64,000 nt of DNA, from the NCBI RefSeq assembly GCF_946892675.1, contig NZ_CAMPOV010000001.1, positions 186,001 through 250,000 of the forward strand, in the 5' to 3' direction. The position numbers and the translations under genes are program-made. The stretch comes from Arthrobacter sp. Marseille-P9274 (lineage in GTDB: Bacteria > Actinomycetota > Actinomycetes > Actinomycetales > Micrococcaceae). Positions 1-64,000 of this stretch are shown here, piece after piece (position 1 is the stretch's first letter; each line of letters starts with the position of its first letter). The notes beneath the pieces were generated by a model. The model saw nothing but the letters and a program-made list of their open reading frames with translations, was not told the DNA's origin and did no database searches.

Positions 1-2259
1 CTCGTAGCCCTGCCAGCCGCTGCGGCCGATCTCGGTGCGCTTGAATCCGCCGGCGGCCTGCCCGTAGTCCACGGTCAGCTTGCCGGACTTCCAGTTGGCC
101 ACCAGGTCCTGGACGCCGTCCTTGTTCCAGTCGGCGACGTCCACCGAAACGGCCGACTGCCAGCCGCCCGAGATGAACGTCCGCTGGGCCAGGTCGCCGC
201 CCTTCGCGGACGGGTAGACGTAGAGCGACCCGGCCGCGTCGACGGCCGCGATGTCGCCGGCGAGCACCTTGGCCGCACTGTTGGCCGGCGGCACCTTGTC
301 CGGCAGTACCCGCAGGTCCCGCGCCAGCAGCGCGGGCATGTCGTAGGTGTAGTGGGTGACGCCGGGCAGCACCGTCATCGTGGTCTTGGTGAAGCCGATC
401 CCGGCGTACATGGTCCGGGCGTTCTTGGCGGTGTCCAGCGCCGACCAGGTGGCCAGCGTCGTGCCACCGAGACCGTCGAGGCTGCCGGAGATCCAGTTCA
501 CGTTCATCGCCTTGACCGCCGCGGTCGGCGCCGTCGGGACGCCGCGCCATCCGCCGCCGCCCACGATCGTCGCGCCGCCGCCCTTGATCCAGCCCTGCCG
601 GTCGGCCAGCACCTCGAACGTGATGAATTCGGCCCCGCCGGAATAACCGTGCAGCCAGACCCGACTCGCGTCGACGCCGTACTGGGAGATCACCTTGGCG
701 GCCAGCGAACGGAAGTAGTCGCCGTTCCTGTCGACGTCCTCCCACCAAGTGATGCCGCCCTTCTTATCGGGCGTGACCACCGGGACCATGATCATGTTCT
801 TCTTGGCCGCCTCGGCCGCCATCGCCTTCATCACGGCGCCGTTGGGCTGGTGCACGTAGGACTGCGCCGGGTAACTGTAGTCGCCGTGGAAGACGAACAC
901 CACGCCGACCTTCTGCGAACGGTCCACGTTGTTGCCGTAGACGTGGTACTGGCCGCTCAGCCCGTTGGGCGCGGTGAAGGACTGGTAGGTGGCGTTCGAC
1001 GGCGCCGGCGCGTAGGCTGCGGCCGCGGTCTGGGCGGTGGTCACCGTGGCAGTCAAATAGTTGGCCTTGGTCGCCGTGATCTTCACGGACAGCCTGAGCC
1101 CGAGGTCCGCGGCCGTCACCTTGTAGGTGGCGAGGGTGGCGCCGGAGACGGCCTTGCCGCCGCGCAGCCACTGGTACTTCAGCGCGGCGCCGGCGGTCCA
1201 GCTGCCCTTGGCGGTGAGCGTGCTGCCCACGTAGGCACTGCCGCTGACGCTCGCGGCGACGGTGTTGGCCACCGTGCCCAGGACGGCCTTCGCCGTGACG
1301 GCCGAGGTCGCCGTCGCGGAGGTCATGCCGGCCTTGGTCCCGGTCACCCGCACGCTGAGCCGGGTGCCCGCGTCGGCCGCGGCGACGGTGTAGGTGGCGG
1401 CGGTGGCGCCGCTGATCGCCTGGCCGTCGCGCAGCCACTGGTAGCTCAGCGTGGTGCCGGTGGTCCAGGTGCCCGGCGCGGCGGTGAGCTTCTGGTCCAG
1501 CACCGCGCTGCCCGAGATGGTCGGGACTGCGGTGTTCCGGACCGGCTGCGGCTCGGCCTGGGTAGTGGCCGGCGACTCCGTCGTGGGCTTCGGGCTCGCC
1601 GTCGCCGTCGGAACCGGAGTCGGCGTGGCAGAGGTGGACGGAGCGGGAGTCTTGGTCGGAGTCGGAGCCGGAGTCGGGGTTGGGGTTGGGGTCGGCGTCG
1701 GGATTGGGCTCGGCGTCGGGGTCGCCGAGGCGGTCGGAGCCGTCGCGGCCGTGGCCTTGGCCAGGTCGGCCTCGACCGTGTCGGATACCGCGGTGGTACC
1801 AACGACGGCGGCGCGGTACTTCTGCGTGCCGGTCGCCGTGAGCTTGAGCGTGTGTTCGAAGTCGGCATCGCCGGAGGCCAGCGCGTCGGAGACCCACAGT
1901 TCCTGCCACTTGGCGTCCCGGTAGACCTCCAGCCGGACCGTCTTCCCCGTCGCGTTGACCGCCCGGCCCTCGAACGCGAGCTCGGGGTCGCCGGCCTTGC
2001 GGGACAGGAGGTCCAGCTCCACGGCGGGCGCCGTTGCGGAGGCGGTGGCCAGTGCGGAGGTTGTGGCCAGCGCGGATCCCGTGGCCGGAGCGGACGGCGT
2101 TGGAGCCGAAGCGGCCCCCGCCGAAGGCGCCCCGCCGGACGGGGCGGGTCCCGCCGTCGTCGTTGTTTCTTCCGCGGCAACGGCGGGCCCGGCGACGGGC
2201 ATGACGGTCGCGGCCGCCAGAATTCCGGCGACAATCAGCGCAGCAAGACGTTGTTTCAC
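1..2259 (-). CDS. Secreted esterase-like hydrolase with Ig-like repeats and FG-GAP C-terminus (3' end off the window)
   Basis: The frame runs open from a GTG start at 2259 (AGGGGAAC ribosome site just upstream) to the window edge, 753 codons, so the C-terminus is missing. Order of parts: signal peptide (about 1-31), Thr/Pro/Ser-rich linkers with a long PT-repeat tract, two Ig-like repeats each carrying a YQWLR core and an SGAT motif, then an alpha/beta-hydrolase region with a GYSGGAEF nucleophile elbow (GxSxG) and a VFVFHG strand that resembles PHB-depolymerase or feruloyl-esterase families. The end begins an FG-GAP/VCBS beta-propeller region (DWNKDGVQDL calcium-type loop). Expected to act outside the cell on a polymer or ester; the substrate is unknown. 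The neighbouring protease ends in the same type of domain. Confidence 0.8.
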   Translation of the reverse strand, partial: MKQRLAALIVAGILAAATVMPVAGPAVAAEETTTTAGPAPSGGAPSAGAASAPTPSAPATGSALATTSALATASATAPAVELDLLSRKAGDPELAFEGRAVNATGKTVRLEVYRDAKWQELWVSDALASGDADFEHTLKLTATGTQKYRAAVVGTTAVSDTVEADLAKATAATAPTASATPTPSPIPTPTPTPTPTPAPTPTKTPAPSTSATPTPVPTATASPKPTTESPATTQAEPQPVRNTAVPTISGSAVLDQKLTAAPGTWTTGTTLSYQWLRDGQAISGATAATYTVAAADAGTRLSVRVTGTKAGMTSATATSAVTAKAVLGTVANTVAASVSGSAYVGSTLTAKGSWTAGAALKYQWLRGGKAVSGATLATYKVTAADLGLRLSVKITATKANYLTATVTTAQTAAAAYAPAPSNATYQSFTAPNGLSGQYHVYGNNVDRSQKVGVVFVFHGDYSYPAQSYVHQPNGAVMKAMAAEAAKKNMIMVPVVTPDKKGGITWWEDVDRNGDYFRSLAAKVISQYGVDASRVWLHGYSGGAEFITFEVLADRQGWIKGGGATIVGGGGWRGVPTAPTAAVKAMNVNWISGSLDGLGGTTLATWSALDTAKNARTMYAGIGFTKTTMTVLPGVTHYTYDMPALLARDLRVLPDKVPPANSAAKVLAGDIAAVDAAGSLYVYPSAKGGDLAQRTFISGGWQSAVSVDVADWNKDGVQDLVANWKSGKLTVDYGQAAGGFKRTEIGRSGWQGYE

Positions 2260-2448
2260 GGTTCCCCTAAAATCAGCGGAACCGCGGGCCGGCTCCGAGC
2301 CACAGGACTGTGCCCGGCAAGCCGTGGACATTCCCCCGCGAGAAGAGTACTTGGTGAGTGAAAGCTTTCATACCCTAGTACGACCCTAGTTTTTCCTTGG
2401 GGTGTGGCCACGGGTGGTTGACGGCGTGCCGCCCGCCGCGTAGGCATC

Positions 2449-4659
2449 CTACTGCGCGGCGACTCGGTAGCTGCCCCAACCGCTGCCGATCAGGCGCCTC
2501 GGAGCCCAGATCTTCCTGTCCGCCTGGTAGTACCAGAGCTTGCCGGCGCCGTCGCGGGCGATCAGCCCGGTAGTGCCCGCTCCCCCGAACCCGCTGGAGC
2601 TGACGATATTGCCCATCTTGTCCCAGCCGGAGCGGCCGATGATCAGCCGGAACTCGCTGATGAATCCGCCCGCGCCGTCGCCCCGGAAGAGCTTCAGCTG
2701 GCCGGCCGGCGTCCTGGCGACGAGGTCCTTGCGCCCGTCCTTGTCCCAGTCGAGGGCGGCAAGGGCGTACTGCGCCCAGCCCCCGCTGCCCAGCACGTAG
2801 CGCGGCGAGAGGCGCGATCCGGCGGTGTTGCCGTACACGTAGAGCTTTCCGGTCCTGCGGTCCTGCGCGATGATCGACGGATAGTCGTCCCCGCTCTTCC
2901 ACCGCACAACGGTCAGGTCCAGCGGGCCCCACCCGCTGCTGCCGATCGTCGAGCGGGAGAATCCGCCGGCGGCCCGCGCGGTGTAGAGGTAGAGCCGCCC
3001 GGCCTTCGACTTCGCAACGATGTCCATGTAGCCGTCGTCGTTCCAGTCCGCCGTGTGGAGCTCGTCCATCGTGGTCCACCCGGACGCGCCGATCAGCTTC
3101 CGGGTGGAGGCCGACCCGCTCCTGCCGTAGTTCCACAGCTGGCCCCGGGCGTCGTAGGCCACGAGGTCCCCGGGCCGGATCGACGGCGTGGCCCTCGGCC
3201 CAGCGGGCGTCACGCCGGTGAGCGCCGCCGCCGCGTCCACCAGTCCCGCGCCGCAGCCCACCGAACATCCCGAGGCCAGCGGCCGCGCCGTCGCCTTCAA
3301 CCGCTTCTCCACCGCCGCCGGCGACAGGCCTCCGCCGGCGGGCGACATCAGCAGCGCCGCCACCGCGGAAACGTGCGGCGCCGCCATCGAGGTCCCCTCC
3401 GCGTACGCATAGGATTCGGCCCCCGCCGTCGTCGCCCCGCCGTTGGAGGTGGACGGAATCCCGTTCGCTTCCGCCGCGGCCATGTCCCCGCCCGGCGCGG
3501 TCACGTCCAGCAGGGATCCGTAGTTCGAGTAGGCCGCCCGTCGCCCGTCGCGCCCGCTGGCCCCGACCGCGATGACGTTGCGGCAGTTGCCAGGGCTCGC
3601 ATTCGCCGCGTCCACATGCTCGTTACCCGCCGCCACCACCACGGCGGTCCCGGCGCCGTAGGCATAGTTGATCGCAGCCTGGGTGGTCGGCGAGCACAGC
3701 CCACGGTTGCCCAGCGACAGGTTGACCACCTGCGCCGGATTCGGATTCAGCGGCGCGCCGTCCACTGCCCCGCCGGCGGCCCAGACGATCGCGTCCGCGA
3801 TGTCCGACATGAAGCCGCCGCAGGCCCCGAGCACCCGCACGGGCAGGATCTTCGCGCCCGGCGCCACGCCCGCCACGCCCTTTGCGTTGCCGGCCACCGC
3901 GGCCACCGTCCCGGCGACGTGTGTGCCGTGCCAGGACGAGCCCTCGCCGTCCTGGTTGTCACCGCAGTCGAAGGCCCCGTACCAGTCGCCCTCGTCCCGC
4001 GGATCCGCGTCCCGCCCGTCGCCGTCGCGCGCCATCTCGGCATTGGACACCATGTCGTAGCCCGGCAGCACGTTGCCGGCCAGGTCGCTGTGCGGCGTAA
4101 TGCCGGTATCGACGACGGCGACCACCGCGCCTTCCCCGGTGCTCACGTCCCACGCACCCGGCACGCGCAGCCCGGCCCGGTCCTCCCACAGGTTCCACTG
4201 CCGGCCGTACAGCTCATCGTCGGGCGCGGCGGCCAGCGGCCTCATCAGCCGGTCCGGTTCCACATAGACGACGTCGGGGCTCGCCTCGAGCGCGGACACC
4301 AGGTCTGCCGCCTGGGCATTGTCCAGCGGCTCCTCCGCCGCCACGATCCGGGCACCCGTCGCCGTCGTCCTGACCTCCTCGACCGCGACGCCGAGCGCCT
4401 TCGCGGCCCGCCCGTACGCCCTGCTCCGGCCGACCGAACTGCGCCCGGCCCGCTCCTTGAACTTGACGATGAAACGCCCCGTCGCCGGTCCGCCGTCGCC
4501 GGTTTCAGCCTGGTCCCATGGCTGGGCCGATACGGCCGGCCGGCCCGGCTGCTCCGCGGCGTCCGCGGGCACCGCGGGCACGGCTAGGCTGCCGGCCAGC
4601 AGGGCTGCGCTGAAAACCGCGGCGCCGAACACGGCTCGGGAGGGGCGGAACACGGGCAT
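2449..4659 (-). CDS. S8 family subtilisin-like serine protease with FG-GAP C-terminus
   Basis: 736 aa secreted protease. Start chosen at 4659, where AAGGA precedes the ATG and a signal peptide begins at once; the frame is open further upstream, but that extension lacks a signal. Parts in order: signal peptide (1-34), I9-type propeptide (about 60-140), S8 catalytic domain with Asp in VVDTG (D184), His in the SSWHGTH motif (H244) and Ser in EGTSMAAPH (S424), then an FG-GAP/VCBS repeat domain (about 490-736) with repeated GxSGW and DWNxDG motifs. The catalytic triad is complete, so an active extracellular endopeptidase is expected. It lies directly upstream of, and in line with, the esterase carrying the same C-terminal domain. 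Confidence 0.93.
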   Translation of the reverse strand: MPVFRPSRAVFGAAVFSAALLAGSLAVPAVPADAAEQPGRPAVSAQPWDQAETGDGGPATGRFIVKFKERAGRSSVGRSRAYGRAAKALGVAVEEVRTTATGARIVAAEEPLDNAQAADLVSALEASPDVVYVEPDRLMRPLAAAPDDELYGRQWNLWEDRAGLRVPGAWDVSTGEGAVVAVVDTGITPHSDLAGNVLPGYDMVSNAEMARDGDGRDADPRDEGDWYGAFDCGDNQDGEGSSWHGTHVAGTVAAVAGNAKGVAGVAPGAKILPVRVLGACGGFMSDIADAIVWAAGGAVDGAPLNPNPAQVVNLSLGNRGLCSPTTQAAINYAYGAGTAVVVAAGNEHVDAANASPGNCRNVIAVGASGRDGRRAAYSNYGSLLDVTAPGGDMAAAEANGIPSTSNGGATTAGAESYAYAEGTSMAAPHVSAVAALLMSPAGGGLSPAAVEKRLKATARPLASGCSVGCGAGLVDAAAALTGVTPAGPRATPSIRPGDLVAYDARGQLWNYGRSGSASTRKLIGASGWTTMDELHTADWNDDGYMDIVAKSKAGRLYLYTARAAGGFSRSTIGSSGWGPLDLTVVRWKSGDDYPSIIAQDRRTGKLYVYGNTAGSRLSPRYVLGSGGWAQYALAALDWDKDGRKDLVARTPAGQLKLFRGDGAGGFISEFRLIIGRSGWDKMGNIVSSSGFGGAGTTGLIARDGAGKLWYYQADRKIWAPRRLIGSGWGSYRVAAQ

Positions 4660-4788
4660 GGAAATCCTTGGGAGAGGCACGAAACTGAACGGGCGCTCTG
4701 CAAAAACCCATCCTTCGCACCCGGTCTGATCATAACGGTTAACCAAAACCGAAGGCTGAGTTTTCCACAGCCGTTTCTGCGCGCCGCC

Positions 4789-4814
4789 ACTCAATCAGTT
4801 GTGCACAATTGAGT
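4789..4814. promoter_or_regulatory. Candidate OhrR operator
   Basis: An ACTCAA/TTGAGT arm pair (4789-4794 and 4809-4814) encloses the perfect palindrome TTGTGCACAA (4799-4808), 20 bases before ohrR. MarR-family OhrR repressors bind AT-rich inverted repeats over their own promoters, so autoregulation is a reasonable inference. Confidence 0.5.
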
Positions 4815-4833
4815 TGCCCGTTACTGTGGACGC

Positions 4834-5283
4834 ATGCCCACCTCCCCGACCCTGAGCCAGCAGGTGTGCTTCGCCCTGTACTCGGCTTCTCGTGCCACCA
4901 CCGGCCTGTACCGGACGGTGCTGAAGGAGCTCGACCTGACCTATCCGCAGTACCTGGCGATGCTCGTCCTCTGGGACGGCGACGGACTCGAGGTCCGCGA
5001 GCTGGGCCGGGAACTCCAGCTGGACAGCGGCACGCTCTCCCCGCTGCTGAAGCGGCTGGAACACCTCGGCCTCGTCGAACGGCGCCGGCTCCCGGAGGAC
5101 GAACGCCGCGTCCTGGTCCGGCTCACCCCGGCCGGCCGCGACCTCCAGGCCAAGGCCGTGGACGTTCCGGGTCGGATCGCCGCCGCCACCGGCCTGGACC
5201 ACGAGGAGCTGCTCGCCCTGCGCGAGACCCTGCACCGGATTTCCACCACCCTGCAGACAACCGAAAGCGAGACCACCCCATGA
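4834..5283 (+). CDS. ohrR: MarR-family organic peroxide sensor OhrR
   Basis: 149 aa winged-helix MarR regulator. The N-terminal motif CFALYSASR places a Cys at residue 12, the position of the redox-sensing Cys of OhrR proteins, whose oxidation by organic hydroperoxides releases DNA. The central segment (about 55-95) is the winged helix, with DSGTLSPLLKRLE as recognition helix. It is followed, with a 4-base ATGA overlap, by ohr, the classical target and partner gene, and is preceded by a palindromic operator candidate. Confidence 0.9.
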   Translation: MPTSPTLSQQVCFALYSASRATTGLYRTVLKELDLTYPQYLAMLVLWDGDGLEVRELGRELQLDSGTLSPLLKRLEHLGLVERRRLPEDERRVLVRLTPAGRDLQAKAVDVPGRIAAATGLDHEELLALRETLHRISTTLQTTESETTP

Positions 5284-5702
5284 CCCCTCTGTACACCGCC
5301 GAGGCGCTGGCCACCGGAGACGGCCGCAACGGACGCACCCGCTCCGCCAACGGCCGCCTCGACTTCAAGCTGGACGCTCCCGTCGAACTCGGCGGCAGCG
5401 GCGTCGGCACCAACCCGGAGGAGCTCTTCGCCGCCGGCTACGCGGCCTGCTTCCACTCCGCCCTGCAGCTCGTGGCCCGCCAGGCCAAGGCCGACCTCAC
5501 CGACTCGGCCGTCGGCGCGCAGGTCAGCCTGAACCGGCAGGACGGCGGCGGCTTCGGCCTCGCGGTCGTCCTGGAAGCCTCGCTCCCCAACGTGCCCGCC
5601 GAGCACGCGCAGGCCCTGCTGGAACAGGCGCACCAGGTCTGCCCGTACTCCACCGCCACCCGCGGCAACATCGACGTCGAGCTCCGCCTCGCCGAGGACT
5701 GA
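5280..5702 (+). CDS. ohr: Organic hydroperoxide resistance protein Ohr
   Basis: 140 aa, the normal length for Ohr/OsmC-family thiol peroxidases. The two catalytic cysteines are present in AACFHSAL (C57, peroxidatic) and VCPYS (C121, resolving). The enzyme reduces organic hydroperoxides in the cytoplasm with lipoyl-type thiol donors. Its ATG overlaps the ohrR stop as ATGA, so the two are translationally coupled and very likely induced together by peroxides. Confidence 0.95.
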   Translation: MTPLYTAEALATGDGRNGRTRSANGRLDFKLDAPVELGGSGVGTNPEELFAAGYAACFHSALQLVARQAKADLTDSAVGAQVSLNRQDGGGFGLAVVLEASLPNVPAEHAQALLEQAHQVCPYSTATRGNIDVELRLAED

Positions 5703-5769
5703 TCGGCATCCGTCGGCCCGTCGGCAGACCCCGGCCGGTAAAATCCGAGAACCGGCAGGAAGGCGCCCC

Positions 5770-6426
5770 ATGATCGACATGCTGCTCCGCCGCCCGCTCG
5801 GACCCGCCGCCCGGATCGCCGACGGCTTGCGCGTGCTCGGGCTGCTCAGCGTCCTCGCGGCGCTCATCGGCTGGGGCCTGGTCGAAGTCCTGCTGTTCCT
5901 GCTGGTCCTCCTGGGCCAGCTGCTCACCCGTGCCGCCGGAACGCATCCCGTCCTCGACGGCGCCACGAGCACCGTGCTGCTGCTGGCCTCCTGGAGTGCC
6001 GTCCTCGACTGGTACGCGGCGGTCCCGGCGCTGGACCTCGCGGTGCACTTCGCCGCCACCGGTGTCCTGGCCGCCCTGGCCTTCCGCCTCTGGCAGCGCT
6101 GGCTCGAACCCGCACCGCAGCCTCCGCCCGGCGGCGCACGGAGCGTCCTGCCCGTCCTGTCCCTCGGCGCCCTGCTGAGCGTCCTGTGGGAGTTCGGCGA
6201 ATGGTTCGGCTACTACCTGGTCAGCAGCGACATCAACGTGGGCTACGACGACACCGTCGGCGACCTCGCCGCGGGCCTGCTCGGCTCGCTCACGGCCGGG
6301 ATCGTCCTGGCCAAGCTGCGTCCCGCCGCGGAAATAGCCGGAGGCGCCGGCCCCCATGCCGGCGCCTCCGGCGGCTCTCCGGGCCGCCCGGGCGGACCCT
6401 ACTTTCCGCCCGCGGACGAGGGGTAG
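5770..6426 (+). CDS. DUF2238/YjdF-like integral membrane protein
   Basis: 218 aa with about five hydrophobic segments. A strong AGGAAGG site precedes the ATG. Features that recall the DUF2238/YjdF family are an LDLAVHFAATG segment, a LWEFGEWFGYY segment and a following DDTVGDLAAGLLGS segment. The function of that family is not known. The C-terminus is a Gly/Pro-rich tail that overlaps the end of the convergent RidA gene by 28 bases. Confidence 0.7.
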   Translation: MIDMLLRRPLGPAARIADGLRVLGLLSVLAALIGWGLVEVLLFLLVLLGQLLTRAAGTHPVLDGATSTVLLLASWSAVLDWYAAVPALDLAVHFAATGVLAALAFRLWQRWLEPAPQPPPGGARSVLPVLSLGALLSVLWEFGEWFGYYLVSSDINVGYDDTVGDLAAGLLGSLTAGIVLAKLRPAAEIAGGAGPHAGASGGSPGRPGGPYFPPADEG

Positions 6427-7073
6427 GCCGCGTCCACTTCCACTTCGACCAGCCAGCCGTCCACCGGAAGGTTCTCGATCTCCAGCGCGAACCGGGACGG
6501 ACGCGCCGGATTGACCACCAGCGGCTCGGCCGGCGCCGCGGTGCCCAGCCGCACCGGCACCGGCTCTCCGGTCGCCAGGCTGGTGTTGGCGAAGTACTGC
6601 CGGTAGGCCCGGTTCCAGCCGGCGAAATCCATCTGCTCCTCGCCGTCGGGATTCTGGAGGAACACGCGCATGGTGATCACGTCGTCGTACGTTAGCCCCG
6701 CCCGCTCAAGGTTCTCCCCGATGCGCGCCAGCACGTTGATCCCCTGGGCCTCCGTAATGGTGACGCCCGCCGGCAGTTCGGCACCGGGGAAGATGTCCGT
6801 GTCGATGTAGCGCTCCTCGCTGCCGGCCGGCGCCGCCGCATTCTTCGCCGCCGGGCCGAGCCCGCTGCTCTTGTAGATGGCGGTGTTGGCCCCGATCGCC
6901 ACGCCCTCGGCGATCATCGGATTGTCCTGCCCCTCCGGCAGCATGGACACGGTCTCGTTGGGCTTCGGCCCTCCGAATTTCTTCGCGATCTCCGGCGCGG
7001 CCACCGCCGCGGTGGCGGAGAGGGAAACAACGACGGCGGCGGCGGCCATCGCCGGCAGCTTGCGGTGGGGCAT
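6399..7073 (-). CDS. Exported RidA-family (YjgF/UK114) protein
   Basis: 224 aa, about 90 longer than cytosolic RidA. Start at 7073 with GAAAGGAA upstream. Residues 1-25 form a Sec-type signal peptide ending in AVAA. The RidA fold covers about 60-215 and keeps the C-terminal PSRFALEIENLPVDG segment with the conserved substrate-binding Arg. RidA enzymes hydrolyse reactive enamine/imine intermediates to ketones and ammonia. The gene lies 53 bases behind a Tat-exported amine oxidase, whose products are imines, so the two probably work as an extracytoplasmic pair (inference). Confidence 0.85.
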   Translation of the reverse strand: MPHRKLPAMAAAAVVVSLSATAAVAAPEIAKKFGGPKPNETVSMLPEGQDNPMIAEGVAIGANTAIYKSSGLGPAAKNAAAPAGSEERYIDTDIFPGAELPAGVTITEAQGINVLARIGENLERAGLTYDDVITMRVFLQNPDGEEQMDFAGWNRAYRQYFANTSLATGEPVPVRLGTAAPAEPLVVNPARPSRFALEIENLPVDGWLVEVEVDAAYPSSAGGK

Positions 7074-7126
7074 GAGGTTCCTTTCGGGGACGTGCGGATG
7101 GTCCTGGCGGGGCCGGATGCGGCGCA

Positions 7127-8725
7127 TCATGCGGCCATCACCCGGCCGTGCAGCGCGGACACGCTGGCGCGCGCCGAGACCATGGCGCCGTGCTGCCAGG
7201 CGATGGCGTGGCTGAGGTGGTCGCCGGCGAAGTAGATGTTGCCCTCCGGTTCCAGCAGCCTCTTGTACTTGTCGTCGGCCTGCGACGGCCAGCCCACCCA
7301 GGCGCCCTCGGAGTGCTCCACGCTCTTCCAGTCCACCGAGAAGGACGAGGCAACGTCCTGGCCGTAGACGGGGCCGTGGATCTGCGCGCCCTTCTCCAGC
7401 GCCGAGGCGAGCCGGCCGGCGGGCTTCATGGCCCCGTAGGTCCGGGCGCTGGTGCCGGTGTTGTAGTAGCCGATCATCGTTCCGCGTTCGCCGTGGAAGC
7501 CGCTGGAGGGGTACCACATGTTGCCCAGCCCGGTGCTGGTGTTGGTGATGCCGCCGTAGATCCGGTGGTCCAGTTCCCACCAGCGCCGGCTGTATTCGAT
7601 GCCGATCTTGCCCGCGTCGGCCGGCTGCGCGTAGGCGAGCGCAGCGACCGCCTCGGCCGAGAGGTTCCCCGGGACCTTGGCGGCGATGTGCGGCGGCAGC
7701 GCGCAGATCGCGAAGTCCGCCTCGAGCACCTTCTGCTGCCCGCCCGGGTTGGTGTAGGCGACCTCGACGCCGGCAGGGGTGTTGCGCAGTTCGAGCACCT
7801 TGGCGCCGTACCGGATTTTGTCCAGCCCGATGGCCTGCTCGAACGCGTAGGGAATCCGGTCCATGCCGCCGACCGGCTGGAACATCATCATCGCCTGGTC
7901 CCAGCCGAACTCGAAGGAGAAGTAGTTGCCCACGCCGCTGGCCAGCACGTCGCTCAGCGGATACGGCGCCAGCGGCGTTCCGGCCTCCAGCCCGGCTCCA
8001 GGTTCCACCTCGTAGCCGCGGCGCCCCGTGCCGCTGTACCTGTAGCTGGCCGCCGCGTCGCCGGGCACCTTCGGCCCGATCGCGCCGAAGCTGCCCAGGA
8101 AGGAGATCAGCGACTCCTTGTCGGCCGCCGTGAGGTAGCCGTCCAGCGAGCCCTGGTCCGTCGCCTTGGCGAGCAGCTCGGAGACGTAGCCGTAGACGTC
8201 GGCCTTGGCCGCCCGGTGGCGGACCGCCGTGTTGGACAGCGCCGTGCTTCCCTCGCGGTAGAGGTAGGCATCGGCATTCTGGTTGACGAACGGCTCGATC
8301 GCCACCCCGAGTTCGCGGCAGTAGTCCAGCGTCACGTGGTGCTGCGGGATCCGGCCCGGCCCGGCGTTCATGTACTCGCCCTTGGTGAACTTCGCCGTCT
8401 GGGTGATGCCCTTCAAGTCCGTCTCGCTGGTTCCCCCGCGGACCGTCCAGTTCCGGCCGCCGGGCCGGTTGCGCGCCTCCAGCACGGTCACCGTGTAGCC
8501 GGCCTTGCCGAGTTCGTAGGCCGCGGTCAGCCCGGCGATGCCGCCGCCGAGCACGGCCACGGACTTCCGGCCGCGGCCGCGCAGGTCCCCCGCATTGGGC
8601 GCCACGTAGGCCGGCGTTTCGGCCACCGCCGGAGCCAGTCCCATCGCACTCATCGTTCCGTACATGACGCCGGCTCCCCCGGCTATGCCTACATATCTCA
8701 GAAAATCCCTGCGGGTGTTGGGCAA
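7127..8725 (-). CDS. Tat-exported FAD-dependent amine oxidase (monoamine/L-amino-acid oxidase family)
   Basis: 532 aa. The start is TTG at 8725, with GAGGAG 6 bases before it. The N-terminus NTRRDFLRYVG is a twin-arginine signal, so the protein is exported folded with its cofactor. The dinucleotide-binding motif VLGGGIAGLTAAYELG followed by VLEARNRPGGR is typical of the flavin amine oxidase superfamily, and the C-terminal YFAGDHLSHAIAWQHGA segment closes the FAD site. It would oxidise an amine or L-amino acid to an imine plus hydrogen peroxide. First gene of a two-gene unit with the exported RidA. Confidence 0.9.
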   Translation of the reverse strand: MPNTRRDFLRYVGIAGGAGVMYGTMSAMGLAPAVAETPAYVAPNAGDLRGRGRKSVAVLGGGIAGLTAAYELGKAGYTVTVLEARNRPGGRNWTVRGGTSETDLKGITQTAKFTKGEYMNAGPGRIPQHHVTLDYCRELGVAIEPFVNQNADAYLYREGSTALSNTAVRHRAAKADVYGYVSELLAKATDQGSLDGYLTAADKESLISFLGSFGAIGPKVPGDAAASYRYSGTGRRGYEVEPGAGLEAGTPLAPYPLSDVLASGVGNYFSFEFGWDQAMMMFQPVGGMDRIPYAFEQAIGLDKIRYGAKVLELRNTPAGVEVAYTNPGGQQKVLEADFAICALPPHIAAKVPGNLSAEAVAALAYAQPADAGKIGIEYSRRWWELDHRIYGGITNTSTGLGNMWYPSSGFHGERGTMIGYYNTGTSARTYGAMKPAGRLASALEKGAQIHGPVYGQDVASSFSVDWKSVEHSEGAWVGWPSQADDKYKRLLEPEGNIYFAGDHLSHAIAWQHGAMVSARASVSALHGRVMAA

Positions 8726-9080
8726 CTTCGTCTCCTCATTAATGCCGTATCAATGCCGTTCGCTGGACCGACAAGGTGAAACTATTCAGTCCGCGTTTCC
8801 GCGTGTGGCCGGGAAGATTCCGGCAGCGTTAAGCCGAAAACCGCGCAGGTAAACTCCGTTGCCGCCCGGTAAAACGGCGTCCGGACCCTCGACAGTCCCG
8901 CCGCTGCCCGCTAAGGTGACCCGCCGCCGTCGGACTTTGCAGCTGCAGCGGCCCGCCCCATCACGCGGAGCCTGACGGGCAGCACGCGAGGAACAAAAAT
9001 CGCAGGGTAACCATTGACACTTTCAATCGTTCGAATAAACATTAGTTGTCCGATTAAACGATCTACAGTCAGGTTCCCAA
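8726..9080. other. Divergent intergenic region with promoter
   Basis: 355 bases between the amine oxidase and the secreted hydrolase; no gene seen. Near its right end TTGACA (9014-9019) and TAAACA (9036-9041), 16 bases apart, form a good rightward promoter. Two related direct repeats, TCGAATAAAC and CCGATTAAAC, lie over and just after it (9031-9040 and 9050-9059) and may bind a regulator. Confidence 0.5.
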
Positions 9081-10499
9081 ATGACCCGTACTCTGCGTCA
9101 AAGCTGCCGCACGATTGTTTCCGCCACCGCCCTCTCGGCCGTCCTGACCGCCGCCGCCCTCCCCGCCGCGGTCGCCGCTCCCCCGGCCGCCAACGGCTCC
9201 TCCCCCGCGGCCGCCAGCCAGGCCGCCTCCACGGTCGCCTCCACCGTCGCCACCGGCACCCTCGCCAACGGCGCCACCTGGCGCGCCGAGGTCCCCGCCG
9301 ACTGGAACGGCAAGCTGGTCCTGTTCGCCCACGGGTTCCGCCCCGGACCCGCCAACCCGGCCTGGGACAACAGCTTCGCCCCCACGGCCAGCGAACTCAT
9401 CCAGCGCGGCTACGCCGTGGCCTCGTCGTCGTACGCCGCAACCGGCTGGGCGCTGGAAACCGCCGCGCAGGACCAACTGGACACCCTCGCCGCCTTTGAG
9501 GAGCAGTTCGGCGAGGCGGACCGCGTCATCGCCATGGGCCGCTCCATGGGCGGCCTCGTGACCAGTATGATGGCCGAGATTCCGGACGCCGGCATCGACG
9601 GCGCCGTCAGCACCTGCGGCCTGGTCGGCGGCGGCGTCGCCCTGAACAACTACCAGCTGGACGCCGCCTACGCCGCGGCCGAGCTGCTGCTCCCGGGCCA
9701 GGACGTCCGGCTGACAGGCTTCACCACTCCCGAGCAGTCGAACGCCACCATCGCCAGCCTCAAGGCGGCGCTGCAGCAGGCCACGGAATCGGCGGAAGGC
9801 CGGGCCCGGATCGCCCTCGTCGCGGCGCTGCTGAACACCCCCACGGAACTGCACGGCGTCGACGTCGACAATCCCGACACCCTCGCCGCCGCCCAGGCGC
9901 AGCTCGTGCTCAACACCCTGCCCACCGTGATCGAGCGGCGCCACACCATCGTCAACGCGGCCGGCGGCGACAGCGGCTGGACCGCCGGCGTTGACTACGC
10001 CAAGCTCCTGCGCGCCTCCGCCCAGCGCCCGCAGGTCGAGCACATGTACCGGCTCGCCGGCCTGGACCTCTCGGATGATCTGGGGACGCTGACCGCCAAC
10101 GCGGACATCGGCCCGGACGAGGCCGGCCTCGAGTGGATGCAGCGCACCTCCACTCCCACCGGCGAGCTGCAGGTGCCGCTGCTGGCCACGCACACCCTCG
10201 TCGACCTGCTCGCGCCCGTCGAATACCAGGAGGAGTATGCCGAAACCGTCCGCCGGGCGGGCGAACAGCCGCTCTTCCGCCAGGCCTTCGTGGACCGCGA
10301 GGGGCACTGCAGCTTCACCGTTGCAGAGAACGTCGCGTCGGTCGAGGCCATGGACCAGCGCCTGGACACCGGCCGCTGGGCCGACTCCACCAAGACTTCG
10401 GTCCTGCAGCGGAACGCCGAGTCGCTCGGCCTGGACGGCGCCGCCTTCGTGGACTTCCGCCCGGACGAGTTCATCAACGACCGCGTCTGGAACGGCTAG
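9081..10499 (+). CDS. Secreted alpha/beta hydrolase
   Basis: 472 aa with a Sec signal peptide (1-33, cut near AVAAPP). The catalytic elbow GRSMGG puts the nucleophile Ser at 155; LVLFAHGF forms the oxyanion strand, and an acidic residue (ATHTLVDLLAP) and His (DREGHCSFT) near the C-terminus complete the triad. The closest named type is a secreted esterase or peptidase-like hydrolase; the substrate cannot be told. It is followed after 11 bases by a Tat-exported DUF3237 protein, so the two form an operon. Confidence 0.82.
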   Translation: MTRTLRQSCRTIVSATALSAVLTAAALPAAVAAPPAANGSSPAAASQAASTVASTVATGTLANGATWRAEVPADWNGKLVLFAHGFRPGPANPAWDNSFAPTASELIQRGYAVASSSYAATGWALETAAQDQLDTLAAFEEQFGEADRVIAMGRSMGGLVTSMMAEIPDAGIDGAVSTCGLVGGGVALNNYQLDAAYAAAELLLPGQDVRLTGFTTPEQSNATIASLKAALQQATESAEGRARIALVAALLNTPTELHGVDVDNPDTLAAAQAQLVLNTLPTVIERRHTIVNAAGGDSGWTAGVDYAKLLRASAQRPQVEHMYRLAGLDLSDDLGTLTANADIGPDEAGLEWMQRTSTPTGELQVPLLATHTLVDLLAPVEYQEEYAETVRRAGEQPLFRQAFVDREGHCSFTVAENVASVEAMDQRLDTGRWADSTKTSVLQRNAESLGLDGAAFVDFRPDEFINDRVWNG

Positions 10500-10510
10500 A
10501 GGGAGTGGAC

Positions 10511-11095
10511 ATGACCAACACCATCCAGCGCCGCGCCATGCTCGGCGCAGGCCTCGCCGCCGCTGCCGGCCTCGCCACCGCCGGCTCGGCAGCGGCCGCC
10601 GACAGCAAGGGCACCCAGCCGACGCTCACCGACAAGAAGTTCGGCGACCTGCTCGCCGGCATCCCGATGGATAAGGTCGGCACCGAGCTCGCCTTCGAGG
10701 CCGTCGTCGACATCGCACCCAGCGAGGACCTCGGCGCCGGCCCGCTCGGCGGGCGCCGCATCGTCCCCATCACCGGCGGCCGGTTCCGCGGCCCGCGGAT
10801 CAGCGGCACGATCGAGGCCGGCGGCGCCGACCGCCAGCTCATCCGCGGCGACGGCATCCGCATGCTAGAAGCAACCTACGAGCTGCGCGCCGACGACGGC
10901 ACCGTCCTCAACGTGGTCAACAACGTCCTGATCGACCAGCCCACCCCGGACAACCGCTACTCCCGCTCATTCCTGACGGTCACCGCGCCGACCGGCCCGC
11001 ACGACTGGCTGAACCGGCGCATCCTCGTCGGCACGCTCAACTCGCTGAAGCCGGCGCGGGACGCCGTCCTCGTGCGCGTCTTCGTCCTCACCTAG
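10511..11095 (+). CDS. Tat-exported DUF3237 family protein
   Basis: 194 aa, ATG preceded by GGGAGTGG. The N-terminus has a twin-arginine pattern (QRRAMLGAGLAAAAG) and a cleavable AAA site. The rest matches the DUF3237 layout: a conserved start (LAFEAVVDI), the GGRRIVPITGG core and a C-terminal RILVGT segment, folded as a small lipocalin-like barrel. Biochemical role unknown. Co-transcribed with the secreted hydrolase upstream. Confidence 0.8.
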   Translation: MTNTIQRRAMLGAGLAAAAGLATAGSAAAADSKGTQPTLTDKKFGDLLAGIPMDKVGTELAFEAVVDIAPSEDLGAGPLGGRRIVPITGGRFRGPRISGTIEAGGADRQLIRGDGIRMLEATYELRADDGTVLNVVNNVLIDQPTPDNRYSRSFLTVTAPTGPHDWLNRRILVGTLNSLKPARDAVLVRVFVLT

Positions 11096-11246
11096 GCCAC
11101 CTAGGCCATTGGGCAGCGGGCAGTAACGACGGCGGTGCTCGCCTTCGCAACAGCCCCCCGGGAGTCTGAACTGGATTATTCAGTCAACTTTCGGGGAGCT
11201 GTTCCGCTGACCTGGCGGCTCAGCTGATCCAGAGCGGGTTCAGCGC

Positions 11247-11615
11247 TCACCTCTGGTCCTCCCGCTCGGCATCTTCGATCGCCTTGGCCAGGCGCGCCCG
11301 TTCCTTGTCGATCCACTGCCTGCCGCCGTAGGCCTGGGCAAAGTTCTCGGCAAAGTCGGCCGGGTCCTCGCCGACGATCTCCCGCACTGGGGTGCCGTCG
11401 GCGGCGGCGCGCTCCCACAGGTCGGCCAGGTCGCCGAACATCGAGAGGAGGGTCTCGCCGTCGGTGACGCCTCCGTAGTACATGAGGTACCGGTGCATCG
11501 CCTGCGCCGCACTTCCGTACGGCTCGGGGAGGGAATCGATGCGAGCCTTGTCCTGCTTGTACTGCTTCTTCTGCTCGAGCGACCCGGCAAGGGCCTCGAT
11601 CCACTTTGCTGCCAT
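11247..11615 (-). CDS. DUF1048 family protein
   Basis: 122 aa, soluble and helical, with AAGGAG before the ATG. The sequence (KKQYKQDKARIDSLP, then a YLMYYGG segment) fits DUF1048, a family repeatedly encoded next to PadR regulators. It starts 2 bases after the PadR stop, so it is the second gene of that operon. Function unknown; a role as a partner or effector of PadR is inferred from the conserved pairing only. Confidence 0.8.
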   Translation of the reverse strand: MAAKWIEALAGSLEQKKQYKQDKARIDSLPEPYGSAAQAMHRYLMYYGGVTDGETLLSMFGDLADLWERAAADGTPVREIVGEDPADFAENFAQAYGGRQWIDKERARLAKAIEDAEREDQR

Positions 11616-11617
11616 GA

Positions 11618-11968
11618 TTAATCTCCTTCACCCTGCGGGTGTTCCCTGTGATGGTGGAGCCGTTCGATCCGTTCCGCGAGGAAGCTCCAGGCCCCCCAGA
11701 ACTCTTCGAGGTACTCCTTGCCCAGTGTGTTGATCGAATAGACCTTGCGCGGCGGTCCCTTCTCGGACGGCACCTTTTCCACGTCGACAAATCCCCGGCG
11801 CTCGATCCTGATCAACAGTGCATAGACCGTGCCCTCGGCAATCTCGGTGAAACCCTGCTCCCTGAGCCGTGCCGTGATCTCGTACCCGTAGGCCGGCCGC
11901 ACTGCCAGGATCGCGAGAACGATTCCCTCGAGCGTGCCCTTGAGCATCTCGGTCATCTGCTTGGCCAT
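11618..11968 (-). CDS. PadR-family transcriptional regulator
   Basis: 116 aa winged-helix repressor. The motif AILAVRPAYGYEITARLRE and the following EGTVYALLIRIERRGFV are diagnostic of PadR, and the C-terminal helix (YLEEFWGAWSFLAERIERL) is the dimerisation helix of subfamily 2. GGGAGG precedes the ATG. The operon contains only the DUF1048 gene; no transporter follows, as is often the case elsewhere. Inverted repeats just upstream suggest autoregulation. Confidence 0.92.
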   Translation of the reverse strand: MAKQMTEMLKGTLEGIVLAILAVRPAYGYEITARLREQGFTEIAEGTVYALLIRIERRGFVDVEKVPSEKGPPRKVYSINTLGKEYLEEFWGAWSFLAERIERLHHHREHPQGEGD

Positions 11969-11987
11969 GAATTCCTCCCAAGCTACC

Positions 11988-12020
11988 TAGTGTTGCTGAC
12001 TACCACTAGATAGTAACACT
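11988..12020. promoter_or_regulatory. Candidate PadR operator/promoter
   Basis: Nested inverted repeats lie 20 to 52 bases before the padR-type gene: TAGTG (11988-11992) with CACTA (12004-12008), and AGTGTT (11989-11994) with AACACT (12015-12020). The AT-rich centre can hold the leftward -10 element. Confidence 0.4.
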
Positions 12021-12049
12021 GAATAGCTCCTGCACAAGAGGCGCCCGCG

Positions 12050-12239
12050 CCGGCATCGCTGACCGCCTCGTCGACATGGCCGCGGCTCATCGAGCCAGCT
12101 CGTCATGACCGGCAGCCACAACTGGAACTTCACCTCCCTGCACCGCAACGACGAAGCCATCGTCGAAACCACGGACGCCGGGATCTATGACCAGTACGAG
12201 GCGAACTTCGACGCTATGTGGGCAGCTGCCGGGCAGTAA
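12050..12239 (+). pseudogene. Phospholipase D-like protein remnant
   Basis: The last 45 codons (12105-12239) read VMTGSHNWNFTSLHRNDEAI and continue to an FDAMW end, the second catalytic-half and C-terminus of secreted PLD-family proteins. The usual HxK part of the HKD motif is absent. Just before it, in another frame, AGIADRLVDMAA resembles the helix that lies far upstream in such proteins. There is no start codon, ribosome site or room for the rest. An internally deleted, decayed gene is the best reading. A terminator still follows it. Confidence 0.65.
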
Positions 12240-12269
12240 CCGCCCGCCAGCTGGCGGCACAACAACGAC

Positions 12270-12306
12270 GGCGGTGGCCGGCTTTTTCGCCGGCCACCGC
12301 CTTTGT
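12270..12306. terminator. Bidirectional intrinsic terminator
   Basis: A 13-bp stem, GGCGGTGGCCGGC (12270-12282) with GCCGGCCACCGCC (12289-12301), loop TTTTTC, followed by CTTTG. It separates the phospholipase remnant from the convergent universal stress protein gene. Confidence 0.8.
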
Positions 12307-12315
12307 ATGTGCTGC

Positions 12316-12786
12316 TTAGGGTTCGGCGTGCTCGCGGCCGCCGCGGGTGTGGACCTTGCCGCTCTCGTGCAGCACCAGGACGGGACAGGCGGCATGGGCC
12401 ACGCAGGCCGTGCTCACCGACCCGAGGTGCATGCCGCGGAATCCGCCGTGGCCCCGCCGGCCGACCACCAGGAGCGCGGCCTCTTCGCCGGCCTGCACCA
12501 GCAGTTCCGGCGCCGGGCCGCGCAGCAGTTCCGTGGACAGGCCCGCCGGCTGCTCGGTGCCGTACGCCTGCTGCAGCGCGGCCTCCAGCTTCTCCTTTGC
12601 AGATGCCTCAAAGGCCTCGAAATCCGGCGGCACGTAGCCTTCGTACATCCGCGGAAAATGCCAGCACGCTATCGCGTGGACCCCGGTATCCAGCGCCGGC
12701 GCCAGTTTGGCCGCCATCCGAAGCGCCTCCACGGAGGACTTGGAACCGTCCACGCCTACAACGATCTTGCCGCTCGACAACGCCAT
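12316..12786 (-). CDS. Universal stress protein (UspA family)
   Basis: 156 aa single-domain Usp. Start at 12786, behind GGAGGGCAGG; an upstream in-frame ATG adds 14 unlikely residues. KIVVGVDGSKSS opens the fold, and VVGRRGHGGFRGMHLGSVS supplies the G-2x-G-9x-G(S/T) ATP-binding motif, so this is an ATP-binding type. Cytoplasmic; in actinobacteria such proteins respond to hypoxia and stress. Transcribed alone, with the bidirectional terminator just after it. Confidence 0.92.
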   Translation of the reverse strand: MALSSGKIVVGVDGSKSSVEALRMAAKLAPALDTGVHAIACWHFPRMYEGYVPPDFEAFEASAKEKLEAALQQAYGTEQPAGLSTELLRGPAPELLVQAGEEAALLVVGRRGHGGFRGMHLGSVSTACVAHAACPVLVLHESGKVHTRGGREHAEP

Positions 12787-12879
12787 CCTGCCCTCCAAGT
12801 GTTCGCCTGCAGGTCCCCACCATGGCACGTGGTCGGCCCGGTGGGTAAGGGAACAAAGCCCCGCATCAGGAGACTGCGG

Positions 12880-13839
12880 TCAGGACCAGGCCCTGCCGCG
12901 CTGCACCAGGTTCTCCGGCTCCGTGCCGCTGCCCAGTGCAGCGAGCTGCCGCTTCAGCAGCCGCACGATCCGCGGCTGGAACGCCGACGTGTCGCCTCCG
13001 ACGTGCGGCGTGATCAGGGCATTTTCCGCCTGCCACAAGGGATGGTCTTCCGGGATCGGCTCGGGGTCGAAGACATCGATCGCGCAGCTGATCCGGCCCG
13101 AGACCACCTCGCGGGTCAGAGCGTCGGAGTCGACCACGGCGCCGCGCGCCACGTTGACCACGAGCGCGCCGTCCGGCAGGGCCGCCAGCACCCGGGCATC
13201 GATGAGGCCGCGCGTCGCCTCGGTCAGCGGCGTGATGACGATCAGGATCTCCGCCTCCCGCGCCAGCTCGACCAGCTCGTCGCTGCCGTGCACATGGCCG
13301 TGTTCGTCCTCCCGGGCCTTGCTGCCGACCCGCGTCAGCTCCACCTCGAACGGCAGCAGGCGCTTGGAGATCTCGGCCCCGATCCCGCCGACCCCGACCA
13401 GCAGGACCTTCCGGTCGGCCAGGGACAGCCTGCGCTCGTGGCACCACCGGGCGTCGCGCTGGTCCCGCGCCGCGGCGTCGATGCCCCGCAGCGAGGCGAG
13501 CGCCAGGCCCACGGCAAGCTCCGCCGTCGACGCCGCATGCACTCCCGCCGCACTCGCAATGGCGACGTCATCGCCGACGGCCTCGGCCACGCCGTCGACA
13601 CCGGTGGTCTGCGCCTGCACCAGCTTCAGGTTGGTGGCCCGGGAAAGCGCACCGAGGACGTCCTGCGCATTCAGGTACGGCAGCACCACGGCGTCGACAT
13701 CGGCCACATCCACGTCCACCGGATCGCCCCGGAAATCCCACACCGTTCCCCGCAGTCCGTCCGGCAGCGGTTGCACCGCCTCCAGCAGGTCCTGGTCGGG
13801 AAAGCTGATCGTCTTGATGTCAGCTGCAGAATCGCTCAC
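12880..13839 (-). CDS. D-isomer-specific 2-hydroxyacid dehydrogenase
   Basis: 319 aa, normal family length. The NAD(P)-binding motif GVGGIGAEI lies at 149-157, the catalytic Arg in VNVARGAVVD, the Glu in the DPEPIPEDHPLW segment and the His in ITPHVGG. The enzyme interconverts a 2-hydroxyacid and a 2-oxoacid in the cytoplasm; the exact substrate (glyoxylate/hydroxypyruvate type is possible) is not readable. The next gene upstream, in the same direction, encodes a small helix-hairpin-helix protein. Confidence 0.9.
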   Translation of the reverse strand: MSDSAADIKTISFPDQDLLEAVQPLPDGLRGTVWDFRGDPVDVDVADVDAVVLPYLNAQDVLGALSRATNLKLVQAQTTGVDGVAEAVGDDVAIASAAGVHAASTAELAVGLALASLRGIDAAARDQRDARWCHERRLSLADRKVLLVGVGGIGAEISKRLLPFEVELTRVGSKAREDEHGHVHGSDELVELAREAEILIVITPLTEATRGLIDARVLAALPDGALVVNVARGAVVDSDALTREVVSGRISCAIDVFDPEPIPEDHPLWQAENALITPHVGGDTSAFQPRIVRLLKRQLAALGSGTEPENLVQRGRAWS

Positions 13840-13882
13840 GGAACCTCCGGGTTCGTCTTCTCATACGGACAGGTCTTGGTTT

Positions 13883-14122
13883 TCAGTCGCCGGCTGACCG
13901 GCCGGGGCCTTCGTCGGCGAAGGCCAGGTCGCGCTCCTCGAGCGCGGCCTCAAGGATGCGGATGGCTTTCGGGCCGACGCCGTGCAGGGCGAGCAGTTCG
14001 CCGCGCGTGTGCTGGGCGACCCGGGACAGGGTGGTGACGCCGGCCTGGAGCAGGGCGCTGTTCGCCGGCCGGCCGATCGGGGGAAGGTCACCGATCTGCG
14101 CCGGCACATCGCGGGTAGTCAT
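13883..14122 (-). CDS. Small helix-hairpin-helix DNA-binding protein
   Basis: 79 aa. IGRPANSALLQAGVTTLSRVA and a following LLALHGVGPKAIRILEAAL form two helix-hairpin-helix units, like the C-terminal domain of RNA polymerase alpha or short DNA-binding proteins annotated as DNA-binding protein in actinobacteria. No catalytic motif. Likely binds DNA non-specifically or tethers to polymerase; the target is unknown. It lies 43 bases upstream of the hydroxyacid dehydrogenase in the same direction. Confidence 0.8.
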   Translation of the reverse strand: MTTRDVPAQIGDLPPIGRPANSALLQAGVTTLSRVAQHTRGELLALHGVGPKAIRILEAALEERDLAFADEGPGRSAGD

Positions 14123-14366
14123 GCCGCCATGCTAACCGGGCGGGATGTCGGTGTGGCGAAGGCCGGGCCCGGCGCCGTCGCACGAAGGGCAAACGCTTGT
14201 CGTCGACACTCCCTGCATAAATCGGTTAACGGGCGGTGCGGATGCGTTAAGAGCGGATGGCACGGCGAGCATCCGGGCGTCGGGTTTCGTTCACCCGGTT
14301 GGGCAACAGTTGGTGGTGCCGGCCGACCCCAACCGGCCGGCGATCACTCAACCGGAGGTTCCATTC

Positions 14367-16190
14367 GTGCACCCGTCCACGTCCACCCATCAACAATCAG
14401 CCTGGCTGTCCCGGCCGCTGCGCCTGACCGCGGGCGCCCTGGCCCTGCTGGCCACCGGCGCCATGATCGGTCCCGCTGCCAACGCCGCGCCCGCCCAGCC
14501 CGAATCCGACTGGGCCGCCAACGCCTACCGCGGAGGTGTCGACGTCGTTAAGTCCGCGGACGCGGACCAGCAGACCCTCGACGGCACCGTCTTCGATGAC
14601 AAGAACAAGAACTCCACGCAGGAATCCGGCGAGCCCGGCCTGCCCGGTGTCAAGGTCTCGAACGGCCGCGAGGTCGTGACCACCGACGGCCAGGGCCGCT
14701 ACGAGCTGCCGGCCTTCGACAACATGACCGTGTTCGTCACCCAGCCGCGCGGCTACCAGGTGCCGGTGGACGAGGACAACGTCGCCCAGTTCTTCTACAA
14801 CCACCTGCCCGAGGGCTCCCCCGAGCTGAAGTTCGGCGGCATCGCCCCGACCGGCGCGCTGCCGGACAAGGTGAACTTCCCGCTGGCGCAGAGCCAGCTC
14901 ACCCAGTCGCCGGAGCAGCACTGCGCCGTCGGCGCGGACGTCCAGACCTACGACCAGGAAGAGGTCGGGTTCGCGCAGCAGGGCGCCTTCGCCGACCTGG
15001 CCGCCCGCACCGACTATGCCGGCTGCGGCGCCCTCTTCATCGGCGACATCGTCGGCGACGACCTGTCGCTCTTCGGGCAGACCCGCGAGCTGACCTCGAT
15101 GCTCAACGGCCCGGCCCGCTTCCTGCCCGGCAACCACGACCTGGACTTCGACGCCCTCGACAAGGAGCACGAGTTCGACACCTTCCGCGCCCAGTTCGGC
15201 CCGGAGTACTACTCGTACGACGCCGGCAAGGCCCACGTCGTCGCGCTGAGCAACATCGAGTATCCGACCCAGGTGCCCGCGAAGAAGAGCAACTACACGT
15301 ACAGCCTCGGCGAGCGTCAGCTCGAATGGCTCCGGGCGGACATTGCAGAGGTGCCCAAGGACCGCGTGATCGTGCTGGCCGGCCACAGCCCGCTGCTCGA
15401 GTTCTACTACAGCAACTCCCACACCGTGAAGCAGCTGCAGGAGATCTACGAGATCCTCGACGGCCGCGAAGTGGTCTCCCTGGGCGGCCACACCCACATG
15501 TCGGAGAACCTGCGCGCGGGCGACCTCATGGACGGCTGGCGCGACGAGGTGGGCGAAGCCGGCCTGCCGTTCACGCACCTGACCGTCCCCGCCGTGTCGG
15601 GCCAGTGGTACAACGGCCGGGTGCTCGAGGAGGGCTTCCCCACCGCCATCCAGCGTGACGGGACCCCTCCGGGCGTGCTGACCCTGGACATCAAGAACAC
15701 CGAGGTCAAGGAGCGCTTCACCGCCACCGGCGATGACGGCTCCGACCAGATGGCCCTGGGCATCAACTCCCCCGCGTACCGTGCCTGGTTCGACGAGTAC
15801 AAGAACCAGCGCGGCAAGGCTCCGGCCCCGGAGAACCCGAACGCCGTGGCCAAGGGCGAACTCGGCGAGACCTGGCTGACCACCAACTTCTGGATGGGCG
15901 CCACCGGCTCCACCGTCAAGGTGTCCATCGACGGCGGCGCGGCCACCGAGGCCGTCCGCACCCAGCAGCTGCAGGGCGAGACCCCGCTGATCGGCGGCGA
16001 GTACACGGATCCGTCCGCCACCCTGGAGCAGCTGGTGCACGGGGGCGGCCTCCACGACCGCACCTCGCACCTGTGGCGCCTGGAACTGCCGGCCGACCTG
16101 GCCGTCGGCAAGCACACCGCCACGGTCACCGCCACCGATGTGCACGGCCGCGAGTCCACCGAGACCCTGGCCTTCGAGGTCACCGAGTAA
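14367..16190 (+). CDS. Secreted calcineurin-like metallophosphoesterase
   Basis: 607 aa. Start is GTG at 14367 with ACCGGAGG 9 bases before it; a longer frame from 14145 would bury the signal peptide behind 74 residues. Parts: signal peptide (1-39), an SdrD/MetallophosN beta-domain (about 65-150, GTVFDDKNKN to GQGRYELP), the metallophosphatase core with FIGDIVGDD, PGNHD and GGHTHMSEN metal-binding motifs, and a MetallophosC beta-sandwich (about 450-607). Expected to hydrolyse phosphate mono- or diesters outside the cell. Alone in its transcript, closed by a strong terminator. Confidence 0.92.
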   Translation: MHPSTSTHQQSAWLSRPLRLTAGALALLATGAMIGPAANAAPAQPESDWAANAYRGGVDVVKSADADQQTLDGTVFDDKNKNSTQESGEPGLPGVKVSNGREVVTTDGQGRYELPAFDNMTVFVTQPRGYQVPVDEDNVAQFFYNHLPEGSPELKFGGIAPTGALPDKVNFPLAQSQLTQSPEQHCAVGADVQTYDQEEVGFAQQGAFADLAARTDYAGCGALFIGDIVGDDLSLFGQTRELTSMLNGPARFLPGNHDLDFDALDKEHEFDTFRAQFGPEYYSYDAGKAHVVALSNIEYPTQVPAKKSNYTYSLGERQLEWLRADIAEVPKDRVIVLAGHSPLLEFYYSNSHTVKQLQEIYEILDGREVVSLGGHTHMSENLRAGDLMDGWRDEVGEAGLPFTHLTVPAVSGQWYNGRVLEEGFPTAIQRDGTPPGVLTLDIKNTEVKERFTATGDDGSDQMALGINSPAYRAWFDEYKNQRGKAPAPENPNAVAKGELGETWLTTNFWMGATGSTVKVSIDGGAATEAVRTQQLQGETPLIGGEYTDPSATLEQLVHGGGLHDRTSHLWRLELPADLAVGKHTATVTATDVHGRESTETLAFEVTE

Positions 16191-16200
16191 ACACCCCAGT

Positions 16201-16255
16201 ACGACGGCGGGGGGTTGCGCTGAGTTCCCGGCGCAACCACCCGCCGTCGTCCCCT
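16201..16255 (+). terminator. Intrinsic terminator
   Basis: A 20-bp hairpin with one mismatch: arms at 16201-16220 and 16231-16250, loop TGAGTTCCCG, followed by CCCCTCATTG. It sits 10 bases after the phosphoesterase stop. Confidence 0.8.
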
Positions 16256-16396
16256 CATTGTTGCCCGCCCCCGAACGGGGGCAATATCGCAGGCAGCGTC
16301 GATGTTGGCAAGGGGGTTACATTGCCGGATGCCACGCCTGTAGCGTCCTTAAGTGGCTGCCGGCCGGTAGCCACCAGAGGAAAGGAGAGAACGCCC

Positions 16397-16945
16397 ATGC
16401 GCAAGACCATTTTTGCTTTCGGAGTGACCGCGGCGTTCGTCGCCCTGTCGGCGGGACCTGCGTCATCAGCAAGCTTCGACTCGGTCGAGACCGACGATGC
16501 CGTCATCCGCCTGGCCCACGTCAGCGACGGTGCGGCCACGATGGGGCCAGCCGCCTTCGCCATTGACGCCAAGGACCCGAGCCAGGCAGCGAACGACGAC
16601 GCGGAGGGAACCATCGCGTACAACCTCCTCGACGCCAACGGCGAAAAGACCGGAGCCGGCGTGACGGCCGACGTCATCTGCGTCGCGGCGGAAGACTCCG
16701 GCTCCGGCCGGAACGCGACGGTCTGGGGCTGGCTGGATAAGCCCGAAGGCGCCACCACGGCTGTCTCCATCACCGTCTCGGACCTCGACAAGGACGGCGT
16801 TTATGACCGTGCGACGGCTGGCGAAGTCGCCGGGGCACCGTCACGTGAAGCAATCTCGGCAGCCTGCGCCCACTCGAGTGCGACGGGCACCGGGCTGATT
16901 GACGGCAGCGTGGCAGTCGTCGACGGCGTATCGCCCGCTGCCTGA
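16397..16945 (+). CDS. Secreted protein of unknown function
   Basis: 182 aa, AAAGGAGAG before the ATG, signal peptide 1-26 (cut near SSASF). The mature part is acidic, with no membrane segment and a DLDKDGVYDRAT loop that could bind calcium. Two cysteines (VICVAA, ISAACAH) could form a disulfide. I do not recognise a family. It is transcribed alone behind the phosphoesterase terminator. Confidence 0.75.
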   Translation: MRKTIFAFGVTAAFVALSAGPASSASFDSVETDDAVIRLAHVSDGAATMGPAAFAIDAKDPSQAANDDAEGTIAYNLLDANGEKTGAGVTADVICVAAEDSGSGRNATVWGWLDKPEGATTAVSITVSDLDKDGVYDRATAGEVAGAPSREAISAACAHSSATGTGLIDGSVAVVDGVSPAA

Positions 16946-16956
16946 CCCGTGGAGAC

Positions 16957-17253
16957 CTACTGCATGAGGTTGTAGACCTCCACCTCGGTGGCCTCGGGCA
17001 TCGTGGTGAAGCCGCCCTCGACCCCGGCCTGCAGCTTCGGCAGCAGCGTCCCGTCGCGGAAGGCCTCCCAGCTCTCCTTCGACTCGTGGACGGCGATGAC
17101 CCGCCATCCGCCGTCGGAGGGGCCGGCCGCGTGGAAGATCTGGCCGGGCGGCCGCTGGCCCGGGCCGGGGTGGACGGCGGCCACGGATGCCTCGTACTGC
17201 TCCTTGGTTCCGCCGGGGAAAAAGTGCACGATCGCATAGGCCGAGCTGTTCAT
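16957..17253 (-). CDS. Small dimeric alpha/beta-barrel-like protein
   Basis: 98 aa; start at 17253 with AAGGAG 7 bases upstream (a further ATG lies 60 bases back without a site). The pattern YAIVHFFPGGTKEQYEAS, then GGWRVIAVHESKESWEAFRD, resembles the antibiotic-monooxygenase/EthD-like ferredoxin-fold families. These act as small oxygenases or as plain binding proteins; the catalytic assignment is open. Confidence 0.75.
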   Translation of the reverse strand: MNSSAYAIVHFFPGGTKEQYEASVAAVHPGPGQRPPGQIFHAAGPSDGGWRVIAVHESKESWEAFRDGTLLPKLQAGVEGGFTTMPEATEVEVYNLMQ

Positions 17254-17325
17254 GGTGGGCTCCTTCGAAAGATCGAACATCTTCATCGTGGCCCTGTGCT
17301 TCGGGCCGGACAAGGGGCCTTCCGC

Positions 17326-17646
17326 TCAGTCTTCCGCGTCCCGGATGTCGTACGGGTCCTGCCAGCTCGACTCGTCCCGCTCGATCCGCCGGACCCACGC
17401 CGCGGGCACCCAGCGCGTGTGCATCCGGTAGTCGGCATCCTGCCACTTCAGGTGGACGTGCTCGCGCGTCCAGCCGATCGCCTTGGCGTCCACGGTCACG
17501 CCGCCCTCCGCCTCGAGCCGGGCCCGCACGTACGGCTCCCGGCCGTAGGGCGCCCGCGCCGGCGGGAACCGCTTGAAGTCCGGGTGCCAGGAGCTCTCCT
17601 GCTGCAGCAACCCGCGGGCCTTCGTGCGGTCCACCTTATAGAACAT
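17326..17646 (-). CDS. Conserved hypothetical protein
   Basis: About 106 aa. The protein is basic, aromatic-rich and ends in an acidic tail (RDESSWQDPYDIRDAED); it has no signal peptide or membrane segment. Conserved-looking features are FYKVDRTKARGLL at the N-terminus and GWTREHVHLKWQDADYRMHTRWVP in the middle (in two shorter blocks). The start is uncertain: ATGs at 17646 and 17655 are 9 bases apart and neither has a clear ribosome site. Function unknown. Confidence 0.6.
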   Translation of the reverse strand: MFYKVDRTKARGLLQQESSWHPDFKRFPPARAPYGREPYVRARLEAEGGVTVDAKAIGWTREHVHLKWQDADYRMHTRWVPAAWVRRIERDESSWQDPYDIRDAED

Positions 17647-17799
17647 GCGCTCCATTATCGCCGCATTCGCTCGAACACGTGTGCCCGGGACCTTCGGCCC
17701 TATGGGCGCCCGCTGCTTAATCGTTACCGTAGTGGAACGCATCAGCGGCGCCGCCGGATGGGGAGGCTGCGGCGGCGCTGGTGCCGGTTGGGGGTATTG

Positions 17800-17836
17800 G
17801 TGTGGAGCCCGATCAGGGGAACGGCGGGCTCCACAC
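17800..17836 (-). terminator. Hairpin terminator of the M1 peptidase gene
   Basis: A 12-bp stem, GTGTGGAGCCCG (17800-17811) with CGGGCTCCACAC (17825-17836), lies 40 bases beyond the peptidase stop. It has no clear T-tract on the minus strand, so its strength is uncertain. Confidence 0.5.
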
Positions 17837-17875
17837 AGCCCCCGCCTCGCAGCCGGCCCTGGCGGCAATCGGCGC

Positions 17876-19960
17876 CTAGTCGGCCAGCACGCCCGGTTTC
17901 TCCGGCGCGTACAGCCACATGTCGAACAGCGGGCCCAGGTCCTCGCCGGACACGTCCTCGGCGAGCGCGATGAACTCGCCGATCGTGGCGTCGCCGCCGC
18001 CCTGCTCCTCGGGCCACCGCCGCAGGATCGTGAAGAAGTCCTCGTCACCCACCGCCTGCCGCAGCGCGTGCACGGCCATCGCGCCGCGCTCGTACACCGC
18101 GATGTCGAAGAGCGCCTCCGCGCCGGGATCGCCGATCACGACCTTCCAGAACGGATCCGACGCCGGAATCGCCGCCCGCTTGTCGAAGAATTCCTGCGCG
18201 GTCTCGAGGCCCTGCTCCTCGCTCCACAGCCACTCGGCATAAGAAGTGACTCCCTCGTTCAGCCAGATCTCCCGCCAGTCGGCTATCCTCACGCTGTCGC
18301 CGTACCACTGGTGGGCCAGCTCGTGCACCACCACCAGGTCGGCCAGCGGCTGCGCGTAGAAGAAATCCTTGGCATAGACCGGCCGCGTCTGGTTCTCCAG
18401 CGCGAAGCCCAGCCCGGCCAGGTCGTCCACGATCCCGCCGGCGTCGCCGAACGGATAGTCGCCGAAGTAGCCCTCGAGGAACCGGATCATCTCGGGCTCG
18501 CGGCCCAGCGCCGCCTCGGTACGCGCACCCAGTGTCGCCGGCGGCTCATCGGTGGCGGTCCAGCTCCCCCCGATGTCGGGACTGCCCGCAGGCGGACCGC
18601 CGGCCGCCCACCCGTCCCAAGTGTCGCCGTCGTCCTCGAAGGACGTGCCGCCCTCCCCCGCAGACACGGCGATGTCATCGATGAACAGCCCGTTGTGGGC
18701 CACCTCCGCGTCGGAGGCGTAGGTGATGGAAAGTTCGACGTCGGAGCCCGCGTAGGCGGAGAGGTCCACCTTCCACTCTTCCCAGGTTTCGCCCACGCCG
18801 CTCGCGGCATTCCACGTCCCCGAGGAGCCCTTGGACGCGCAGGTGCCGTCGGGCTTCGCCGACTGGTAGTGCTGCAGGAAGGGATGGAGCTTCAGCCAGT
18901 CCGGGCAGGATCTGCCGGCCGCCGTTGAGGTGTGCCCGTTCCGGTCCGGCAGCGTCGTCCAGTCCTGCCGCCCCGGCGTCCGGGCCTCGACGAACGCGAA
19001 GTCCCGGCCGCCCTGCAGCTCCCGGTTCACCCAGAAGGACAGTTCGGCCCCGCCGGCCGTCACGGCAATGGTGCGGCTCAGCCGCTTGTACGCCGCGTCG
19101 CCGGCCTGCGCGGACGCGAACTGCCGGCCCGCGTGCGCGGCGAGCGGCGTGAACAGGTCCGGATCGTAGGCGTCGACGAACTTCAGCCCGTCCGCCCGGT
19201 ACTCGTCCAGGTCGAACGCCCCCACGTTGATCGTCGCCAGGTAGGACGCCATCGGGTCCTCGGCCTCCCACACCCACCGGTTCCGGCCGTTGGCCGTCTC
19301 CTCGTCCACCAGCCGCCCGTTCGCCACCACCTGCAGCCCCTCCGGCACCGTCACGTCGAAGGTGTAGCCGGCCGGGTCGGACGGATGGTCGTTTACCGGG
19401 AACCACGTCGCGGCCACGTGCGGCTGCCCGAGTACCATCGCGCCGTCGTCGGTGTGGAAGAACCCCGAGCGGCCCAACGCATCCTCGATCGTCTTGGGCA
19501 CGCCGTGGTAGGTGACGACGCTGACGAAGTCCTCGCCGTCGTCGATCCCCTCCGCGGGAATGACGGTCAGCTCGCTGCCCGCCCGCTTGAACGCCGCCTT
19601 CTCCCCGTCCACCTCCACGGAATCGACCGTCAGCCCGTCCAGGTCGAGGTTGAACGAGCTCAGCTCCTGCGTCGCCTCGGCCCGCATCGCAGCCCGGCCC
19701 GTCAGCTCGTCCGTCGCCGGCTCGTAGTCCACCTCCAGCGCGTAGTGGAGCGCGTCGTAGCCGCCGTTCCCGTCCTTGGGGTAATACGGATCCCCCAGTC
19801 CCGGCGCCCCCGGAGTGTGCGACGGCGGGGCCTCGCCGGGGTTCCGTGCGTCCGCCGATCCGGCGGCCAACAGGGCAACCGAGCACGCCAGCGCGCACCA
19901 CGCGGCTCTGTGCGAAGGCAACGATCCCGAACGACCAACCCGGCTGAACATCTTCGTCAT
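17876..19960 (-). CDS. Exported M1-family zinc metallopeptidase with inserted beta-sandwich
   Basis: 694 aa; start at 19960 with AGGA 8 bases before the ATG. Signal peptide 1-39. The M1 N-terminal beta-domain covers about 60-255. The catalytic domain has HELAHQWYGD (H546, H550) and the downstream zinc ligand Glu in LNEGVTSYAEW (E569). ALENQT stands in the place of the exopeptidase GAMEN motif. Residues about 295-475 are an insertion not found in ordinary M1 enzymes: a Cys-containing, MAM/immune-inhibitor-A-like beta-sandwich (FIDDIAVSAGEGGTSFEDD). It may bind substrate or carbohydrate. Transcribed alone. Confidence 0.88.
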   Translation of the reverse strand: MTKMFSRVGRSGSLPSHRAAWCALACSVALLAAGSADARNPGEAPPSHTPGAPGLGDPYYPKDGNGGYDALHYALEVDYEPATDELTGRAAMRAEATQELSSFNLDLDGLTVDSVEVDGEKAAFKRAGSELTVIPAEGIDDGEDFVSVVTYHGVPKTIEDALGRSGFFHTDDGAMVLGQPHVAATWFPVNDHPSDPAGYTFDVTVPEGLQVVANGRLVDEETANGRNRWVWEAEDPMASYLATINVGAFDLDEYRADGLKFVDAYDPDLFTPLAAHAGRQFASAQAGDAAYKRLSRTIAVTAGGAELSFWVNRELQGGRDFAFVEARTPGRQDWTTLPDRNGHTSTAAGRSCPDWLKLHPFLQHYQSAKPDGTCASKGSSGTWNAASGVGETWEEWKVDLSAYAGSDVELSITYASDAEVAHNGLFIDDIAVSAGEGGTSFEDDGDTWDGWAAGGPPAGSPDIGGSWTATDEPPATLGARTEAALGREPEMIRFLEGYFGDYPFGDAGGIVDDLAGLGFALENQTRPVYAKDFFYAQPLADLVVVHELAHQWYGDSVRIADWREIWLNEGVTSYAEWLWSEEQGLETAQEFFDKRAAIPASDPFWKVVIGDPGAEALFDIAVYERGAMAVHALRQAVGDEDFFTILRRWPEEQGGGDATIGEFIALAEDVSGEDLGPLFDMWLYAPEKPGVLAD

Positions 19961-20132
19961 GACGGTTCCTGCATCGAACGTCTGGGACACAAGGCTCCTC
20001 CCGAACCACGCAACCGTCAAGGCGGAAAACCGAGGATCAGTAGCTTCCTTCCCAAGGTTCTTTAAGCATCTGCCTCGTACGTTTTCAGGGTCGTTCCAGT
20101 AACGGGCAAACGAGGGGAAGTCGGTTCAGGAC

Positions 20133-20834
20133 ATGGCAGCAAATACATGGCAGTTGCAGCTCATTGACGGTTGGCGTCTGCGCTCCGGCGGCCGGGACGT
20201 GAAAGTAGGCCTGCGTCAGCAACGGCTGATTGCCGCCCTGGCGCTACTCGGGAGCCAGCCGCGGCCCTACCTGTCAGGGTTGCTGTGGCCGGAGAGCAGC
20301 GAGAAGCAGGCCTCGGGCAGCCTGCGGGCGGCAGTCTGGACCATCTCGCAGCAGCTCCCTGGCCTGTTGGTCAGCGATAACCTTCGGCTGGGCCTGGCGG
20401 AATCAGTGCGTGTCGACGTGTCCGACTTCCTCCTCGACACCGCGGGCGCGACGACTGGTGTGACTACGGGAAACCGGCTGGACGTGCGGGGCCGGGCCGA
20501 TCTGCTGCCCGGGTGGTACGACGACTGGGTCCTCGAAGAACAGGAACAATTCCAGCGGCGCAGGCTGAGCGCCCTGGAGGCCATGGCCGAAAACATGCTG
20601 GCCCTCGGCGAAACGGAAGGTGCGCTGGAAGCGGCCTGGGCCGCGTTGCGCATTGATCCGCTGGCCGGCAACGCCATGCGCCTGCTCCTGCGCGCACAAC
20701 TCCAGGAAGGAAACCACGCCGGGGTACTCTCCGCCTATCGGGACTTCAGCCTCCGCATGCGAAACGAGTTCGGAGCCCGCCTCCCCGCAGACATCACTGC
20801 AATCGTCAACCCGCTGCTCATCCGCGCCGTCTGA
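20133..20834 (+). CDS. BTAD-domain (SARP-like) transcriptional regulator
   Basis: 233 aa. The N-terminal part (about 5-95, LQLIDGWRLRSGGRDV then QQRLIAALALLG and LWPESSEKQASGSLRAAVW) is an OmpR-type winged helix as in SARP activators, and residues about 100-230 form the bacterial transcriptional activator (BTAD) helical repeat. No ATPase domain. It is divergent from the M1 peptidase and convergent with LysR; the target is unknown, but the 172-base region shared with the peptidase makes that gene a candidate. Confidence 0.85.
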   Translation: MAANTWQLQLIDGWRLRSGGRDVKVGLRQQRLIAALALLGSQPRPYLSGLLWPESSEKQASGSLRAAVWTISQQLPGLLVSDNLRLGLAESVRVDVSDFLLDTAGATTGVTTGNRLDVRGRADLLPGWYDDWVLEEQEQFQRRRLSALEAMAENMLALGETEGALEAAWAALRIDPLAGNAMRLLLRAQLQEGNHAGVLSAYRDFSLRMRNEFGARLPADITAIVNPLLIRAV

Positions 20835-20893
20835 AAAGCAACCTTTTCGTCATGACGGTTTCCGGTGGCCGGCGAGGAACGCCTTTGTTCCGA

Positions 20894-21868
20894 TCAGCTC
20901 CTGGTGCTCGCCAGCGGAGAGGTCAAACGGGTCAGGAACGCTGTGGCCGTCCACTCAAGGAAGTTGGAGGCAGCTGTATCAAGGGCTTCGAGCATGTCAG
21001 GAAGCAGGGGGTTCGGATCGGTGCAGCGACGGACGGCGTAAATCCGGCGTCGCGACGGAGTGCCGGAGAGCCGCTGCATTTTGATGTTCCGGTCGATGCC
21101 GAGGGCGAGGGCAGGAACGAGCGCCACGGCGAGCTGTTCACTGACGATGCCGCGGATGACGTCGAAGTCGTTGCTGTTGAACCGGATCCGCGGGCTGAAT
21201 CCCACCTCGGCGCACAGCAGTTGCAGCACCTGCTCGCTGTCCGAGCCGCTGGCATTCGTCGCCCATACTGCCTCGGCGAGGACTTCCAGGCGGACCCGCT
21301 CATCCCGTTCCGTGTTGGGGCCGCCTCTGAGGACCACGAGCTCCTCGTCCAGCACCAGTCTGTATTTCAGGTCCGAGTGCCGCTTCGCAGGGAGCAGCGG
21401 GTACTCGTAAACGATCCCGAGGTCGACCTCGCCGCTGAGGACCGCATCCGGCAGCTCGGCTGACTGGATGTCCTCCACGCGGAGCTCGGCTTCCGGGCGC
21501 CTGTCCAGGATACGTGCCATGGCCTTCGGAAGAAGCTGGGCGGCTACGGTCCCGGATGCACCAACCTTTAGGCGGCCCCGGTCGCCGTGCGCGTAGGAGG
21601 ACATTTCGTCTTCCGCGTGGGCCAGCTGGGTAAGGAGGGTGCGGGCGTGTCCGGCCATCGCCACGCCGGCAGGCGTCGGCCACAGGTTCCGGGCACCGCG
21701 TTCAAAGAGTGCCACGCCCAGGGCCTTTTCCAGCGCGGCAATCTGCTGGGAGACGGCGGATGTCGTATAACCGAGCTCCTTCGCGGCAGCGCTGTGGGAG
21801 CCGGCTTCGAGCACGGCCAGCAGAGTCCGCAAGTGCACAAAGCTATTGGTACTGCTCATGTTCTGCAT
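20894..21868 (-). CDS. LysR-family transcriptional regulator
   Basis: 324 aa. The N-terminal winged helix is clear (LRTLLAVLEAGSHSAAAKEL, then TTSAVSQQIAALEKALG), followed by a periplasmic-binding-fold effector domain (about 90-300). Starts at 21868 and 21859 are both possible. It is the last gene of the leftward amino-acid oxidation cluster and probably regulates it, with a metabolite as co-inducer (inference from position). Confidence 0.9.
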   Translation of the reverse strand: MQNMSSTNSFVHLRTLLAVLEAGSHSAAAKELGYTTSAVSQQIAALEKALGVALFERGARNLWPTPAGVAMAGHARTLLTQLAHAEDEMSSYAHGDRGRLKVGASGTVAAQLLPKAMARILDRRPEAELRVEDIQSAELPDAVLSGEVDLGIVYEYPLLPAKRHSDLKYRLVLDEELVVLRGGPNTERDERVRLEVLAEAVWATNASGSDSEQVLQLLCAEVGFSPRIRFNSNDFDVIRGIVSEQLAVALVPALALGIDRNIKMQRLSGTPSRRRIYAVRRCTDPNPLLPDMLEALDTAASNFLEWTATAFLTRLTSPLASTRS

Positions 21869-21911
21869 TCTGCCTGCATCCGCCGGGCGGCTCGCGCTTG
21901 GCGACAGCTCG

Positions 21912-22568
21912 TTACGATGCTGCTTTGAGCAACGCCAGGCAGAGTGTTGTCGAGTCGTAGACCAGCAAGCCCGAGACCTCACGTACCGTCGCCGCGTAGG
22001 GCGGGAGGTTTGTGCATTCCAGCACGATGGCGCCCAACCGGCTGTGTTCGCGCAGCAACGACTTCGCTGCCTCGGCGACCTCCTGCTCCACCGCTTGCTC
22101 GTCCAGGTCAGCGGTGCCTTCGACAATCGCGGAGGTGAAGGCTGGACTCATGTCCATGCCTGCGACGGCCGCAGGAAGGCCACGGCAACCGGCGCCAAGG
22201 AAGTGGGCCTCGGTCAGGCTCGCCCTGCGGGCCGTCAGCACCCCGACCTGGCCGTGCCGTCGCTCCGCCTCCGGGACTTGCAGGAGACTCGACGCGGCAA
22301 AGGGAACCGAGAGCTGCGCCTGGATCTCGGACTGGAACAGCGCCAGGAAGCCGCAGCTCGTGGAAATGGCCTTCGCGCCGCGACGCTCCAAAACGCGGCC
22401 CGCGGCGACAAACTCGTTGATGAGAAGGAGGTCGGGTTCCTTGACGACCCTGTGCACCGAGGCTTTTGGCACTGTTTCGTAGAGGACGGGAAACGGAAAG
22501 GTCAAAGGGTTGCCGATATCCCCCACGGGGCGTCGGAACGAGGTTGCCAGCATCAGTACGCCAAGCAT
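21912..22568 (-). CDS. Aspartate/glutamate/hydantoin racemase family protein
   Basis: 218 aa. The two catalytic cysteines of the family are present, in ISTSCGFL (C72) and VLECTNLPPY (C185), placed symmetrically as in Asp/Glu racemases. It starts 3 bases after the permease stop. In this operon it would convert an amino acid or hydantoin between L and D forms, supplying or consuming the substrate of the flavoprotein dehydrogenase encoded upstream (inference). Confidence 0.85.
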   Translation of the reverse strand: MLGVLMLATSFRRPVGDIGNPLTFPFPVLYETVPKASVHRVVKEPDLLLINEFVAAGRVLERRGAKAISTSCGFLALFQSEIQAQLSVPFAASSLLQVPEAERRHGQVGVLTARRASLTEAHFLGAGCRGLPAAVAGMDMSPAFTSAIVEGTADLDEQAVEQEVAEAAKSLLREHSRLGAIVLECTNLPPYAATVREVSGLLVYDSTTLCLALLKAAS

Positions 22569-22571
22569 GGA

Positions 22572-24083
22572 TCAGATAAACCAGACCAGCAGGCCAATGG
22601 CGAGGAAGTACAGCGAGTTCGGCAAGGCCAGGATCATCACCCTAACCGGATCCACCTTGGTGTTCAGGGCGGAACCGACGAGACCACAGACCACGAACGC
22701 GGTCAGCCCCACGGGAGGCATGTTCTGGCCGGCCGCCGCAATATGCGAGGCGCCCAAGGCAGCATTGACCGGATCCATGCCGAGGTTGACCAGGATAGGT
22801 CCAAGGAAGGTCACCAAGACGGTCTGTGCCGCGGTCTGGGATCCGGTCAGCATCCCAATCGCGACGATGCCTGCTGCTCCGCCGAGCTTAAGCTCAGGAC
22901 CTGCCAGCGACTCCGCGGCCACCGCCACGATGTCGATTGCCCCCACCGCGTAGAAGATGCCGATCATGGCCGCGGCGCAGAGCTGGATCTGGATGGTTCC
23001 GCTGACCTTGCCCAGTCCCGCGCCGACCGTTCCCAAGGAATCCCGCCTGACGCTCTTGAAGAAGAAACTCACCACGATGGCAACGATGATCGCCAGCACT
23101 ACCGGGAAGGCGATGCCTTTGAGCACTGGAATCGTTCCCATCCAGGCAACGGCGGAGCCAAGTACGGGAGTTTCGGTGAAGACGTCAAAGCCGAACCCGG
23201 TCTTCGCGATCACAATTGCCACCAGCACCGCCAGCGGAATCAGGGTCTTCCAGCGCTCCCGCATGAGTCCGGCGAAAGCCTTGAATCCTGTAGCATCCAG
23301 CGGCGCAGCACCCGGACCCGTCGAGCCGCCTCCGGATCCGGCCGCGCCGCCCGCGGCCGCCGCAGGGGCGGAGGGGATTCCCGTTCGCCCCGCGCGGCCG
23401 GACGCTGTGCCCGGGGGAGGTCCGCCGGCCGTCTGGACGGCCGAAACCAGGCTGCTGCCGAGACCGCGCTTGGCCCGGACGAACCGGAAGGATTCCAGGA
23501 TCGCGAAGACTGCCCCGACGCCCACCGTCAGGTAGGCAAGGTTAGTGACGGGCGTCGGGTCGATTCCCACCAGGGACGCCGACAGGAAGACGCCCTGTGA
23601 GATTGGCGGCATGATCGAGCCGATGGACGCACCGACAAGGATCATCATGCCGATTTGAACCGGCTTGATCCGTAGTTCGCTGAGGGCATGGATCACCAGG
23701 AAGCCGATGACCGTTGCAGCGGCGATAGCATCTCCGAGCAGCGACCCGGCAAGGATCAGCGTCACGAAGACGGCGGCAATCAAGCCTTTTGGCGACTTGC
23801 CGAACAGCGCACGCAGTCCGAAGAGTGTCGTCTCCATCGCCCCCAGGCGGACCTGGGCTTCGGCGTAGATGCTGCCGAACAGCGATAGGGCAATGACCCA
23901 GGCCAGGCGGTCCACACCGTCGACAATTGCCAGGGCCCACTCCGCCGGTGCCAGACCGCCGATCAGGCCGGCGGAGACCGCAGCGGCCAGCAGCGCGGCG
24001 CGGATGTCGCCGCCGATCCACGGGATCTTCTTGACGAGGGCAATGGCGAACAGCAGCACCAGGGGGACGATAACTACCAGCAT
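22572..24083 (-). CDS. TRAP-type (DctM-like) large permease
   Basis: 503 aa with about 12 to 14 membrane segments. The stretches KGLIAAVFVTLILAGSLLGD and IGSIMPPISQGVFLSASLVG are typical of the large subunit of TRAP/DctM-type carboxylate transporters. Residues 219-263 form a Gly/Pro/Ala-rich, probably disordered linker between the two halves, not usual for the family. No small TRAP subunit or binding protein is encoded nearby, so it may act as a stand-alone carrier. Presumed to import the substrate of the neighbouring dehydrogenase. Confidence 0.8.
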   Translation of the reverse strand: MLVVIVPLVLLFAIALVKKIPWIGGDIRAALLAAAVSAGLIGGLAPAEWALAIVDGVDRLAWVIALSLFGSIYAEAQVRLGAMETTLFGLRALFGKSPKGLIAAVFVTLILAGSLLGDAIAAATVIGFLVIHALSELRIKPVQIGMMILVGASIGSIMPPISQGVFLSASLVGIDPTPVTNLAYLTVGVGAVFAILESFRFVRAKRGLGSSLVSAVQTAGGPPPGTASGRAGRTGIPSAPAAAAGGAAGSGGGSTGPGAAPLDATGFKAFAGLMRERWKTLIPLAVLVAIVIAKTGFGFDVFTETPVLGSAVAWMGTIPVLKGIAFPVVLAIIVAIVVSFFFKSVRRDSLGTVGAGLGKVSGTIQIQLCAAAMIGIFYAVGAIDIVAVAAESLAGPELKLGGAAGIVAIGMLTGSQTAAQTVLVTFLGPILVNLGMDPVNAALGASHIAAAGQNMPPVGLTAFVVCGLVGSALNTKVDPVRVMILALPNSLYFLAIGLLVWFI

Positions 24084-24110
24084 GTGTCGGACTCCTCGGC
24101 CTCGGTGATC

Positions 24111-25283
24111 TTACGCGGGGATGGGCGCGGTGAAGCGGTTGACAGTCAGGGCGTGCAGGAACGGGCTGGATTTTCCGTCCAGCAGGTCGCGGACCAGTAT
24201 GCCGGTAATGGGAGCCAGTGCGATCCCGTCGCCTTCATGTCCCGCCGCAATGACGTAGCCGTCCAGTTCGGGGGCACGATCGATGATGGGCAAGCCGTCA
24301 CCGGTGTACGGCCGGAAGCCGGACATGGAACGGATAATCCGTATCTTGGCCAGCGCCGGCACGATGCGAATGGCGTGCTGGGCAATCGCGGCCATGATCT
24401 CCGGCCCGGAAGCCTTATCGAAGCCGGCAAACTCCCTGCTGCCGCCGATCAGCAGGTTGCCCGAGTCGGTCTGCCCCAGTGACAGGCCGATTCCGTACAG
24501 CGGCACCTTCCCGGAGCCGACGGCGGCAAGATGCTTGGCGGCAATGTACTGGGCACACAGCATGCTCCCGTTGACCAACGGTCCAACGGCCTCGGAAATC
24601 AGGATCGTACCCCGCCGCGGCTTGACCGGGACGTGCACTGCGGCCAGCTGACCGATCTGTCCGGCGAAGGGACCGGCGGCGTTGACCACCAGTGGCGTGG
24701 AGATGCTGCCGCGCCGCGTTTCCACGGCGGTGACCCGCCCGGCGGAGGCGCGGATGCCCGTAACCTCGCAGTGCGTCAGGGTCTCCGCTCCGTGCCGCAC
24801 CGCTGCCCGGAACAGGGCCGTGTTGAGGGCCAGCGGGTTGACCTCGGCATCGTCGGGGCTGAAGGAAGCGCCGAGCACGTGCGGGGACAGGCACGGCTGG
24901 CGCGTCCTGGCCTCGTCTCCGTCGAGCAGCTCAACCGAGATGCCGGCATCCTGCTGCTTGCGGACGAAGTCCCGCATGAAGTCCAGATGTTCGGGCGTCT
25001 CGATGGCGACCATTCCGCCGTCGTTCTTCAGTTCGAGGTCGGCGTCCAGTTCCGCCTCGAGCGTGTCGTACAGGCGCCGGCTGGCGAGCGCCAGCTCCAT
25101 GTGGAGGCCGGGGCGCTTCGACTGCAGGAAGATTGCCTTGTCGCAGGAGCCGGAGGCGCCTGCCCCCGGGCCTCCCTTCTCGACGAGGATGACCTTCCGC
25201 CCCTGCTCGGCCAGCCGGAAGGCGATCGATGAGCCGATCACGCCGGCGCCGATAATCACCGCATCTGCTGTTTTCACGCCCAT
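24111..25283 (-). CDS. FAD-dependent amino-acid dehydrogenase, beta-type subunit
   Basis: 390 aa DAO-family flavoprotein. DAVIIGAGVIGSSIAFRLAEQG is the FAD-binding motif (about 6-27), and the C-terminal FRPYTGDGLPIIDRAPELDG with AAGHEGDGIALAP completes the FAD site. Similar to the catalytic subunits of sarcosine oxidase, D-hydroxyproline dehydrogenase and opine oxidases. The ATG at 25283 lies inside the end of the upstream gene (10-base overlap), so the subunits are translationally coupled. It would oxidise a secondary or D-amino acid. Confidence 0.9.
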   Translation of the reverse strand: MGVKTADAVIIGAGVIGSSIAFRLAEQGRKVILVEKGGPGAGASGSCDKAIFLQSKRPGLHMELALASRRLYDTLEAELDADLELKNDGGMVAIETPEHLDFMRDFVRKQQDAGISVELLDGDEARTRQPCLSPHVLGASFSPDDAEVNPLALNTALFRAAVRHGAETLTHCEVTGIRASAGRVTAVETRRGSISTPLVVNAAGPFAGQIGQLAAVHVPVKPRRGTILISEAVGPLVNGSMLCAQYIAAKHLAAVGSGKVPLYGIGLSLGQTDSGNLLIGGSREFAGFDKASGPEIMAAIAQHAIRIVPALAKIRIIRSMSGFRPYTGDGLPIIDRAPELDGYVIAAGHEGDGIALAPITGILVRDLLDGKSSPFLHALTVNRFTAPIPA

Positions 25284-26494
25284 GCCTGTGCCTCCGTCTG
25301 CTGGTCGATGCCCGCCGCGGCCCACAGCTCCCCTGCTTTGCGCCGGCCTTCGCCGATGTGCGGCAGGAAGGTGATGGGGCTGGTCCGGCGCACGTCGTCG
25401 ACGGTGGCGATGGCCTGCCTGAGCCGCGCAGGTTCGGCCAGGCCCAGCCGGGCGGCGACGGCCAGCCCGGCGACGGTCCCCTGCGCCATGGCGACCTTCG
25501 CCCCCTCGATGCCGGTGATGTTGCCGGCCACGAACACGTTCTTCAGGGTGGTTTCCATTTCCGCGCTGTGCAGCGGCACCTCTCCCCCGAGCTCGTCGAT
25601 CCGGGCCACATCGCATCCGCTCGTCAACTCCTGCACCGGATAGAGGCTGCCGGAGAGGCAGACGCAATCCACTTCCAACGAGCGGGTACGTCCCTTCGGC
25701 CGGCCCTTCGCGTCGATGTCGGTGATTTCGACGGCGTGGACCCGCTCATCACCCTCGATGGCGGTGATGCTCTGCTTCAGTTTGAGCGGGACGCCGAGGA
25801 CGGGAACGCCCGATGCCGGATACAGCCGAGCCGCTACTTTCCGGGGAACGGAGTGGCGGACGAGGCCGGCCGCCGCGCGCAGGAACGCATTGGGAGCCAG
25901 ACTGGACAGGCCCGACAGGTAGCCCAGGTTGTAGCCGGGGTTGCCGCCTTGACCGCTGAAGATATCAAGCGGCGGCAGGAATATGCCCACCACGTCCGCA
26001 CCTGCCAACTTCAGCTCATGCGCGACGGTGAGTGACAGCGGGTCCACCCCGACGACGGCGATCCGCTGCCCGGGGCGCACCCGGTAGAAATTCGTGAGGG
26101 TCTGCGCAGCGCCCACGGTCATCACGCCAGGGAGGGTCCAGCCCGGAATTGGCACCGCCCGCTCGGCAGCCCCGGAAGCCAGCACCACATGCGGCGCCGA
26201 GATGGTGTCGCCGCCGCCGAGCGCCAGGGACCACCGGGGGTGCATACCCCACACTTCCCGCCCGCAGAACAGCTCCACTCCGGCAGCGACGGCCCGCTCC
26301 GCCAAACCCGCGGCGACCTTCTGGCCGATCCACCAGTTGTCCTTGGACTCCTGGTGGAGCTGGCCGAGGAGACGGCCTCCCGGCACGCTGTTCTCGTCAA
26401 CGACGGCGACGCGTCCACCGGCTTCTGCCGCCGCGATCGCGGCGGACAAGCCCGCCGGCCCGGCCCCGACAATGGCCACGTCGAACGCCGTCAC
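25274..26494 (-). CDS. FAD/NAD(P)-binding oxidoreductase, alpha-type subunit
   Basis: 406 aa; GTG start at 26494 forming a GTGA overlap with the 2Fe-2S gene upstream. FDVAIVGAGPAGLSAAIAAA binds the first dinucleotide, IAVVGVDPLSLTVAHELKLAG resembles the second Rossmann motif, and FVAGNITGIEGAKVAMAQG is the C-terminal FAD contact. It matches the alpha subunit of heteromeric opine/D-hydroxyproline/HcnB-type dehydrogenases but lacks their C-terminal BFD cysteine domain. That domain is encoded separately here, at 26790-27092. Confidence 0.9.
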   Translation of the reverse strand: MTAFDVAIVGAGPAGLSAAIAAAEAGGRVAVVDENSVPGGRLLGQLHQESKDNWWIGQKVAAGLAERAVAAGVELFCGREVWGMHPRWSLALGGGDTISAPHVVLASGAAERAVPIPGWTLPGVMTVGAAQTLTNFYRVRPGQRIAVVGVDPLSLTVAHELKLAGADVVGIFLPPLDIFSGQGGNPGYNLGYLSGLSSLAPNAFLRAAAGLVRHSVPRKVAARLYPASGVPVLGVPLKLKQSITAIEGDERVHAVEITDIDAKGRPKGRTRSLEVDCVCLSGSLYPVQELTSGCDVARIDELGGEVPLHSAEMETTLKNVFVAGNITGIEGAKVAMAQGTVAGLAVAARLGLAEPARLRQAIATVDDVRRTSPITFLPHIGEGRRKAGELWAAAGIDQQTEAQAWA

Positions 26495-26802
26495 GAGCGT
26501 GTCTCCGCCGAGGGGATCCCGGGCTCCACCATCATGCCGTCCGCGACCGGCGTGATGCAGGCACGGACGCTGGCCTTCCCATCCACGGTGACCCGGCATT
26601 CATAGCAGTGGCCGATGCCGCAGTAGATGCCCCGGGGTTCGTCTGCCTTCTTGGAGCGGCGCAGAATCCGGACACCGGAAGCGAGCAGGGCGGATGCAAC
26701 GGAGTCACCCTCGATCGCTGGGTAGACGGTGCCGTCGAACTCGAAGGAGATGGGCTGCCCGTCATGCGGACCCAGGACGGGATGTTCGGTCAGCCGCTGC
26801 AC
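26491..26802 (-). CDS. (2Fe-2S)-binding subunit (Fer2_4, HcnA-like)
   Basis: 103 aa; GTG start at 26802 behind a very strong GGAGGGGAGGT site. Conserved features are ISFEFDGTVYPAIEGDSVASALL and the cluster ligands in RGIYCGIGHCYECRVTVDG (three Cys) plus SVRACITPV (fourth Cys). This is the small ferredoxin-like gamma subunit of heteromeric amino-acid dehydrogenases. Its start overlaps the end of the BFD gene by 13 bases. Confidence 0.9.
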   Translation of the reverse strand: MQRLTEHPVLGPHDGQPISFEFDGTVYPAIEGDSVASALLASGVRILRRSKKADEPRGIYCGIGHCYECRVTVDGKASVRACITPVADGMMVEPGIPSAETRS

Positions 26803-27092
26803 GCGGATACCTCCCCTCCACCATTGGACGCGAAGCGGGCCAGGTCTGCCAGGGTAAGGGGCCGGACCGGCTGGTTCCGCGCCAGGCCGGCGTCTTCCGG
26901 CAGTCCGCGGCCGGTGGAATCGACGAGTGCGGCGAGCAGCGGCAGGCAGGTCCGGCCCTGGCAGATTCCCATCCCGGCACGGGTCTGCAGCTTCACTTCC
27001 CGCAAGGACACCGCGGTGCCGCTGGCCGCCAAGCAGTCTTCGAGTTGGCGGAGGGTGACATCCTCGCACCTGCAGATCGTCGGATCATTCAT
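26790..27092 (-). CDS. Stand-alone BFD-like [2Fe-2S] protein
   Basis: 100 aa. ICRCEDVTLRQLEDC and GMGICQGRTCLP give the CxC...CxxxxC ligand set of the bacterioferritin-associated-ferredoxin-like domain. In most related dehydrogenases this domain is fused to the C-terminus of the alpha subunit; here it is its own polypeptide, as in alpha-beta-gamma-delta dye-linked dehydrogenases. First gene of the leftward operon. Confidence 0.88.
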   Translation of the reverse strand: MNDPTICRCEDVTLRQLEDCLAASGTAVSLREVKLQTRAGMGICQGRTCLPLLAALVDSTGRGLPEDAGLARNQPVRPLTLADLARFASNGGGEVSACSG

Positions 27093-27114
27093 TCGGGTCT
27101 ACCGTTTCAAGAGG

Positions 27115-27146
27115 TTGAATTGCTCCAACACATTTCCAGCATTCAA
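27115..27146. promoter_or_regulatory. Inverted repeat in the operon control region
   Basis: TTGAAT (27115-27120) and ATTCAA (27141-27146) form arms 20 bases apart, 23 bases upstream of the dehydrogenase operon. The spacing is long but compatible with a LysR-type or other dimeric regulator site in the region shared with the divergent flavin reductase gene. Confidence 0.3.
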
Positions 27147-27251
27147 CATGTGCGGACAATAGCCCGAGTTACAGAAGGCGTTCACGCCAGGTCCAGCAAA
27201 ACTATTGCTCGGCTGCTTTGGCCTGGGCACATTTGATGGTGCGCTATAGCT

Positions 27252-27878
27252 ATGTCCTGTCCAGCGACGCCCAACCCGGAGGAACCCTCAAGCAGGTCTG
27301 ACGAGCGTGTGGAGCTCGGTCCCGGTAACTGGCTGGCCGTAGCCAGGCCGACATCTGCGCTGTCCATCGTCACGACTGTCGACGTCGAAGGCCGTACCAA
27401 CGCGGCGCCCTTCGCTACCGTTGTCCGCGTTAACCAGGAGCCCTTGCAGCTTGCCTTCACCTGCGGCGAAGGCAGCGACACCTGCGCCAACGTCCAGGCG
27501 ACCGGACAGTTCACCCTGAATCTCGTGTCGCACAGCGAGGACTTGCTTCGGCGCGTTGTCACTACCGCAAAGCCCTGGCCCTCCGAAATCGACGAAGCCA
27601 CGTACGCCGGGCTGACGCCCTTGCCCGCGATCAGGATCCGGCCGCCACGCCTGTTCGAGTGCTACGCGCATCTGGAACTGGAAACGGAATGGCTCAAGTC
27701 CTGGTCCGGCCGCTGCATGGTCGTCGGCCGGGTCGTCGCCGCCTCTGCCCGCCGTGACTGCCTCGGCCCCGACAATGAACTCGTCTGGAAACAGGCCCGG
27801 CCGGTGCACTACTGGGGCGGTGCCGGCGGCGATACCTTCACTCCTTTGGGCGCACCGATGCCGATGGCGGCGGATTGA
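27252..27878 (+). CDS. Flavin reductase-like FMN-binding protein
   Basis: 208 aa. PTSALSIVTTVDVEGRTNAAPFA and the following FTLNLVSHSED segment are the hallmarks of the flavin reductase-like split barrel (FMN-binding). It could reduce flavin for a partner oxygenase or act as a flavoprotein itself. It is divergent from the amino-acid dehydrogenase operon and shares its 159-base control region. No ribosome site precedes the ATG, and TATAGC lies only 2 bases before it. Confidence 0.82.
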   Translation: MSCPATPNPEEPSSRSDERVELGPGNWLAVARPTSALSIVTTVDVEGRTNAAPFATVVRVNQEPLQLAFTCGEGSDTCANVQATGQFTLNLVSHSEDLLRRVVTTAKPWPSEIDEATYAGLTPLPAIRIRPPRLFECYAHLELETEWLKSWSGRCMVVGRVVAASARRDCLGPDNELVWKQARPVHYWGGAGGDTFTPLGAPMPMAAD

Positions 27879-28296
27879 CCGGACGCTCTCCCGGCCTCGA
27901 TGCAGGTGGCAAACGGCCGGGCAAGCGCGGCTGAACACACGCGTCGCTGCTGTCAACGCCTAGATTGGGGTGTTGGTGCCGGTTTTTGCTCGTCATTAAA
28001 ATGTCACTACTGCATCACATCTGTTGGTGCGTGGGGCGAGCTTGGGGAAGCTAAATCCAGAAAACTGGAATCAGAAACAACGTTCATAGTTCATGCTCTC
28101 GAACTTTCTCATCTGGTTCTTTGGTTCCGGAATCAGGAAGAGCACCGGCGGATTACGCTTCGGCTCTCACGGAATGATGCCCTCCGCTGGCTGCCGTATT
28201 TTCGCTTCCGGCCGTCAAAGAATCAGCCAGTCTAGACCTCGTCCTGTGCCGAGGCCATGCAAAGACTGCGGAGCACGGTTCGACGAAGTTACAGGG
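27879..28296. other. Gene-free, lower-GC intergenic region
   Basis: 418 bases with markedly lower GC than the surroundings. No convincing gene: the frame that runs into the LamG gene from 28093 has no signal peptide and no ribosome site. It may hold the LamG promoter and old insertion debris; nothing specific can be named. Confidence 0.5.
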
Positions 28297-29199
28297 ATGG
28301 CTGAGATGAAACGTCGTCAAAGAAGTACGCAATCGGCGCTCCTCAAAGGAACGGAAACAATCCTGGTATCCGCCCTCGCGCTGGGCCTCCTCGGATTTCC
28401 AGCGACAGCCCAGTTCGGTAGTCCACAAGCTGATCGCGCAGCCCGGCCCGAAGCAAAGTATGACAGCGCCGTCCTGACCGACAAACCGTCTGCATATTGG
28501 ACCATGGGCAGCCCGCTTCGAGCCACCGAAAAGGATCGGACCGGCCATGACCACACGGGGACTTACTTCGGGCGCCCGGCTGCAGCAACGCTGCCGAATG
28601 GCGACACCGCAGCCGACTTCGACGGCGGTCGGGAATATCTACAGGTCGCAGACTCCGCTGCACTCAGCCCGGCCACCAGGGGCCTGCTCACTATCGAAGC
28701 CTGGATGCGGCCGGACACTGTCACCTTCACAGGCGAGGGCGGCAGCAACCACTATGTGCACTGGATGGGAAAAGGTCAGCCCAACAACCACGAGTATGTT
28801 GCAAGGTTCTACTCGAAGGATGATCCGGACCGCCCGAACCGCATCTCCGGCTATCTGTTCAACTCCTCCGGAGGCAAAGGTGCAGGGGCCTATTTCGAGG
28901 AGAAAGTCAGTGCCGGAAAGTGGATCCATTACGTCTTCGTGATCAACGCAAACGCAAAGTCCGACAAATATCCGAACGGCTACAGCAAGATTTACCGGGA
29001 TGGAGTACTCAAGAAGACCGTGGATCTCAGTTACCGCGGCAGCGCAGTGGTGCCAACGAGAGGCAACGCGCCGCTTCGGGTAGCCACCCGGGACGGCGGT
29101 TCATTCTTTGACGGAGCGATCGGAAAGGTCGCCATCTATACCAAGGAACTGTCAGGCAAACGTATAGGCGCGCACTTCAACGCGATGACCCAGAAATAA
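28297..29199 (+). CDS. Secreted LamG/concanavalin-like domain protein
   Basis: 300 aa. Start chosen at 28297, which places a signal peptide at 1-39 (KRRQRSTQSALLKG, then a hydrophobic stretch to ATA). The mature protein reads DKPSAYWTMG and then ATRGLLTIEAWMRPDTVTF, KWIHYVFVINANA and DGAIGKVAIYTKELSGKRI, the standard strands of the LamG-like jellyroll (about 60-300). Likely a carbohydrate- or surface-binding protein; no catalytic residues. Single gene with its own terminator. Confidence 0.82.
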   Translation: MAEMKRRQRSTQSALLKGTETILVSALALGLLGFPATAQFGSPQADRAARPEAKYDSAVLTDKPSAYWTMGSPLRATEKDRTGHDHTGTYFGRPAAATLPNGDTAADFDGGREYLQVADSAALSPATRGLLTIEAWMRPDTVTFTGEGGSNHYVHWMGKGQPNNHEYVARFYSKDDPDRPNRISGYLFNSSGGKGAGAYFEEKVSAGKWIHYVFVINANAKSDKYPNGYSKIYRDGVLKKTVDLSYRGSAVVPTRGNAPLRVATRDGGSFFDGAIGKVAIYTKELSGKRIGAHFNAMTQK

Positions 29200-29226
29200 G
29201 GGGCCCAACCGACGAGCCAGATAGCT

Positions 29227-29261
29227 ACGGCGGGTGGTCGCGTAACGCAGCCACCCGCCGT
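29227..29261. terminator. Bidirectional terminator hairpin
   Basis: An 11-bp stem, ACGGCGGGTGG (29227-29237) with CCACCCGCCGT (29251-29261), sits between the convergent LamG and DASS carrier genes. Confidence 0.7.
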
Positions 29262-29288
29262 CGTCGATCTACTTCTGGGATCAGCCGG

Positions 29289-30818
29289 CTACAGCCCCAC
29301 GCCGAAGACCAGCGGCACCAGCGTCGTCAGGACCACCGGGATGGTGACGATGCTGATGATGTTCAGCCAGAGGCCGCCGCGCATCATGTTCTGCATTGAG
29401 ACGTCGCCCACCGCGAAGGCCACCGCGTTCGACGGCGTGCCCACCGGCAGCATGTAGGACCCGGAGACCGCCAGCGTCACGGCGATGGCCATGACCAGCG
29501 GGTCGATGCCCAGGCCCACGCCCACCGCGGTCATGATCGGCAGGAACGCCGCCGCCGTCGCGGTGTTGCTGGTGAGCTCGGTCAGGATGACCAGCAGGAT
29601 GATCGCGATGACCATCAGCAGCAGGGTCGGGACGCCGGCGAGGCCGCCGACGCTGTCGCCGATCCACTCGCTCAGCCCGGTGGAGGTGAACTGGTCGGAC
29701 AGCGAGAGGCCGCCGCCGAAGAGGATGAGCAGGCCCCACGGGACCTCCTTGGTCGCGCTCCACTCGAGCAGCGGCCCGTTGGAGACCTTGTCGCCCGGCA
29801 CGATGAAGCAGAGCAGCGCCGCAGTGATGGCGATGGAGGTGTCGTTGAAGTTGGCCAGGAACGGCGCGGCCGCGGCCACGGCCGGGATTTCGGCGATGAA
29901 CGGCATGAAGATCCAGCAGAACGCCGCGCCGAGGAAGATCGCGATGACCCGCTTCTCCTGCGTGGTCAGCCCGCCCAGCCTGGCCAGCTCCGCGCGCATG
30001 ATCTCCTTGCCGCCCGGGATCTCCTCGACCTCGGAGCGGAAGACCAGCTTGGTCAGCACCAGCCAGCTGGCGAACATCATGAAGGCGGCGAACGGAACGC
30101 CCACGAGCATCCACTGGCCGAAGCCGATCTCGATGTTGTAGTTGTCGCCCAGGTAGGCCTTCATCAGGGCCATCGGCGGCTGGCCGATCAGCGTCGCCAT
30201 CGAGCCGATTGTGACCGAGTAGGCGATGCCCAGCAGCATCGAGGCCGCCAGCTTCGGCGTGACCTTGCTGCCCTCGAGCGAGTTGATCAGCGCGAGGATG
30301 GCGCCGCCGATCGGCACCATGATGACGGCCGTCGCGGTGTTGGAGACCCACATCGTGATGAACGCGCTGGCCAGCATGAGCCCGAAGACGATCTGGCTCG
30401 GCTTGGTGCCGACCGCCATGATGATCAGCAGCGCCACCCGGCGGTGCAGGTTCCACCGCTGCGTCGCCAGCCCGAGGACGATGCCGCCGAGCACCAGGTA
30501 GATCACGGAGTTGGCGTACGGCGCCGCCGCCTCGCTGATCGGGGCGATCCCCGTGACCGGGAAGAGGATCAGCGGCAGCAGCGACGTGGCCTCGATCGGC
30601 ACCGCCTCGGTCATCCACCAAAACGCCATAACGACGCCGATGCCAACTACCCCGCGGCCCTCCAGCGAGAGCGAATCGGGAAAGAGGAAGAACGCGGCCA
30701 GCCCCAGGACGATGCCGGCGGCGACCATCGACCACTTGATCCTGGTGACCTTGGCGGACTTTTCCTGCGGCTGCACCTCCGTCGGGACAGCGGTTTGGGC
30801 ACGGTTATCCACCGTCAT
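29289..30818 (-). CDS. DASS/SLC13-family sodium:carboxylate carrier
   Basis: 509 aa with about 12 to 14 membrane segments; start at 30818 with AAAGGAGAT before the ATG. The duplicated Ser-Asn-Thr signature that binds substrate and sodium is present twice (WVSNTATAVIMVPI and LTSNTATAAAFLPI), and MTEAVPIEATSLLPLILFP is the family block in the first half. It would import di- or tricarboxylates such as succinate or malate with sodium. Transcribed alone. Confidence 0.92.
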   Translation of the reverse strand: MTVDNRAQTAVPTEVQPQEKSAKVTRIKWSMVAAGIVLGLAAFFLFPDSLSLEGRGVVGIGVVMAFWWMTEAVPIEATSLLPLILFPVTGIAPISEAAAPYANSVIYLVLGGIVLGLATQRWNLHRRVALLIIMAVGTKPSQIVFGLMLASAFITMWVSNTATAVIMVPIGGAILALINSLEGSKVTPKLAASMLLGIAYSVTIGSMATLIGQPPMALMKAYLGDNYNIEIGFGQWMLVGVPFAAFMMFASWLVLTKLVFRSEVEEIPGGKEIMRAELARLGGLTTQEKRVIAIFLGAAFCWIFMPFIAEIPAVAAAAPFLANFNDTSIAITAALLCFIVPGDKVSNGPLLEWSATKEVPWGLLILFGGGLSLSDQFTSTGLSEWIGDSVGGLAGVPTLLLMVIAIILLVILTELTSNTATAAAFLPIMTAVGVGLGIDPLVMAIAVTLAVSGSYMLPVGTPSNAVAFAVGDVSMQNMMRGGLWLNIISIVTIPVVLTTLVPLVFGVGL

Positions 30819-31015
30819 GAAATCTCCTTTGGCGGGCCTGCAGCACAGCTCGTGCACGCCCTGCTACTCATCAAAGGCCCGCGAGCGATGGAGCGAGCCG
30901 AGTCACTACGGTATGTAACTTGAGCCACCCAAGGGAAATACAGACCGGCCGTTCATTCATACGCGGTCGATATGGATCGGGCTGCGAATGGAGCCCGCTG
31001 CTGGCGTAGACAGCC

Positions 31016-31222
31016 CTATTGAGGGCTCGCCTGGACCGTTCCTTCTTCCAGGTACCGGGTCATGGCTTCTTCGGCCACCCGGTAGGTGTGCCCGATCCGC
31101 ACGCACGGCAGCTGCCCCGTGTGGACCAGCCGGTAGATGGTCATTTTCGATACGTTCAGATGTTCGGCGACCTGGGCGACAGACAGGAATGTCTGATCGT
31201 GGTCGATGCGGTTCTCCACCAT
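31016..31222 (-). CDS. Excisionase-type helix-turn-helix protein
   Basis: 68 aa. FLSVAQVAEHLNVSKMTIYRLVHTG is the HTH_17/excisionase (MerR-like) fold, with VRIGHTYRV as its wing. In actinobacteria such stand-alone proteins (BldC-like) are often transcription factors, not recombination factors. It follows the SARP gene by 46 bases in the same direction; no integrase is nearby. Confidence 0.85.
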   Translation of the reverse strand: MVENRIDHDQTFLSVAQVAEHLNVSKMTIYRLVHTGQLPCVRIGHTYRVAEEAMTRYLEEGTVQASPQ

Positions 31223-31268
31223 GGGAATCGCCCTCCTGTAACTGGTTCGGGAAATGTGCCTTTGCGGA

Positions 31269-32228
31269 TCAGGCGACGGTCAGCGCCTTGTTGAGGAAGG
31301 AGTGGATGACCCGGCGTGCCGTGGTTGTACGTGACGCCGAACCCTGCGGCCGCTTGCCCGATGCATGGAGGCCCGGGTGCCGGGACTGGCCTCGCAAACG
31401 GTCGTTCAGATAGAAAAGGGCGTCCAGGACGTCGTACAGCTCGTCGTCGTCCTGTGCGCTCTTTTGCAGCAGCCGCAGGTGGGCTGCCCGAAGGTCGGGA
31501 GCCGGAGCGCAGCCCAATTCGCGGTCCAGCAGACGCCTGCACTTGTCGTAGGACTGCAGCGCCTCCACGTAGCGATCGGCGGACTCCAAAGCGAGGACCA
31601 GGGTGCACCAGGCCCGGTCGTTCAACGGTGCAGACGTCACGGCCTGCCCGGCCCAGTCGATCGCCTCCTGTGTCCGGCCCAGCTGCTCCGCAGTTTCAGC
31701 CGCCCGGATCTGCACCGACGTGACCATGGACGAGTGCTGCGCACGCGCCTCCTCGGCCCAGCCGGTGTCCAGTTCCTCACTGAGCAGCGGCGCCGAACCC
31801 AGCTTCAGCGCCTGCACCAGCAGCGGGTAAGCCTCCTCCGGTACGAGCCCTTCGGCCTGAGCGACGAGGTCGTTGAAGCAGATCAGGTCCACGTCCACCA
31901 GGTCAGGGTCGAGGAGGTAGCTTCCGGTAGCGGTCCGTAGCGGGCCGGTCTTTGCGACGCCCGGCTGGAGGCTGCGCCGCAGCACGCTGACGTAGCTTTC
32001 CAGCGTGGCTTGCGCCTTCAGCGGAGGCCTGCCGTCCCAGAGCAGCTCAATGAGCTCGCTTTTGGAGACTCTAGCGCCCAACCTCAGCAGCAGGATTCCG
32101 AAGACCTGCCTGACCTTCGGGCTGCCCAACGTGGCGGACGTCATGACGGCGTCCCCGCGGCGCACTTCGAGATTGCCGATCATCCGAACGGAAATGGGCT
32201 CGGCGTACCCGGCTGTCAATTGCTTCAT
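31269..32228 (-). CDS. SARP-family transcriptional activator (BTAD)
   Basis: 319 aa; start at 32228 with AAGGGGGAT upstream. An OmpR-type winged helix covers about 12-100 (SVRMIGNLEVRRGD, then RQVFGILLLRLG, ELIELLWDGRPP and LESYVSVLRRSLQPG) and the BTAD helical domain about 105-260. A basic C-terminal extension (about 275-319) follows. SARPs activate by binding direct heptamer repeats. No secondary-metabolite cluster is in the window, so its target is unknown; the excisionase-like gene behind it is probably in the same transcript. Confidence 0.9.
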   Translation of the reverse strand: MKQLTAGYAEPISVRMIGNLEVRRGDAVMTSATLGSPKVRQVFGILLLRLGARVSKSELIELLWDGRPPLKAQATLESYVSVLRRSLQPGVAKTGPLRTATGSYLLDPDLVDVDLICFNDLVAQAEGLVPEEAYPLLVQALKLGSAPLLSEELDTGWAEEARAQHSSMVTSVQIRAAETAEQLGRTQEAIDWAGQAVTSAPLNDRAWCTLVLALESADRYVEALQSYDKCRRLLDRELGCAPAPDLRAAHLRLLQKSAQDDDELYDVLDALFYLNDRLRGQSRHPGLHASGKRPQGSASRTTTARRVIHSFLNKALTVA

Positions 32229-32373
32229 ACATCCCCCTTGCATTCACGTTCCCCAAATGGCATCCCCCATAAATGCGTCCTTTCATCATGAGGGGTTACT
32301 GCTGGGTTTCCTGGTGAAGAGGTGGCATGTCGGGCACCCCAAACTTGGGGGTTGCCGCCATCACACTACGGGC

Positions 32374-32877
32374 CTACAGGCCGCTGCTTGGTGCCGGCCG
32401 CAGCGACTTTTTCTGCCGCGAGAGCAGCACTGTTCCGGCGACCGCGAAGCCCGCGGTCAGCAGGATGCAAGCCACCCAAACGACCAACCCGGGAAGGTCA
32501 TTGACTGCCATCTGCGGGATCCGCCGGTCCGGCACTGCGACTACGCCGACGAACGCACCGAGGATGCCGAAGTAGCTGCCGGTCATGTAGGACCGGTGTG
32601 CCGGGATGCGACCGGTGCGCGCGGCCCAGAGGCCGATGCTGACGGTGAAGAATGTGAAGACGGAGAGTGCGTGCAGCCAGGTGAACCCGCCGTTGAGCGT
32701 GCGGATCCCGAAGGAGGTCAAAATGACCACGTACATCGCCGCACCCCAGATCCGCCCGATGACCCGGTGGACGGCCCCGCCCTTCGTGCGCCGCAGCAGC
32801 TGGAAAGCGCCGAACAGGATGGAGTACGCCGCGGCCACGGCGTGCACGACGATGAGGACCGGCCAAGCAGGATGCAC
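32374..32877 (-). CDS. DUF2306 integral membrane protein
   Basis: 167 aa with four membrane segments. LIVVHAVAAAYSILFGAFQLL, the Arg/His-containing loop GGAVHRVIGRIWGAAMY and RIPAHRSYMTGSYFG are the conserved parts of the DUF2306 family, a small four-helix membrane family whose paired His residues suggest haem or quinone contact. Function unknown. Transcribed alone. Confidence 0.8.
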   Translation of the reverse strand: MHPAWPVLIVVHAVAAAYSILFGAFQLLRRTKGGAVHRVIGRIWGAAMYVVILTSFGIRTLNGGFTWLHALSVFTFFTVSIGLWAARTGRIPAHRSYMTGSYFGILGAFVGVVAVPDRRIPQMAVNDLPGLVVWVACILLTAGFAVAGTVLLSRQKKSLRPAPSSGL

Positions 32878-32980
32878 GGAAGCATCCTAACCCGCAGGCA
32901 GGCCGCCCCCTGCAGGCGCAAACGGCAGGATTCTGCGCTTTTCTCCGTACAGTTACCCTCACTGGCCTCTGGAGGGCAAA

Positions 32981-32998
32981 TCGGCAAGATCTTGCCGA
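32981..32998. promoter_or_regulatory. HipB operator O1
   Basis: TCGGCAAGATCTTGCCGA is a perfect 18-base palindrome. It contains TTGCCG (32992-32997), which with GATAAT (33016-33021), 18 bases on, makes a plausible promoter. A repressor bound here would cover the -35 element of hipBA. Confidence 0.75.
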
Positions 32999-33040
32999 AT
33001 CAGCACTGTGCGCGAGATAATAGTCGGAATAGGCCGGAGA

Positions 33041-33058
33041 CCGGCAGGATGTTGCCGA
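33041..33058. promoter_or_regulatory. HipB operator O2
   Basis: CCGGCAGGATGTTGCCGA matches O1 at 15 of 18 positions and lies exactly 60 bases downstream, in the untranslated leader just before the GAGGAGAG ribosome site. Six helical turns place both sites on the same DNA face, allowing cooperative HipB binding. Confidence 0.7.
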
Positions 33059-33070
33059 TTGAGGAGAGAC

Positions 33071-33268
33071 ATGAGTGACATCGAAGGTTTGGGCAAGCGG
33101 ATCCGTTCCGCCCGCAAGGCCGCCCAACTGACGCAGCAGGACCTCGCAGACCTCGCCGGTGTTTCGGAACGTACGGTCCGGGCCATAGAGACCGGAACGG
33201 GCAATCCGGCATTGGCCGCTGTTGCCGCCGTAGTCAACGTTCTCGGCTTGCGGCTGGTGGCCGAATAA
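33071..33268 (+). CDS. hipB: HipB-like Xre antitoxin
   Basis: 65 aa single-domain Cro/CI-type helix-turn-helix protein: LGKRIRSARKAAQLTQQDLA and GVSERTVRAIETGTGNP are typical of HipB antitoxins. GGAGAG precedes the ATG at 33071. Its stop overlaps the hipA start by one base (TAATG). It should repress its own promoter through the two palindromes and neutralise HipA in a complex. Confidence 0.9.
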   Translation: MSDIEGLGKRIRSARKAAQLTQQDLADLAGVSERTVRAIETGTGNPALAAVAAVVNVLGLRLVAE

Positions 33269-34452
33269 TGGCAGACCTGCACCGGCTACGGTTCGTCACG
33301 GCCGCCGACGTCTACAAGGGCGGACGGTTGGCTGGCCGGCTGGAGCGCACGGGCGAGGGCACGGCCTTCACCTATGACGGCGCATACCTGGCCGACGGCC
33401 GAGCCGTGGCGAGCAGTCTGCCGATCTCGCCGGTCCCGGTCCTCTCGCCGTCCGGCGCCCTGCCGCCGTTCTTCGCCGGTGTGCTGCCGGAAGGACACCG
33501 CCTGACCGTGCTGAAGGATGCGGTCAAGACGAGCCTGAGTGACGAGTTCTCGCTGCTGCTGGCTGTCGGGGCCGATGCGCCAGGCGACGTTCAGGTCGTG
33601 CCCGCCGGGGAGGCAGCTGCCGAGCCTGAAACCTTGGCCGACACCACCGATCCGGCAAGCCTTGACTTTGCCCGGCTCGCCGAAGCGGTGGACCTGCACG
33701 CCCTCCCCGGCGCGCAGGACAAGGCCAGCGCTTCCATGCTCACCGCTCCTCTGGCCCTGCGCGGCCGCCGGTACATCCTGAAGATGAATCCGCCCCGGCA
33801 CCCGCACCTCGTTGAAAATGAGGCCCTGCATCTCGCGGCCGCCCGTGCGCTGAAAATCCCTGTGGCAAAAGCCATCGTGGTGACTGACCGCAATGGGCTT
33901 CCGGGCCTGCTCGTGGAGAGATTTGACCGGGTGCCCAACGGCGCCGAGTGGCGGCGGCTGCCCTTGGAGGACGCAGCCCAGGTCATGGGCCTGCCGCCGG
34001 CCGCTAAGTACAACATCGATTCCGAGTCCGTTGTCAGCGCCCTGGCTGCGACCTGCAAGGCCCCCGTGGTCGCGGTCAGGAACCTCTACCTCCAGTTCGC
34101 TTACGCATGGCTGACCGGCAACGGGGACCTGCATGCCAAGAACGTTGCCGTCCTCGGCGGCCTGCAGAACGGCTTCACCATTGCTCCGGTCTACGATGTT
34201 CCCTGCACCCTGCTTTACGGCGACGACACCCTGGCCCTGCCCGTGGACGGGAAGCTAAAAGGACTGCGCCGGCGGCACTGGGCCTCCTTCGCCAAAGCCA
34301 TCGGTCTACCGGAACGCGCCGCGAAAGCAGCCAACGCACTGGCCCTGAAGGCAGCGTCCGCGGTCGACTTGAAGACTCTGCCGTTTACCGGCTCCCCATT
34401 GGGCGGCACCGAGCGCGAGCTGCGGTTTCGCCGCGCAGAACTGGAAACCTAA
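33268..34452 (+). CDS. hipA: HipA-family serine/threonine kinase toxin
   Basis: 394 aa, somewhat short of E. coli HipA (440). Key parts: the HipA N-terminal domain (FAGVLPEGHRL), the flexible Gly/Ser loop GAQDKASASM that is autophosphorylated in HipA, the catalytic GNGDLHAKN (D287, N292) and the metal-binding APVYDVPCT (D310). HipA kinases phosphorylate tRNA synthetases such as GltX and stop translation; the target here is unknown. All catalytic residues are present, so it is probably functional. Confidence 0.92.
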   Translation: MADLHRLRFVTAADVYKGGRLAGRLERTGEGTAFTYDGAYLADGRAVASSLPISPVPVLSPSGALPPFFAGVLPEGHRLTVLKDAVKTSLSDEFSLLLAVGADAPGDVQVVPAGEAAAEPETLADTTDPASLDFARLAEAVDLHALPGAQDKASASMLTAPLALRGRRYILKMNPPRHPHLVENEALHLAAARALKIPVAKAIVVTDRNGLPGLLVERFDRVPNGAEWRRLPLEDAAQVMGLPPAAKYNIDSESVVSALAATCKAPVVAVRNLYLQFAYAWLTGNGDLHAKNVAVLGGLQNGFTIAPVYDVPCTLLYGDDTLALPVDGKLKGLRRRHWASFAKAIGLPERAAKAANALALKAASAVDLKTLPFTGSPLGGTERELRFRRAELET

Positions 34453-34480
34453 GCCCCTCGGGGAAAGCCGCGTCCGGTAC

Positions 34481-35797
34481 CTACACCCGGCCCAGCACGT
34501 CGATGTCGTCGAGGAAGTCCCGGTGCACTTCCTCGCTGACCGTGGTCCGGGTGTCGCCGATCGCGTCGAGGTAGTCCTGCGTGGACGGCCCCCGGCGCTC
34601 CCCCGCGCCGAAGATGCCGGCATCCGCGTGCCCCGTCCCGCCGTCGTCGTACACCGCCTTCTCCAGCGCCCGCTGCGACGCGCTGCGCGCCGCGTACTCG
34701 ATATCCGCCGGCGAGAAGCCCTCGGTACGCCCCACCAGCAGCGCGATGTCCACGTTCTCCACCACGGTCTCCGGGATGAAGCGCCGCCACATCGCCTCGC
34801 GCGCCTCGGCGTCAGGCAGGCCGATGGGAATGACATAGTCGAACCGGCCGTGGCGCAGGAACGCGGAGTCGAGGGCGCGGATGAAGTTCGTGGCGCAGAC
34901 CAGCAGCCGGCCGGGCTGCTCGCGGAAGGCGGGGATGATCTTGAGCAGCTCGTTGGTCACGCCCTGCAGCGGTGACGGCGGATCCCCGGCCCGCTGCGAG
35001 GCGATCTCCTCCACCTCGTCGATGAACACCACTGCGTGCTCCAGCTCCGCGATCTCCAGGAAAGTCTCGCGCAGCGCGCCGGCCAGGCCCTTCGGGTCCG
35101 AGGCCAGCCGCGAGGGGAAGACCTCCACGAACGGCCACTCCAGCCGGGACGCGATCGCTTTCGCGAACGTGGTCTTGCCGGTGCCCGGAGGCCCGAAGAG
35201 CACGACGGCGCGCGGCGGCACCACGCCGTATTCGTCCGCGAGGTCCGACTCGGCCAGCGGCAGGACCAGGCGCCGCTCCAGCAGCTCCTTCTCGCGCCGC
35301 ATGCCGGCCACGTTGTCCCAGAGGTTGCGCGCGAGGATCCGGCCTCCCAGCAGGCCCAGCGGCTCCAGCTCCTGGCGCTGGATCGGAATGGTCCGCTCGA
35401 AGTAGCGCAGGTTCTTCTTCAGCACGAAGCCGCGGTCCATGAAGGCGTCCATCCGCGTCTCGGACTCCGGCATCAGTGCGGACAGCTTGTTCAGCCCGTG
35501 CGGCGCCATCCGGTTTTCGACGGCGGCCAGCAGCGAGGTGCCGATCCCCCGGCCGCGGAATTCCGGCAGCGTGGCCAGGAAGACGATCCAACCCTGGTCA
35601 TGGGCGGCACGGCCGACGGCGGCGCCCACCACCTGCTCGCCCATCACCGCCACCACGGCGTGGTCCTTCTCGCAGGACGCCATCACCTCCGACAGCGCGT
35701 ACACGGGCTCGACGTTCGTGGCCTTCAGCGACTCCCAGAGGTGCAGGATGCCATCCAGATCGGTCGAGTGGAAGTCACGGATCCGCCAGTGGGTCAT
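34481..35797 (-). CDS. GNAT acetyltransferase-AAA+ ATPase fusion protein
   Basis: 438 aa; start at 35797 with AGGAGAC before the ATG (the open frame upstream is not coding). Residues 1-145 form a GNAT domain (LATLPEFRGRGIGTSLL, acetyl-CoA loop at 81-86). Residues about 150-430 are an AAA+ ATPase with Walker A GPPGTGKTT (202-210), Walker B VVFIDEVEE (256-264), sensor 1 CATNF and the arginine-finger region LRHGRFDYV. It may couple acetylation to remodelling of a protein, but no substrate can be inferred. Convergent with hipA, divergent from the CYTH-like gene. Confidence 0.88.
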   Translation of the reverse strand: MTHWRIRDFHSTDLDGILHLWESLKATNVEPVYALSEVMASCEKDHAVVAVMGEQVVGAAVGRAAHDQGWIVFLATLPEFRGRGIGTSLLAAVENRMAPHGLNKLSALMPESETRMDAFMDRGFVLKKNLRYFERTIPIQRQELEPLGLLGGRILARNLWDNVAGMRREKELLERRLVLPLAESDLADEYGVVPPRAVVLFGPPGTGKTTFAKAIASRLEWPFVEVFPSRLASDPKGLAGALRETFLEIAELEHAVVFIDEVEEIASQRAGDPPSPLQGVTNELLKIIPAFREQPGRLLVCATNFIRALDSAFLRHGRFDYVIPIGLPDAEAREAMWRRFIPETVVENVDIALLVGRTEGFSPADIEYAARSASQRALEKAVYDDGGTGHADAGIFGAGERRGPSTQDYLDAIGDTRTTVSEEVHRDFLDDIDVLGRV

Positions 35798-36025
35798 GAA
35801 GAGTCTCCTGTGGTCTGAGCCACGCGTCTGCGCCGCCTGCTCCCAAGATAGCGGCCTTCGCCGGAGCCGCCGCTTCCATGACTGCTCGTGAATAAGGGAC
35901 GCGCTGTCCGACCATGTTGAGACCTTCAGCCCATAGCTGCCGGGGCGGGCCCCGAGTAGTCTGTGGCGGAGATCAAGCACCTCGTCCCCGCGCGGGACCG
36001 CGCCGTCACAAGGGTGGGAGCAAGG

Positions 36026-36769
36026 ATGTCGCCGACCGAGTATCCCGTGGAAAGCAAAGTGAACGTGGCAGGGCACCCGGAGGACGCGTTGTCGGCCCTA
36101 GGGCTCAACGGCGGATCGAAACGCCGCATCTGGTTCTTCGAGGACCTGACCCCCGGCATCGAGCCGGGCCTGCCGCTGCTTTCGGGCGGGGTTGTGCTCC
36201 GGGTCCGCAGCGGCAAATCCGGCGACTTTACGCTCAAGCTGCGGCCTTGCCGGCGCACGCAGTTGACCCCCGAGTGGGCCGCGGGATTCACGGACGGTAA
36301 CGGCTTCGAGTACCGCGTGGAGCAAGACTGGACCGGGCAACGGCGGTCCCTGGCCGCCTCGTCAGTGGTGAATCTGGACCCCAATCTGATTGACAGCGTG
36401 GTCTCGGAGGGGGCCGACGCCGACACTCTCCTAGCCGGGAAACAGCGGGAGTTCCTTCGTGATTGCGGCACTCTTCGGATCGCTTTCGCCGGGCTGACCC
36501 CACTGGGTCCCGTCTTGGCAACCAAATGGAAGAACGCCCCGGTCGGAAAATTCGACACCCACATCGAGCGGTGGGAGGTCGGCGAATTGGACTTCCTCGA
36601 AGTGTCCATACGTTCCGACACCGACGCCGAACGCCGGCAACAGGGCCTCGAGACCGCGGTCCGTGCCTTGGGGCTCTCGATAGATGATGACCGGGAATCC
36701 AAAACACGCCGGGTCCTGACCCAACTGGCGCGCTTGGCCTCAGAGGATGCCGCACAGGGTAGTTCCTAG
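36026..36769 (+). CDS. CYTH-like domain protein
   Basis: 247 aa; ATG at 36026 behind GGGAG. An early acidic/basic motif (PVESKVNV), RRIWFFEDLTP, VVLRVRSG, DFTLKLRP and a later FLEVSIRSD strand fit the alternating charged strands of the CYTH/triphosphate-tunnel fold, though the EXEXK motif is reduced to ESKV. It might bind polyphosphate or a nucleotide. Soluble, no signal peptide. Its partner genes give no clue. Confidence 0.55.
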   Translation: MSPTEYPVESKVNVAGHPEDALSALGLNGGSKRRIWFFEDLTPGIEPGLPLLSGGVVLRVRSGKSGDFTLKLRPCRRTQLTPEWAAGFTDGNGFEYRVEQDWTGQRRSLAASSVVNLDPNLIDSVVSEGADADTLLAGKQREFLRDCGTLRIAFAGLTPLGPVLATKWKNAPVGKFDTHIERWEVGELDFLEVSIRSDTDAERRQQGLETAVRALGLSIDDDRESKTRRVLTQLARLASEDAAQGSS

Positions 36770-36826
36770 CCAGGTGCCATATCCTGACTGGGGCCGGTCA
36801 TGCAGGTCAGGGCCTGAGGGGGAACA

Positions 36827-37741
36827 ATGAAGCAGCGGACGCTCGGAAAATCCGGGCTGTCAGTATCCGAGATCGGCTTCGGGGCCGGCGGATACTGGGG
36901 CATGAAGGCCTTCGACGATCGCCGCGCTGCGCGGCTGGTGGAACAGGCACTCGATGGCGGGATCAACCTTTTCGACACCGGCCCCAATTACAGCCGTGGC
37001 AACGCTGAAGTGCGGCTGGGCCGGATCCTCGGCGGCCGTGCCAAGCACCTGGTCATTTCCACCAAGGTGGGCTCGCTCTGGTCCGAAGGGCGGAATACGA
37101 AGGACTTTTCGCCGGCTTCGATCGAACACAGTCTGCGGGAGAGCCTGCGGCGGCTGCACCTTGACCATTTGCCGCTGCTGCATTTTCATGGCTATCCGAA
37201 CCCTGCCGGCCCGGCGGTTGAGACCCTACTCAGGCTCAAGGACAAGGGCATGGTCGGCGCGCTGGGCGTATCCACCGGGCCGGGCGGCGCGAAGCGTGCC
37301 CTGAAGCTGGGGATTTTCGACTGCCTGATGGTCGAGTACAACCTAGTGGACCGTTCGTTGGCACCGGTCATCGCGGCTGCGGGGAAGGCCGGGACCGGCA
37401 TCATCATCAAGTCGCCGCTGGCACAGACTCTCTACTCGCGCGACATCTTCAAGATCTCCGCACCAAGCGACGTCTGGTACCTGCTGCGCGCGCTGAAGAA
37501 CCACCGCCACAAGTTCATCCAGGGCCGGAAATTCCGTTTCATCAACGACGTCGAAGGGCTCAAGGCCAGCCAAGTCGCCCTTGCCTACGTGCTCAGCAAC
37601 CCGCATGTCACCAGTGCCGTGGTCGGCACTGTGCGGCCGGAGCACTTGCAGACGAACCTCGAAACGTCTGCCATTAGGCTGCCGGCAGACCTGCTGCACC
37701 GGATCGAGCAGGCGGGAACCGCAATAAATACAGCCGTCTGA
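36827..37741 (+). CDS. Aldo/keto reductase
   Basis: 304 aa. RTLGKSGLSVSEIGFGAGGY opens the fold; INLFDTGPNYSRGNAE carries the catalytic Asp and Tyr, VISTKVG the Lys and LLHFHGYP the His, so the tetrad is complete. An NADPH-dependent oxidoreductase of small carbonyl compounds. Single gene with weak context; substrate unknown. Confidence 0.92.
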   Translation: MKQRTLGKSGLSVSEIGFGAGGYWGMKAFDDRRAARLVEQALDGGINLFDTGPNYSRGNAEVRLGRILGGRAKHLVISTKVGSLWSEGRNTKDFSPASIEHSLRESLRRLHLDHLPLLHFHGYPNPAGPAVETLLRLKDKGMVGALGVSTGPGGAKRALKLGIFDCLMVEYNLVDRSLAPVIAAAGKAGTGIIIKSPLAQTLYSRDIFKISAPSDVWYLLRALKNHRHKFIQGRKFRFINDVEGLKASQVALAYVLSNPHVTSAVVGTVRPEHLQTNLETSAIRLPADLLHRIEQAGTAINTAV

Positions 37742-37929
37742 GCACACGCACCAGCCTGAACTCCCCGGCTTTAAACCGGCTTCCTGAATCAGTACGACTA
37801 CGGCACCGGTCGTCAAGAGCACAACCGGCGTTTGTCCATCACTTGGATAAACGTTTCCCTAGTGCTTGAAAAACCGTACTCTTTTCGCGGCCGGAAGCAC
37901 CGGCCGCCAGATGGGGGAGGGCATTTTTC

Positions 37930-38787
37930 GTGTCTCTTGATTTCATTTCCGCAGAGCCGCCGCGCGTCCGCACGCGCGGTTTCCGCTCTGCCACTGTCCT
38001 ATTCGGCGCCGGGGCACTTGTTCTCGGCCTCTTCTCGGGGCCGGCTGCAACCGCCGCACCCATTGAGCCGACGCCGTCGCCGGAAACTTCCGCTCCGGCG
38101 ACGCCGGAGATTCCCAACGGCGACTTCACCACTACCTGGGACGGTGTTGTCTCCGGCAAGCCCGCCGTCGGGCAGAAGCTCTCCGTAGCGAGCCCGTTGC
38201 TCTCCCCTGCAGGGAGCGTCGCCTACCAGTGGTACCGCGGCACTTCGGCGATCAGCGGCGCGGTGTCTTCCAGCTACACGCTGACTCCGGCCGACTCAGC
38301 CCAGACACTCTCCGTAACAGTCACTGCCACGGGGACCGGCATGAATCCGCTCATCCTGGCGTCCAAATCAGTTGTCGTCGCCAAGGGCACGTTCACAGCT
38401 ACTCCCACCCCCGCCATTGCCGGGACCGCCAAGGTTGGGTCCCAGCTGACGGCCAACCCGGGCAACTGGTCACCCACAGGCGCCACCCTGGGCTACCAGT
38501 GGTACCGCGGCAGCACTGCGATTAGCGGCGCTACGGCATGCACCTACACGCCGACCGCTGCGGACAACGGCCAGTACCTGAAAGTGCGCGTGCGCGCCTC
38601 CCGGGCCGGTTACACCACCCTCGACCGCTGGTCGGTCTCCCGCATGGTCGCCGCCGGCTCCATCGTTGCGTCCCAGTGGCCGGCTATCTCCGGCACGGCC
38701 CGTTACGGCCAGACGCTGAAGGTCAGCCAGGGCTGGACCGCCGGCTCCAAGATCGCCTACCGGGTATACCCCGTGAGACAGCGCTGA
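37930..38787 (+). CDS. Secreted protein with Ig-like repeats, third repeat cut short
   Basis: 285 aa; GTG start at 37930, GGAGG about 10 bases before it. Signal peptide about 1-43 (after an RVRTRGFR basic region), a Pro/Thr-rich linker, then repeats of about 85 residues with the core YQWYRG..AISGA (two complete). A third begins (ISGTARYGQTLKVSQGW) but ends after AYRVYPVRQR, where the others read YQWYR. The same repeats occur in the esterase-like gene at the left edge. The protein is probably a cell-surface or polymer-binding factor that has lost its C-terminal portion. Confidence 0.75.
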   Translation: MSLDFISAEPPRVRTRGFRSATVLFGAGALVLGLFSGPAATAAPIEPTPSPETSAPATPEIPNGDFTTTWDGVVSGKPAVGQKLSVASPLLSPAGSVAYQWYRGTSAISGAVSSSYTLTPADSAQTLSVTVTATGTGMNPLILASKSVVVAKGTFTATPTPAIAGTAKVGSQLTANPGNWSPTGATLGYQWYRGSTAISGATACTYTPTAADNGQYLKVRVRASRAGYTTLDRWSVSRMVAAGSIVASQWPAISGTARYGQTLKVSQGWTAGSKIAYRVYPVRQR

Positions 38788-38813
38788 GCGCTCTCGGTGG
38801 AGCATACTGAGGC

Positions 38814-39212
38814 ATGACTGACGCAGATGATTTCGTCGCCTGGGTGAAGACCTCCCTGTACGACGCCGAACGCGCCATCCACAACGGCGACGCGGCGCCG
38901 CGGCGGGCGCTCTGGTCGCGCAACGAGCCGGTGAGCGTCCTGGGCGCGTGGCGCAATGCCTTCGGGCAGCAGGAACTGGAGGAACTGTTCACCGGCCTCG
39001 CCAAACAATTCTCCAACTGCACGTCCTACCGCTTCGAGCTGTTGGCCTGCGACGTCGTGGGCGACATGGCCTATACGGCCGGGCTGGAGCACACCTCCGC
39101 CTCGGTGGACGGTGAGCCGCGCAGCTATGTGCTGCGGGCTACGCAGGTCTATCGTCGCGAAGACGGCGAATGGAAGGTGGCCCACCGGCACGGCGATACC
39201 GTCACCGGGTAG
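38814..39212 (+). CDS. SnoaL/DUF4440-like NTF2-fold protein
   Basis: 132 aa. An N-terminal helix, the SVLGAWRNAFGQQELEELF segment and a C-terminal ATQVYRREDGEWKVAHRHGD strand are typical of SnoaL_3/DUF4440 NTF2-like proteins. These are small cytoplasmic dimers with varied enzymatic or binding roles; none can be assigned here. Starts 27 bases after the truncated Ig-like gene. Confidence 0.82.
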   Translation: MTDADDFVAWVKTSLYDAERAIHNGDAAPRRALWSRNEPVSVLGAWRNAFGQQELEELFTGLAKQFSNCTSYRFELLACDVVGDMAYTAGLEHTSASVDGEPRSYVLRATQVYRREDGEWKVAHRHGDTVTG

Positions 39213-39289
39213 GTGCTGTGACGGTCAACTTCGTTTGGCACTCAAACCGAGGCTGCTGGCCGATCCTCGGCGAATGTTCCCTGGACGGG

Positions 39290-39796
39290 CTAGGTCAACG
39301 AGTCGATGGCGACGGTGATCGCCAGAATGAGCGGGACGTCTTCGCCTTGCGCGATGTCTACGCCGTAGGATTCACGCACCCGGAACCATTTCTTGGAGAT
39401 CGTGGCGACCGTGCGGCCCTCGCGCTCGATCTGGTACTCGTGGTCGACGATGTTCCCGTGCGCCTTCATATCGTCGCCGTCCTTCACATCGATGGCGAAG
39501 CGGTCCCGGAGCCCGATCAGCGCCTTGTGGACAGTTGCGGCGGTGTCGCCGCCGCGCTCAATGGCGACCTTGTCCCGGATCGAGAGCTTTCGCTCCTGGA
39601 TCCTCGCCGCCTCGTTTCCCGAGGCGTCCTCCAGAACGAACGTGTCCCGGGCTCGAAGCGCCTTGCCGTTGACCTTGTAGACGCGTCGACCCTGGTCGTC
39701 CTCGATCCAGTAATCATCCCCAATCGACAGCAGTTTCTCGCGCATCTGAAACCGCGCTCCGGCGGGTTCGTCGGGCCGATGCCGTAATAATCCCAT
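39290..39796 (-). CDS. LURP-one-related (DUF567) family protein
   Basis: 168 aa; start at 39796. FQMREKLLSIGDDYWIED, VYKVNGKALRARDTFVLED and SKKWFRVRESYGVDI are the repeating strands of the LOR/Tubby-C-like barrel. The fold resembles membrane-tethered phospholipid scramblase-like proteins; the bacterial role is unknown. Convergent with the NTF2-like gene. Confidence 0.85.
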   Translation of the reverse strand: MGLLRHRPDEPAGARFQMREKLLSIGDDYWIEDDQGRRVYKVNGKALRARDTFVLEDASGNEAARIQERKLSIRDKVAIERGGDTAATVHKALIGLRDRFAIDVKDGDDMKAHGNIVDHEYQIEREGRTVATISKKWFRVRESYGVDIAQGEDVPLILAITVAIDSLT

Positions 39797-40047
39797 GCCG
39801 TGACCATAGGTCCACTTCACCGGGCGGCGCCTCACCCGAACCGGATGGTCCGGGGACCGTGGAAGCGCCCGCCGGTCCAACCGCCGGCTCACCAGGCGGT
39901 TGAACTTGATCTGAATGTCGGCCTGTTTTACCGTCACCGGTCCGGGAGCGAATCCGCCAGGGCCGGGACCGGGGGCGTCCGAGCGACAGTGATCATGGAC
40001 GCGCCAAGGGTGTCTATCTTTTGCCCCAGGGCCCAGCTTGACAGCTC

Positions 40048-40383
40048 TCAGTCGGCAAGAGTGCAGTGCGATGCGTCTACGATCAGCCGCATCGTCCGAT
40101 CCTTCGACGTCAGCTCGGTTTCAACCGTGCAGAGCTGAACTGCACTGATAGACACCCGTCCCAGCGGGATGTCTTCCGACACGAGGGACATTCCTGCGCT
40201 CATCTCCTCGGACAGGAGGAGTTCGTCCGCGGGACCGGTGACACGAATTTCGAGGGCACTCTTCTGCCCTTCAGGCATGCTTCTCACCTCGACGGCGACG
40301 CTTCCACGGTCAGGCGCACACCCGGTCACTAAGCCGGCGGATAAAAGCAGCGCCGTGGAGTATGCGAAACAGCGGGCTCCCAT
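40048..40383 (-). CDS. Small lipoprotein
   Basis: 111 aa; start at 40383 with GGGGGAGGAC upstream. A lipoprotein signal with lipobox LVTGC (Cys about 22) leads into an acidic domain of about 85 residues. Two further cysteines (QLCTVE and SHCTL) may pair. Family not recognised. It faces the next lipoprotein gene across a 257-base divergent region. Confidence 0.72.
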   Translation of the reverse strand: MGARCFAYSTALLLSAGLVTGCAPDRGSVAVEVRSMPEGQKSALEIRVTGPADELLLSEEMSAGMSLVSEDIPLGRVSISAVQLCTVETELTSKDRTMRLIVDASHCTLAD

Positions 40384-40640
40384 GGCATTACTGTCCTCCC
40401 CCTCGTTCGCTCCTGCAAAGCTCCCGTTCGCCCGCCCCTCCCCCAGCGGTCGAGGAGCGAAGGACCGTTGCGATGCGCGATGGAGGCGCCCGGCCGGGGA
40501 AAGCAAAATGTGCCGCAGTGGCACAAATAGGGTTCCGGTTTGCCCGAGCCGCTTTCCGCCCGACGAAGAGCACGGTCTCGATTCGGCTACACATCCCCCG
40601 GAGAGCCTGTCAGGTCGTCAGCTCCGGGTAGGCTGCGGCC

Positions 40641-41093
40641 ATGACCCTTCGTCCGGCGATCGGTGCCCTGGCCACGGCCCTGCTGCTGGCGGTGGCCGCC
40701 TGCGGGCCTGCCGGCGTCTCCTTGGAAGCGGAGGGCGCCACGACTCAGCCCGCCCTCACCGAGTGGGCCAACCAGCAGTTCAATGAAGAACGGTGGGGAG
40801 AGCCCGGCGTCCACCAAGGGGCTGGCGGCATTGGACCCGGCAGTGACGGTGGCCTCGAGTTCACCCCCGGGAAGGCAGGCTGGTATGCCATCGGGATGGC
40901 CTGTGAGGGCGCCGAATCCATCGCCGTAACGGTAACAGTGGCCGACGGCGATCTCGGAACCGGGAACACGAGCTGCGGGTCCGAAGTGAGAACCACCATG
41001 GAGCTTCCCGCCAGCAAGGTGACCATTGCAGTCGAGGGCGCGGAGGATTCGGGGATGTGGGCGCTTGCCGTCACGCCCGCCGACGCTCCGTGA
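40641..41093 (+). CDS. Lipoprotein of unknown function
   Basis: 150 aa with lipobox AVAACG (Cys about 21). The mature part has a beta-rich pattern (WYAIGMACEGAESIAVTVTV, then VTIAVEGAEDSGMWALAV), and two more cysteines that could be disulfide-bonded. It resembles small actinobacterial cell-envelope lipoproteins of no known role. Confidence 0.75.
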   Translation: MTLRPAIGALATALLLAVAACGPAGVSLEAEGATTQPALTEWANQQFNEERWGEPGVHQGAGGIGPGSDGGLEFTPGKAGWYAIGMACEGAESIAVTVTVADGDLGTGNTSCGSEVRTTMELPASKVTIAVEGAEDSGMWALAVTPADAP

Positions 41094-41139
41094 CAGCAGT
41101 TTCATAGAGTTAGGGGCTCCCGCCGGATGCTCACCGTGG

Positions 41140-41442
41140 CTAGCGGGCCAGGTCGCCGTTGACGATCTGGACGGTGTCGCCCTTGCGGAGGGAATTGAAC
41201 CGTGCCTGCGGGATCTCGAACTCGAGCTGCTCGCCGTTCCCGGTGGTCACGGTGAGTTCCCACTCTGCCGGTTCACGCTTGGTGGTTGTCTTCCAGGTCT
41301 TGCCGACCTTCTTCCGCTTCTTCACGGTATCCGGGTCGTCGTACTCCAGGTTGGCCACCTTGGCAGGTCCGGTGTAGGAGGAGCCGCACCCGGTGAGCAG
41401 GAGGGCTGCGGCCAGTGCCGCCGCGGTAGCAATCTTCTTCAT
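41140..41442 (-). CDS. Small lipoprotein
   Basis: 100 aa. MKKIATAAALAAALLLTGCG is a short lipoprotein signal (Cys 19). The rest is a basic, soluble domain (KKRKKVGKTWKTTTKREP, then a beta-rich half ending VQIVNGDLAR). No family recognised. Convergent with the preceding lipoprotein gene. Confidence 0.75.
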   Translation of the reverse strand: MKKIATAAALAAALLLTGCGSSYTGPAKVANLEYDDPDTVKKRKKVGKTWKTTTKREPAEWELTVTTGNGEQLEFEIPQARFNSLRKGDTVQIVNGDLAR

Positions 41443-41584
41443 GCCCGCTATGTGTCCGGCGCCTTCCCTGGATGTCTACGCCGAACGACGGCGAGGGACT
41501 CCACCGACGGTGCGGCAGCCGGAGCCCTCCGGCCCGCGCACATACACTGAAGGCAGCAGCGCCACCTAACAGAAGCAGGGCACC

Positions 41585-42184
41585 ATGATCGACGTCGAAC
41601 CCCACTACATGACCCTGTCCTATCGGCTGGCCTACCACGGACTCCCCGACCACCGGGAAGCGCCGGAGACGTATCCGCTGTCCTGGGAGATCGACATCAG
41701 CGCCGAGATCTTTCCGGACGACGACGGCGACGGCGAGCAGCACTCCCTCGGATCGGCCGAAGCCGAGATCGTTCCGGATGCCGGGATGATCGACCTGTTC
41801 GACACCCTCGATGCCGTCGACGCCGATCTGGCGTCCTTCGGCGAGGTCTTCGGAACCATGCGTCCCGACCTGCTGGAGGAAGCCGGCATGACTGAGTTCG
41901 GCGGGGACCTGCTGATCCTCACCAGCCTGGAGATCAAACCCGACTACCGCGGCCAGGAACTAGGCCACCACGTGCTGCGCGCGATCCTGGCGACCATTGG
42001 ACGCAACGTCGACCTCGTCGCCCTGCGCGCTGCACCGCTGCTGGACGACGACGGACCGGAGGAAGGGACGCCGGAGCATGAGACGGCGAAGGCCGCGCTG
42101 CGCTCGTATTGGGAGTCCTTCGGTTTCATGCCGGTCCTCAAAGCCGACTCCGGTGACTACCTGGTCTACTTCACCCGGGAGTGA
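41585..42184 (+). CDS. GNAT-like acetyltransferase
   Basis: 199 aa. LILTSLEIKPDYRGQELGHHVLRAIL gives the GNAT beta-4/alpha-3 core with a slightly altered acetyl-CoA loop (RGQELG where RGxGxG is usual), and YWESFGFMP is the C-terminal motif. The first 60 residues are an acidic N-terminal extension. Substrate unknown. It lies 86 bases upstream of the toxin-antitoxin module. Confidence 0.75.
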   Translation: MIDVEPHYMTLSYRLAYHGLPDHREAPETYPLSWEIDISAEIFPDDDGDGEQHSLGSAEAEIVPDAGMIDLFDTLDAVDADLASFGEVFGTMRPDLLEEAGMTEFGGDLLILTSLEIKPDYRGQELGHHVLRAILATIGRNVDLVALRAAPLLDDDGPEEGTPEHETAKAALRSYWESFGFMPVLKADSGDYLVYFTRE

Positions 42185-42247
42185 GGACAGGTTGGGCCGC
42201 AGGACCTTCAGCAGGAGCTGGAGGCGAACCTCGCTTCCCGACGGATG

Positions 42248-42268
42248 AACCAACGGATAGTGTTGGTT
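42248..42268. promoter_or_regulatory. Candidate operator of the RES/Xre module
   Basis: AACCAAC (42248-42254) and GTTGGTT (42262-42268) form a 7-base inverted repeat with a 7-base spacer, ending 2 bases before the antitoxin ATG. GATAGT (42256-42261) within it could be a -10 box, giving a nearly leaderless transcript. No ribosome site is visible. Confidence 0.45.
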
Positions 42269-42270
42269 GT

Positions 42271-42795
42271 ATGGAGGCCAACCCATCTAAAGACGAGTTC
42301 GTGCTGATTCAGTTCGAGGGAAAATCCGTTCCAGCAACAATCAGGGACGGCAAAGTCCTGCTCCCCAAGTCCCTAGCGCTGCCGTCCGGCCACCTTCGCA
42401 CGCAACGGTTCGTTGGCCCCCGCAGGGCCTCTAAGAATGTAAGGGTCCGCTATGTAAAGCAGGCCGGCTCCTATTCAACCGCTGCTGTAGCCCGCAGGGT
42501 CATCGACGTCCTTGGTAACAACACCGTGGCTGCGCTGCTCGACGTGAACCAGGACCGGCCCAACCGATGGGCGTCCGGCCAGGCTGAACCGAACGAAGAG
42601 AACCGGATGCAGCTCGCGGACCTGGACGCCTTGGCCGGCCACCTGCTCGCTGCCTTCACTCCGGAGCAGGCGGTCCTGTGGCTCGACGGCCATGATCCGT
42701 ACCTGAATGCGCGGCCCATCGACGTCTACCGGCTGGAGGGGGCGGGGCCGGTAATCGAAGCGATGAAAGCCTATGAGCAGGGGGCCTTCGCCTAG
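42271..42795 (+). CDS. Xre/MbcA/ParS-type antitoxin
   Basis: 174 aa. The C-terminal part, DLDALAGHLLAAFTPEQAVL followed by WLDGHDPYLNARPIDVYRL, is the toxin-binding domain of MbcA/ParS/Xre antitoxins, preceded by a helix-turn-helix (VARRVIDVLGNNTVAALLDV). It should repress the operon and neutralise the RES toxin. The last base of its TAG stop is the first base of the toxin start. Confidence 0.88.
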   Translation: MEANPSKDEFVLIQFEGKSVPATIRDGKVLLPKSLALPSGHLRTQRFVGPRRASKNVRVRYVKQAGSYSTAAVARRVIDVLGNNTVAALLDVNQDRPNRWASGQAEPNEENRMQLADLDALAGHLLAAFTPEQAVLWLDGHDPYLNARPIDVYRLEGAGPVIEAMKAYEQGAFA

Positions 42796-43394
42796 TGCGG
42801 TTCTGGCGCGTTCTCAACTGGAATCCGGCCGCGAATACTGCCGAGGACAACGGGCACCCGCTCTATGTTTGGCCGCGGCAGGGAGCAGGTCGCGTCGACG
42901 ACTCGCAGCGGGAGTACCTCGTGCTGTACGTCGGAGATTCCCCGATGGGTGCGGTGGCTGAAGCCTTCGGCCGCTTCATCCGCTGGACTCCTGCCATCCT
43001 GGAGGCACCTAAGGTCGCACCGTCCGGCACGATCAAGGCGCTGGTGGCGTACGACGGCGAGCCGGACGTCCTAGATCTGGATGACCCCTACACTCTCGTG
43101 GACTGGGGACTGCGCCCTAGCCAGGTGGTTGCCCGCGATCGGCCATCAACTCAACGTTGGGCCAGAGCGATCTACGATGCCGGCGGCACGGCAGGTGTCT
43201 CTTGGTGGTCCTACTACGAACCGCGCTGGGCCAGCATCGGCCTCTGGGACATCAGCGGCCTCACCCCGGTCGGCGACCCGGAACCACTGACCCTTGATCA
43301 TCCGGTCATACATGGCGCGGCAGAGGCGATACGGCGAATTGTCGAGGTACCTTCCGCCCGGCGTTCCAGAGGAACCGGAGCCGGGCCATGGTGA
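42795..43394 (+). CDS. RES-domain toxin (NAD+-degrading type)
   Basis: 199 aa; GTG start overlapping the antitoxin stop (TAGTG). FWRVLNW at the N-terminus supplies the conserved Arg, LYVGDSPMGAVAEAFGR the Glu and GVSWWSYYEPRWASIGLWD the Ser region of RES toxins such as MbcT, which deplete NAD+. The size is normal. All catalytic landmarks seem present. A third small gene overlaps its end by 7 bases. Confidence 0.87.
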   Translation: MRFWRVLNWNPAANTAEDNGHPLYVWPRQGAGRVDDSQREYLVLYVGDSPMGAVAEAFGRFIRWTPAILEAPKVAPSGTIKALVAYDGEPDVLDLDDPYTLVDWGLRPSQVVARDRPSTQRWARAIYDAGGTAGVSWWSYYEPRWASIGLWDISGLTPVGDPEPLTLDHPVIHGAAEAIRRIVEVPSARRSRGTGAGPW

Positions 43395-43831
43395 CTGACT
43401 GGGAGGCGGTTCCCGACGGCGAGGACGGGCCCGGCTGGGTGGAGGTACCGGAGTCCGGCTGGGGCATGCTCGCGGCCTGGGCCGCGGGAACCGATAACCT
43501 GCGCCGCCGGCCCGTCGACGACACCGGCCGGCAGGTCCGGGTCACAACCGAAGCCGGGGGCGTCAGCGAGACGCACTTCGAGCCGTTCACCGCCCGGGAT
43601 CGGCAGATCGTGGATGAGTCCATCGAGGATTACCTGCGCGACGCCGGCGTTCAGGTGCCGCCGCGCGGCTTCGTCTGGCTGATGTGCCTGCCGCCCGGCA
43701 TCGATTCCGAGGAGGAGCTCTCACGCCGGATCAACGGCGGTATCACCGATGCAGCACCCGGCGCGGTACACCCGGGCGACATCGCCCCGGTCATGGAGCA
43801 CATCGTCGACGTGCTCTACGGGCGGGATTGA
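43388..43831 (+). CDS. Hypothetical protein, possibly DUF5956
   Basis: 147 aa, acidic and soluble. GPGWVEVPESGWGMLAAWAAG near the N-terminus (in two parts) and DRQIVDESIEDYLRDAG centrally recall the DUF5956 family of actinobacteria; I am not certain. The start overlaps the RES toxin end by 7 bases, so it is co-transcribed with the toxin-antitoxin genes and may be an accessory member of the module. Confidence 0.6.
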   Translation: MVTDWEAVPDGEDGPGWVEVPESGWGMLAAWAAGTDNLRRRPVDDTGRQVRVTTEAGGVSETHFEPFTARDRQIVDESIEDYLRDAGVQVPPRGFVWLMCLPPGIDSEEELSRRINGGITDAAPGAVHPGDIAPVMEHIVDVLYGRD

Positions 43832-43841
43832 GCAGGTCTCG

Positions 43842-44832
43842 TCAGTGCTCACTGAGGAACGCGGTGATCTGCTCGGCCATCTCTGCCGAGTGCGTCCAGT
43901 GAAGGTAGTGTCCCCCGTCGAGCACCACGATCTTGTGGTCGCGGACGTTGCGCAGCCGCTCCTCATAGCGCCCGAGTCTGTCTGGGGACATCCCGTTCCC
44001 GCGGGCCAGGAACGTCAGCACCGGCAGCTCGTCCGGGTAGGTGAGCCCCCGGACCGCGCCGCCGTTCTGCCCCATCCTGGCCGTCTCCTCGACCACCGCC
44101 GGGGTGTCCCAGTTCCAGCTGGCCATCAACCGCATCCGCTCGAGTTCATCCGGGGTAAACGCACTGCCGTCCGGTTCGGCGAGGCCGGGTGCGATCGCTA
44201 TGGTCCAGCGGACCAGACCGGTAATCGAGAGCAGCCGCCCCCAGTTGAACCCGGGAGAGCTTTCCGCGGCCTGTGCCGCGCCCTGCCCGTGATCATCAGA
44301 CGGCAACGTCGGGTCGATGCCGATGACGGCCGACACTTCCTCGGGATACTGGTTGGCGTAAGAGAGCATGTAGTAGCCGGCCAATGAATGGCCGGCCAGG
44401 ACGTAGGGCTCGCCGATTCCCAGCTGGCCGAGCGTTTCGTGCAGCTCGTCGGCGATGTTCTCAACCGTCCGGTCGTCGTCGGCGGCCTGGTCCGCGTAAC
44501 CATAGCCGAACCCCTCGACCACGACGACGTTGTAGTCGTCCAAAACCCGGATCAGCGGGGCAAAGTCCAGGGTCGGGGGACGGCGTTCCCAGCCCACCCA
44601 GCAGCACGATAGTTTCTCCTGGGCCAGCCGAATGATGGACGTTCACGGACCCGCCGCTGATCTGGATCCTCTCCCCGTAGGGTTCGATCGTGGACCGCTC
44701 CACATGCTCCAGGGTGAGGTTGGCGGCGGTGGAGAACAAAACCAGCGCCACAGCACCGGCAGCGACGGCCCCGAGCCGGCGGAGCCTCCTGCGGCGGGCT
44801 GTACTGTTGGGCGGAGGATTCCTGACGGCCAT
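43842..44832 (-). pseudogene. Alpha/beta hydrolase, frameshifted
   Basis: The N-terminal part (44832 down to about 44580) has a membrane anchor (RRLGAVAAGAVALVLFSTAAN) and HHSAGPGETIVLLGGLGTPSP. The remainder, in another frame down to 43842, continues exactly where the fold should: PTLDFAPLIRVLDDYNVVVV, nucleophile elbow GHSLAGYY and the C-terminal His in DGGHYLHW. The frame changes at a run of five G (44575-44579); four would restore it. Either a recent inactivation or a sequencing error at a homopolymer. Start at 44832, AGAGGA upstream. Confidence 0.8.
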
Positions 44833-44841
44833 ATGAAGCAT

Positions 44842-45190
44842 CCTCTGTCAGATCAGACGGACGTCCGATCCTGGTGCTACCCCAGTAACCGAACACTAGG
44901 GTGCTGCACGACAAGTCAACCGCTTTAGGTCCTCGCGGGCCCCGCGATACTGGATAAGTCGCCTCGGACTTTGAACGGACCCGAAGCGACGGACAGCTTT
45001 TCTCCTTGGGGGCGGCCGGAAACGGCCGGGGCTCACGCCCGTGGATTGCAGTCGGAGCGAAATGGCTCGAAGCGAGATGGCCTGGGGAGGCCTGGCTTCG
45101 GGCCATTTCGCATTCAGCGATCCGGTGTTTTTGCAAGTCAGCGACCATATTGTCGTCACTGACGGCACGCCACCTGAGACTGGCAGGGCC
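44842..45190. other. Gene-free region with a long hairpin
   Basis: No gene found. The main feature is a 16-bp hairpin, arms 45058-45073 (CGAAATGGCTCGAAGC) and 45095-45110 with a single G:U-type pair, with a nested GGCCT/AGGCC stem in its loop. It lies 85 bases upstream of the structured-RNA copy and might belong to its leader or be a terminator-like element. Confidence 0.5.
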
Positions 45191-45194
45191 GCCG

Positions 45195-45400
45195 GCCTCC
45201 GTCCTGGGAGGCGAAGGCATTGTCCCGGGGAAACCGCCCCCAGTACCCGGGGCAATGCCCCTGCCTGCGTACACATGCTTTCTCCAAGACGTGGCCACTA
45301 ACGTGTGGAGTGGACGGGGAAAGTCGGCCGCGTGGGGGTGCGGCCGGCACAACCCAGCCCAAAGACCGACCCTGTTCAGCAGTGAGCAGGGTCTTTTTCT
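45195..45400 (+). ncRNA. Candidate structured RNA, copy 1
   Basis: Successive hairpins: GCCTCC/GGAGGC (45195-45212), a 14-bp stem (45216-45229 with 45246-45259), CTCCA/TGGAG (45282-45310), GGCCGC/GCGGCC around GTGGGGGT, and a final terminator GACCCTGTTCA/TGAGCAGGGTC followed by TTTTTCTG (45368-45400). The four inner elements occur in the same order in copy 2 at 47.3 kb, and sequence differences in the stems are compensatory. Not translated in any frame I would accept. It does not match rnpB, SRP, tmRNA or a riboswitch I know. It precedes the membrane-protein gene by about 120 bases, so a leader role is possible. Confidence 0.55.
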
Positions 45401-45517
45401 GTCCCTCGGCCCGCACCGGCGACGTGTCCCTCGCGGGCAGCCGCTTTCCGGCGGAACCATATCGCTAGGATCGCGGTAGTGGTCGAGCTCGTGACCGCAG
45501 AGACAGGAGACAGACCC

Positions 45518-46384
45518 GTGGCGGTATTCAAAGACCAGAGGCAAGTACTGACCGATCCGGCATCGCCGGCGTTCGGCATCGTGTCAACCGCCGCGATCGG
45601 CGGACTAACCCTGATTGACCCGGCGAAACTGAGCCCTCAGCAGCTGCAGGCCCTGCGGGTCGCCACCGCGGCGGTGACCGGGCTCTACACCGCTGCCACC
45701 ATCGGCCGCGGCCGCGTAACGCTGGTGCCCTTCAACCTGGTAGCCGGACTGGCCGCGGGCGCCGCAACCCTGCGCTTTGCCGAACTCACCGAGGCACTGG
45801 ACGCCCGCGCCATCAGGACTCTGCACGGCGTCGGGGTGACCCGCCGGCGGCCCTGGCTGGCCGCAGGATCGGCCGCATTGACCTTCGCCATGTTCCTCCT
45901 CGACCGGGCCGCGGCCCGGCGGCAAGAGCACGAGGCGGTGACCCTCGAGGACCTGGAACAGCTCCGCCCCGTGACACCGGCCGTCCGCGACCTGGCCGAG
46001 GGCATCCTGCGGGCCGCCGACGTGCCCGGGGCCGACGCCCTGCTCGCGCAGCTGCAGCAGGCCCAGGAAATCTACTGGGAGGAGGACTTCGTCACGACGG
46101 CCCAGTTCAAGGTCCCGGATGGCCTGCCCCGCGCCGTCCCGCACACCCAGGTCTTCCCGGTCACCGCCCGCTTCGAAGCCGAGAACGGTGTCCCTCTGCA
46201 GGTGACGCTGCAGGTCTATAACGGCAAGCTTGACCACCTTGCCATCGAAGCGGTGGACGAGACCGAGGAATCAGCCGATGACGTAGTCGATGCCTGGCCC
46301 GAGCCAAACGAGGTTCAGTACTTCATCGAAGGCCCCGGCGGCGGTGCCGCGCCCGTGAGCCGCGAACCGGGCACCCTGGCCTGA
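45518..46384 (+). CDS. Membrane-associated protein of unknown function
   Basis: 288 aa. GTG start at 45518 chosen for the AGGAGA 8 bases upstream; a GTG 39 bases back lacks a site. Three hydrophobic stretches occupy the first half (FGIVSTAAIGGLTLI, VTLVPFNLVAGLAAGAATL, AAGSALTFAMFLLD-like), and the C-terminal half is a soluble acidic domain (ADDVVDAWPEPNEVQYFIEG). No family recognised. Encoded with a lipoprotein between two copies of a candidate structured RNA. Confidence 0.72.
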   Translation: MAVFKDQRQVLTDPASPAFGIVSTAAIGGLTLIDPAKLSPQQLQALRVATAAVTGLYTAATIGRGRVTLVPFNLVAGLAAGAATLRFAELTEALDARAIRTLHGVGVTRRRPWLAAGSAALTFAMFLLDRAAARRQEHEAVTLEDLEQLRPVTPAVRDLAEGILRAADVPGADALLAQLQQAQEIYWEEDFVTTAQFKVPDGLPRAVPHTQVFPVTARFEAENGVPLQVTLQVYNGKLDHLAIEAVDETEESADDVVDAWPEPNEVQYFIEGPGGGAAPVSREPGTLA

Positions 46385-46461
46385 CCGATCCGGCCGTCGG
46401 TGTCGACAGGGCTAGTCTGCTGGCTAGGATGCAAGGTGTAACCATCCGTAAGGAGAGGTCC

Positions 46462-47115
46462 ATGCGCACCACATCGATACCCCTGACCGCAGCCTTCGTC
46501 CTGATCCTTACAGCGTGCGGCAGCCCGGAGTCGTCCCCGGACGGCGCACCGCAGGAAGCTCCTGCCGCCGCCCCTGAAACCCAGGCCCCCGAACCCAGCC
46601 AGCAAATTTTCGGACCAGGAGAGTTCGAGCTGACCACCGCGGACGGGGCCCGGATCACCATGCAGATTCCCTCTGACCCTCCGGCCGACATCGAGGGCTT
46701 CCGCAAGGACGTCGGCGCCGACCCCGTCACCTACATGACGGCCCAGATCGACAACCGCAAGGGGTCGACGTCCGTGGGCCTGTACCAGGTCACCCTCTAC
46801 GATCCGGAGGGCAACACGTACGTCTTCGAGGACGCATCCGTCAGCCACATCGGCGAATGGGGACCCACTTACACCGAGGACTACGAATACCTGCTGTCGG
46901 ATGGCACGAAGCTGGATGAAGCCACCGGTGAAGCCCTCAACAGCCAGTCCACCGACCTGTACAACAAGTACCTGAACAGCGGCAACGTCGACCCTCTGGC
47001 CAAAGGTGAGGCTGTGATGATCGGCGCCTTCGACAAGGTGCCGGAGGAGATCACCGGAGTGGCGGTTGAGGCCTACGGCATGGGAGAACCTGAGCTCGCC
47101 GCACCGGCCGACTGA
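46462..47115 (+). CDS. Lipoprotein with DUF-like beta domain
   Basis: 217 aa; ATG at 46462 with AAGGAGAGG upstream. Lipobox LTACGS (Cys about 19), then a Pro/Ala/Glu-rich linker of about 30 residues and a beta-rich domain (FELTTADGARITMQIPSD, VGLYQVTLYDPEGNTYVFED). Cell-surface protein; function unknown. It lies 77 bases after the membrane-protein gene in the same direction and ends about 145 bases before RNA copy 2. Confidence 0.75.
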   Translation: MRTTSIPLTAAFVLILTACGSPESSPDGAPQEAPAAAPETQAPEPSQQIFGPGEFELTTADGARITMQIPSDPPADIEGFRKDVGADPVTYMTAQIDNRKGSTSVGLYQVTLYDPEGNTYVFEDASVSHIGEWGPTYTEDYEYLLSDGTKLDEATGEALNSQSTDLYNKYLNSGNVDPLAKGEAVMIGAFDKVPEEITGVAVEAYGMGEPELAAPAD

Positions 47116-47260
47116 GCGCTCAACCTGAGTTGGGGGTCCTCGGGCACCCGAAATTGGAATCTGGTTTTCGCCTTCGGCGGCAGCAAGACTGGGATAGTCC
47201 AGGAACGTTCACCATGGAGATGGGAGCGGCCCCGGACCCGGCCGAATCGGATCCGGCCGG

Positions 47261-47421
47261 CGCCTCCCTTGCGAGTAGGGAGTCAGGTGTTGCCCCGGAG
47301 GGATCCCCCCAGACCGGGGCAACACCCATGCCCGCACATGCTTTTCCCAACCCTTCCCGGTTAGCGTGGGAAACGGACGGGGACGCCGGCCGCGCGTGGG
47401 GGTGCGGCCGGCCTTCTTTTT
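47261..47421 (+). ncRNA. Candidate structured RNA, copy 2
   Basis: Same order of stems as copy 1: CTCCCT/AGGGAG (47264-47282), a 13-bp stem (47286-47298 with 47314-47326), TTTCCCA/TGGGAAA (47343-47373), and GCCGGCCGC/GCGGCCGGC (47386-47411) followed by CTTCTTTTTG, a good intrinsic terminator. Stem bases differ from copy 1 yet pairing is kept. It lies between the lipoprotein gene and the convergent secreted-protein gene, so the two copies bracket the gene pair. Confidence 0.55.
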
Positions 47422-47426
47422 GTCTC

Positions 47427-48455
47427 CTAGACTTTCCCGCCAAGCGACCGGATGTTCCCCAGCGCCGTCTTCGCGCTGTCCCGGAACGCATCCCGGTCCG
47501 CGGCCGCGGCATCCATTTCGGCCTTGTACTCGTTGGCCCGGGCGGTGTCGCCGAATTGGATAGCGATGTCGTACTCGGTCTTCCACTGCCGGTAGTCGCT
47601 GTCGGCCAGTGCGGCCTCGCGGGTGAACGAGGAGTAATCGATCGCATACAGGGCGATCAGGTACTGCTTGATCGCGGCGCCTTCGTGCGCACTCGTTGAG
47701 CGGATATAGCTCCGGGCGGTATCGTAAGCCGCCTTCACCGGCACCTGGGGTGCACCGTAGGTGCGCTGGGCCCAGTCGATGTCGGCCAGCATCTCGGCCC
47801 GGTCGGTCGCGCCCAGGTACTTGAAATAGGTGAACGTCTTCGACGCCTTGCCGGTGGCCGAGGCGACCGTGATGGTCACGTTCTTCTCGGTTGAGGACGC
47901 CGGAACGGTCAGGGTGATCCTGGTGCTGGTCTTCTTGAACGGGACCGACTTGCCGGCGACGTAGACGCGGGTGACGTCGTGGAAGTTCTTGCCGGTGACC
48001 GCGACGGAACGGGCCTTGCCGACCACGGTGGACGCCGGCGACAGCGCAGTGACGGCCGGCTTGTAGGCGTAGCGGACCGTGACCGTCGCGGGCTTCGACC
48101 AGACCTTGCCGGCCCGGCCGGCCACCGAGACCTGGTACTGGGTCTTGCTCGAGGCCACACTCACCTTGCTCAGGGTGAGCGTCCGGGACGTGTTGGCGAC
48201 CTTCGACCAGGTCTTGGACTTCGGACCCTTCTTGTACCACTGGTACTTCAGTGACGTGCCCCTGGCGGAGACCGAGAGCCTGACCGTAGAGCCGTGCACG
48301 GCGGTCTGCGTCTTCGGCTGCGACGTGATGGCGGTCCTGACCGTAGTGGCCGCCTGGATCTGGACGACCGGTGCGGCCTGGGCCGGCTGGACGGCGGCCG
48401 CTCCGCCGCCGAGGACCAGTCCCGCGGCAAGCAGGACGGAGGCGAATCGTTTCAT
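47427..48455 (-). CDS. Secreted protein with Ig-like and IPT/TIG domains
   Basis: 342 aa; start at 48455 with TTGGGGA upstream. Signal peptide 1-28 (MKRFASVLLAAGLVLGGG, then AQAA). An Ig-like repeat with core LKYQWYKKG (about 50-130), an IPT/TIG domain with ALSPASTVVGKARSVAVTG (about 135-220), and an alpha-helical C-terminal domain (about 225-342, rich in Ala/Asp/Tyr). Probably a surface-binding protein. Its end abuts RNA copy 2 in convergent orientation. Confidence 0.78.
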   Translation of the reverse strand: MKRFASVLLAAGLVLGGGAAAVQPAQAAPVVQIQAATTVRTAITSQPKTQTAVHGSTVRLSVSARGTSLKYQWYKKGPKSKTWSKVANTSRTLTLSKVSVASSKTQYQVSVAGRAGKVWSKPATVTVRYAYKPAVTALSPASTVVGKARSVAVTGKNFHDVTRVYVAGKSVPFKKTSTRITLTVPASSTEKNVTITVASATGKASKTFTYFKYLGATDRAEMLADIDWAQRTYGAPQVPVKAAYDTARSYIRSTSAHEGAAIKQYLIALYAIDYSSFTREAALADSDYRQWKTEYDIAIQFGDTARANEYKAEMDAAAADRDAFRDSAKTALGNIRSLGGKV

Positions 48456-48626
48456 GAAAATCCCCAACAGATAGACGCGAAGGTGAAAGTGGTTCAGGCA
48501 ACAAGCATACGGGGATCGGCGCCGCCGAGTGCTGACTACTCGGCTCGATCGGGTGATGCGTTGCGGGTCAGCAGACACGCCTATCTCTCGGCACGGCTGG
48601 GCAATGGCGCACCTTATGCTGCTGTC

Positions 48627-49034
48627 ATGAAAGATCAGCCATTAGCCGTGACGCTGCCGATTGCGGACTGGGCGCTGATAGACGGCACGTTGAATGGTCA
48701 TGGTGCCCTCGCGAGCTTTGCTGACCCTGCCCTGTCGAAACGGGTTCTGCCGATCCGGCAGGCCGTATGGGCGCAGGTTCCCGGTTGGCCTGACACAGGA
48801 GCCACTCCGGACACATGGCCACCCGAGGCCGTCTGCACGGTGCGGATGGACCGTACCCAATGGGAGCTCGTCCTCGACGCGCTCTCGGCTGCGGAGCCGA
48901 TCAGTCAGTTGATCTCGGAGGACGAATGGCTGCCGAGGGACCAGCGGGCGCTGCACTCGGTGGGCGCGACCCGATCGCGGGAGATTGCAGCAGACCTGCG
49001 CAACGCACTCCGGCATACGGAGCAGGAACGGTAG
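48627..49034 (+). CDS. Conserved hypothetical protein
   Basis: 135 aa, soluble, without signal peptide. VTLPIADWALIDGTLNGHG and RMDRTQWELVLDALSAAEPI are similar-length segments that suggest an internal repeat around Trp and a helical layout. No family recognised. Single gene. Confidence 0.65.
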   Translation: MKDQPLAVTLPIADWALIDGTLNGHGALASFADPALSKRVLPIRQAVWAQVPGWPDTGATPDTWPPEAVCTVRMDRTQWELVLDALSAAEPISQLISEDEWLPRDQRALHSVGATRSREIAADLRNALRHTEQER

Positions 49035-49123
49035 GGCTGAAAGAACGGCACGGTACGGAGACCACACCAGTCACGGACTGAGGGGTGGAGTACTTTATCG
49101 AGGCCCCCGAAGGCACCTACTGG

Positions 49124-49558
49124 TCACATGGCAGGCCTGATCGGGTAGCGGCGCAGGTAGCGTTGTGACAGGGGGATCGCGGCCCATCCCGCACCCCAGA
49201 TCACTGCGGTCATCCACCAGGACTGCAGGTCCACGAAGACTGTGGGCCCGAAGAGCGTGAATGGCAGCAGCGTCCCGATGAACGCCGCCAGCCCGGTCGC
49301 CGCCTTGCGCAGTGCCTGCCGCCAGCGGCGGGAGAAGGACTCGGCAATCAGGGACAGGACTGCGGCCAGGAACCCGCTGCACAGGCCCAGCAGTCCACCG
49401 ACCACGGCGCCGCCGATGAAGTACGGCAGCGGCGGGACATCTGTGTCGAAGAAGATCTCGGACAGGCCCGCCAGCAGGCTGCCGGTGATAGAGCCGATCG
49501 CCAGGCCTAGTACCGCTCCTCGGCCGATCAGCTTCCACCGGCGGTCAGAGGGTGTCAT
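49124..49558 (-). CDS. Membrane protein of unknown function
   Basis: 144 aa with about four hydrophobic segments (GAVLGLAIGSITGSLLAGL, YFIGGAVVGGLLGLCSG, AAFIGTLLPFTLF, WWMTAVIWGAGW). The start at 49558 has no good ribosome site; an ATG at 49588 would overlap the end of the upstream gene by 17 bases. No family recognised. Probably co-transcribed with the PASTA-type gene. Confidence 0.65.
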   Translation of the reverse strand: MTPSDRRWKLIGRGAVLGLAIGSITGSLLAGLSEIFFDTDVPPLPYFIGGAVVGGLLGLCSGFLAAVLSLIAESFSRRWRQALRKAATGLAAFIGTLLPFTLFGPTVFVDLQSWWMTAVIWGAGWAAIPLSQRYLRRYPIRPAM

Positions 49559-49571
49559 GGCGGGAGTGCGG

Positions 49572-50363
49572 TCAGAAGTTGATGTCATAGCCGCCGTCGT
49601 TGCACATCGCGCTCGAATACGGGCCGGTCGAGGTCTGCTCCTCAACGATCTTTCCGTTAACCTCAATCCGGCAGGTGATAGTGCTGGCATAGGGTCCGGC
49701 CATTCCGTCGACCCCGAAGGACCAGACCTTGTAGGTGCCGGAGAAAGCGCCGGCCGGGTACTTCAGCGTCTTGACCAGGTTGTTCTTGGTCGCCGAAGAG
49801 TCCTGCGTCTGGCTGGTGGACCCACCGACCATGGTCGTGTAGGTCGCCAGGTCGATAGGCGCATCGGATTCCAGGATGTACCGGATGACCCACTCGTCCT
49901 CGTACTTCTTCCGCTCTGCCTCCGCCTTGGCCTCGGCCTTTGCCTCTTCCCTGGCGGCCTTCGCCTCAGCCTTCTTCTTGGCCTCCGCTGCCTTCTCTGC
50001 GGCCAGGTCAATCTCGTGCTGCTCCTCCATGTAGGCCCAGTGACGCTTGGTCTCTTCCGATGGCGCGACTGTGATCGCCACCGGAGTGTCCTCTTGCAGG
50101 ATGAACCCGGACACCGGGTACTGCTCTGTGACCACCCAGGAATCGTCTATTTCGTGCTCCGGCGACGCATTGCGGACCTCTGCACCTTCGATGCTGAAGT
50201 TGGAGAACATGGTCCTGACTTCATAGGCGCGACAGTCGGCCAACTGACGGGCTACTCCAAGCCCTTCTTGGGCTAGATCCTTCGAGATTCGGGTGTAGAT
50301 TGCTGCGCGGGTGGTCGCCGCAGTAGCGTACACGTTTTTTACAACGTGTCGCTTCAGCGGCAC
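49572..50363 (-). CDS. Chimeric protein: serine-recombinase start fused to a PASTA-like and coiled-coil protein
   Basis: 263 aa; GTG start at 50363. Residues about 18-46 (TRAAIYTRISKDLAQEGLG, then VARQLADCRAY) are the start of a large serine recombinase with the catalytic Ser region YTRIS. From EVRTM onward the protein is different: FSIEGAEVRNASPEHEIDDS to SGFILQEDTPVAITVAP looks like the second half of a PASTA domain, followed by a Lys/Ala/Glu-rich helix (about 120-160) and a beta-rich C-terminal domain. The original N-terminus, probably with a membrane anchor, is missing. Likely a rearrangement product; expression is uncertain. Confidence 0.7.
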   Translation of the reverse strand: MPLKRHVVKNVYATAATTRAAIYTRISKDLAQEGLGVARQLADCRAYEVRTMFSNFSIEGAEVRNASPEHEIDDSWVVTEQYPVSGFILQEDTPVAITVAPSEETKRHWAYMEEQHEIDLAAEKAAEAKKKAEAKAAREEAKAEAKAEAERKKYEDEWVIRYILESDAPIDLATYTTMVGGSTSQTQDSSATKNNLVKTLKYPAGAFSGTYKVWSFGVDGMAGPYASTITCRIEVNGKIVEEQTSTGPYSSAMCNDGGYDINF

Positions 50364-50399
50364 TGTTCACCTGCACCACTCGTCGCCGAGGAGAGGGGC

Positions 50400-53300
50400 T
50401 CACTCCTTGAAGATGGCGTCGATGACCTGCTGCGCCCAGTCGAGGATGGCCTGGTCCGCCAGGTCCTTGCCGCCGATGCGGGCGGTCTTGGGCTTCGGGA
50501 TGAGGATGAAGTCCAGGGCCGGCTTGACCTGCGAGCCGGGATACATCCTGTTCAGGCGCATGACCTTCGACTCGGGCAGGGCCGCCGGGGCGAACTTGAT
50601 GAAGTTGCCCTGCGTGGCGACATCGGTCAGGCCGACGGCGCGGGCGCCAACCCGGAACCGGGCAACGGCGATGAGGTTCGTGACCGGCTCGGGCGGCATG
50701 CCGTAGCGGTCGTTGAGTTCCTCGACCACCTCGTCGATCGCCTCGTTGGTGAGCGCGGAGGCGAGCTTCCGGTAGGCCTCGAGCCGCAGCCGCTCCCCCG
50801 GGACGTAGTCGTGCGGCAGGTGCGCGTTGACCGGCAGCTCGATCTTCATCTCGGCGGCCTTCTCCTCGGCCTCGCCGCGGAAGTCCGCCACGGCCTCGCC
50901 GACCAGCCGGATGTACAGGTCGAAGCCGACGCCCTGGATGTGCCCGGACTGCTCGCCGCCCAAGAGGTTGCCGGCGCCGCGGATCTCGAGGTCCTTCAGC
51001 GCCAGCTGCATGCCGGCGCCGAGTTCGTTGTGCGAGGCCACGGCCTTCAGCCGCTCCAGCGCCACCTCGCCCAGCGGCTTCTCCGACGGGTAGAGGAAGT
51101 AGGCGTACGCCCGTTCCCGCCCGCGGCCCACGCGTCCGCGCAGCTGGTGCAGCTGCGAGAGCCCGTAGGAATCGGCCCGGTCCACGATCAGCGTGTTCGC
51201 GTTGGAGATGTCCAGCCCGGTCTCGATGATCGTCGTACAGACCAGCACGTCGAACTTCTTCTCCCAGAAGTCCACGATGATCTGCTCCAGCCGCGCCTCG
51301 GACATCCGCCCGTGCGCCACCTCCACCCGGGCCTCCGGCACCAGCTCGCGGATATGCGCGGCCTGCCTGTCAATGGAGGACACCCGGTTGTGCACGAAGA
51401 ACACCTGCCCCTCCCGCATCAGCTCGCGCCGGATCGCGGCCGAGGTCTGCTTGTCCGTGTACGGGCCCACGTAGGTCAGCACCGGGTGCCGCTCCTCCGG
51501 CGGCGTCGCCAGCGTGGACGTCTCCCGGATCCCGGTCAGCGACATCTCCAGGGTCCTGGGGATCGGCGTCGCGCTCATCGCCAGCACGTCCACGTTGGTG
51601 CGCATCTTCTTCAGCGCCTCCTTGTGCTCCACGCCGAACCGCTGCTCCTCGTCCACGATGACCAGGCCCAGGTCCTTGAACCCGATCTCCTTGGACAGCA
51701 GCCGGTGCGTGCCGATCACCACGTCCACCGAGCCGTTCTTGACGCCCTCCAGCGTCTCCTTGGAGTCCTTCGCGGTCTGGAACCGGGACAGCGGCTTCAC
51801 CCGCACCGGGAATCCGGAAAACCGCTCGGAGAACGTCTCGTAGTGCTGCTGCGAGAGCAGCGTCGTCGGCACCAGCACGGCCACCTGCTTGCCGTCCTGC
51901 ACCGCCTTGAACGCCGCGCGCACCGCGATCTCCGTCTTGCCGTAGCCGACGTCGCCGGAGACCAGCCGGTCCATCGGGATCTCGCGCTCCATGTCCGCCT
52001 TGACCTCGTTGATCGTGGTCAGCTGGTCCGGCGTCTCCACGTACGGGAACGCCTCCTCCAGCTCGCGCTGCCACGGCGTGTCCGGCGCGAACGCGTGCCC
52101 CTTCGACGCCATCCGCGCCGAGTACAGCCGGATCAGCTCGCCGGCGATCTCCTTGACCGCCTTGCGCGCCTGGCTCTTTGTCTTCGCCCAGTCCGAGCCG
52201 CCCATCTTGGACAGCGCGGGCGCATCGCCGCCCACGTACCGGGTGACCTGGTCCAGCTGGTCCGTCGGCACGAACAGCCGGTCCCCCGGCGCCCCGCGCT
52301 TGCTCGGCGCGTACTCCAGCACCAGGTACTCGCGCATCGTCTTGGTCGGCCCCGCGCCGGACGAGCGCTGCACCAGCTCCTTAAACCTCGCGACGCCGTG
52401 CTGTTCGTGCACCACATAGTCGCCCTCGGTGAGCTGCAAAGGGTCGACGGCGTTGCGCCGCTTGGAGGGCATCTTCCGCATGTCCCGGGTGCCGGACGCG
52501 GTGGTCCGGCCCAGCAGGTCCGCCTCCGTGAGCAGCCCGAGCTTCAGCCCATCGAACACGAATCCCTTGCCCGCGGTCGCCGTCGTAATTTCGATGATCC
52601 CGGGCTGCGGTTCCTTCTCCAGCGACTCCACACGCGCGGCGGGGATGTCATTGTCGTGGAAGAGTTCGGCCAGGCGCGAGGCCGGGCCGGGGCCCTCGGT
52701 CGCGACCACCACGCGCCACTGGTCGCGCACGCGGGAACCGATAAAGTCCATCATTTCCGCCACGTCGCCCTGGTAGCCGCGCGGTTCGCGGGCCGCGAGG
52801 GTGAGCGTGTCGATGTCCAGCACGGTCTCGTCGTCCGGGTTGAAGGTGGTGATGGACCACCAGGAGACGCTGTGCTCGAGCGCCGTGGTGCGCGTGTCCG
52901 CGAGCGAACGGAATCCCGCCGTCTCCAGGTCCCCCTGCAGCGCCAGGTCCAAAGGCGCGTCCCCGCCGTCGGACGCGGTGGCCCACGCCGCGGCGAGGAA
53001 CTCCGCGTTGGTCGCCTCCAGGTCGTGCGCGCGGGCGCGCACCTTTTCCGGTTCAATAACGACGGCGATGCTCGCCTCCGGCAGTTCGCCGAGGAACGGG
53101 ACCATCGCCTCCACAAGCACCGGCGCGAGCGATTCCATGCCCTCCACCGCGATGCCGCCGGCGATCTTCTCCAGCATGTCCGCCGCGGCCGGCATCTGGT
53201 CCTTCAGCTTCGCCGCCTTGCTCATCACGGCCGGGGTGATCAGCAGCTCGCGGCACGGCGGTGCGTACAGCGCCTCCGGATGCTTGATGTGCTCGCCGGA

Positions 53301-53999
53301 CAGCGAGCGCTGGTCGGCCACCGCGAACCAGCGCATCTGGTCCACCTCGTCGCCGAAAAAATCGATGCGGATCGGGTGGTCCTCGGTGGGCGGGAAGACG
53401 TCCAGGATGCCGCCGCGGACCGCGAACTCGCCGCGCCGGGAGACCATGTCCACCCGCGCGTACGCCGCCGCGGCCAGCTGCTTCACCACGTCCGTGAACT
53501 CGACCTCGTCGCCGACCTTCAGCGAGACCGGCATCAGGTCACCGAGGTCCTTCACCAGCGGCTGCAGCACCGCGCGCACCGGAGCGACGACGACGCGCAG
53601 CGGCACCGTGCCCTCCTCGCCGTGCTTCAGCCGGCGCAGCACGGACAGCCGCCGGCCCACCGTGTCCGAGCGCGGGGACAGCCGCTCGTGCGGCAGCGTC
53701 TCCCAGCTCGGGAACTCCTCGATCGACTCCGCCGGCAGGTAGCAGCGCAGCCCCGCCGCCAGGTCCTCCGCCTCGCGGCCGGTCGCCGTAACCGCCAGCA
53801 CCACCGGCGCCCGCCCGCCGTCGGCCGCGCCCCCGTCCAGCCCCTCGACCATCTCCGCCAGCAGCGCCGCCCGCAGCCCGGGAGGCGCGCCGATCTGCAG
53901 GTCCTCGCTGCGCTCCCCCGCCGGCCTCGAGGCCTGGGTGCGCACCCGTCCAAAGGACTTGTCCTCGGCCAGCGCGGTCCGCAGTCCATTCAGGCTCAT
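50400..53999 (-). CDS. mfd: Transcription-repair coupling factor Mfd
   Basis: 1199 aa, full length. Start at 53999, where GGAG stands 9 bases before the ATG; an ATG at 54008 touches its site. Order: UvrB-like N-terminal domains (PSWETLPHERLSPRSDTVGR), the CarD-type RNA-polymerase-interacting domain (LTEGDYVVHEQHGVARFKEL), the RecG-like translocase with Walker A SGDVGYGKTEIA and Walker B VIVDEEQRFG, and the TRCF C-terminal domain. It removes stalled RNA polymerase from DNA lesions and recruits UvrA. Core chromosomal gene, giving the anchor for the region. Confidence 0.98.
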   Translation of the reverse strand: MSLNGLRTALAEDKSFGRVRTQASRPAGERSEDLQIGAPPGLRAALLAEMVEGLDGGAADGGRAPVVLAVTATGREAEDLAAGLRCYLPAESIEEFPSWETLPHERLSPRSDTVGRRLSVLRRLKHGEEGTVPLRVVVAPVRAVLQPLVKDLGDLMPVSLKVGDEVEFTDVVKQLAAAAYARVDMVSRRGEFAVRGGILDVFPPTEDHPIRIDFFGDEVDQMRWFAVADQRSLSGEHIKHPEALYAPPCRELLITPAVMSKAAKLKDQMPAAADMLEKIAGGIAVEGMESLAPVLVEAMVPFLGELPEASIAVVIEPEKVRARAHDLEATNAEFLAAAWATASDGGDAPLDLALQGDLETAGFRSLADTRTTALEHSVSWWSITTFNPDDETVLDIDTLTLAAREPRGYQGDVAEMMDFIGSRVRDQWRVVVATEGPGPASRLAELFHDNDIPAARVESLEKEPQPGIIEITTATAGKGFVFDGLKLGLLTEADLLGRTTASGTRDMRKMPSKRRNAVDPLQLTEGDYVVHEQHGVARFKELVQRSSGAGPTKTMREYLVLEYAPSKRGAPGDRLFVPTDQLDQVTRYVGGDAPALSKMGGSDWAKTKSQARKAVKEIAGELIRLYSARMASKGHAFAPDTPWQRELEEAFPYVETPDQLTTINEVKADMEREIPMDRLVSGDVGYGKTEIAVRAAFKAVQDGKQVAVLVPTTLLSQQHYETFSERFSGFPVRVKPLSRFQTAKDSKETLEGVKNGSVDVVIGTHRLLSKEIGFKDLGLVIVDEEQRFGVEHKEALKKMRTNVDVLAMSATPIPRTLEMSLTGIRETSTLATPPEERHPVLTYVGPYTDKQTSAAIRRELMREGQVFFVHNRVSSIDRQAAHIRELVPEARVEVAHGRMSEARLEQIIVDFWEKKFDVLVCTTIIETGLDISNANTLIVDRADSYGLSQLHQLRGRVGRGRERAYAYFLYPSEKPLGEVALERLKAVASHNELGAGMQLALKDLEIRGAGNLLGGEQSGHIQGVGFDLYIRLVGEAVADFRGEAEEKAAEMKIELPVNAHLPHDYVPGERLRLEAYRKLASALTNEAIDEVVEELNDRYGMPPEPVTNLIAVARFRVGARAVGLTDVATQGNFIKFAPAALPESKVMRLNRMYPGSQVKPALDFILIPKPKTARIGGKDLADQAILDWAQQVIDAIFKE

Positions 54000-54003
54000 C
54001 TTC

Positions 54004-54105
54004 GTCATCTCCGGGGCGTCGGCGGATTCAGGCAACACGAGAACCCGAAGTTCGTCAGAACCCCGGGATCACGTCCACGAGTTTACCGCCTGCCTCCGAC
54101 AGTCA
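54004..54105. repeat. 102-bp duplicated segment, copy A (mfd 5' flank)
   Basis: This segment begins at the mfd start region and runs upstream. It matches 55824-55925 at about 93 of 102 positions; the last 60 or so bases are identical. It likely carries the mfd control region. Confidence 0.9.
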
Positions 54106-54192
54106 AGGCGGCGGCACCCTACCCGAGATGTGAGCCGAGATTTGGGGCGGGGCCTCCGGTGCGGGACGGCTGGTACTGCCCGTCCCGCACCG
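54057..54192. terminator. Terminator-like hairpin in the mfd upstream region
   Basis: A 13-bp stem, arms 54157-54169 (CGGTGCGGGACGG) and 54180-54192, lies 26 bases beyond the stop of the DUF4189-like gene at 54218. No T-tract follows on the minus strand, so it may be a weak or Rho-independent-like stop ahead of mfd. The mapped range includes the short spacer to the duplicated segment. Confidence 0.4.
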
Positions 54193-54217
54193 TGGCTTGC
54201 TGTTGTGCCTGCGCGTT

Positions 54218-54685
54218 TCAGTAATCGCTACTGTGTCCCAGGAAGAGGATGTAGCACTCGCCCCCGCCGCCGTAGGTGTTATTGCAGAGGTCGAGGGCTT
54301 CCTTGCTGGCAACGCTCTTGGTTGGGTGCGTCCTCCATGCACGCGGTCCGTTGCTCCAGGAAACCGCTACGGCCAGGTACTCGTTTTTTCCGAGTCCGAA
54401 GGGTTCGCAGTCATAGGCCCCATTGGACTTGTTCGCGTTGCAGTGGTCGATTGTCGCGCGGATCAAGCGGCCGGTATCCGTGCCGCTGTAGTAGCCGTGC
54501 GAGCCGTTGAGCGCGGACGGAGACAGCGCATACGCGATCCAGCGGTCCGCCTGGACCGAGATGTTCTCCGTCTGTGCTGCCTCAATCTCGGCAGAGGCAG
54601 CCACGCCTCCCGTCGAAAAAAGCGCCGCGATTAGGACGGCCAGCAGAATGAGGACGCGCGGCCGTCTTTCGTTTACTGATTTCAT
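54218..54685 (-). CDS. Secreted DUF4189-like protein, paralog 1
   Basis: 155 aa; GGGAGTACAGCG before the ATG. Signal peptide about 1-32 (after VNERRPR). The mature part has four cysteines in the DUF4189 arrangement: IDHCNA, AYDCEP, ALDLCNN and GGECYI, with the YLAVAVSWSNGPRAWRTHP block between. Small secreted family of unknown function. Similar in layout to the next gene upstream, a tandem paralog. Confidence 0.78.
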   Translation of the reverse strand: MKSVNERRPRVLILLAVLIAALFSTGGVAASAEIEAAQTENISVQADRWIAYALSPSALNGSHGYYSGTDTGRLIRATIDHCNANKSNGAYDCEPFGLGKNEYLAVAVSWSNGPRAWRTHPTKSVASKEALDLCNNTYGGGGECYILFLGHSSDY

Positions 54686-54702
54686 CGCTGTACTCCCTTG
54701 TG

Positions 54703-54732
54703 CCCGGTCCCGTCGTCAGTAACGGGACCGGG
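54703..54732. terminator. Hairpin between the tandem paralogs
   Basis: An 11-bp stem, CCCGGTCCCGT (54703-54713) with ACGGGACCGGG (54722-54732), without a T-tract. It may separate the two DUF4189-like genes. Confidence 0.45.
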
Positions 54733-54869
54733 ATCGGAACTTTGCCTCATCAGGGAAGGATGCCCATGCCAACGGATAGGACAAGCTGATAACTGCCGCC
54801 GCGTCCGACGGTCAACGGCGGATCGCGCGCGGATGGCTAGTCCGCCGTCAGCATCCGGGCCACGACGTG

Positions 54870-55340
54870 TTATTCGCTTGCATGCATGTTAAAGACCACG
54901 CGGCAGGAATCACCGCCTCCGTAGTACTTGCACCAGGCCACCGCATTCTTGCCCGCATAAGTCGCCGTTGTGCCGGAGCTGTAACCTGCGGGACCGTTCG
55001 CCCAGGAAAGAGCGAGGGCCAGGTATGCGTTCACTGCGTAGCCTGCGGAAAGGCAGTCGTAGGTGTTATTCGACTTATGCAGATTGCATAGATCCAGACT
55101 GCGGTTAACGGCCCTGTCTTTATCGGACGACCTGACGGAATACCAACCCAGCGTGGACGGGGACCACGCCACTGAAATGTAGCGATCGGCGGCCTGCGTA
55201 TCCACCGACTGGCTCACGGCCACTCCGACAGGTCCTGCCGCCGGGGCCGGGGCGGCCGTCAAACCAGTCATGGCAAACAGCGACGCCAATGCCAATGCAG
55301 CCAAAATGAAGGGCCGGCGAGGCCCGCTTCCAGTTTTCAT
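54870..55340 (-). CDS. Secreted DUF4189-like protein, paralog 2
   Basis: 156 aa with signal peptide about 1-33. Cysteines in LDLCNLHKSNNTYDC, AVAWCKYYGGGDSC match those of paralog 1, as does YLALALSWANGPAGY. Overall identity is modest (I judge roughly one third), so the duplication is old. Function unknown. Confidence 0.78.
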   Translation of the reverse strand: MKTGSGPRRPFILAALALASLFAMTGLTAAPAPAAGPVGVAVSQSVDTQAADRYISVAWSPSTLGWYSVRSSDKDRAVNRSLDLCNLHKSNNTYDCLSAGYAVNAYLALALSWANGPAGYSSGTTATYAGKNAVAWCKYYGGGDSCRVVFNMHASE

Positions 55341-55679
55341 GATTTTTCCAATCGCTTGCTGTGCTTGGCTGACAACAGCGGAGAGTGCACCTCATGAAAG
55401 CGCAAGTCAGGGGCGGGAGCTGATAGAAAGCCAAGTCAGCCACGCAGCCCCTCTGATGATCGGGGGACGCCCGACCACTCCTGTGGCTCGTCGAGCCCGC
55501 AAAGGAACGCAAGATTATCAATTGCCGATCCTGAGATGAAGGTACACCCCCTGCGAAAGTCGTCGCACCGGATTGCGAAACAAAAACCCGTACCTCTTTT
55601 TGTCCCCTAGCCCCGTCGCAGGTACCAACAGGAGGCATCCGTGGCCTTCCCACCCGCGGTCGCCATGGCGGCCGCCAGG
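55341..55679. other. Gene-free region
   Basis: No supported gene. The stretch is lower in GC and contains only chance open frames. It leads into the decayed LssY-type fragment and the duplicated mfd flank. Confidence 0.6.
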
Positions 55680-55830
55680 AGGTGGACGACGGCGGGGCGA
55701 GGGTGATCATGGACAGGTCGCCATCGGTTTCGATCGCGTCGCCTCCGCCGTTCCGCGCGTGATAGCCGGTGGAGAAGTTCCGGAGGGATGTGGACGCTGG
55801 CACCGGTGCCAGCGAGCGCTGCGGTCATCT
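55680..55830 (-). pseudogene. Decayed LssY-type C-terminal fragment 1
   Basis: The minus strand encodes TAALAGTGASVHI and, in another frame, FSTGYHARNGGGDAIETDG followed by DLSMITLAPPSS. These match the C-terminal 50 residues of the intact protein at 59535-60404 almost exactly. There is a frameshift between the two parts, and nothing of the rest of the gene. The right end joins the duplicated mfd flank directly. Confidence 0.85.
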
Positions 55831-55925
55831 CCGGGGCGCTCAGGAGTTCAGGCAACATGAGAACCCGAAGTTGGTCAGAACCCCGGGATCACGTCCACGA
55901 GTTTACCGCCTGCCTCCGACAGTCA
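55824..55925. repeat. 102-bp duplicated segment, copy B
   Basis: Matches 54004-54105 in the same orientation, with about nine differences, seven of them clustered at 55839-55846. It has no mfd gene to its left; its left end meets the LssY-type fragment. The mazEF promoter begins about 40 bases to its right. Confidence 0.9.
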
Positions 55926-55973
55926 GTGCGCGCGCCATCAACCTACAACCCCGGTTCGAAGACATAACGTCAC

Positions 55974-55987
55974 TGTTACATGTAACA
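55974..55987. promoter_or_regulatory. Candidate MazE operator and promoter
   Basis: TGTTACATGTAACA is a perfect 14-base palindrome ending 8 bases before the mazE-like ATG at 55996. TAACAT (55983-55988) inside it could be the -10 box, which would place transcription start at or near the ATG (leaderless). No ribosome site is visible. Confidence 0.6.
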
Positions 55988-55995
55988 TTTTTGGT

Positions 55996-56199
55996 ATGGC
56001 AGTTCGGGAGAGGGTCAGCGAATATCGACGGCGGATGCGCGAGCAGGGCTATCGCCCGGTTCAAGTCTGGGTGCCGGACGTCCGCACCGAACAGTTTGCA
56101 GCCGAAGCACACCGGCAATCGTCCGCCGTCGCGGACGCCGGACGGAACACCGACGATCAGGACTTCATCGAAGCCGTGTCGGTTGAGTGGGACGAGTGA
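55996..56199 (+). CDS. MazE-like (DUF3018) antitoxin
   Basis: 67 aa. RERVSEYRRRMREQGYRPVQ and VWVPDVRTEQFAAEAHRQS are the DUF3018 antitoxin pattern: an N-terminal DNA-binding helix pair, then an acidic toxin-binding tail (TDDQDFIEAVSVEWDE). Its TGA overlaps the toxin GTG as GTGA. Confidence 0.85.
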   Translation: MAVRERVSEYRRRMREQGYRPVQVWVPDVRTEQFAAEAHRQSSAVADAGRNTDDQDFIEAVSVEWDE

Positions 56200-56522
56200 A
56201 TCGCGGCGATATCTGGACGGTCGCTGGGGGCGTCTATGCAACTAAGCCGCGTCCTGCGCTCATCATTCAAGACGACCGCTATGACGCGACTGACTCAGTC
56301 ACGGTCCTGCCTCTGACCACGTCCGAAGTCGATGCCCCCTTGCTCCGGATCGGACTTCAGCCCACGCCGACCACCGGCCTCCAGGGTGCCAGTTTCATCA
56401 TGATCGACAAGCTCACGACGGTCCGCCGCTCCAACGTTCAGGAGCGCGTCGGGCGCCTCCCTGCAGCCCAGCTCGTTGAGGTTGAACGTGCCCTGATGGT
56501 ATTCCTCGGGCTGGCGGACTGA
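56196..56522 (+). CDS. MazF/PemK-family mRNA interferase toxin
   Basis: 108 aa. Start taken as GTG at 56196, which gives the usual NRGDIWTVAGG opening; GTG at 56187 would add three residues. RGDIW, the KPRPALIIQDD strand and LPLTTSEVDAPLLRI are MazF landmarks, and the C-terminal GRLPAAQLVEVERALMVFLGL is the final helix. An endoribonuclease that cuts mRNA at short motifs. Paired with the DUF3018 antitoxin. Confidence 0.92.
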   Translation: MNRGDIWTVAGGVYATKPRPALIIQDDRYDATDSVTVLPLTTSEVDAPLLRIGLQPTPTTGLQGASFIMIDKLTTVRRSNVQERVGRLPAAQLVEVERALMVFLGLAD

Positions 56523-56577
56523 CCTCTCAGGCTGCCGTGACGCGCCCCTTCTGACGCACTACCTGGAACACGCCAAC

Positions 56578-56608
56578 GGCGGTGCCGGGAACCCGGCACC
56601 GCCTCTTT
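56578..56608. terminator. Intrinsic terminator of mazEF
   Basis: GGCGGTGCCGGG (56578-56589) pairs with CCCGGCACCGCC (56592-56603), followed by TCTTT. It separates the toxin gene from the convergent secreted-protein gene. Confidence 0.8.
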
Positions 56609-56626
56609 GGGATCGTAATTTTAGGG

Positions 56627-57169
56627 TCAGTCTATTTCGGCGCAGATATCCCGTTGCCGGCCTGAAGTGCTTTCTACAGTGAAGTTGCCGTTCTGATCGA
56701 CGGTGTAGACGACACGGCCCGTGTACTGCACCGTGCTCGGACCGGCTGGACTGTCAGTGCTGAAAAGGATGAGCACGTTGTGTCCGCTCAATGTCACCGT
56801 GCTGGTGCCGTCGGGATTGATTACTGTTCGCTCCACAGATCCGCTTGGATCCACCGTGGTAGAGATCAAAGTGTTGAGGTTCGTGAAGGTCAAGGTGGCT
56901 CCCTTGCCCGCCTTGATTATTCGAACCGGGTTGCCTTCCGCGTCTGTGAACTCCTTGGAATGAACCTTGGAGCCTGTTGCGTCAATCCGTATGGGGAAGT
57001 CGCACGCCGCCGTAGTGGGAAGCCCGGGCAACGGAAGCGTGAGCGAACTGTCGGCAGGCGGCGGATCGGGAGGAGCCGCCATTGAGGCCTGTGGAGCCGT
57101 CAAAAGTCCCGCAGCTAGCAGAACTGCCGGTGCAAGCCGGCGGACTTTGGTTGAGGATCTGGTATTCAT
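56627..57169 (-). CDS. Secreted protein of unknown function
   Basis: 180 aa with a signal peptide (1-31, ending ASMAAP). A short Pro-rich linker leads to a beta-rich domain with two cysteines (TAACDFP and RDICAEI at the end). VERTVINPDGTSTVTLSGHN and GRVVYTVDQNGNFTVES recall the repeating strands of small actinobacterial secreted proteins. No family assigned. Confidence 0.75.
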   Translation of the reverse strand: MNTRSSTKVRRLAPAVLLAAGLLTAPQASMAAPPDPPPADSSLTLPLPGLPTTAACDFPIRIDATGSKVHSKEFTDAEGNPVRIIKAGKGATLTFTNLNTLISTTVDPSGSVERTVINPDGTSTVTLSGHNVLILFSTDSPAGPSTVQYTGRVVYTVDQNGNFTVESTSGRQRDICAEID

Positions 57170-57584
57170 GCTGGAACTCCGATCGTGCGACGTACTAACT
57201 CCACCCCTTGAGTCAGCCGTTTAGCCGCTTGTCTTTGTTTCTTTGCCATGGTGACACTCCGTTCAGGACCCCGATCGGAGGAGACCGTCACCCGGATTCC
57301 AAGGGCTATAGAGCCGGCCTTGGGAAAACCTTGAGCCCCAGATGAGCCGCTGAAACAATTCGTCGGGCTTCGCTCGGCCCGTCGGTGCGTCTTGCAGACA
57401 AGCCAGTGATTGCGCGGAACGGCGGTGATTCCGAGCGATTGCCGAGGGTCTTAAGACCTTGGTTTCCGGCCGCGATACGGTTGTAGGCTCAGGCCGGACA
57501 GTGGTTACCCGATGACATCTGGCCACGGACCTCCCCTTAGGTCCGCTTTCCGAGATGCCGTCACGGGATCAACTAAGAGCATGG
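57170..57584. other. Gene-free region
   Basis: 415 bases without a supported gene. The longest frame (57263-57526, minus) has no ribosome site and a composition unlike the neighbours. GGCGGTGATTCC/GGGTCTT-type short repeats give no clear element. Probably promoter and debris. Confidence 0.55.
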
Positions 57585-58337
57585 CTACGAACCTGACAAC
57601 GCAACGGGCTTATCGGTGAACACGCCGTCCACATAGCCGCCGCCGCGCAGAGCCTCTGCTGATGCCTGGTCATTCACCGTCCACACCCAGACGGTTAGGC
57701 CCGCGTCGTGGAATGAGCGCAACCGGCTCTCGCTCGTTTCGTTGCTGGGACCAACGAATGCTATTCCGGCAGCCGCTATTTCAGTGGCCTTCTCCGGGCT
57801 GTCAGCCTTCGTCAGGAAGAGCGTATCGAGACCGAGTTCGGCCAGTTCCTTGGCTTTGCCGAAGTCGAAGCTCTGCACCACCACTCGGTCTTCAAGGCCT
57901 GCAAGCTTCACGGCCTGGGCGAACTTTGCCGGTGCTATCAGAGGGTCCTTCAGCTCCGGCACCAGCAGGACGTTCTCCGGCATCTGCGTGACCACCCAGT
58001 CCCAGGTGGCAGGGTGGCCTTCGCGCCCGTCTTCCGTGATTGTTGCCGATTCCCATTGCGCCGTGGTGATTTCATCGATCGGCCCGGAAGCGCCCACTAC
58101 GGTCTTCCCGGTCTCAGCATCGTGCGCGACAGCCCATTGGCCGTCCTCCAGCTGCCGCAAGTCGAACTCCACGGGAAAACCGGCGGCGGCAGCGGCGGCG
58201 AGCGCCTCTTGGGAAGATTCGGGATAAGCCTCGTGGCCACCGCGGTGCGCCACGAACGTGAAGTCGTCCGCGGCGGCCGGAGTGCAGGCGGCGAGAACCG
58301 GTATCAGCAACGCCACCAACAAGTATCGAGTTTTCAC
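57585..58337 (-). CDS. Glycerophosphodiester phosphodiesterase-like lipoprotein
   Basis: 250 aa. Lipobox LAACTP (Cys 18). The GDPD core is clear: FVAHRGGHEAYPESS (catalytic His and Arg; PE(N/S) variant), VEFDLRQLEDGQWAVAHDAE (metal-binding Glu/Asp and second His) and LLVPELK. The C-terminal TVWVWTVNDQASAEAL closes the TIM barrel. It should hydrolyse glycerophosphodiesters at the cell surface. Single gene. Confidence 0.9.
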   Translation of the reverse strand: MKTRYLLVALLIPVLAACTPAAADDFTFVAHRGGHEAYPESSQEALAAAAAAGFPVEFDLRQLEDGQWAVAHDAETGKTVVGASGPIDEITTAQWESATITEDGREGHPATWDWVVTQMPENVLLVPELKDPLIAPAKFAQAVKLAGLEDRVVVQSFDFGKAKELAELGLDTLFLTKADSPEKATEIAAAGIAFVGPSNETSESRLRSFHDAGLTVWVWTVNDQASAEALRGGGYVDGVFTDKPVALSGS

Positions 58338-58339
58338 TC

Positions 58340-58500
58340 CGGTAGCTTAGCGGCGCGGATCGGTATCCAATGACGACGACGGGGCAAGGGCGACGATGGG
58401 CAGGTCGCCTTCTGCTCCGCCCGAGTCCGCTGTTACCCCGGCAGCCGGTGGAAATTGCCGGCCAATGTGGACGACCGCATCGGCGGCGGGACCTAAGTCC
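58340..58500 (-). pseudogene. Decayed LssY-type C-terminal fragment 2
   Basis: The minus strand carries VVHIGRQFPPAAGVTADSGG and EGDLPIVALAPSSS, which align with SVHIVRHFSTGY..GGGDAIETDGDLPIIALAPPSS at the end of the intact gene at 59535-60404. The match is weaker than fragment 1, so this copy is older. No start or upstream part is present. Confidence 0.65.
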
Positions 58501-58579
58501 GTGGCTTCAGCCGCCGCAGCGGGAGTATCCTCACTGCAACTCGTGAAGTAAGCGGCGGGGGAAGAAAGCGCCTGTTGCC

Positions 58580-59542
58580 ATGTCGGAGCTTAGCGATTCC
58601 CGCAGATTCCAATTTAGCCGCCTGATGTCGCCTTCGCGCCACTCCACGGCCGCAGTCCTCATCATGGCTGCATCGCTTGCCGGGTGCGGCGGATCCGATG
58701 GCGAAGAATCAGGCGGCGACACCTACGCGCCGCCGGGCGGCGTGGAGGATCCGTACCAACCGACGACGCCCGAGGAGACCATCCCCGCCGATGTCCCTGG
58801 CCAACTCGAGCTTTCCAGCGGATGTCCGTCTGCGTGGCCCCTAGGATCACAACCCTTGGCGGAAACGCCCGACGAAGAGGAGTATCTCGACGACATTCTC
58901 CTCTGCACGGATGCCAACGAGTCGGAGACCGTCGTCATAAACAACAGCGACGCGGCGTGGGCCTTCTACGGCACCGGTGGCCACATCGAGCAAGTGCAGC
59001 AGTCAAGCGAGGCCGCGTCATTCCGCGAGGACTTGGACGGGAAGTATCAGTACGCCTACATGCTCCCGGGCGAGTCAGCCCTATTGAAGCCGGGCGAGGA
59101 ACCGATGTCATGGCGAATCGATGAACAGGTGAGCAACGATTGGAAAGCCCGCGACACGTTGCTCAAACAGATGCTTGAGACCGGCGGCCCCTTGGCGGAG
59201 GATCTCGCCGACGGGCAGAGTCCAGCACGGAAGATGCTCACCCACTGCGCCCTCACGTTCGCCCACGCGGTCGCGGAGACACCGCAGCTGGACAGCAGCG
59301 ACGTCACCCACCAGCTTGAAGCGGCAATGGGAATCCTCGAACCGGGGACAGAATGCGGAAAGGCTGCCCGTGAAGCGGAAAATCGGGCGGCGCGGCAGCA
59401 CGGAGCGACTGTCGCGACGAGTAACGTGGACGAAATCGTGCGGCGTTGGACCGCACGTCCAGTAGCAGTCCAGATGAAGAGCTACGGAAACTGGATCGAC
59501 GACGGACTCAGGATCCTTGGCATGGCCGGAAAACTCAAGTGA
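58580..59542 (+). CDS. Lipoprotein of unknown function
   Basis: 320 aa (305 if the ATG at 58625 is used). Lipobox SLAGCGG. A Pro/Gly-rich linker (about 37-70) leads to a globular acidic domain with five cysteines. I do not recognise a family. Its last codons overlap the convergent LssY-type gene by 8 bases. Confidence 0.72.
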   Translation: MSELSDSRRFQFSRLMSPSRHSTAAVLIMAASLAGCGGSDGEESGGDTYAPPGGVEDPYQPTTPEETIPADVPGQLELSSGCPSAWPLGSQPLAETPDEEEYLDDILLCTDANESETVVINNSDAAWAFYGTGGHIEQVQQSSEAASFREDLDGKYQYAYMLPGESALLKPGEEPMSWRIDEQVSNDWKARDTLLKQMLETGGPLAEDLADGQSPARKMLTHCALTFAHAVAETPQLDSSDVTHQLEAAMGILEPGTECGKAAREAENRAARQHGATVATSNVDEIVRRWTARPVAVQMKSYGNWIDDGLRILGMAGKLK

Positions 59543-60404
59543 CGATTTTAGCCGACGACGGCGGGGCCAGGGCGATGATGGGCAGGTCGCCGTCGGTTTC
59601 GATTGCGTCGCCGCCGCCGTTCCGGGTGTGGTAGCCGGTCGAGAAGTGCCGGACGATGTGGACGCTGGCGCCGGTGCCGGCAAGCGCGGCGGTGACAAGG
59701 TCGCGTTCCGTGTCCGTCTGCTCGGCGATCTTGTGGGTGATCTGGAAGGTGAAGAGGGACAAGCCGACGCGCCGGTCGAAGGTGGCGGCTCCGACGAGGT
59801 CCACCTCCCAGCCGCCGGGCAGCCTCCATTCGGGCGGGCAGTCCCAGAACCGTACGTGGTGCCGCTGGGCCGGGCTGCCGGCCACTTCGAGCTCGAACGC
59901 CAAGGTCTGTTTCTGGCCGAACACGAACAGCGGGCTGACCGGAGCCGAAGGGTAGCTGCGGCGCAGGAGCGAGTCCCGGATGATCCGCCAGCTGCTGGAC
60001 AGCGTGACCGGGTCCGGCTCAATCCAGCCCGCCGCGGCCATCGCTTTCCTCAAGGAGTCCGCGCTCCCGATGACGGCGAGATTGATCGGGTCGCCCAACA
60101 GACCATCGGCCGTCCTGGCCCTGCCAATGAAATAGGCCGGCACATAGATCCGGGTCAGGAGCCGGGTCAGTCTGGGCAGCAGGATGTAGGCCGCCAGCAC
60201 CCAGATAACGAAGAACGCCCAGAGCAGGCGGGCGTCGTCGCTGATCTCGGCGACCACCAGCTCGTAGACCGCCCATCCAGCCAGCACCGTGACCAGCAAG
60301 TAGGCGGTCCGCTGCAGCCAGAGCACGACGGTGCTTGCCAGCCGGATGTACCAGCGCGGCTGCGGCGGCGTGCTGTCCCGGGAACCTGTCCCCGAGCGGT
60401 TCAT
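59535..60404 (-). CDS. LssY C-terminal domain membrane protein
   Basis: 289 aa; start at 60404. Two membrane segments near the N-terminus (STVVLWLQRTAYLLVTVLAGW and LLWAFFVIWVLAAYILL), then an LssY_C-like domain: DPINLAVIGSADSLRKAMAAAGW, SPAQRHHVRFWDC and GAATFDRRVGLSLF are its blocks. The family also occurs fused to PAP2 and DedA domains. Function unknown. It is the intact parent of the two decayed C-terminal copies at 55.7 and 58.4 kb. Confidence 0.85.
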   Translation of the reverse strand: MNRSGTGSRDSTPPQPRWYIRLASTVVLWLQRTAYLLVTVLAGWAVYELVVAEISDDARLLWAFFVIWVLAAYILLPRLTRLLTRIYVPAYFIGRARTADGLLGDPINLAVIGSADSLRKAMAAAGWIEPDPVTLSSSWRIIRDSLLRRSYPSAPVSPLFVFGQKQTLAFELEVAGSPAQRHHVRFWDCPPEWRLPGGWEVDLVGAATFDRRVGLSLFTFQITHKIAEQTDTERDLVTAALAGTGASVHIVRHFSTGYHTRNGGGDAIETDGDLPIIALAPPSSAKIVT

Positions 60405-60451
60405 CGTCCCATTATGGCCTCGCGCGCGGACGGCGCCAGCCCGGGTTCTGC

Positions 60452-60943
60452 TCAAGGGCTGGGGGATCCGCTCTGGGACGAAGATGCAGGTTCCGCTGTC
60501 ACGCTGGGCTGGCATTCCAGCCCGCTGGCGCTGGTGGTGGCGACGGTCGGGAACGCGACGTCGACAGACTCTCCCGGCTCAACCGTGAAGTCTTGTTTCT
60601 TCACGCCGACCACCTGCGAATCCGCAGTACGCACCACCGAGAACTGCACCGTGTAGGTGTTGGGGTTGCTGCCGACATTGCGCAGCGTCGCTTTGCCGCG
60701 CCACACGCCGTTTTCGTCGGGAGCGCATCTGAAATCGGACAGGACGCCCAGCCCGGCGGACGGGGGTGACATGCTTCCCGTCGGCCCCGACTGGGTCGGC
60801 GACATCGCCGGGCGGGTTTCCGGCGGTTCCCCTCTGGGCTCGGAGCAGCCGGCCAGCGCTCCGGCCAGCACGGGGATGGCGGCGAGGATAAGGATCGGTC
60901 TCACGTGCACAGAGTAGGTCCGGGTGCGGCCGGCAGTCGTCAT
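60452..60943 (-). CDS. Lipoprotein of unknown function
   Basis: 163 aa. Lipobox ALAGCSEP (Cys about 33 from the listed start). The mature part has a Ser/Pro-rich linker and a beta-sandwich-like domain (GKATLRNVGSNPNTYTVQFS, FTVEPGESVDVAFPTV) that recalls DUF4352-like antigens. The start at 60943 touches GGAAGGG and is uncertain; GTG codons closer to the signal are alternatives. It follows the LssY-type gene in the opposite order on the same strand. Confidence 0.7.
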   Translation of the reverse strand: MTTAGRTRTYSVHVRPILILAAIPVLAGALAGCSEPRGEPPETRPAMSPTQSGPTGSMSPPSAGLGVLSDFRCAPDENGVWRGKATLRNVGSNPNTYTVQFSVVRTADSQVVGVKKQDFTVEPGESVDVAFPTVATTSASGLECQPSVTAEPASSSQSGSPSP

Positions 60944-61099
60944 CCCTTCCGGGTGATCAGTGATTCAGTGCCCCTGGCGGGCAGCCGCGTTCTCCTTCCC
61001 ATCCGGGACGGCGGGCGCTCGGTTCGACCAGACGGTGTAGGACATGGCGATGATGCCAGTCCGGGGCGCGGCACTCGTAGTCCTTCGGGAGGAGAAATC

Positions 61100-61543
61100 T
61101 CAGGTGCAGACGACGGTGCCGATGAGGGCGGTACCGGTCCAGGTGTTGGTGGTTCCAGGAACGTCGTAGAACCCGCTCAGTTCAAACTTCCACCCGTTGT
61201 ATTGGCCACGGCCGCCGGATAGTTGGATGTCCCCACCGTCAGGACCGAGGAGGCTCTTCTTCTGAATCAGCTTCTTATTGACATCGAAGAGCTGGATCTC
61301 ATGACGGTTGGCGAATGCAACCGGCGTGTAAGGACCCACATCAATGCTGACCGTGCCCGCTTGGCAAACAACGGTGACGGTGGGGCTGGGCTTTTGGATG
61401 GTGGCTGTGCTGACGGAAGTGGTGGCGCCGGCGTAGGCGGTGAAGGCGGCCTGGGCCATGGCGGGAACCCCAAGGAGCGTGAGAGTCAGGGCGAGGACGA
61501 CGGCGGCGCGGAGCCTTATCCGGTGGATCACGTTGAGTGCCAC
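61100..61543 (-). CDS. Secreted protein of unknown function
   Basis: 147 aa with signal peptide (1-32, ending QAAF). Two cysteines (VVCQAG and the last residues VVCT) likely pair. Features are an N-terminal TTSVSTATIQKPSPTV stretch and HEIQLFDVNKKLIQKKSLLG. No family recognised. Last gene of the SipW-type locus on the same strand. CTTGAG motifs lie at 61594 and 61617. Confidence 0.72.
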   Translation of the reverse strand: MALNVIHRIRLRAAVVLALTLTLLGVPAMAQAAFTAYAGATTSVSTATIQKPSPTVTVVCQAGTVSIDVGPYTPVAFANRHEIQLFDVNKKLIQKKSLLGPDGGDIQLSGGRGQYNGWKFELSGFYDVPGTTNTWTGTALIGTVVCT

Positions 61544-61593
61544 GTCCGTTGCTCCCTTCTCCTCGTCGTCGTACTTCAGTGTGGGGTACGCGG

Positions 61594-61622
61594 CTCAAGG
61601 TTCCCGGAGACGGAGCCTCAAG
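61594..61622 (-). promoter_or_regulatory. CTTGAG motif pair upstream of the secreted-protein gene
   Basis: CTTGAG occurs at 61594-61599 and 61617-61622 on the minus strand, 23 bases apart, 51 to 79 bases before the start at 61543. The same motif is repeated before the TasA-like gene. Confidence 0.4.
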
Positions 61623-61637
61623 AAAGGCGCAATTCTC

Positions 61638-62006
61638 CTACCCCGCCCTGTGCACGGCAGGGAGGCCGGCGGCGGCGAGGACGGAGCGCATCGCCCCGGT
61701 CAGCAGTTCGCCGGCGGGGCCGGGTCCGGGGACCGAGCCGGCGCGGAGCTCGGCTTCCAGGCCGAGGCAGTGGCGTTCGATCCGCAGGGCGCCGGCCATG
61801 TGCGAGGAGACCTTCAGGCTCAGGACGGCGTCCATCGAATCCTCGGAGTCGCCGCGGCGGAGGGTGTCGAGCACGCGGCCGACGCGTACGGGCAGCAGCT
61901 GCAGGTAGTTGCGGAGGAAGGTCCGCATCGCGAGTTCCTCCAGGGGGTCGTCCGCGAGGCTGGCGGGCCGGTTGGAATCGAGGTCGGGCAGGTCGGTATC
62001 AGCCAT
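61638..62006 (-). CDS. Hpt-like helical protein without the phospho-accepting His
   Basis: 122 aa, acidic and alpha-helical. NYLQLLPVRVGRVLDTLRRG and DAVLSLKVSSHMAGALRIER have the spacing of an Hpt four-helix bundle (A-H-x-L-K-G position reads V-L-S-L-K-V), so the His is replaced by Leu. Its ATG overlaps the stop of the signal peptidase gene by 8 bases, hence translational coupling. Role unknown; a binding partner of a sensor kinase is one possibility. Confidence 0.6.
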   Translation of the reverse strand: MADTDLPDLDSNRPASLADDPLEELAMRTFLRNYLQLLPVRVGRVLDTLRRGDSEDSMDAVLSLKVSSHMAGALRIERHCLGLEAELRAGSVPGPGPAGELLTGAMRSVLAAAGLPAVHRAG

Positions 62007-62688
62007 GGCGCGTCGGTTCCGTAGTGGCGTCGGCGGCGGGGGCAGTCTGGGCGGTGCCTGCTGAAACGGCTTCGGCAGCATCCTCGTCCTTGGGCTTACG
62101 CCAGATGTTGACGAGCATGCCGGCGACCAGCAGAGCCGGGGCGCCGTACATCAGGGTGTTGCGCACCGCGGGTTCGCGCAGGGTGCGGATGACCGTCCCG
62201 AGATGCGGGATGGTGAAGGCGTGCCGGTAGACGGTGTCGCCCTGCAGCGTCGCGGTCCAGGGGTCGGCGCCGTTGTTGGCGTCGCCCTTGGTGCGGACGG
62301 CGGTGGTCCCGTCGGCGTTGGTGGTGACCTCGATGATGCGGTGCGTCTCGACCCGCTGGTCCTCGACCGGGATGTGGTAGGTGATGATGTCGCCCTCGGT
62401 GATCGAGCCGACGGGCACGGGGACGGAAACGACGACGTCGCCAGGGTTGATCAACGGGGACATCGAACCCGTCAGCATGGTGGAGGTCTGGTAGCCCAGC
62501 ACCCGCGGACCGATAGCCAGGAAGAGGAAAGCCGCGGCGGCAAGGATGAGCACCGCCGTCGTTAGGATCGTGCCCAGGCGGCTGCCTTGTTTCCGCGGCG
62601 GAGTCGCCGGGCCGGTTTCCGCAGCGTGCCGACTGCCGCCGCCGGCCGAACGGGCCGTGCGGCCGGAGCGTGCAGACATGGTGGTCAT
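61999..62688 (-). CDS. SipW-type (archaeal/ER-type) signal peptidase I
   Basis: 229 aa. Nucleophile Ser in LTGSMSPLINPGD (S75) and the catalytic His in RVETHRIIEV (H116) give the Ser-His type of SipW peptidases in place of the Ser-Lys of LepB. Membrane segments lie at about 38-60 and near 185-205. The long N-terminal tail (1-37) is Gly/Ser/Arg-rich and cytoplasmic. The gene follows its probable substrate, the TasA/camelysin-like protein, by 93 bases. Confidence 0.9.
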   Translation of the reverse strand: MTTMSARSGRTARSAGGGSRHAAETGPATPPRKQGSRLGTILTTAVLILAAAAFLFLAIGPRVLGYQTSTMLTGSMSPLINPGDVVVSVPVPVGSITEGDIITYHIPVEDQRVETHRIIEVTTNADGTTAVRTKGDANNGADPWTATLQGDTVYRHAFTIPHLGTVIRTLREPAVRNTLMYGAPALLVAGMLVNIWRKPKDEDAAEAVSAGTAQTAPAADATTEPTRHG

Positions 62689-62781
62689 GGCGGTTATCCT
62701 CTGGTTGCTGTGCCGGATAGTCGTGCGGGATGGAAGAGCGGATCCGCGGCTCCCCCAACGAAAGCCGCGGACCCTGCAGGT

Positions 62782-63396
62782 TTACTTGGTTGTGGCGGTT
62801 CGCTGGGTGGCGTTGAAGTCGAACTTGATCGTGCTGGCCAGGCCCTGGAAGGTGTTGTCTGCGCCGGAGGGCAGCGAGGCGGTGATCTTCAGGTAGTCGG
62901 TCCCGCCTGCGTCCAGCGAGCCGAGGGTGTTCCCCAGATCACGATTGGCACCGATGATCGGCGAGGAGATAACCACAGTGGTGGCCCCGCCTTGGGCCTG
63001 ACAGGTGTACGAGCCCGCGCTGAGTGCCCAAGCCTGGGCACAGTTTTCAACCTTCAACTGCAGACCGCTAGTGCCGTTGGTGGAAAGGGCACTCGGAGTC
63101 GTGGCGGTATCAGTCGTGGTCAATGTGAGCTTCGAGAGATTCTGGTTACCCGCGTTACTCAGAGCGACCACGCGTTCAATGGTGTCACCGGGCAGGACGC
63201 CGGCGGCCGGGACGGTTAGCCCTGCCTCGCCGTTGGCGAGGTTGATATCTACGGTGCCGGCAGTCACTTTGGCGTCGGCAGCAGTCGAATCGGTGAATCC
63301 GCCATAGGTGCCGAGGCCCGCAACGGCGGCGGCGGTCGCGACGAGCGCGGCGGAGGCGAGGAGCTTGCCGGAAGTGGTCTTCATGCTGATGGCCAT
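62782..63396 (-). CDS. TasA/camelysin-like secreted protein (SipW substrate)
   Basis: 204 aa; start at 63396 with AAAGGACAG before the ATG. Signal of the SipW-dependent type: KLLASAALVATAAAVAGLGTY followed by GGFTDSTAADAK, with a VTAGTVDINL start of the mature domain. The rest is a Thr/Ser/Asn-rich beta-sandwich with two cysteines (ENCAQAW, YTCQAQ). Such proteins form surface fibres or biofilm matrix in Bacillus; here fibre formation is inference. First gene of the leftward sipW-type unit. Confidence 0.88.
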   Translation of the reverse strand: MAISMKTTSGKLLASAALVATAAAVAGLGTYGGFTDSTAADAKVTAGTVDINLANGEAGLTVPAAGVLPGDTIERVVALSNAGNQNLSKLTLTTTDTATTPSALSTNGTSGLQLKVENCAQAWALSAGSYTCQAQGGATTVVISSPIIGANRDLGNTLGSLDAGGTDYLKITASLPSGADNTFQGLASTIKFDFNATQRTATTK

Positions 63397-63472
63397 GTCA
63401 TCTGTCCTTTGAACGTGCGGGTTTCGGTGGGCCGCTCTTCCGGCCTGACATCGGCAACTATCCGCGCGCATC

Positions 63473-63582
63473 CTCAAGGATCGTGCCGCTTCAGATTCAA
63501 CCTTTCGGCAAGGTTTCCGCCGCCGGCTCAAGCCCGCCCAACCACCTCAACGCAGGCTCAAGAATCGTCCTAAAAGCTCAAC
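63473..63582 (-). promoter_or_regulatory. CTTGAG/GTTGAG repeat cluster
   Basis: On the plus strand CTCAA(G/C) occurs at 63473, 63527, 63546, 63557 and 63577, plus TTCAA at 63496. The last four are 19, 11 and 20 bases apart, roughly whole helical turns. The cluster fills the region between the TasA-like gene and the divergent membrane gene and is a candidate multi-site regulator binding region. Confidence 0.45.
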
Positions 63583-63667
63583 ATCAGCCCTCCCCGGCGG
63601 CTATTCTTTCCGAGGGATTACCGTTTCATCGCCCCGGCCTCCCGCCGTCGACATGGAAAGAAGACGC

Positions 63668-64000
63668 ATGCCCCAGCAGGCCGCCCAGCTGCCCTTCGCC
63701 ACAAGCTTCCACAGCCTCGGCCTGCGCGCCCGCGTGGTGCTCTGCCAGCTGCCGCTGTTCTCCTGCATGCTCGTGGTGGCCGCGGTCTTCGCCCTGGCGG
63801 AGCCGGCGATGTTCGCCAAGCCGTGGTTCCAGCTGTGCCTGCTGCTGCATGGCGTGCTGCTGGCCGCCTGCGCAATCGTGCCGTGGGAGCGCCTCCCCGT
63901 CCGCAGCTTCCAGATCGTGCCGGTGATCGACTTCGCGCTGATCGCCCTGCTCATGCACGCGGTGGACCAGGCCTACAGCGGGCTGGCCCTGCTGCTGGTG
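63668..64000 (+). CDS. Membrane protein, possibly a sensor kinase (3' end off the window)
   Basis: At least 111 codons from the ATG at 63668 (GGAAAGAAG upstream) to the window edge. The visible part has about three to four membrane segments (VVLCQLPLFSCMLVVAAVFA, LCLLLHGVLLAACAIV, VPVIDFALIALLMHA). The N-terminal layout resembles membrane-bound sensor kinases or GGDEF proteins of Micrococcaceae, but the catalytic part is outside the window. It is divergent from the TasA-like operon and shares its control region. Confidence 0.7.
   Translation, partial: MPQQAAQLPFATSFHSLGLRARVVLCQLPLFSCMLVVAAVFALAEPAMFAKPWFQLCLLLHGVLLAACAIVPWERLPVRSFQIVPVIDFALIALLMHAVDQAYSGLALLLV

Follow-up and report, generated by a model that had tools for sequence, protein, structure and literature searches.

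Two segments of the window, a stretch of 64,000 nucleotides, were analyzed, which the earlier note had described as homologous copies of a structured RNA. Their flanking genes encode a DUF5956 protein, an alpha/beta hydrolase, two proteins without Pfam match, and an Ig/TIG protein. Copy 1 spans positions 45195-45347 and is followed by a separate terminator-like hairpin (45368-45393). Copy 2 spans positions 47264-47412, and in this case stem 4 itself is terminator-like. Thus, terminator-like hairpins close both copies, in the arrangement that had been claimed; the terminator scan of the region detected three such sites versus 1.6 expected from shuffles, a modest excess. The presence and the homology of both segments could be verified. 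Only copy 2 and the orthologue of copy 2 went into covariance model R1, and this model recovered copy 1 with 82 bits (E 3.7e-18). In a blastn search of the own genome the two copies were the only two matches, and the query copy 2 detected copy 1 at E 4.9e-9. Both copies are therefore real, but a count of two was too low, because the family is larger and 16 loci were kept.

The features of the region are compiled in Table 1. Copy 1 is abutted by a second multicopy structured element (element M), which belongs to a separate family. The alignment of element M comprised 16 of 20 loci; L036, L037, L040 and L048 were left out, because they were not extracted or their 5' part was unalignable. Element M represents a second structured family ahead of transporter-type genes, including genes for proteins resembling ribosome-protection ABC-F proteins.

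Table 1. Features around the two copies (positions in the window).
Feature	Position	Strand	Basis
CCCCAG-N-CTAGGG inverted repeat, 5' end of element M	44880..44901	+	sequence, conserved across M copies
Element M, 3' domain: three hairpins, multicopy in the genus	45001..45110	+	model R2 (112.9 bits), covariation
Element A (TTTTTGCAA-N11-TATTGT, one mismatch), putative promoter of RNA A, copy 1	45128..45153	+	37 nt before the core
Copy 1, stem 1 (P1)	45195..45212	+	sequence, folding, pair counts
Copy 1, stem 2 (P2), C-rich loop CCGCCCCCAG	45216..45259	+	models R1 and R3, pair counts, loop test
Copy 1, "stem 3" = second element A, TTTCTCCAAGACGTGGCCACTAACGT	45279..45304	+	pattern search
Copy 1, predicted RNA B start GGACGGGGA and stem 4 (P4 45325-45346, loop GTGGGGGT)	45312..45346	+	sequence, R1
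Copy 1, terminator-like hairpin (45368-45393) and T tract	45368..45401	+	terminator scan
Element B motif TTGGAATCTGG upstream of copy 2, the other promoter-like class	47154..47164	+	motif search
Copy 2, stem 1 (P1)	47264..47282	+	sequence, folding, pair counts
Copy 2, stem 2 (P2), C-rich loop ATCCCCCCAG	47286..47326	+	folding, R3, pair counts, loop test
Copy 2, "stem 3" = element A, TTTTCCCAACCCTTCCCGGTTAGCGT	47342..47367	+	pattern search
Copy 2, GGACGGGGA, predicted RNA B 5' end	47375..47383	+	7 nt after TANNNT, 3/3 composite copies
Copy 2, stem 4 (P4), terminator-like with T tract	47385..47422	+	terminator scan

Stems 1 and 2 (P1 and P2) define a dispersed family. The covariance model R3, which combines the P1 sequence with the P2 pairs of seven sequences, gave 21 matches within the host genus, of which 14 were kept. 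Four of the others (L097, L101, L102, L104) read the palindrome in antisense and were dropped, as were three weak ones (L090, L091, L096), which matched neither of the two upstream elements described below (four and five mismatches at best). L109 and L123 were added via the pattern search for element A (R3 E-values 0.0011 and 0.0022), resulting in a total of 16 loci kept by hand in six of the ten genomes of the genus, with one to five members per genome. R3 also recovered members outside its build set (E 5.8e-9, 1.5e-7, 2.1e-5, 6.3e-5 and 4.5e-4). In a family-wide sample, which was searched with strict filters and 13 scored candidates per genome, 6 of 375 genomes matched, all of the host genus. 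No member was found in the 365 sampled genomes of the same taxonomic family outside the genus, and in the sampled genomes the family is restricted to the host genus, a genus of soil bacteria. The conserved unit of about 110 nt extends from element A through P2, and the mean column identity was 61% among seven cores. Loci are positionally kept between species: copy 2 is present in genomes G000 and G085, and L099 and L084 share both neighbors.

Additional searches were performed. With copy 2 as query, fourteen blastn matches outside its own genome (in 13 of 295 genomes of the taxonomic family) were inspected by eye with their flanks and rejected, because they look like chance matches in coding DNA or in GC-rich hairpins. 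No blastn match was obtained with 72,556 plasmid and 50,697 phage records at E-values up to 0.01. A locus on an IMG/VR contig (L125) turned out to be a P2-like hairpin that lacks both P1 and element A, and was dismissed as unrelated, arising by chance or convergence. No Rfam family covers either copy: the whole window had no match at the gathering threshold, positions 44950-47500 had only chance-level matches at permissive thresholds, and eleven family loci and four element M loci had only SAM-IV riboswitches, one tRNA, and chance-level matches beside them. Literature on non-coding RNA in the host genus was not found. Apparently, the segments are members of an uncatalogued small RNA gene family. 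The proposal of a small structured-RNA family without Rfam match is thus supported, and relatives in other species keep the pairing of stem 2.

Compensatory changes were found in the conserved helices P1 and P2, with covariation of both in four sequences and of P2 in 13 distinct rows. The stem 2 changes between the two copies were as noted earlier, i.e., C-G to T-A, A-T to G-C, and T-G to C-G. In the four sequences 95.7% of the cells were paired and 7 of 33 pairs had two-sided changes; these pair counts were reached by none of 500 shuffles and by no slid register, in an alignment that was fitted to the structure drawn from copy 2 and is hence biased towards it. For P2 in the 13 rows, the alignment was fitted to the model and L103 was excluded by the E-value cut; 98.2% of the cells were paired, and 11 cells had two-sided changes, a number reached by none of 500 shuffles. 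These changes were spread over 4 of 13 pairs, which was reached by 76 of 500 shuffles. Two-sided changes within a palindrome could also come from selection at the DNA level. In stem 4 eight of nine pairs are invariant, and covariation is therefore uninformative. The folding energy of copy 1 was not convincing (z -1.62, 12 of 200 shuffles as good).

The results were different for stem 3, for which the earlier note had claimed compensatory changes and a conserved TA(A/G)CGTG loop. The compensation was not confirmed: in a common register two of the six pairs each failed in one copy, and a single two-sided change was found. The conserved letters are accounted for by a promoter-like element of 26 bp, TTTYYCSAA-N11-TANNNT (element A, including the TTTTCCCAA block), which is carried by stem 3. 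With at most one mismatch, element A also precedes stem 1 in nine of the 16 members, versus 0.00075 expected per shuffled upstream stretch, with two of the nine having been found by that very pattern. Its distance to the core was 37-42 nt in eight of these nine members. Exact matches numbered 20 in ten genomes, compared to six for a reversed-pattern control; by our reading family loci account for 10 of the 20, and for all three in the own genome. With spacings of N9-N13 permitted, nine sites were obtained in the fetched loci, all of them with N11, and eight of the nine belonged to family loci. Element A ends 7 nt ahead of GGACGGGGA in each of the three composite copies, namely copy 1, copy 2 and the orthologue of copy 2. 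Element A was not called a promoter by a standard sigma-70 scan, whose single match in the region was at 46403. The upstream regions of the seven members without element A align with that of copy 2; the motif ACTGGAATCTGG (at most one mismatch), which was derived from these same sequences, was present in only five of them.

Elements A and B are putative promoters. Stem 3 is probably a promoter rather than mainly a stem, and therefore the earlier four-stem reading was revised: each copy is better read as two transcription units, RNA A and then a short RNA B. The reading that we moderately favor is that of genus-restricted small intergenic RNA genes with promoter-like elements, an RNA A with a trans-acting C-rich loop, and an RNA B in the composite copies. 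RNA A would be preceded by element A or by a GGAATCTGG-type element B, and would contain the hairpins P1 and P2. Where element A is present, RNA A would begin with roughly 30-35 nt ahead of P1, and the predicted start for copy 1 is position 45161. The loop of stem 2 contains a run of at least five C in 8 of 16 members (none of 20,000 shuffles), while the C-run is short (2-4) in the remaining eight. A U-tract after P2 is absent in most members. RNA A would act in trans, with the C-rich loop pairing to stretches rich in G close to start codons, in the manner of the mycobacterial sRNAs with C-rich loops. We regard a trans-acting sRNA as the best guess, and this function is inferred. In the three composite copies the second element A after P2 would start RNA B at GGACGGGGA, and RNA B would run through stem 4 with its G-rich loop and stop at the intrinsic terminator. 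The family would add an sRNA family without Rfam entry and with an unusual, easily recognized upstream element, and it offers a clean example on which lineage-restricted regulatory RNAs can be tested.

Alternatively, each copy could encode one continuous RNA with four stems, in which stem 3 is a true stem and loop 2 (C-rich) perhaps forms a kissing contact with loop 4 (G-rich). Copy 2 as a whole indeed folds well (z -4.32, none of 200 shuffles as good), and about 5-7 stem 3 pairs are possible in each of the three copies, but each has its own register, sliding by up to 2 nt (by eye, including copy 1). When only the loop letters were paired, loops 2 and 4 reached -13.8 kcal/mol in copy 1, -12.5 kcal/mol in copy 2, and -10.4 in the copy 2 orthologue; among 2,000 shuffles, 1.5%, 11% and 38%, respectively, scored equally well. 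The contact was thus rejected, its support being weak and lost in the orthologue; a cruder score, with stem ends included and without a control, was -16.9, -13.2 and -21.4 for copy 1, copy 2 and copy 2 of G085, respectively. Furthermore, the conserved letters of stem 3 recur as element A where no pairing partner exists, the copy 1 orthologue in G085 lacks stems 3 and 4, and the four-stem form is not widespread, because R1 matched only G000 and G085 among 395 genomes. Overall, a continuous four-stem RNA is rather unlikely. A more elaborate version of the two-unit reading would regard copies 1 and 2 as cassettes of an sRNA and its anti-sRNA. The C-rich loop of RNA A would silence G-rich leaders, RNA B would have its own promoter immediately downstream, activator-dependent like that of RNA A, and the G-rich 5' end and loop of RNA B (GUGGGGGU) could pair with the loop of RNA A as a decoy; the family would then be a genus-specific regulon of the element A activator. 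This is speculative, and we assign it a low probability.

A cis-acting leader, i.e., a riboswitch or attenuator of downstream lipoprotein or transporter genes, had also been suggested. It would agree with the position of copy 1 in G085, 93 nt upstream of a lipoprotein gene, with those of L084 and L099, for which a glycine-betaine-type binding protein is encoded some 90-120 nt downstream (Pfam was run on L084 only), and with the 301-aa gene that is preceded by copy 1 and its terminator. However, this terminator-like hairpin closes copy 1, with some 80 nt left to the next potential start codon, and the scanned downstream genes share no function. A co-directional gene directly downstream was not a common feature of the 14 kept loci (L109 and L123 not among them): in seven of the 14, including copy 2, the gene that follows has the opposite orientation, as expected for standalone genes, and a leader is therefore disfavored and unlikely. 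The neighbor listing also took in L090 and L096, which were later dropped. Dispersed DNA palindromes without RNA function, either REP-like or remnants of small mobile elements, have only a slight probability. PMC12306157 describes REPs as palindromes that are short (14-40 nt in E. coli), closely resemble each other and occur several times in a genome. P2 is also a long, dispersed, intergenic palindrome with more than one copy per genome, and the bare hairpin of L125 shows that its kind can occur elsewhere by chance or convergence; in contrast to REPs, the family has few copies, a longer conserved unit, conserved positions, a recurring C-rich loop, and its own upstream element at a fixed distance. 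The last candidate, a 6S or Ms1 RNA, was raised in the earlier note and is extremely improbable. Like these RNAs the family is structured, intergenic and actinobacterial, and Ms1 is reported in Arthrobacter; the conserved flanking genes of Ms1, according to PMC9130861, encode a HAD hydrolase, an oxidoreductase and a CpaE-type protein. The family differs by several copies per genome, and the identity was rejected based on the absence of an Rfam match and on the different genes that flank the copies.

A layout comparable to that of element A is found in activator-dependent promoters such as those with the RecA-NDp motif, in which a conserved motif lies just upstream of a TANNNT box and an ordinary -35 element is absent. 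RecA-NDp is the PafBC promoter motif, as stated in PMC6789036. The likeness concerns the layout only: sequence and spacing differ. With respect to the RNA, the 6C RNAs are defined by two hairpins with a C-rich loop in both. For B11, PMC10470900 describes that either C-rich loop can repress a target with a six-G tract in its 5' UTR. The family shares with these mycobacterial and corynebacterial RNAs that they are actinobacterial intergenic hairpin RNAs with a C-run in an apical loop. In contrast to them, the C-run is confined to the P2 loop and to half of the members: no P1 loop in the aligned rows has such a run (by eye), and in L109 and L123, which are outside that alignment, the C-runs in P1 face G-runs. 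Neither the window, positions 44950-47500, nor the eleven family loci matched 6C/B11 in Rfam. Further differences are that among the sampled genomes the family occurs in a single genus, and that copies 1 and 2 add a second unit with a G-rich loop.

The two homologous segments, copy 1 and copy 2, were present at the window positions described in the earlier note, and they were the sole blastn matches in the own genome (G000, of which the window is part of contig 1). That note had assigned them to no named family, and no match to an Rfam family reached the gathering score in the whole 64-kb window; permissive settings around both copies gave chance-level matches only. For a covariance model of all four stems (R1), copy 2 was combined with its orthologue from genome G085, a member of the same genus, and copy 1 was left out. 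The model found the unseen copy 1 with 82 bits and an E-value of 3.7e-18 (E-values of this and of the models R2 and R3 below are rough), verifying that the two copies are related. Paired positions were counted in an alignment of four sequences fitted to the model, i.e., both copies and both G085 counterparts, one of which is truncated. 95.7% of the cells were paired, registers displaced by 1-3 columns yielded 40-55% pairing, and two-sided changes were seen in 7 of 33 pairs, a number reached by 0 of 500 shuffles (shuffle mean 2.1). Compensatory changes were seen in stem 1 (4 of 5 pairs two-sided) and stem 2 (2 of 13), and stem 4 had none in its nine pairs because it hardly varies. The compensation claimed for stem 3 was not borne out, i.e., one of six pairs was two-sided and two pairs failed, each in one copy. 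Compared to shuffles, the fold of copy 2 was favoured (z -4.32), and that of copy 1 was not clearly favoured (z -1.62).

Judged from its sequence, 'stem 3' is probably a promoter. The block reads TTTCTCCAA in copy 1, TTTTCCCAA in copy 2, and TTTTTCCAA in the copy-2 orthologue, and after a further 11 nt it is followed by TAACGT, TAGCGT, and TACTCT, respectively. In all three sequences GGACGGGGA starts exactly 7 nt past this TANNNT box. The 26-bp pattern TTTYYCSAA-N11-TANNNT (element A) was also found ahead of stem 1 in further members of the family described below, where it has no pairing partner. A search of whole genomes of the genus with this pattern gave 20 exact matches, versus 6 for the reversed control. 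Reading of the flanks placed 10 of the 20 at family loci, including all three in the own genome, and the remaining ten are about the number predicted by the reversed control. A simple sigma-70 scan did not recognise element A, and, thus, if it is a promoter, it would be one without a normal -35 region.

R1 matched only 2 of 395 genomes of the taxonomic family. The hairpin pattern of stem 2 was found at further places within the genus, two of which have an upstream motif, CAGAACTGGAATCTGG, that is also present ahead of copy 2. Model R3, which covers stems 1 and 2 and was built from seven sequences, gave 21 matches in 8 of the 10 genomes of the genus sample (E up to 0.1), and five strong matches were absent from the model (E 5.8e-9 to 4.5e-4). 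Among 375 sampled genomes of the taxonomic family six were matched, all from this genus, and none of the 365 outside it; strict filters were used and 13 candidates were scored per genome, so that weak relatives may escape. Sixteen members were kept, 14 of the 21 R3 matches and two that the element A search brought up and R3 supported afterwards (E 0.0011 and 0.0022). They are distributed over six of the ten genomes, with five in G000, four in G136, three in G085, two in G122, and one each in G163 and G038. In the 13 distinct rows of stem 2, 98.2% of the cells were paired; 11 cells were two-sided, a count that 0 of 500 shuffles reached, and they were spread over 4 of 13 pairs, which 76 of 500 reached. 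The available parts of the literature on Arthrobacter/Crystallibacter, C-rich-loop sRNAs, actinobacterial Ms1/6S, and PafBC (including PMC9130861, PMC10470900, PMC12306157, and PMC6789036) did not name this family.

When 150 nt upstream of each core were scanned, element A was present with at most one mismatch in 9 of the 16 members (0.00075 per stretch in shuffles). The distance to the core was 37-42 nt in eight of these and 109 nt in one. The seven members without element A can be aligned to the sequence ahead of copy 2, the other promoter-like class (element B); five of them contain ACTGGAATCTGG with at most one mismatch, the other two with three and four mismatches.

Each copy would accordingly be read as two putative RNAs, RNA A with stems 1 and 2 and a short RNA B with stem 4 and terminator. 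The copy-1 locus of G085 has neither the 301-aa gene nor the second half of copy 1, and what remains, stems 1-2, precedes the lipoprotein gene. Between the two copies of the window lie the genes for the 301-aa protein and the lipoprotein-like protein; neither has a match in Pfam or NCBIfam, and the second has relatives in just two of the nine other genus genomes. SAM-IV riboswitches lie downstream of three family members, at about 180 nt (locus L085) and about 1.3 kb (loci L084 and L099), possibly by coincidence.

Positions of features in the window, unless a locus is named
Feature	Position	Remark
RES-domain gene and preceding gene	42181-43394	
DUF5956 gene	43388-43831	
Element M	44880-45110	loci L058-L082
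Copy 1, element A	45128-45153	one mismatch
Copy 1, first predicted start	near 45161	precedes stems 1 and 2
Copy 1, second element A	45279-45304	after stems 1 and 2
Copy 1, second predicted start	45312	then stem 4
Copy 1, terminator-like hairpin	45368-45393	
Gene for 301-aa protein	45479-46384	
Gene for lipoprotein-like protein	46462-47115	
Copy 2, upstream region of element B type	47154	then stems 1 and 2
Copy 2, element A	47342-47367	
Copy 2, predicted start	47375	
Copy 2, stem 4	47385-47412	putative terminator
SAM-IV riboswitch	L085:1750-1862	
SAM-IV riboswitches	L084 and L099:128-240	minus strand

In both copies, the C-rich stem-2 loop and the G-rich stem-4 loop are complementary, which allows the bolder, weakly held reading that RNA B might be a decoy of RNA A. 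With loop letters only, the contact had -13.8 kcal/mol in copy 1 and -12.5 kcal/mol in copy 2, and 1.5% and 11% of the shuffles, respectively, were as good. In the copy-2 orthologue it was no better than shuffles (38%); the G-rich loop of this orthologue paired well with the C-run at the other locus in G085 (-16.0; 3.4% of shuffles). According to the shuffle control, the contact is thus weakened in the orthologue and modest in copy 1.

Directly upstream of copy 1 lies a separate multicopy family of the genus, element M, which is outside the main finding and merits its own study. It is 88% identical to G085 over 44970-45109, has a CCCCAG/CTAGGG inverted repeat, three covarying hairpins, and GGTCAAACGC conserved in many copies, and had no match among Rfam families. 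In its 3' domain, aligned for 16 of 20 fetched copies, 97.3% of the cells were paired and 20 were two-sided (0 of 500 shuffles). Its model, R2, matched all ten genus genomes one to six times each (three matches antisense, one partial), and among 297 genomes of the order, with 12 candidates scored per genome, the own genome alone. In each of the ten genomes, one copy precedes a same-strand transporter-type gene, an MFS gene in G000, G085, G122, G136, and G038 and an ABC-F-like gene in G151, G062, G163, G105, and G007 (Pfam covered all five MFS and two of the five ABC-F genes). For a single ABC-F protein, truncated by the limits of its locus, NCBIfam ranked ribosome-protection ABC-F first, below curated cut-offs. 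Because the longest reading frame overlaps element M in G000 and G136, the true start was taken from relatives. By eye, start codons lie a few nt past CAGACTGNAACGGTG or CACTATAACGGTG upstream of ABC-F/MFS genes (e.g., loci L041, L043, and L047), which suggests leaderless transcripts. A LuxR-type gene is upstream in three tested transporter-side loci (G151, G136, and G038), with inconstant adjacency; at the single G000 locus tested, a PHP-domain gene is upstream. Five of six DUF5956 genes in the genus have a same-strand element M within about 1.5 kb downstream, G151 being the exception. Also in the window, a RES-domain gene (Pfam RES) lies directly 3' of a gene without Pfam match, a candidate for its antitoxin partner.

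The earlier note had left open a small RNA, a cis-acting leader, or an Ms1-like RNA. Ms1 has been reported in Arthrobacter by a search relying on flanking genes, and the flanking genes named in the available part of that report (PMC9130861) were not seen beside the copies, which argues against the last suggestion. Of the 14 kept loci examined, with genes called by a simple filter on ORF and GC3, seven had their next downstream gene on the opposite strand, and thus standalone RNAs fit better than leaders. The mycobacterial sRNA B11 works through its C-rich loops, either of which is able to repress a target that contains a six-G tract (PMC10470900). In stem 2, the apical loop, delimited by hand, has at least five consecutive C in 8 of the 16 members; when the loops were shuffled, such members numbered 1.25 on average and at most 6 in 20,000 trials. 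Taken together, the B11-like loop and the standalone arrangement favour a family of putative trans-acting sRNAs. Element A resembles in its layout activator-dependent promoters such as those of PafBC, in which a block likewise adjoins TANNNT.
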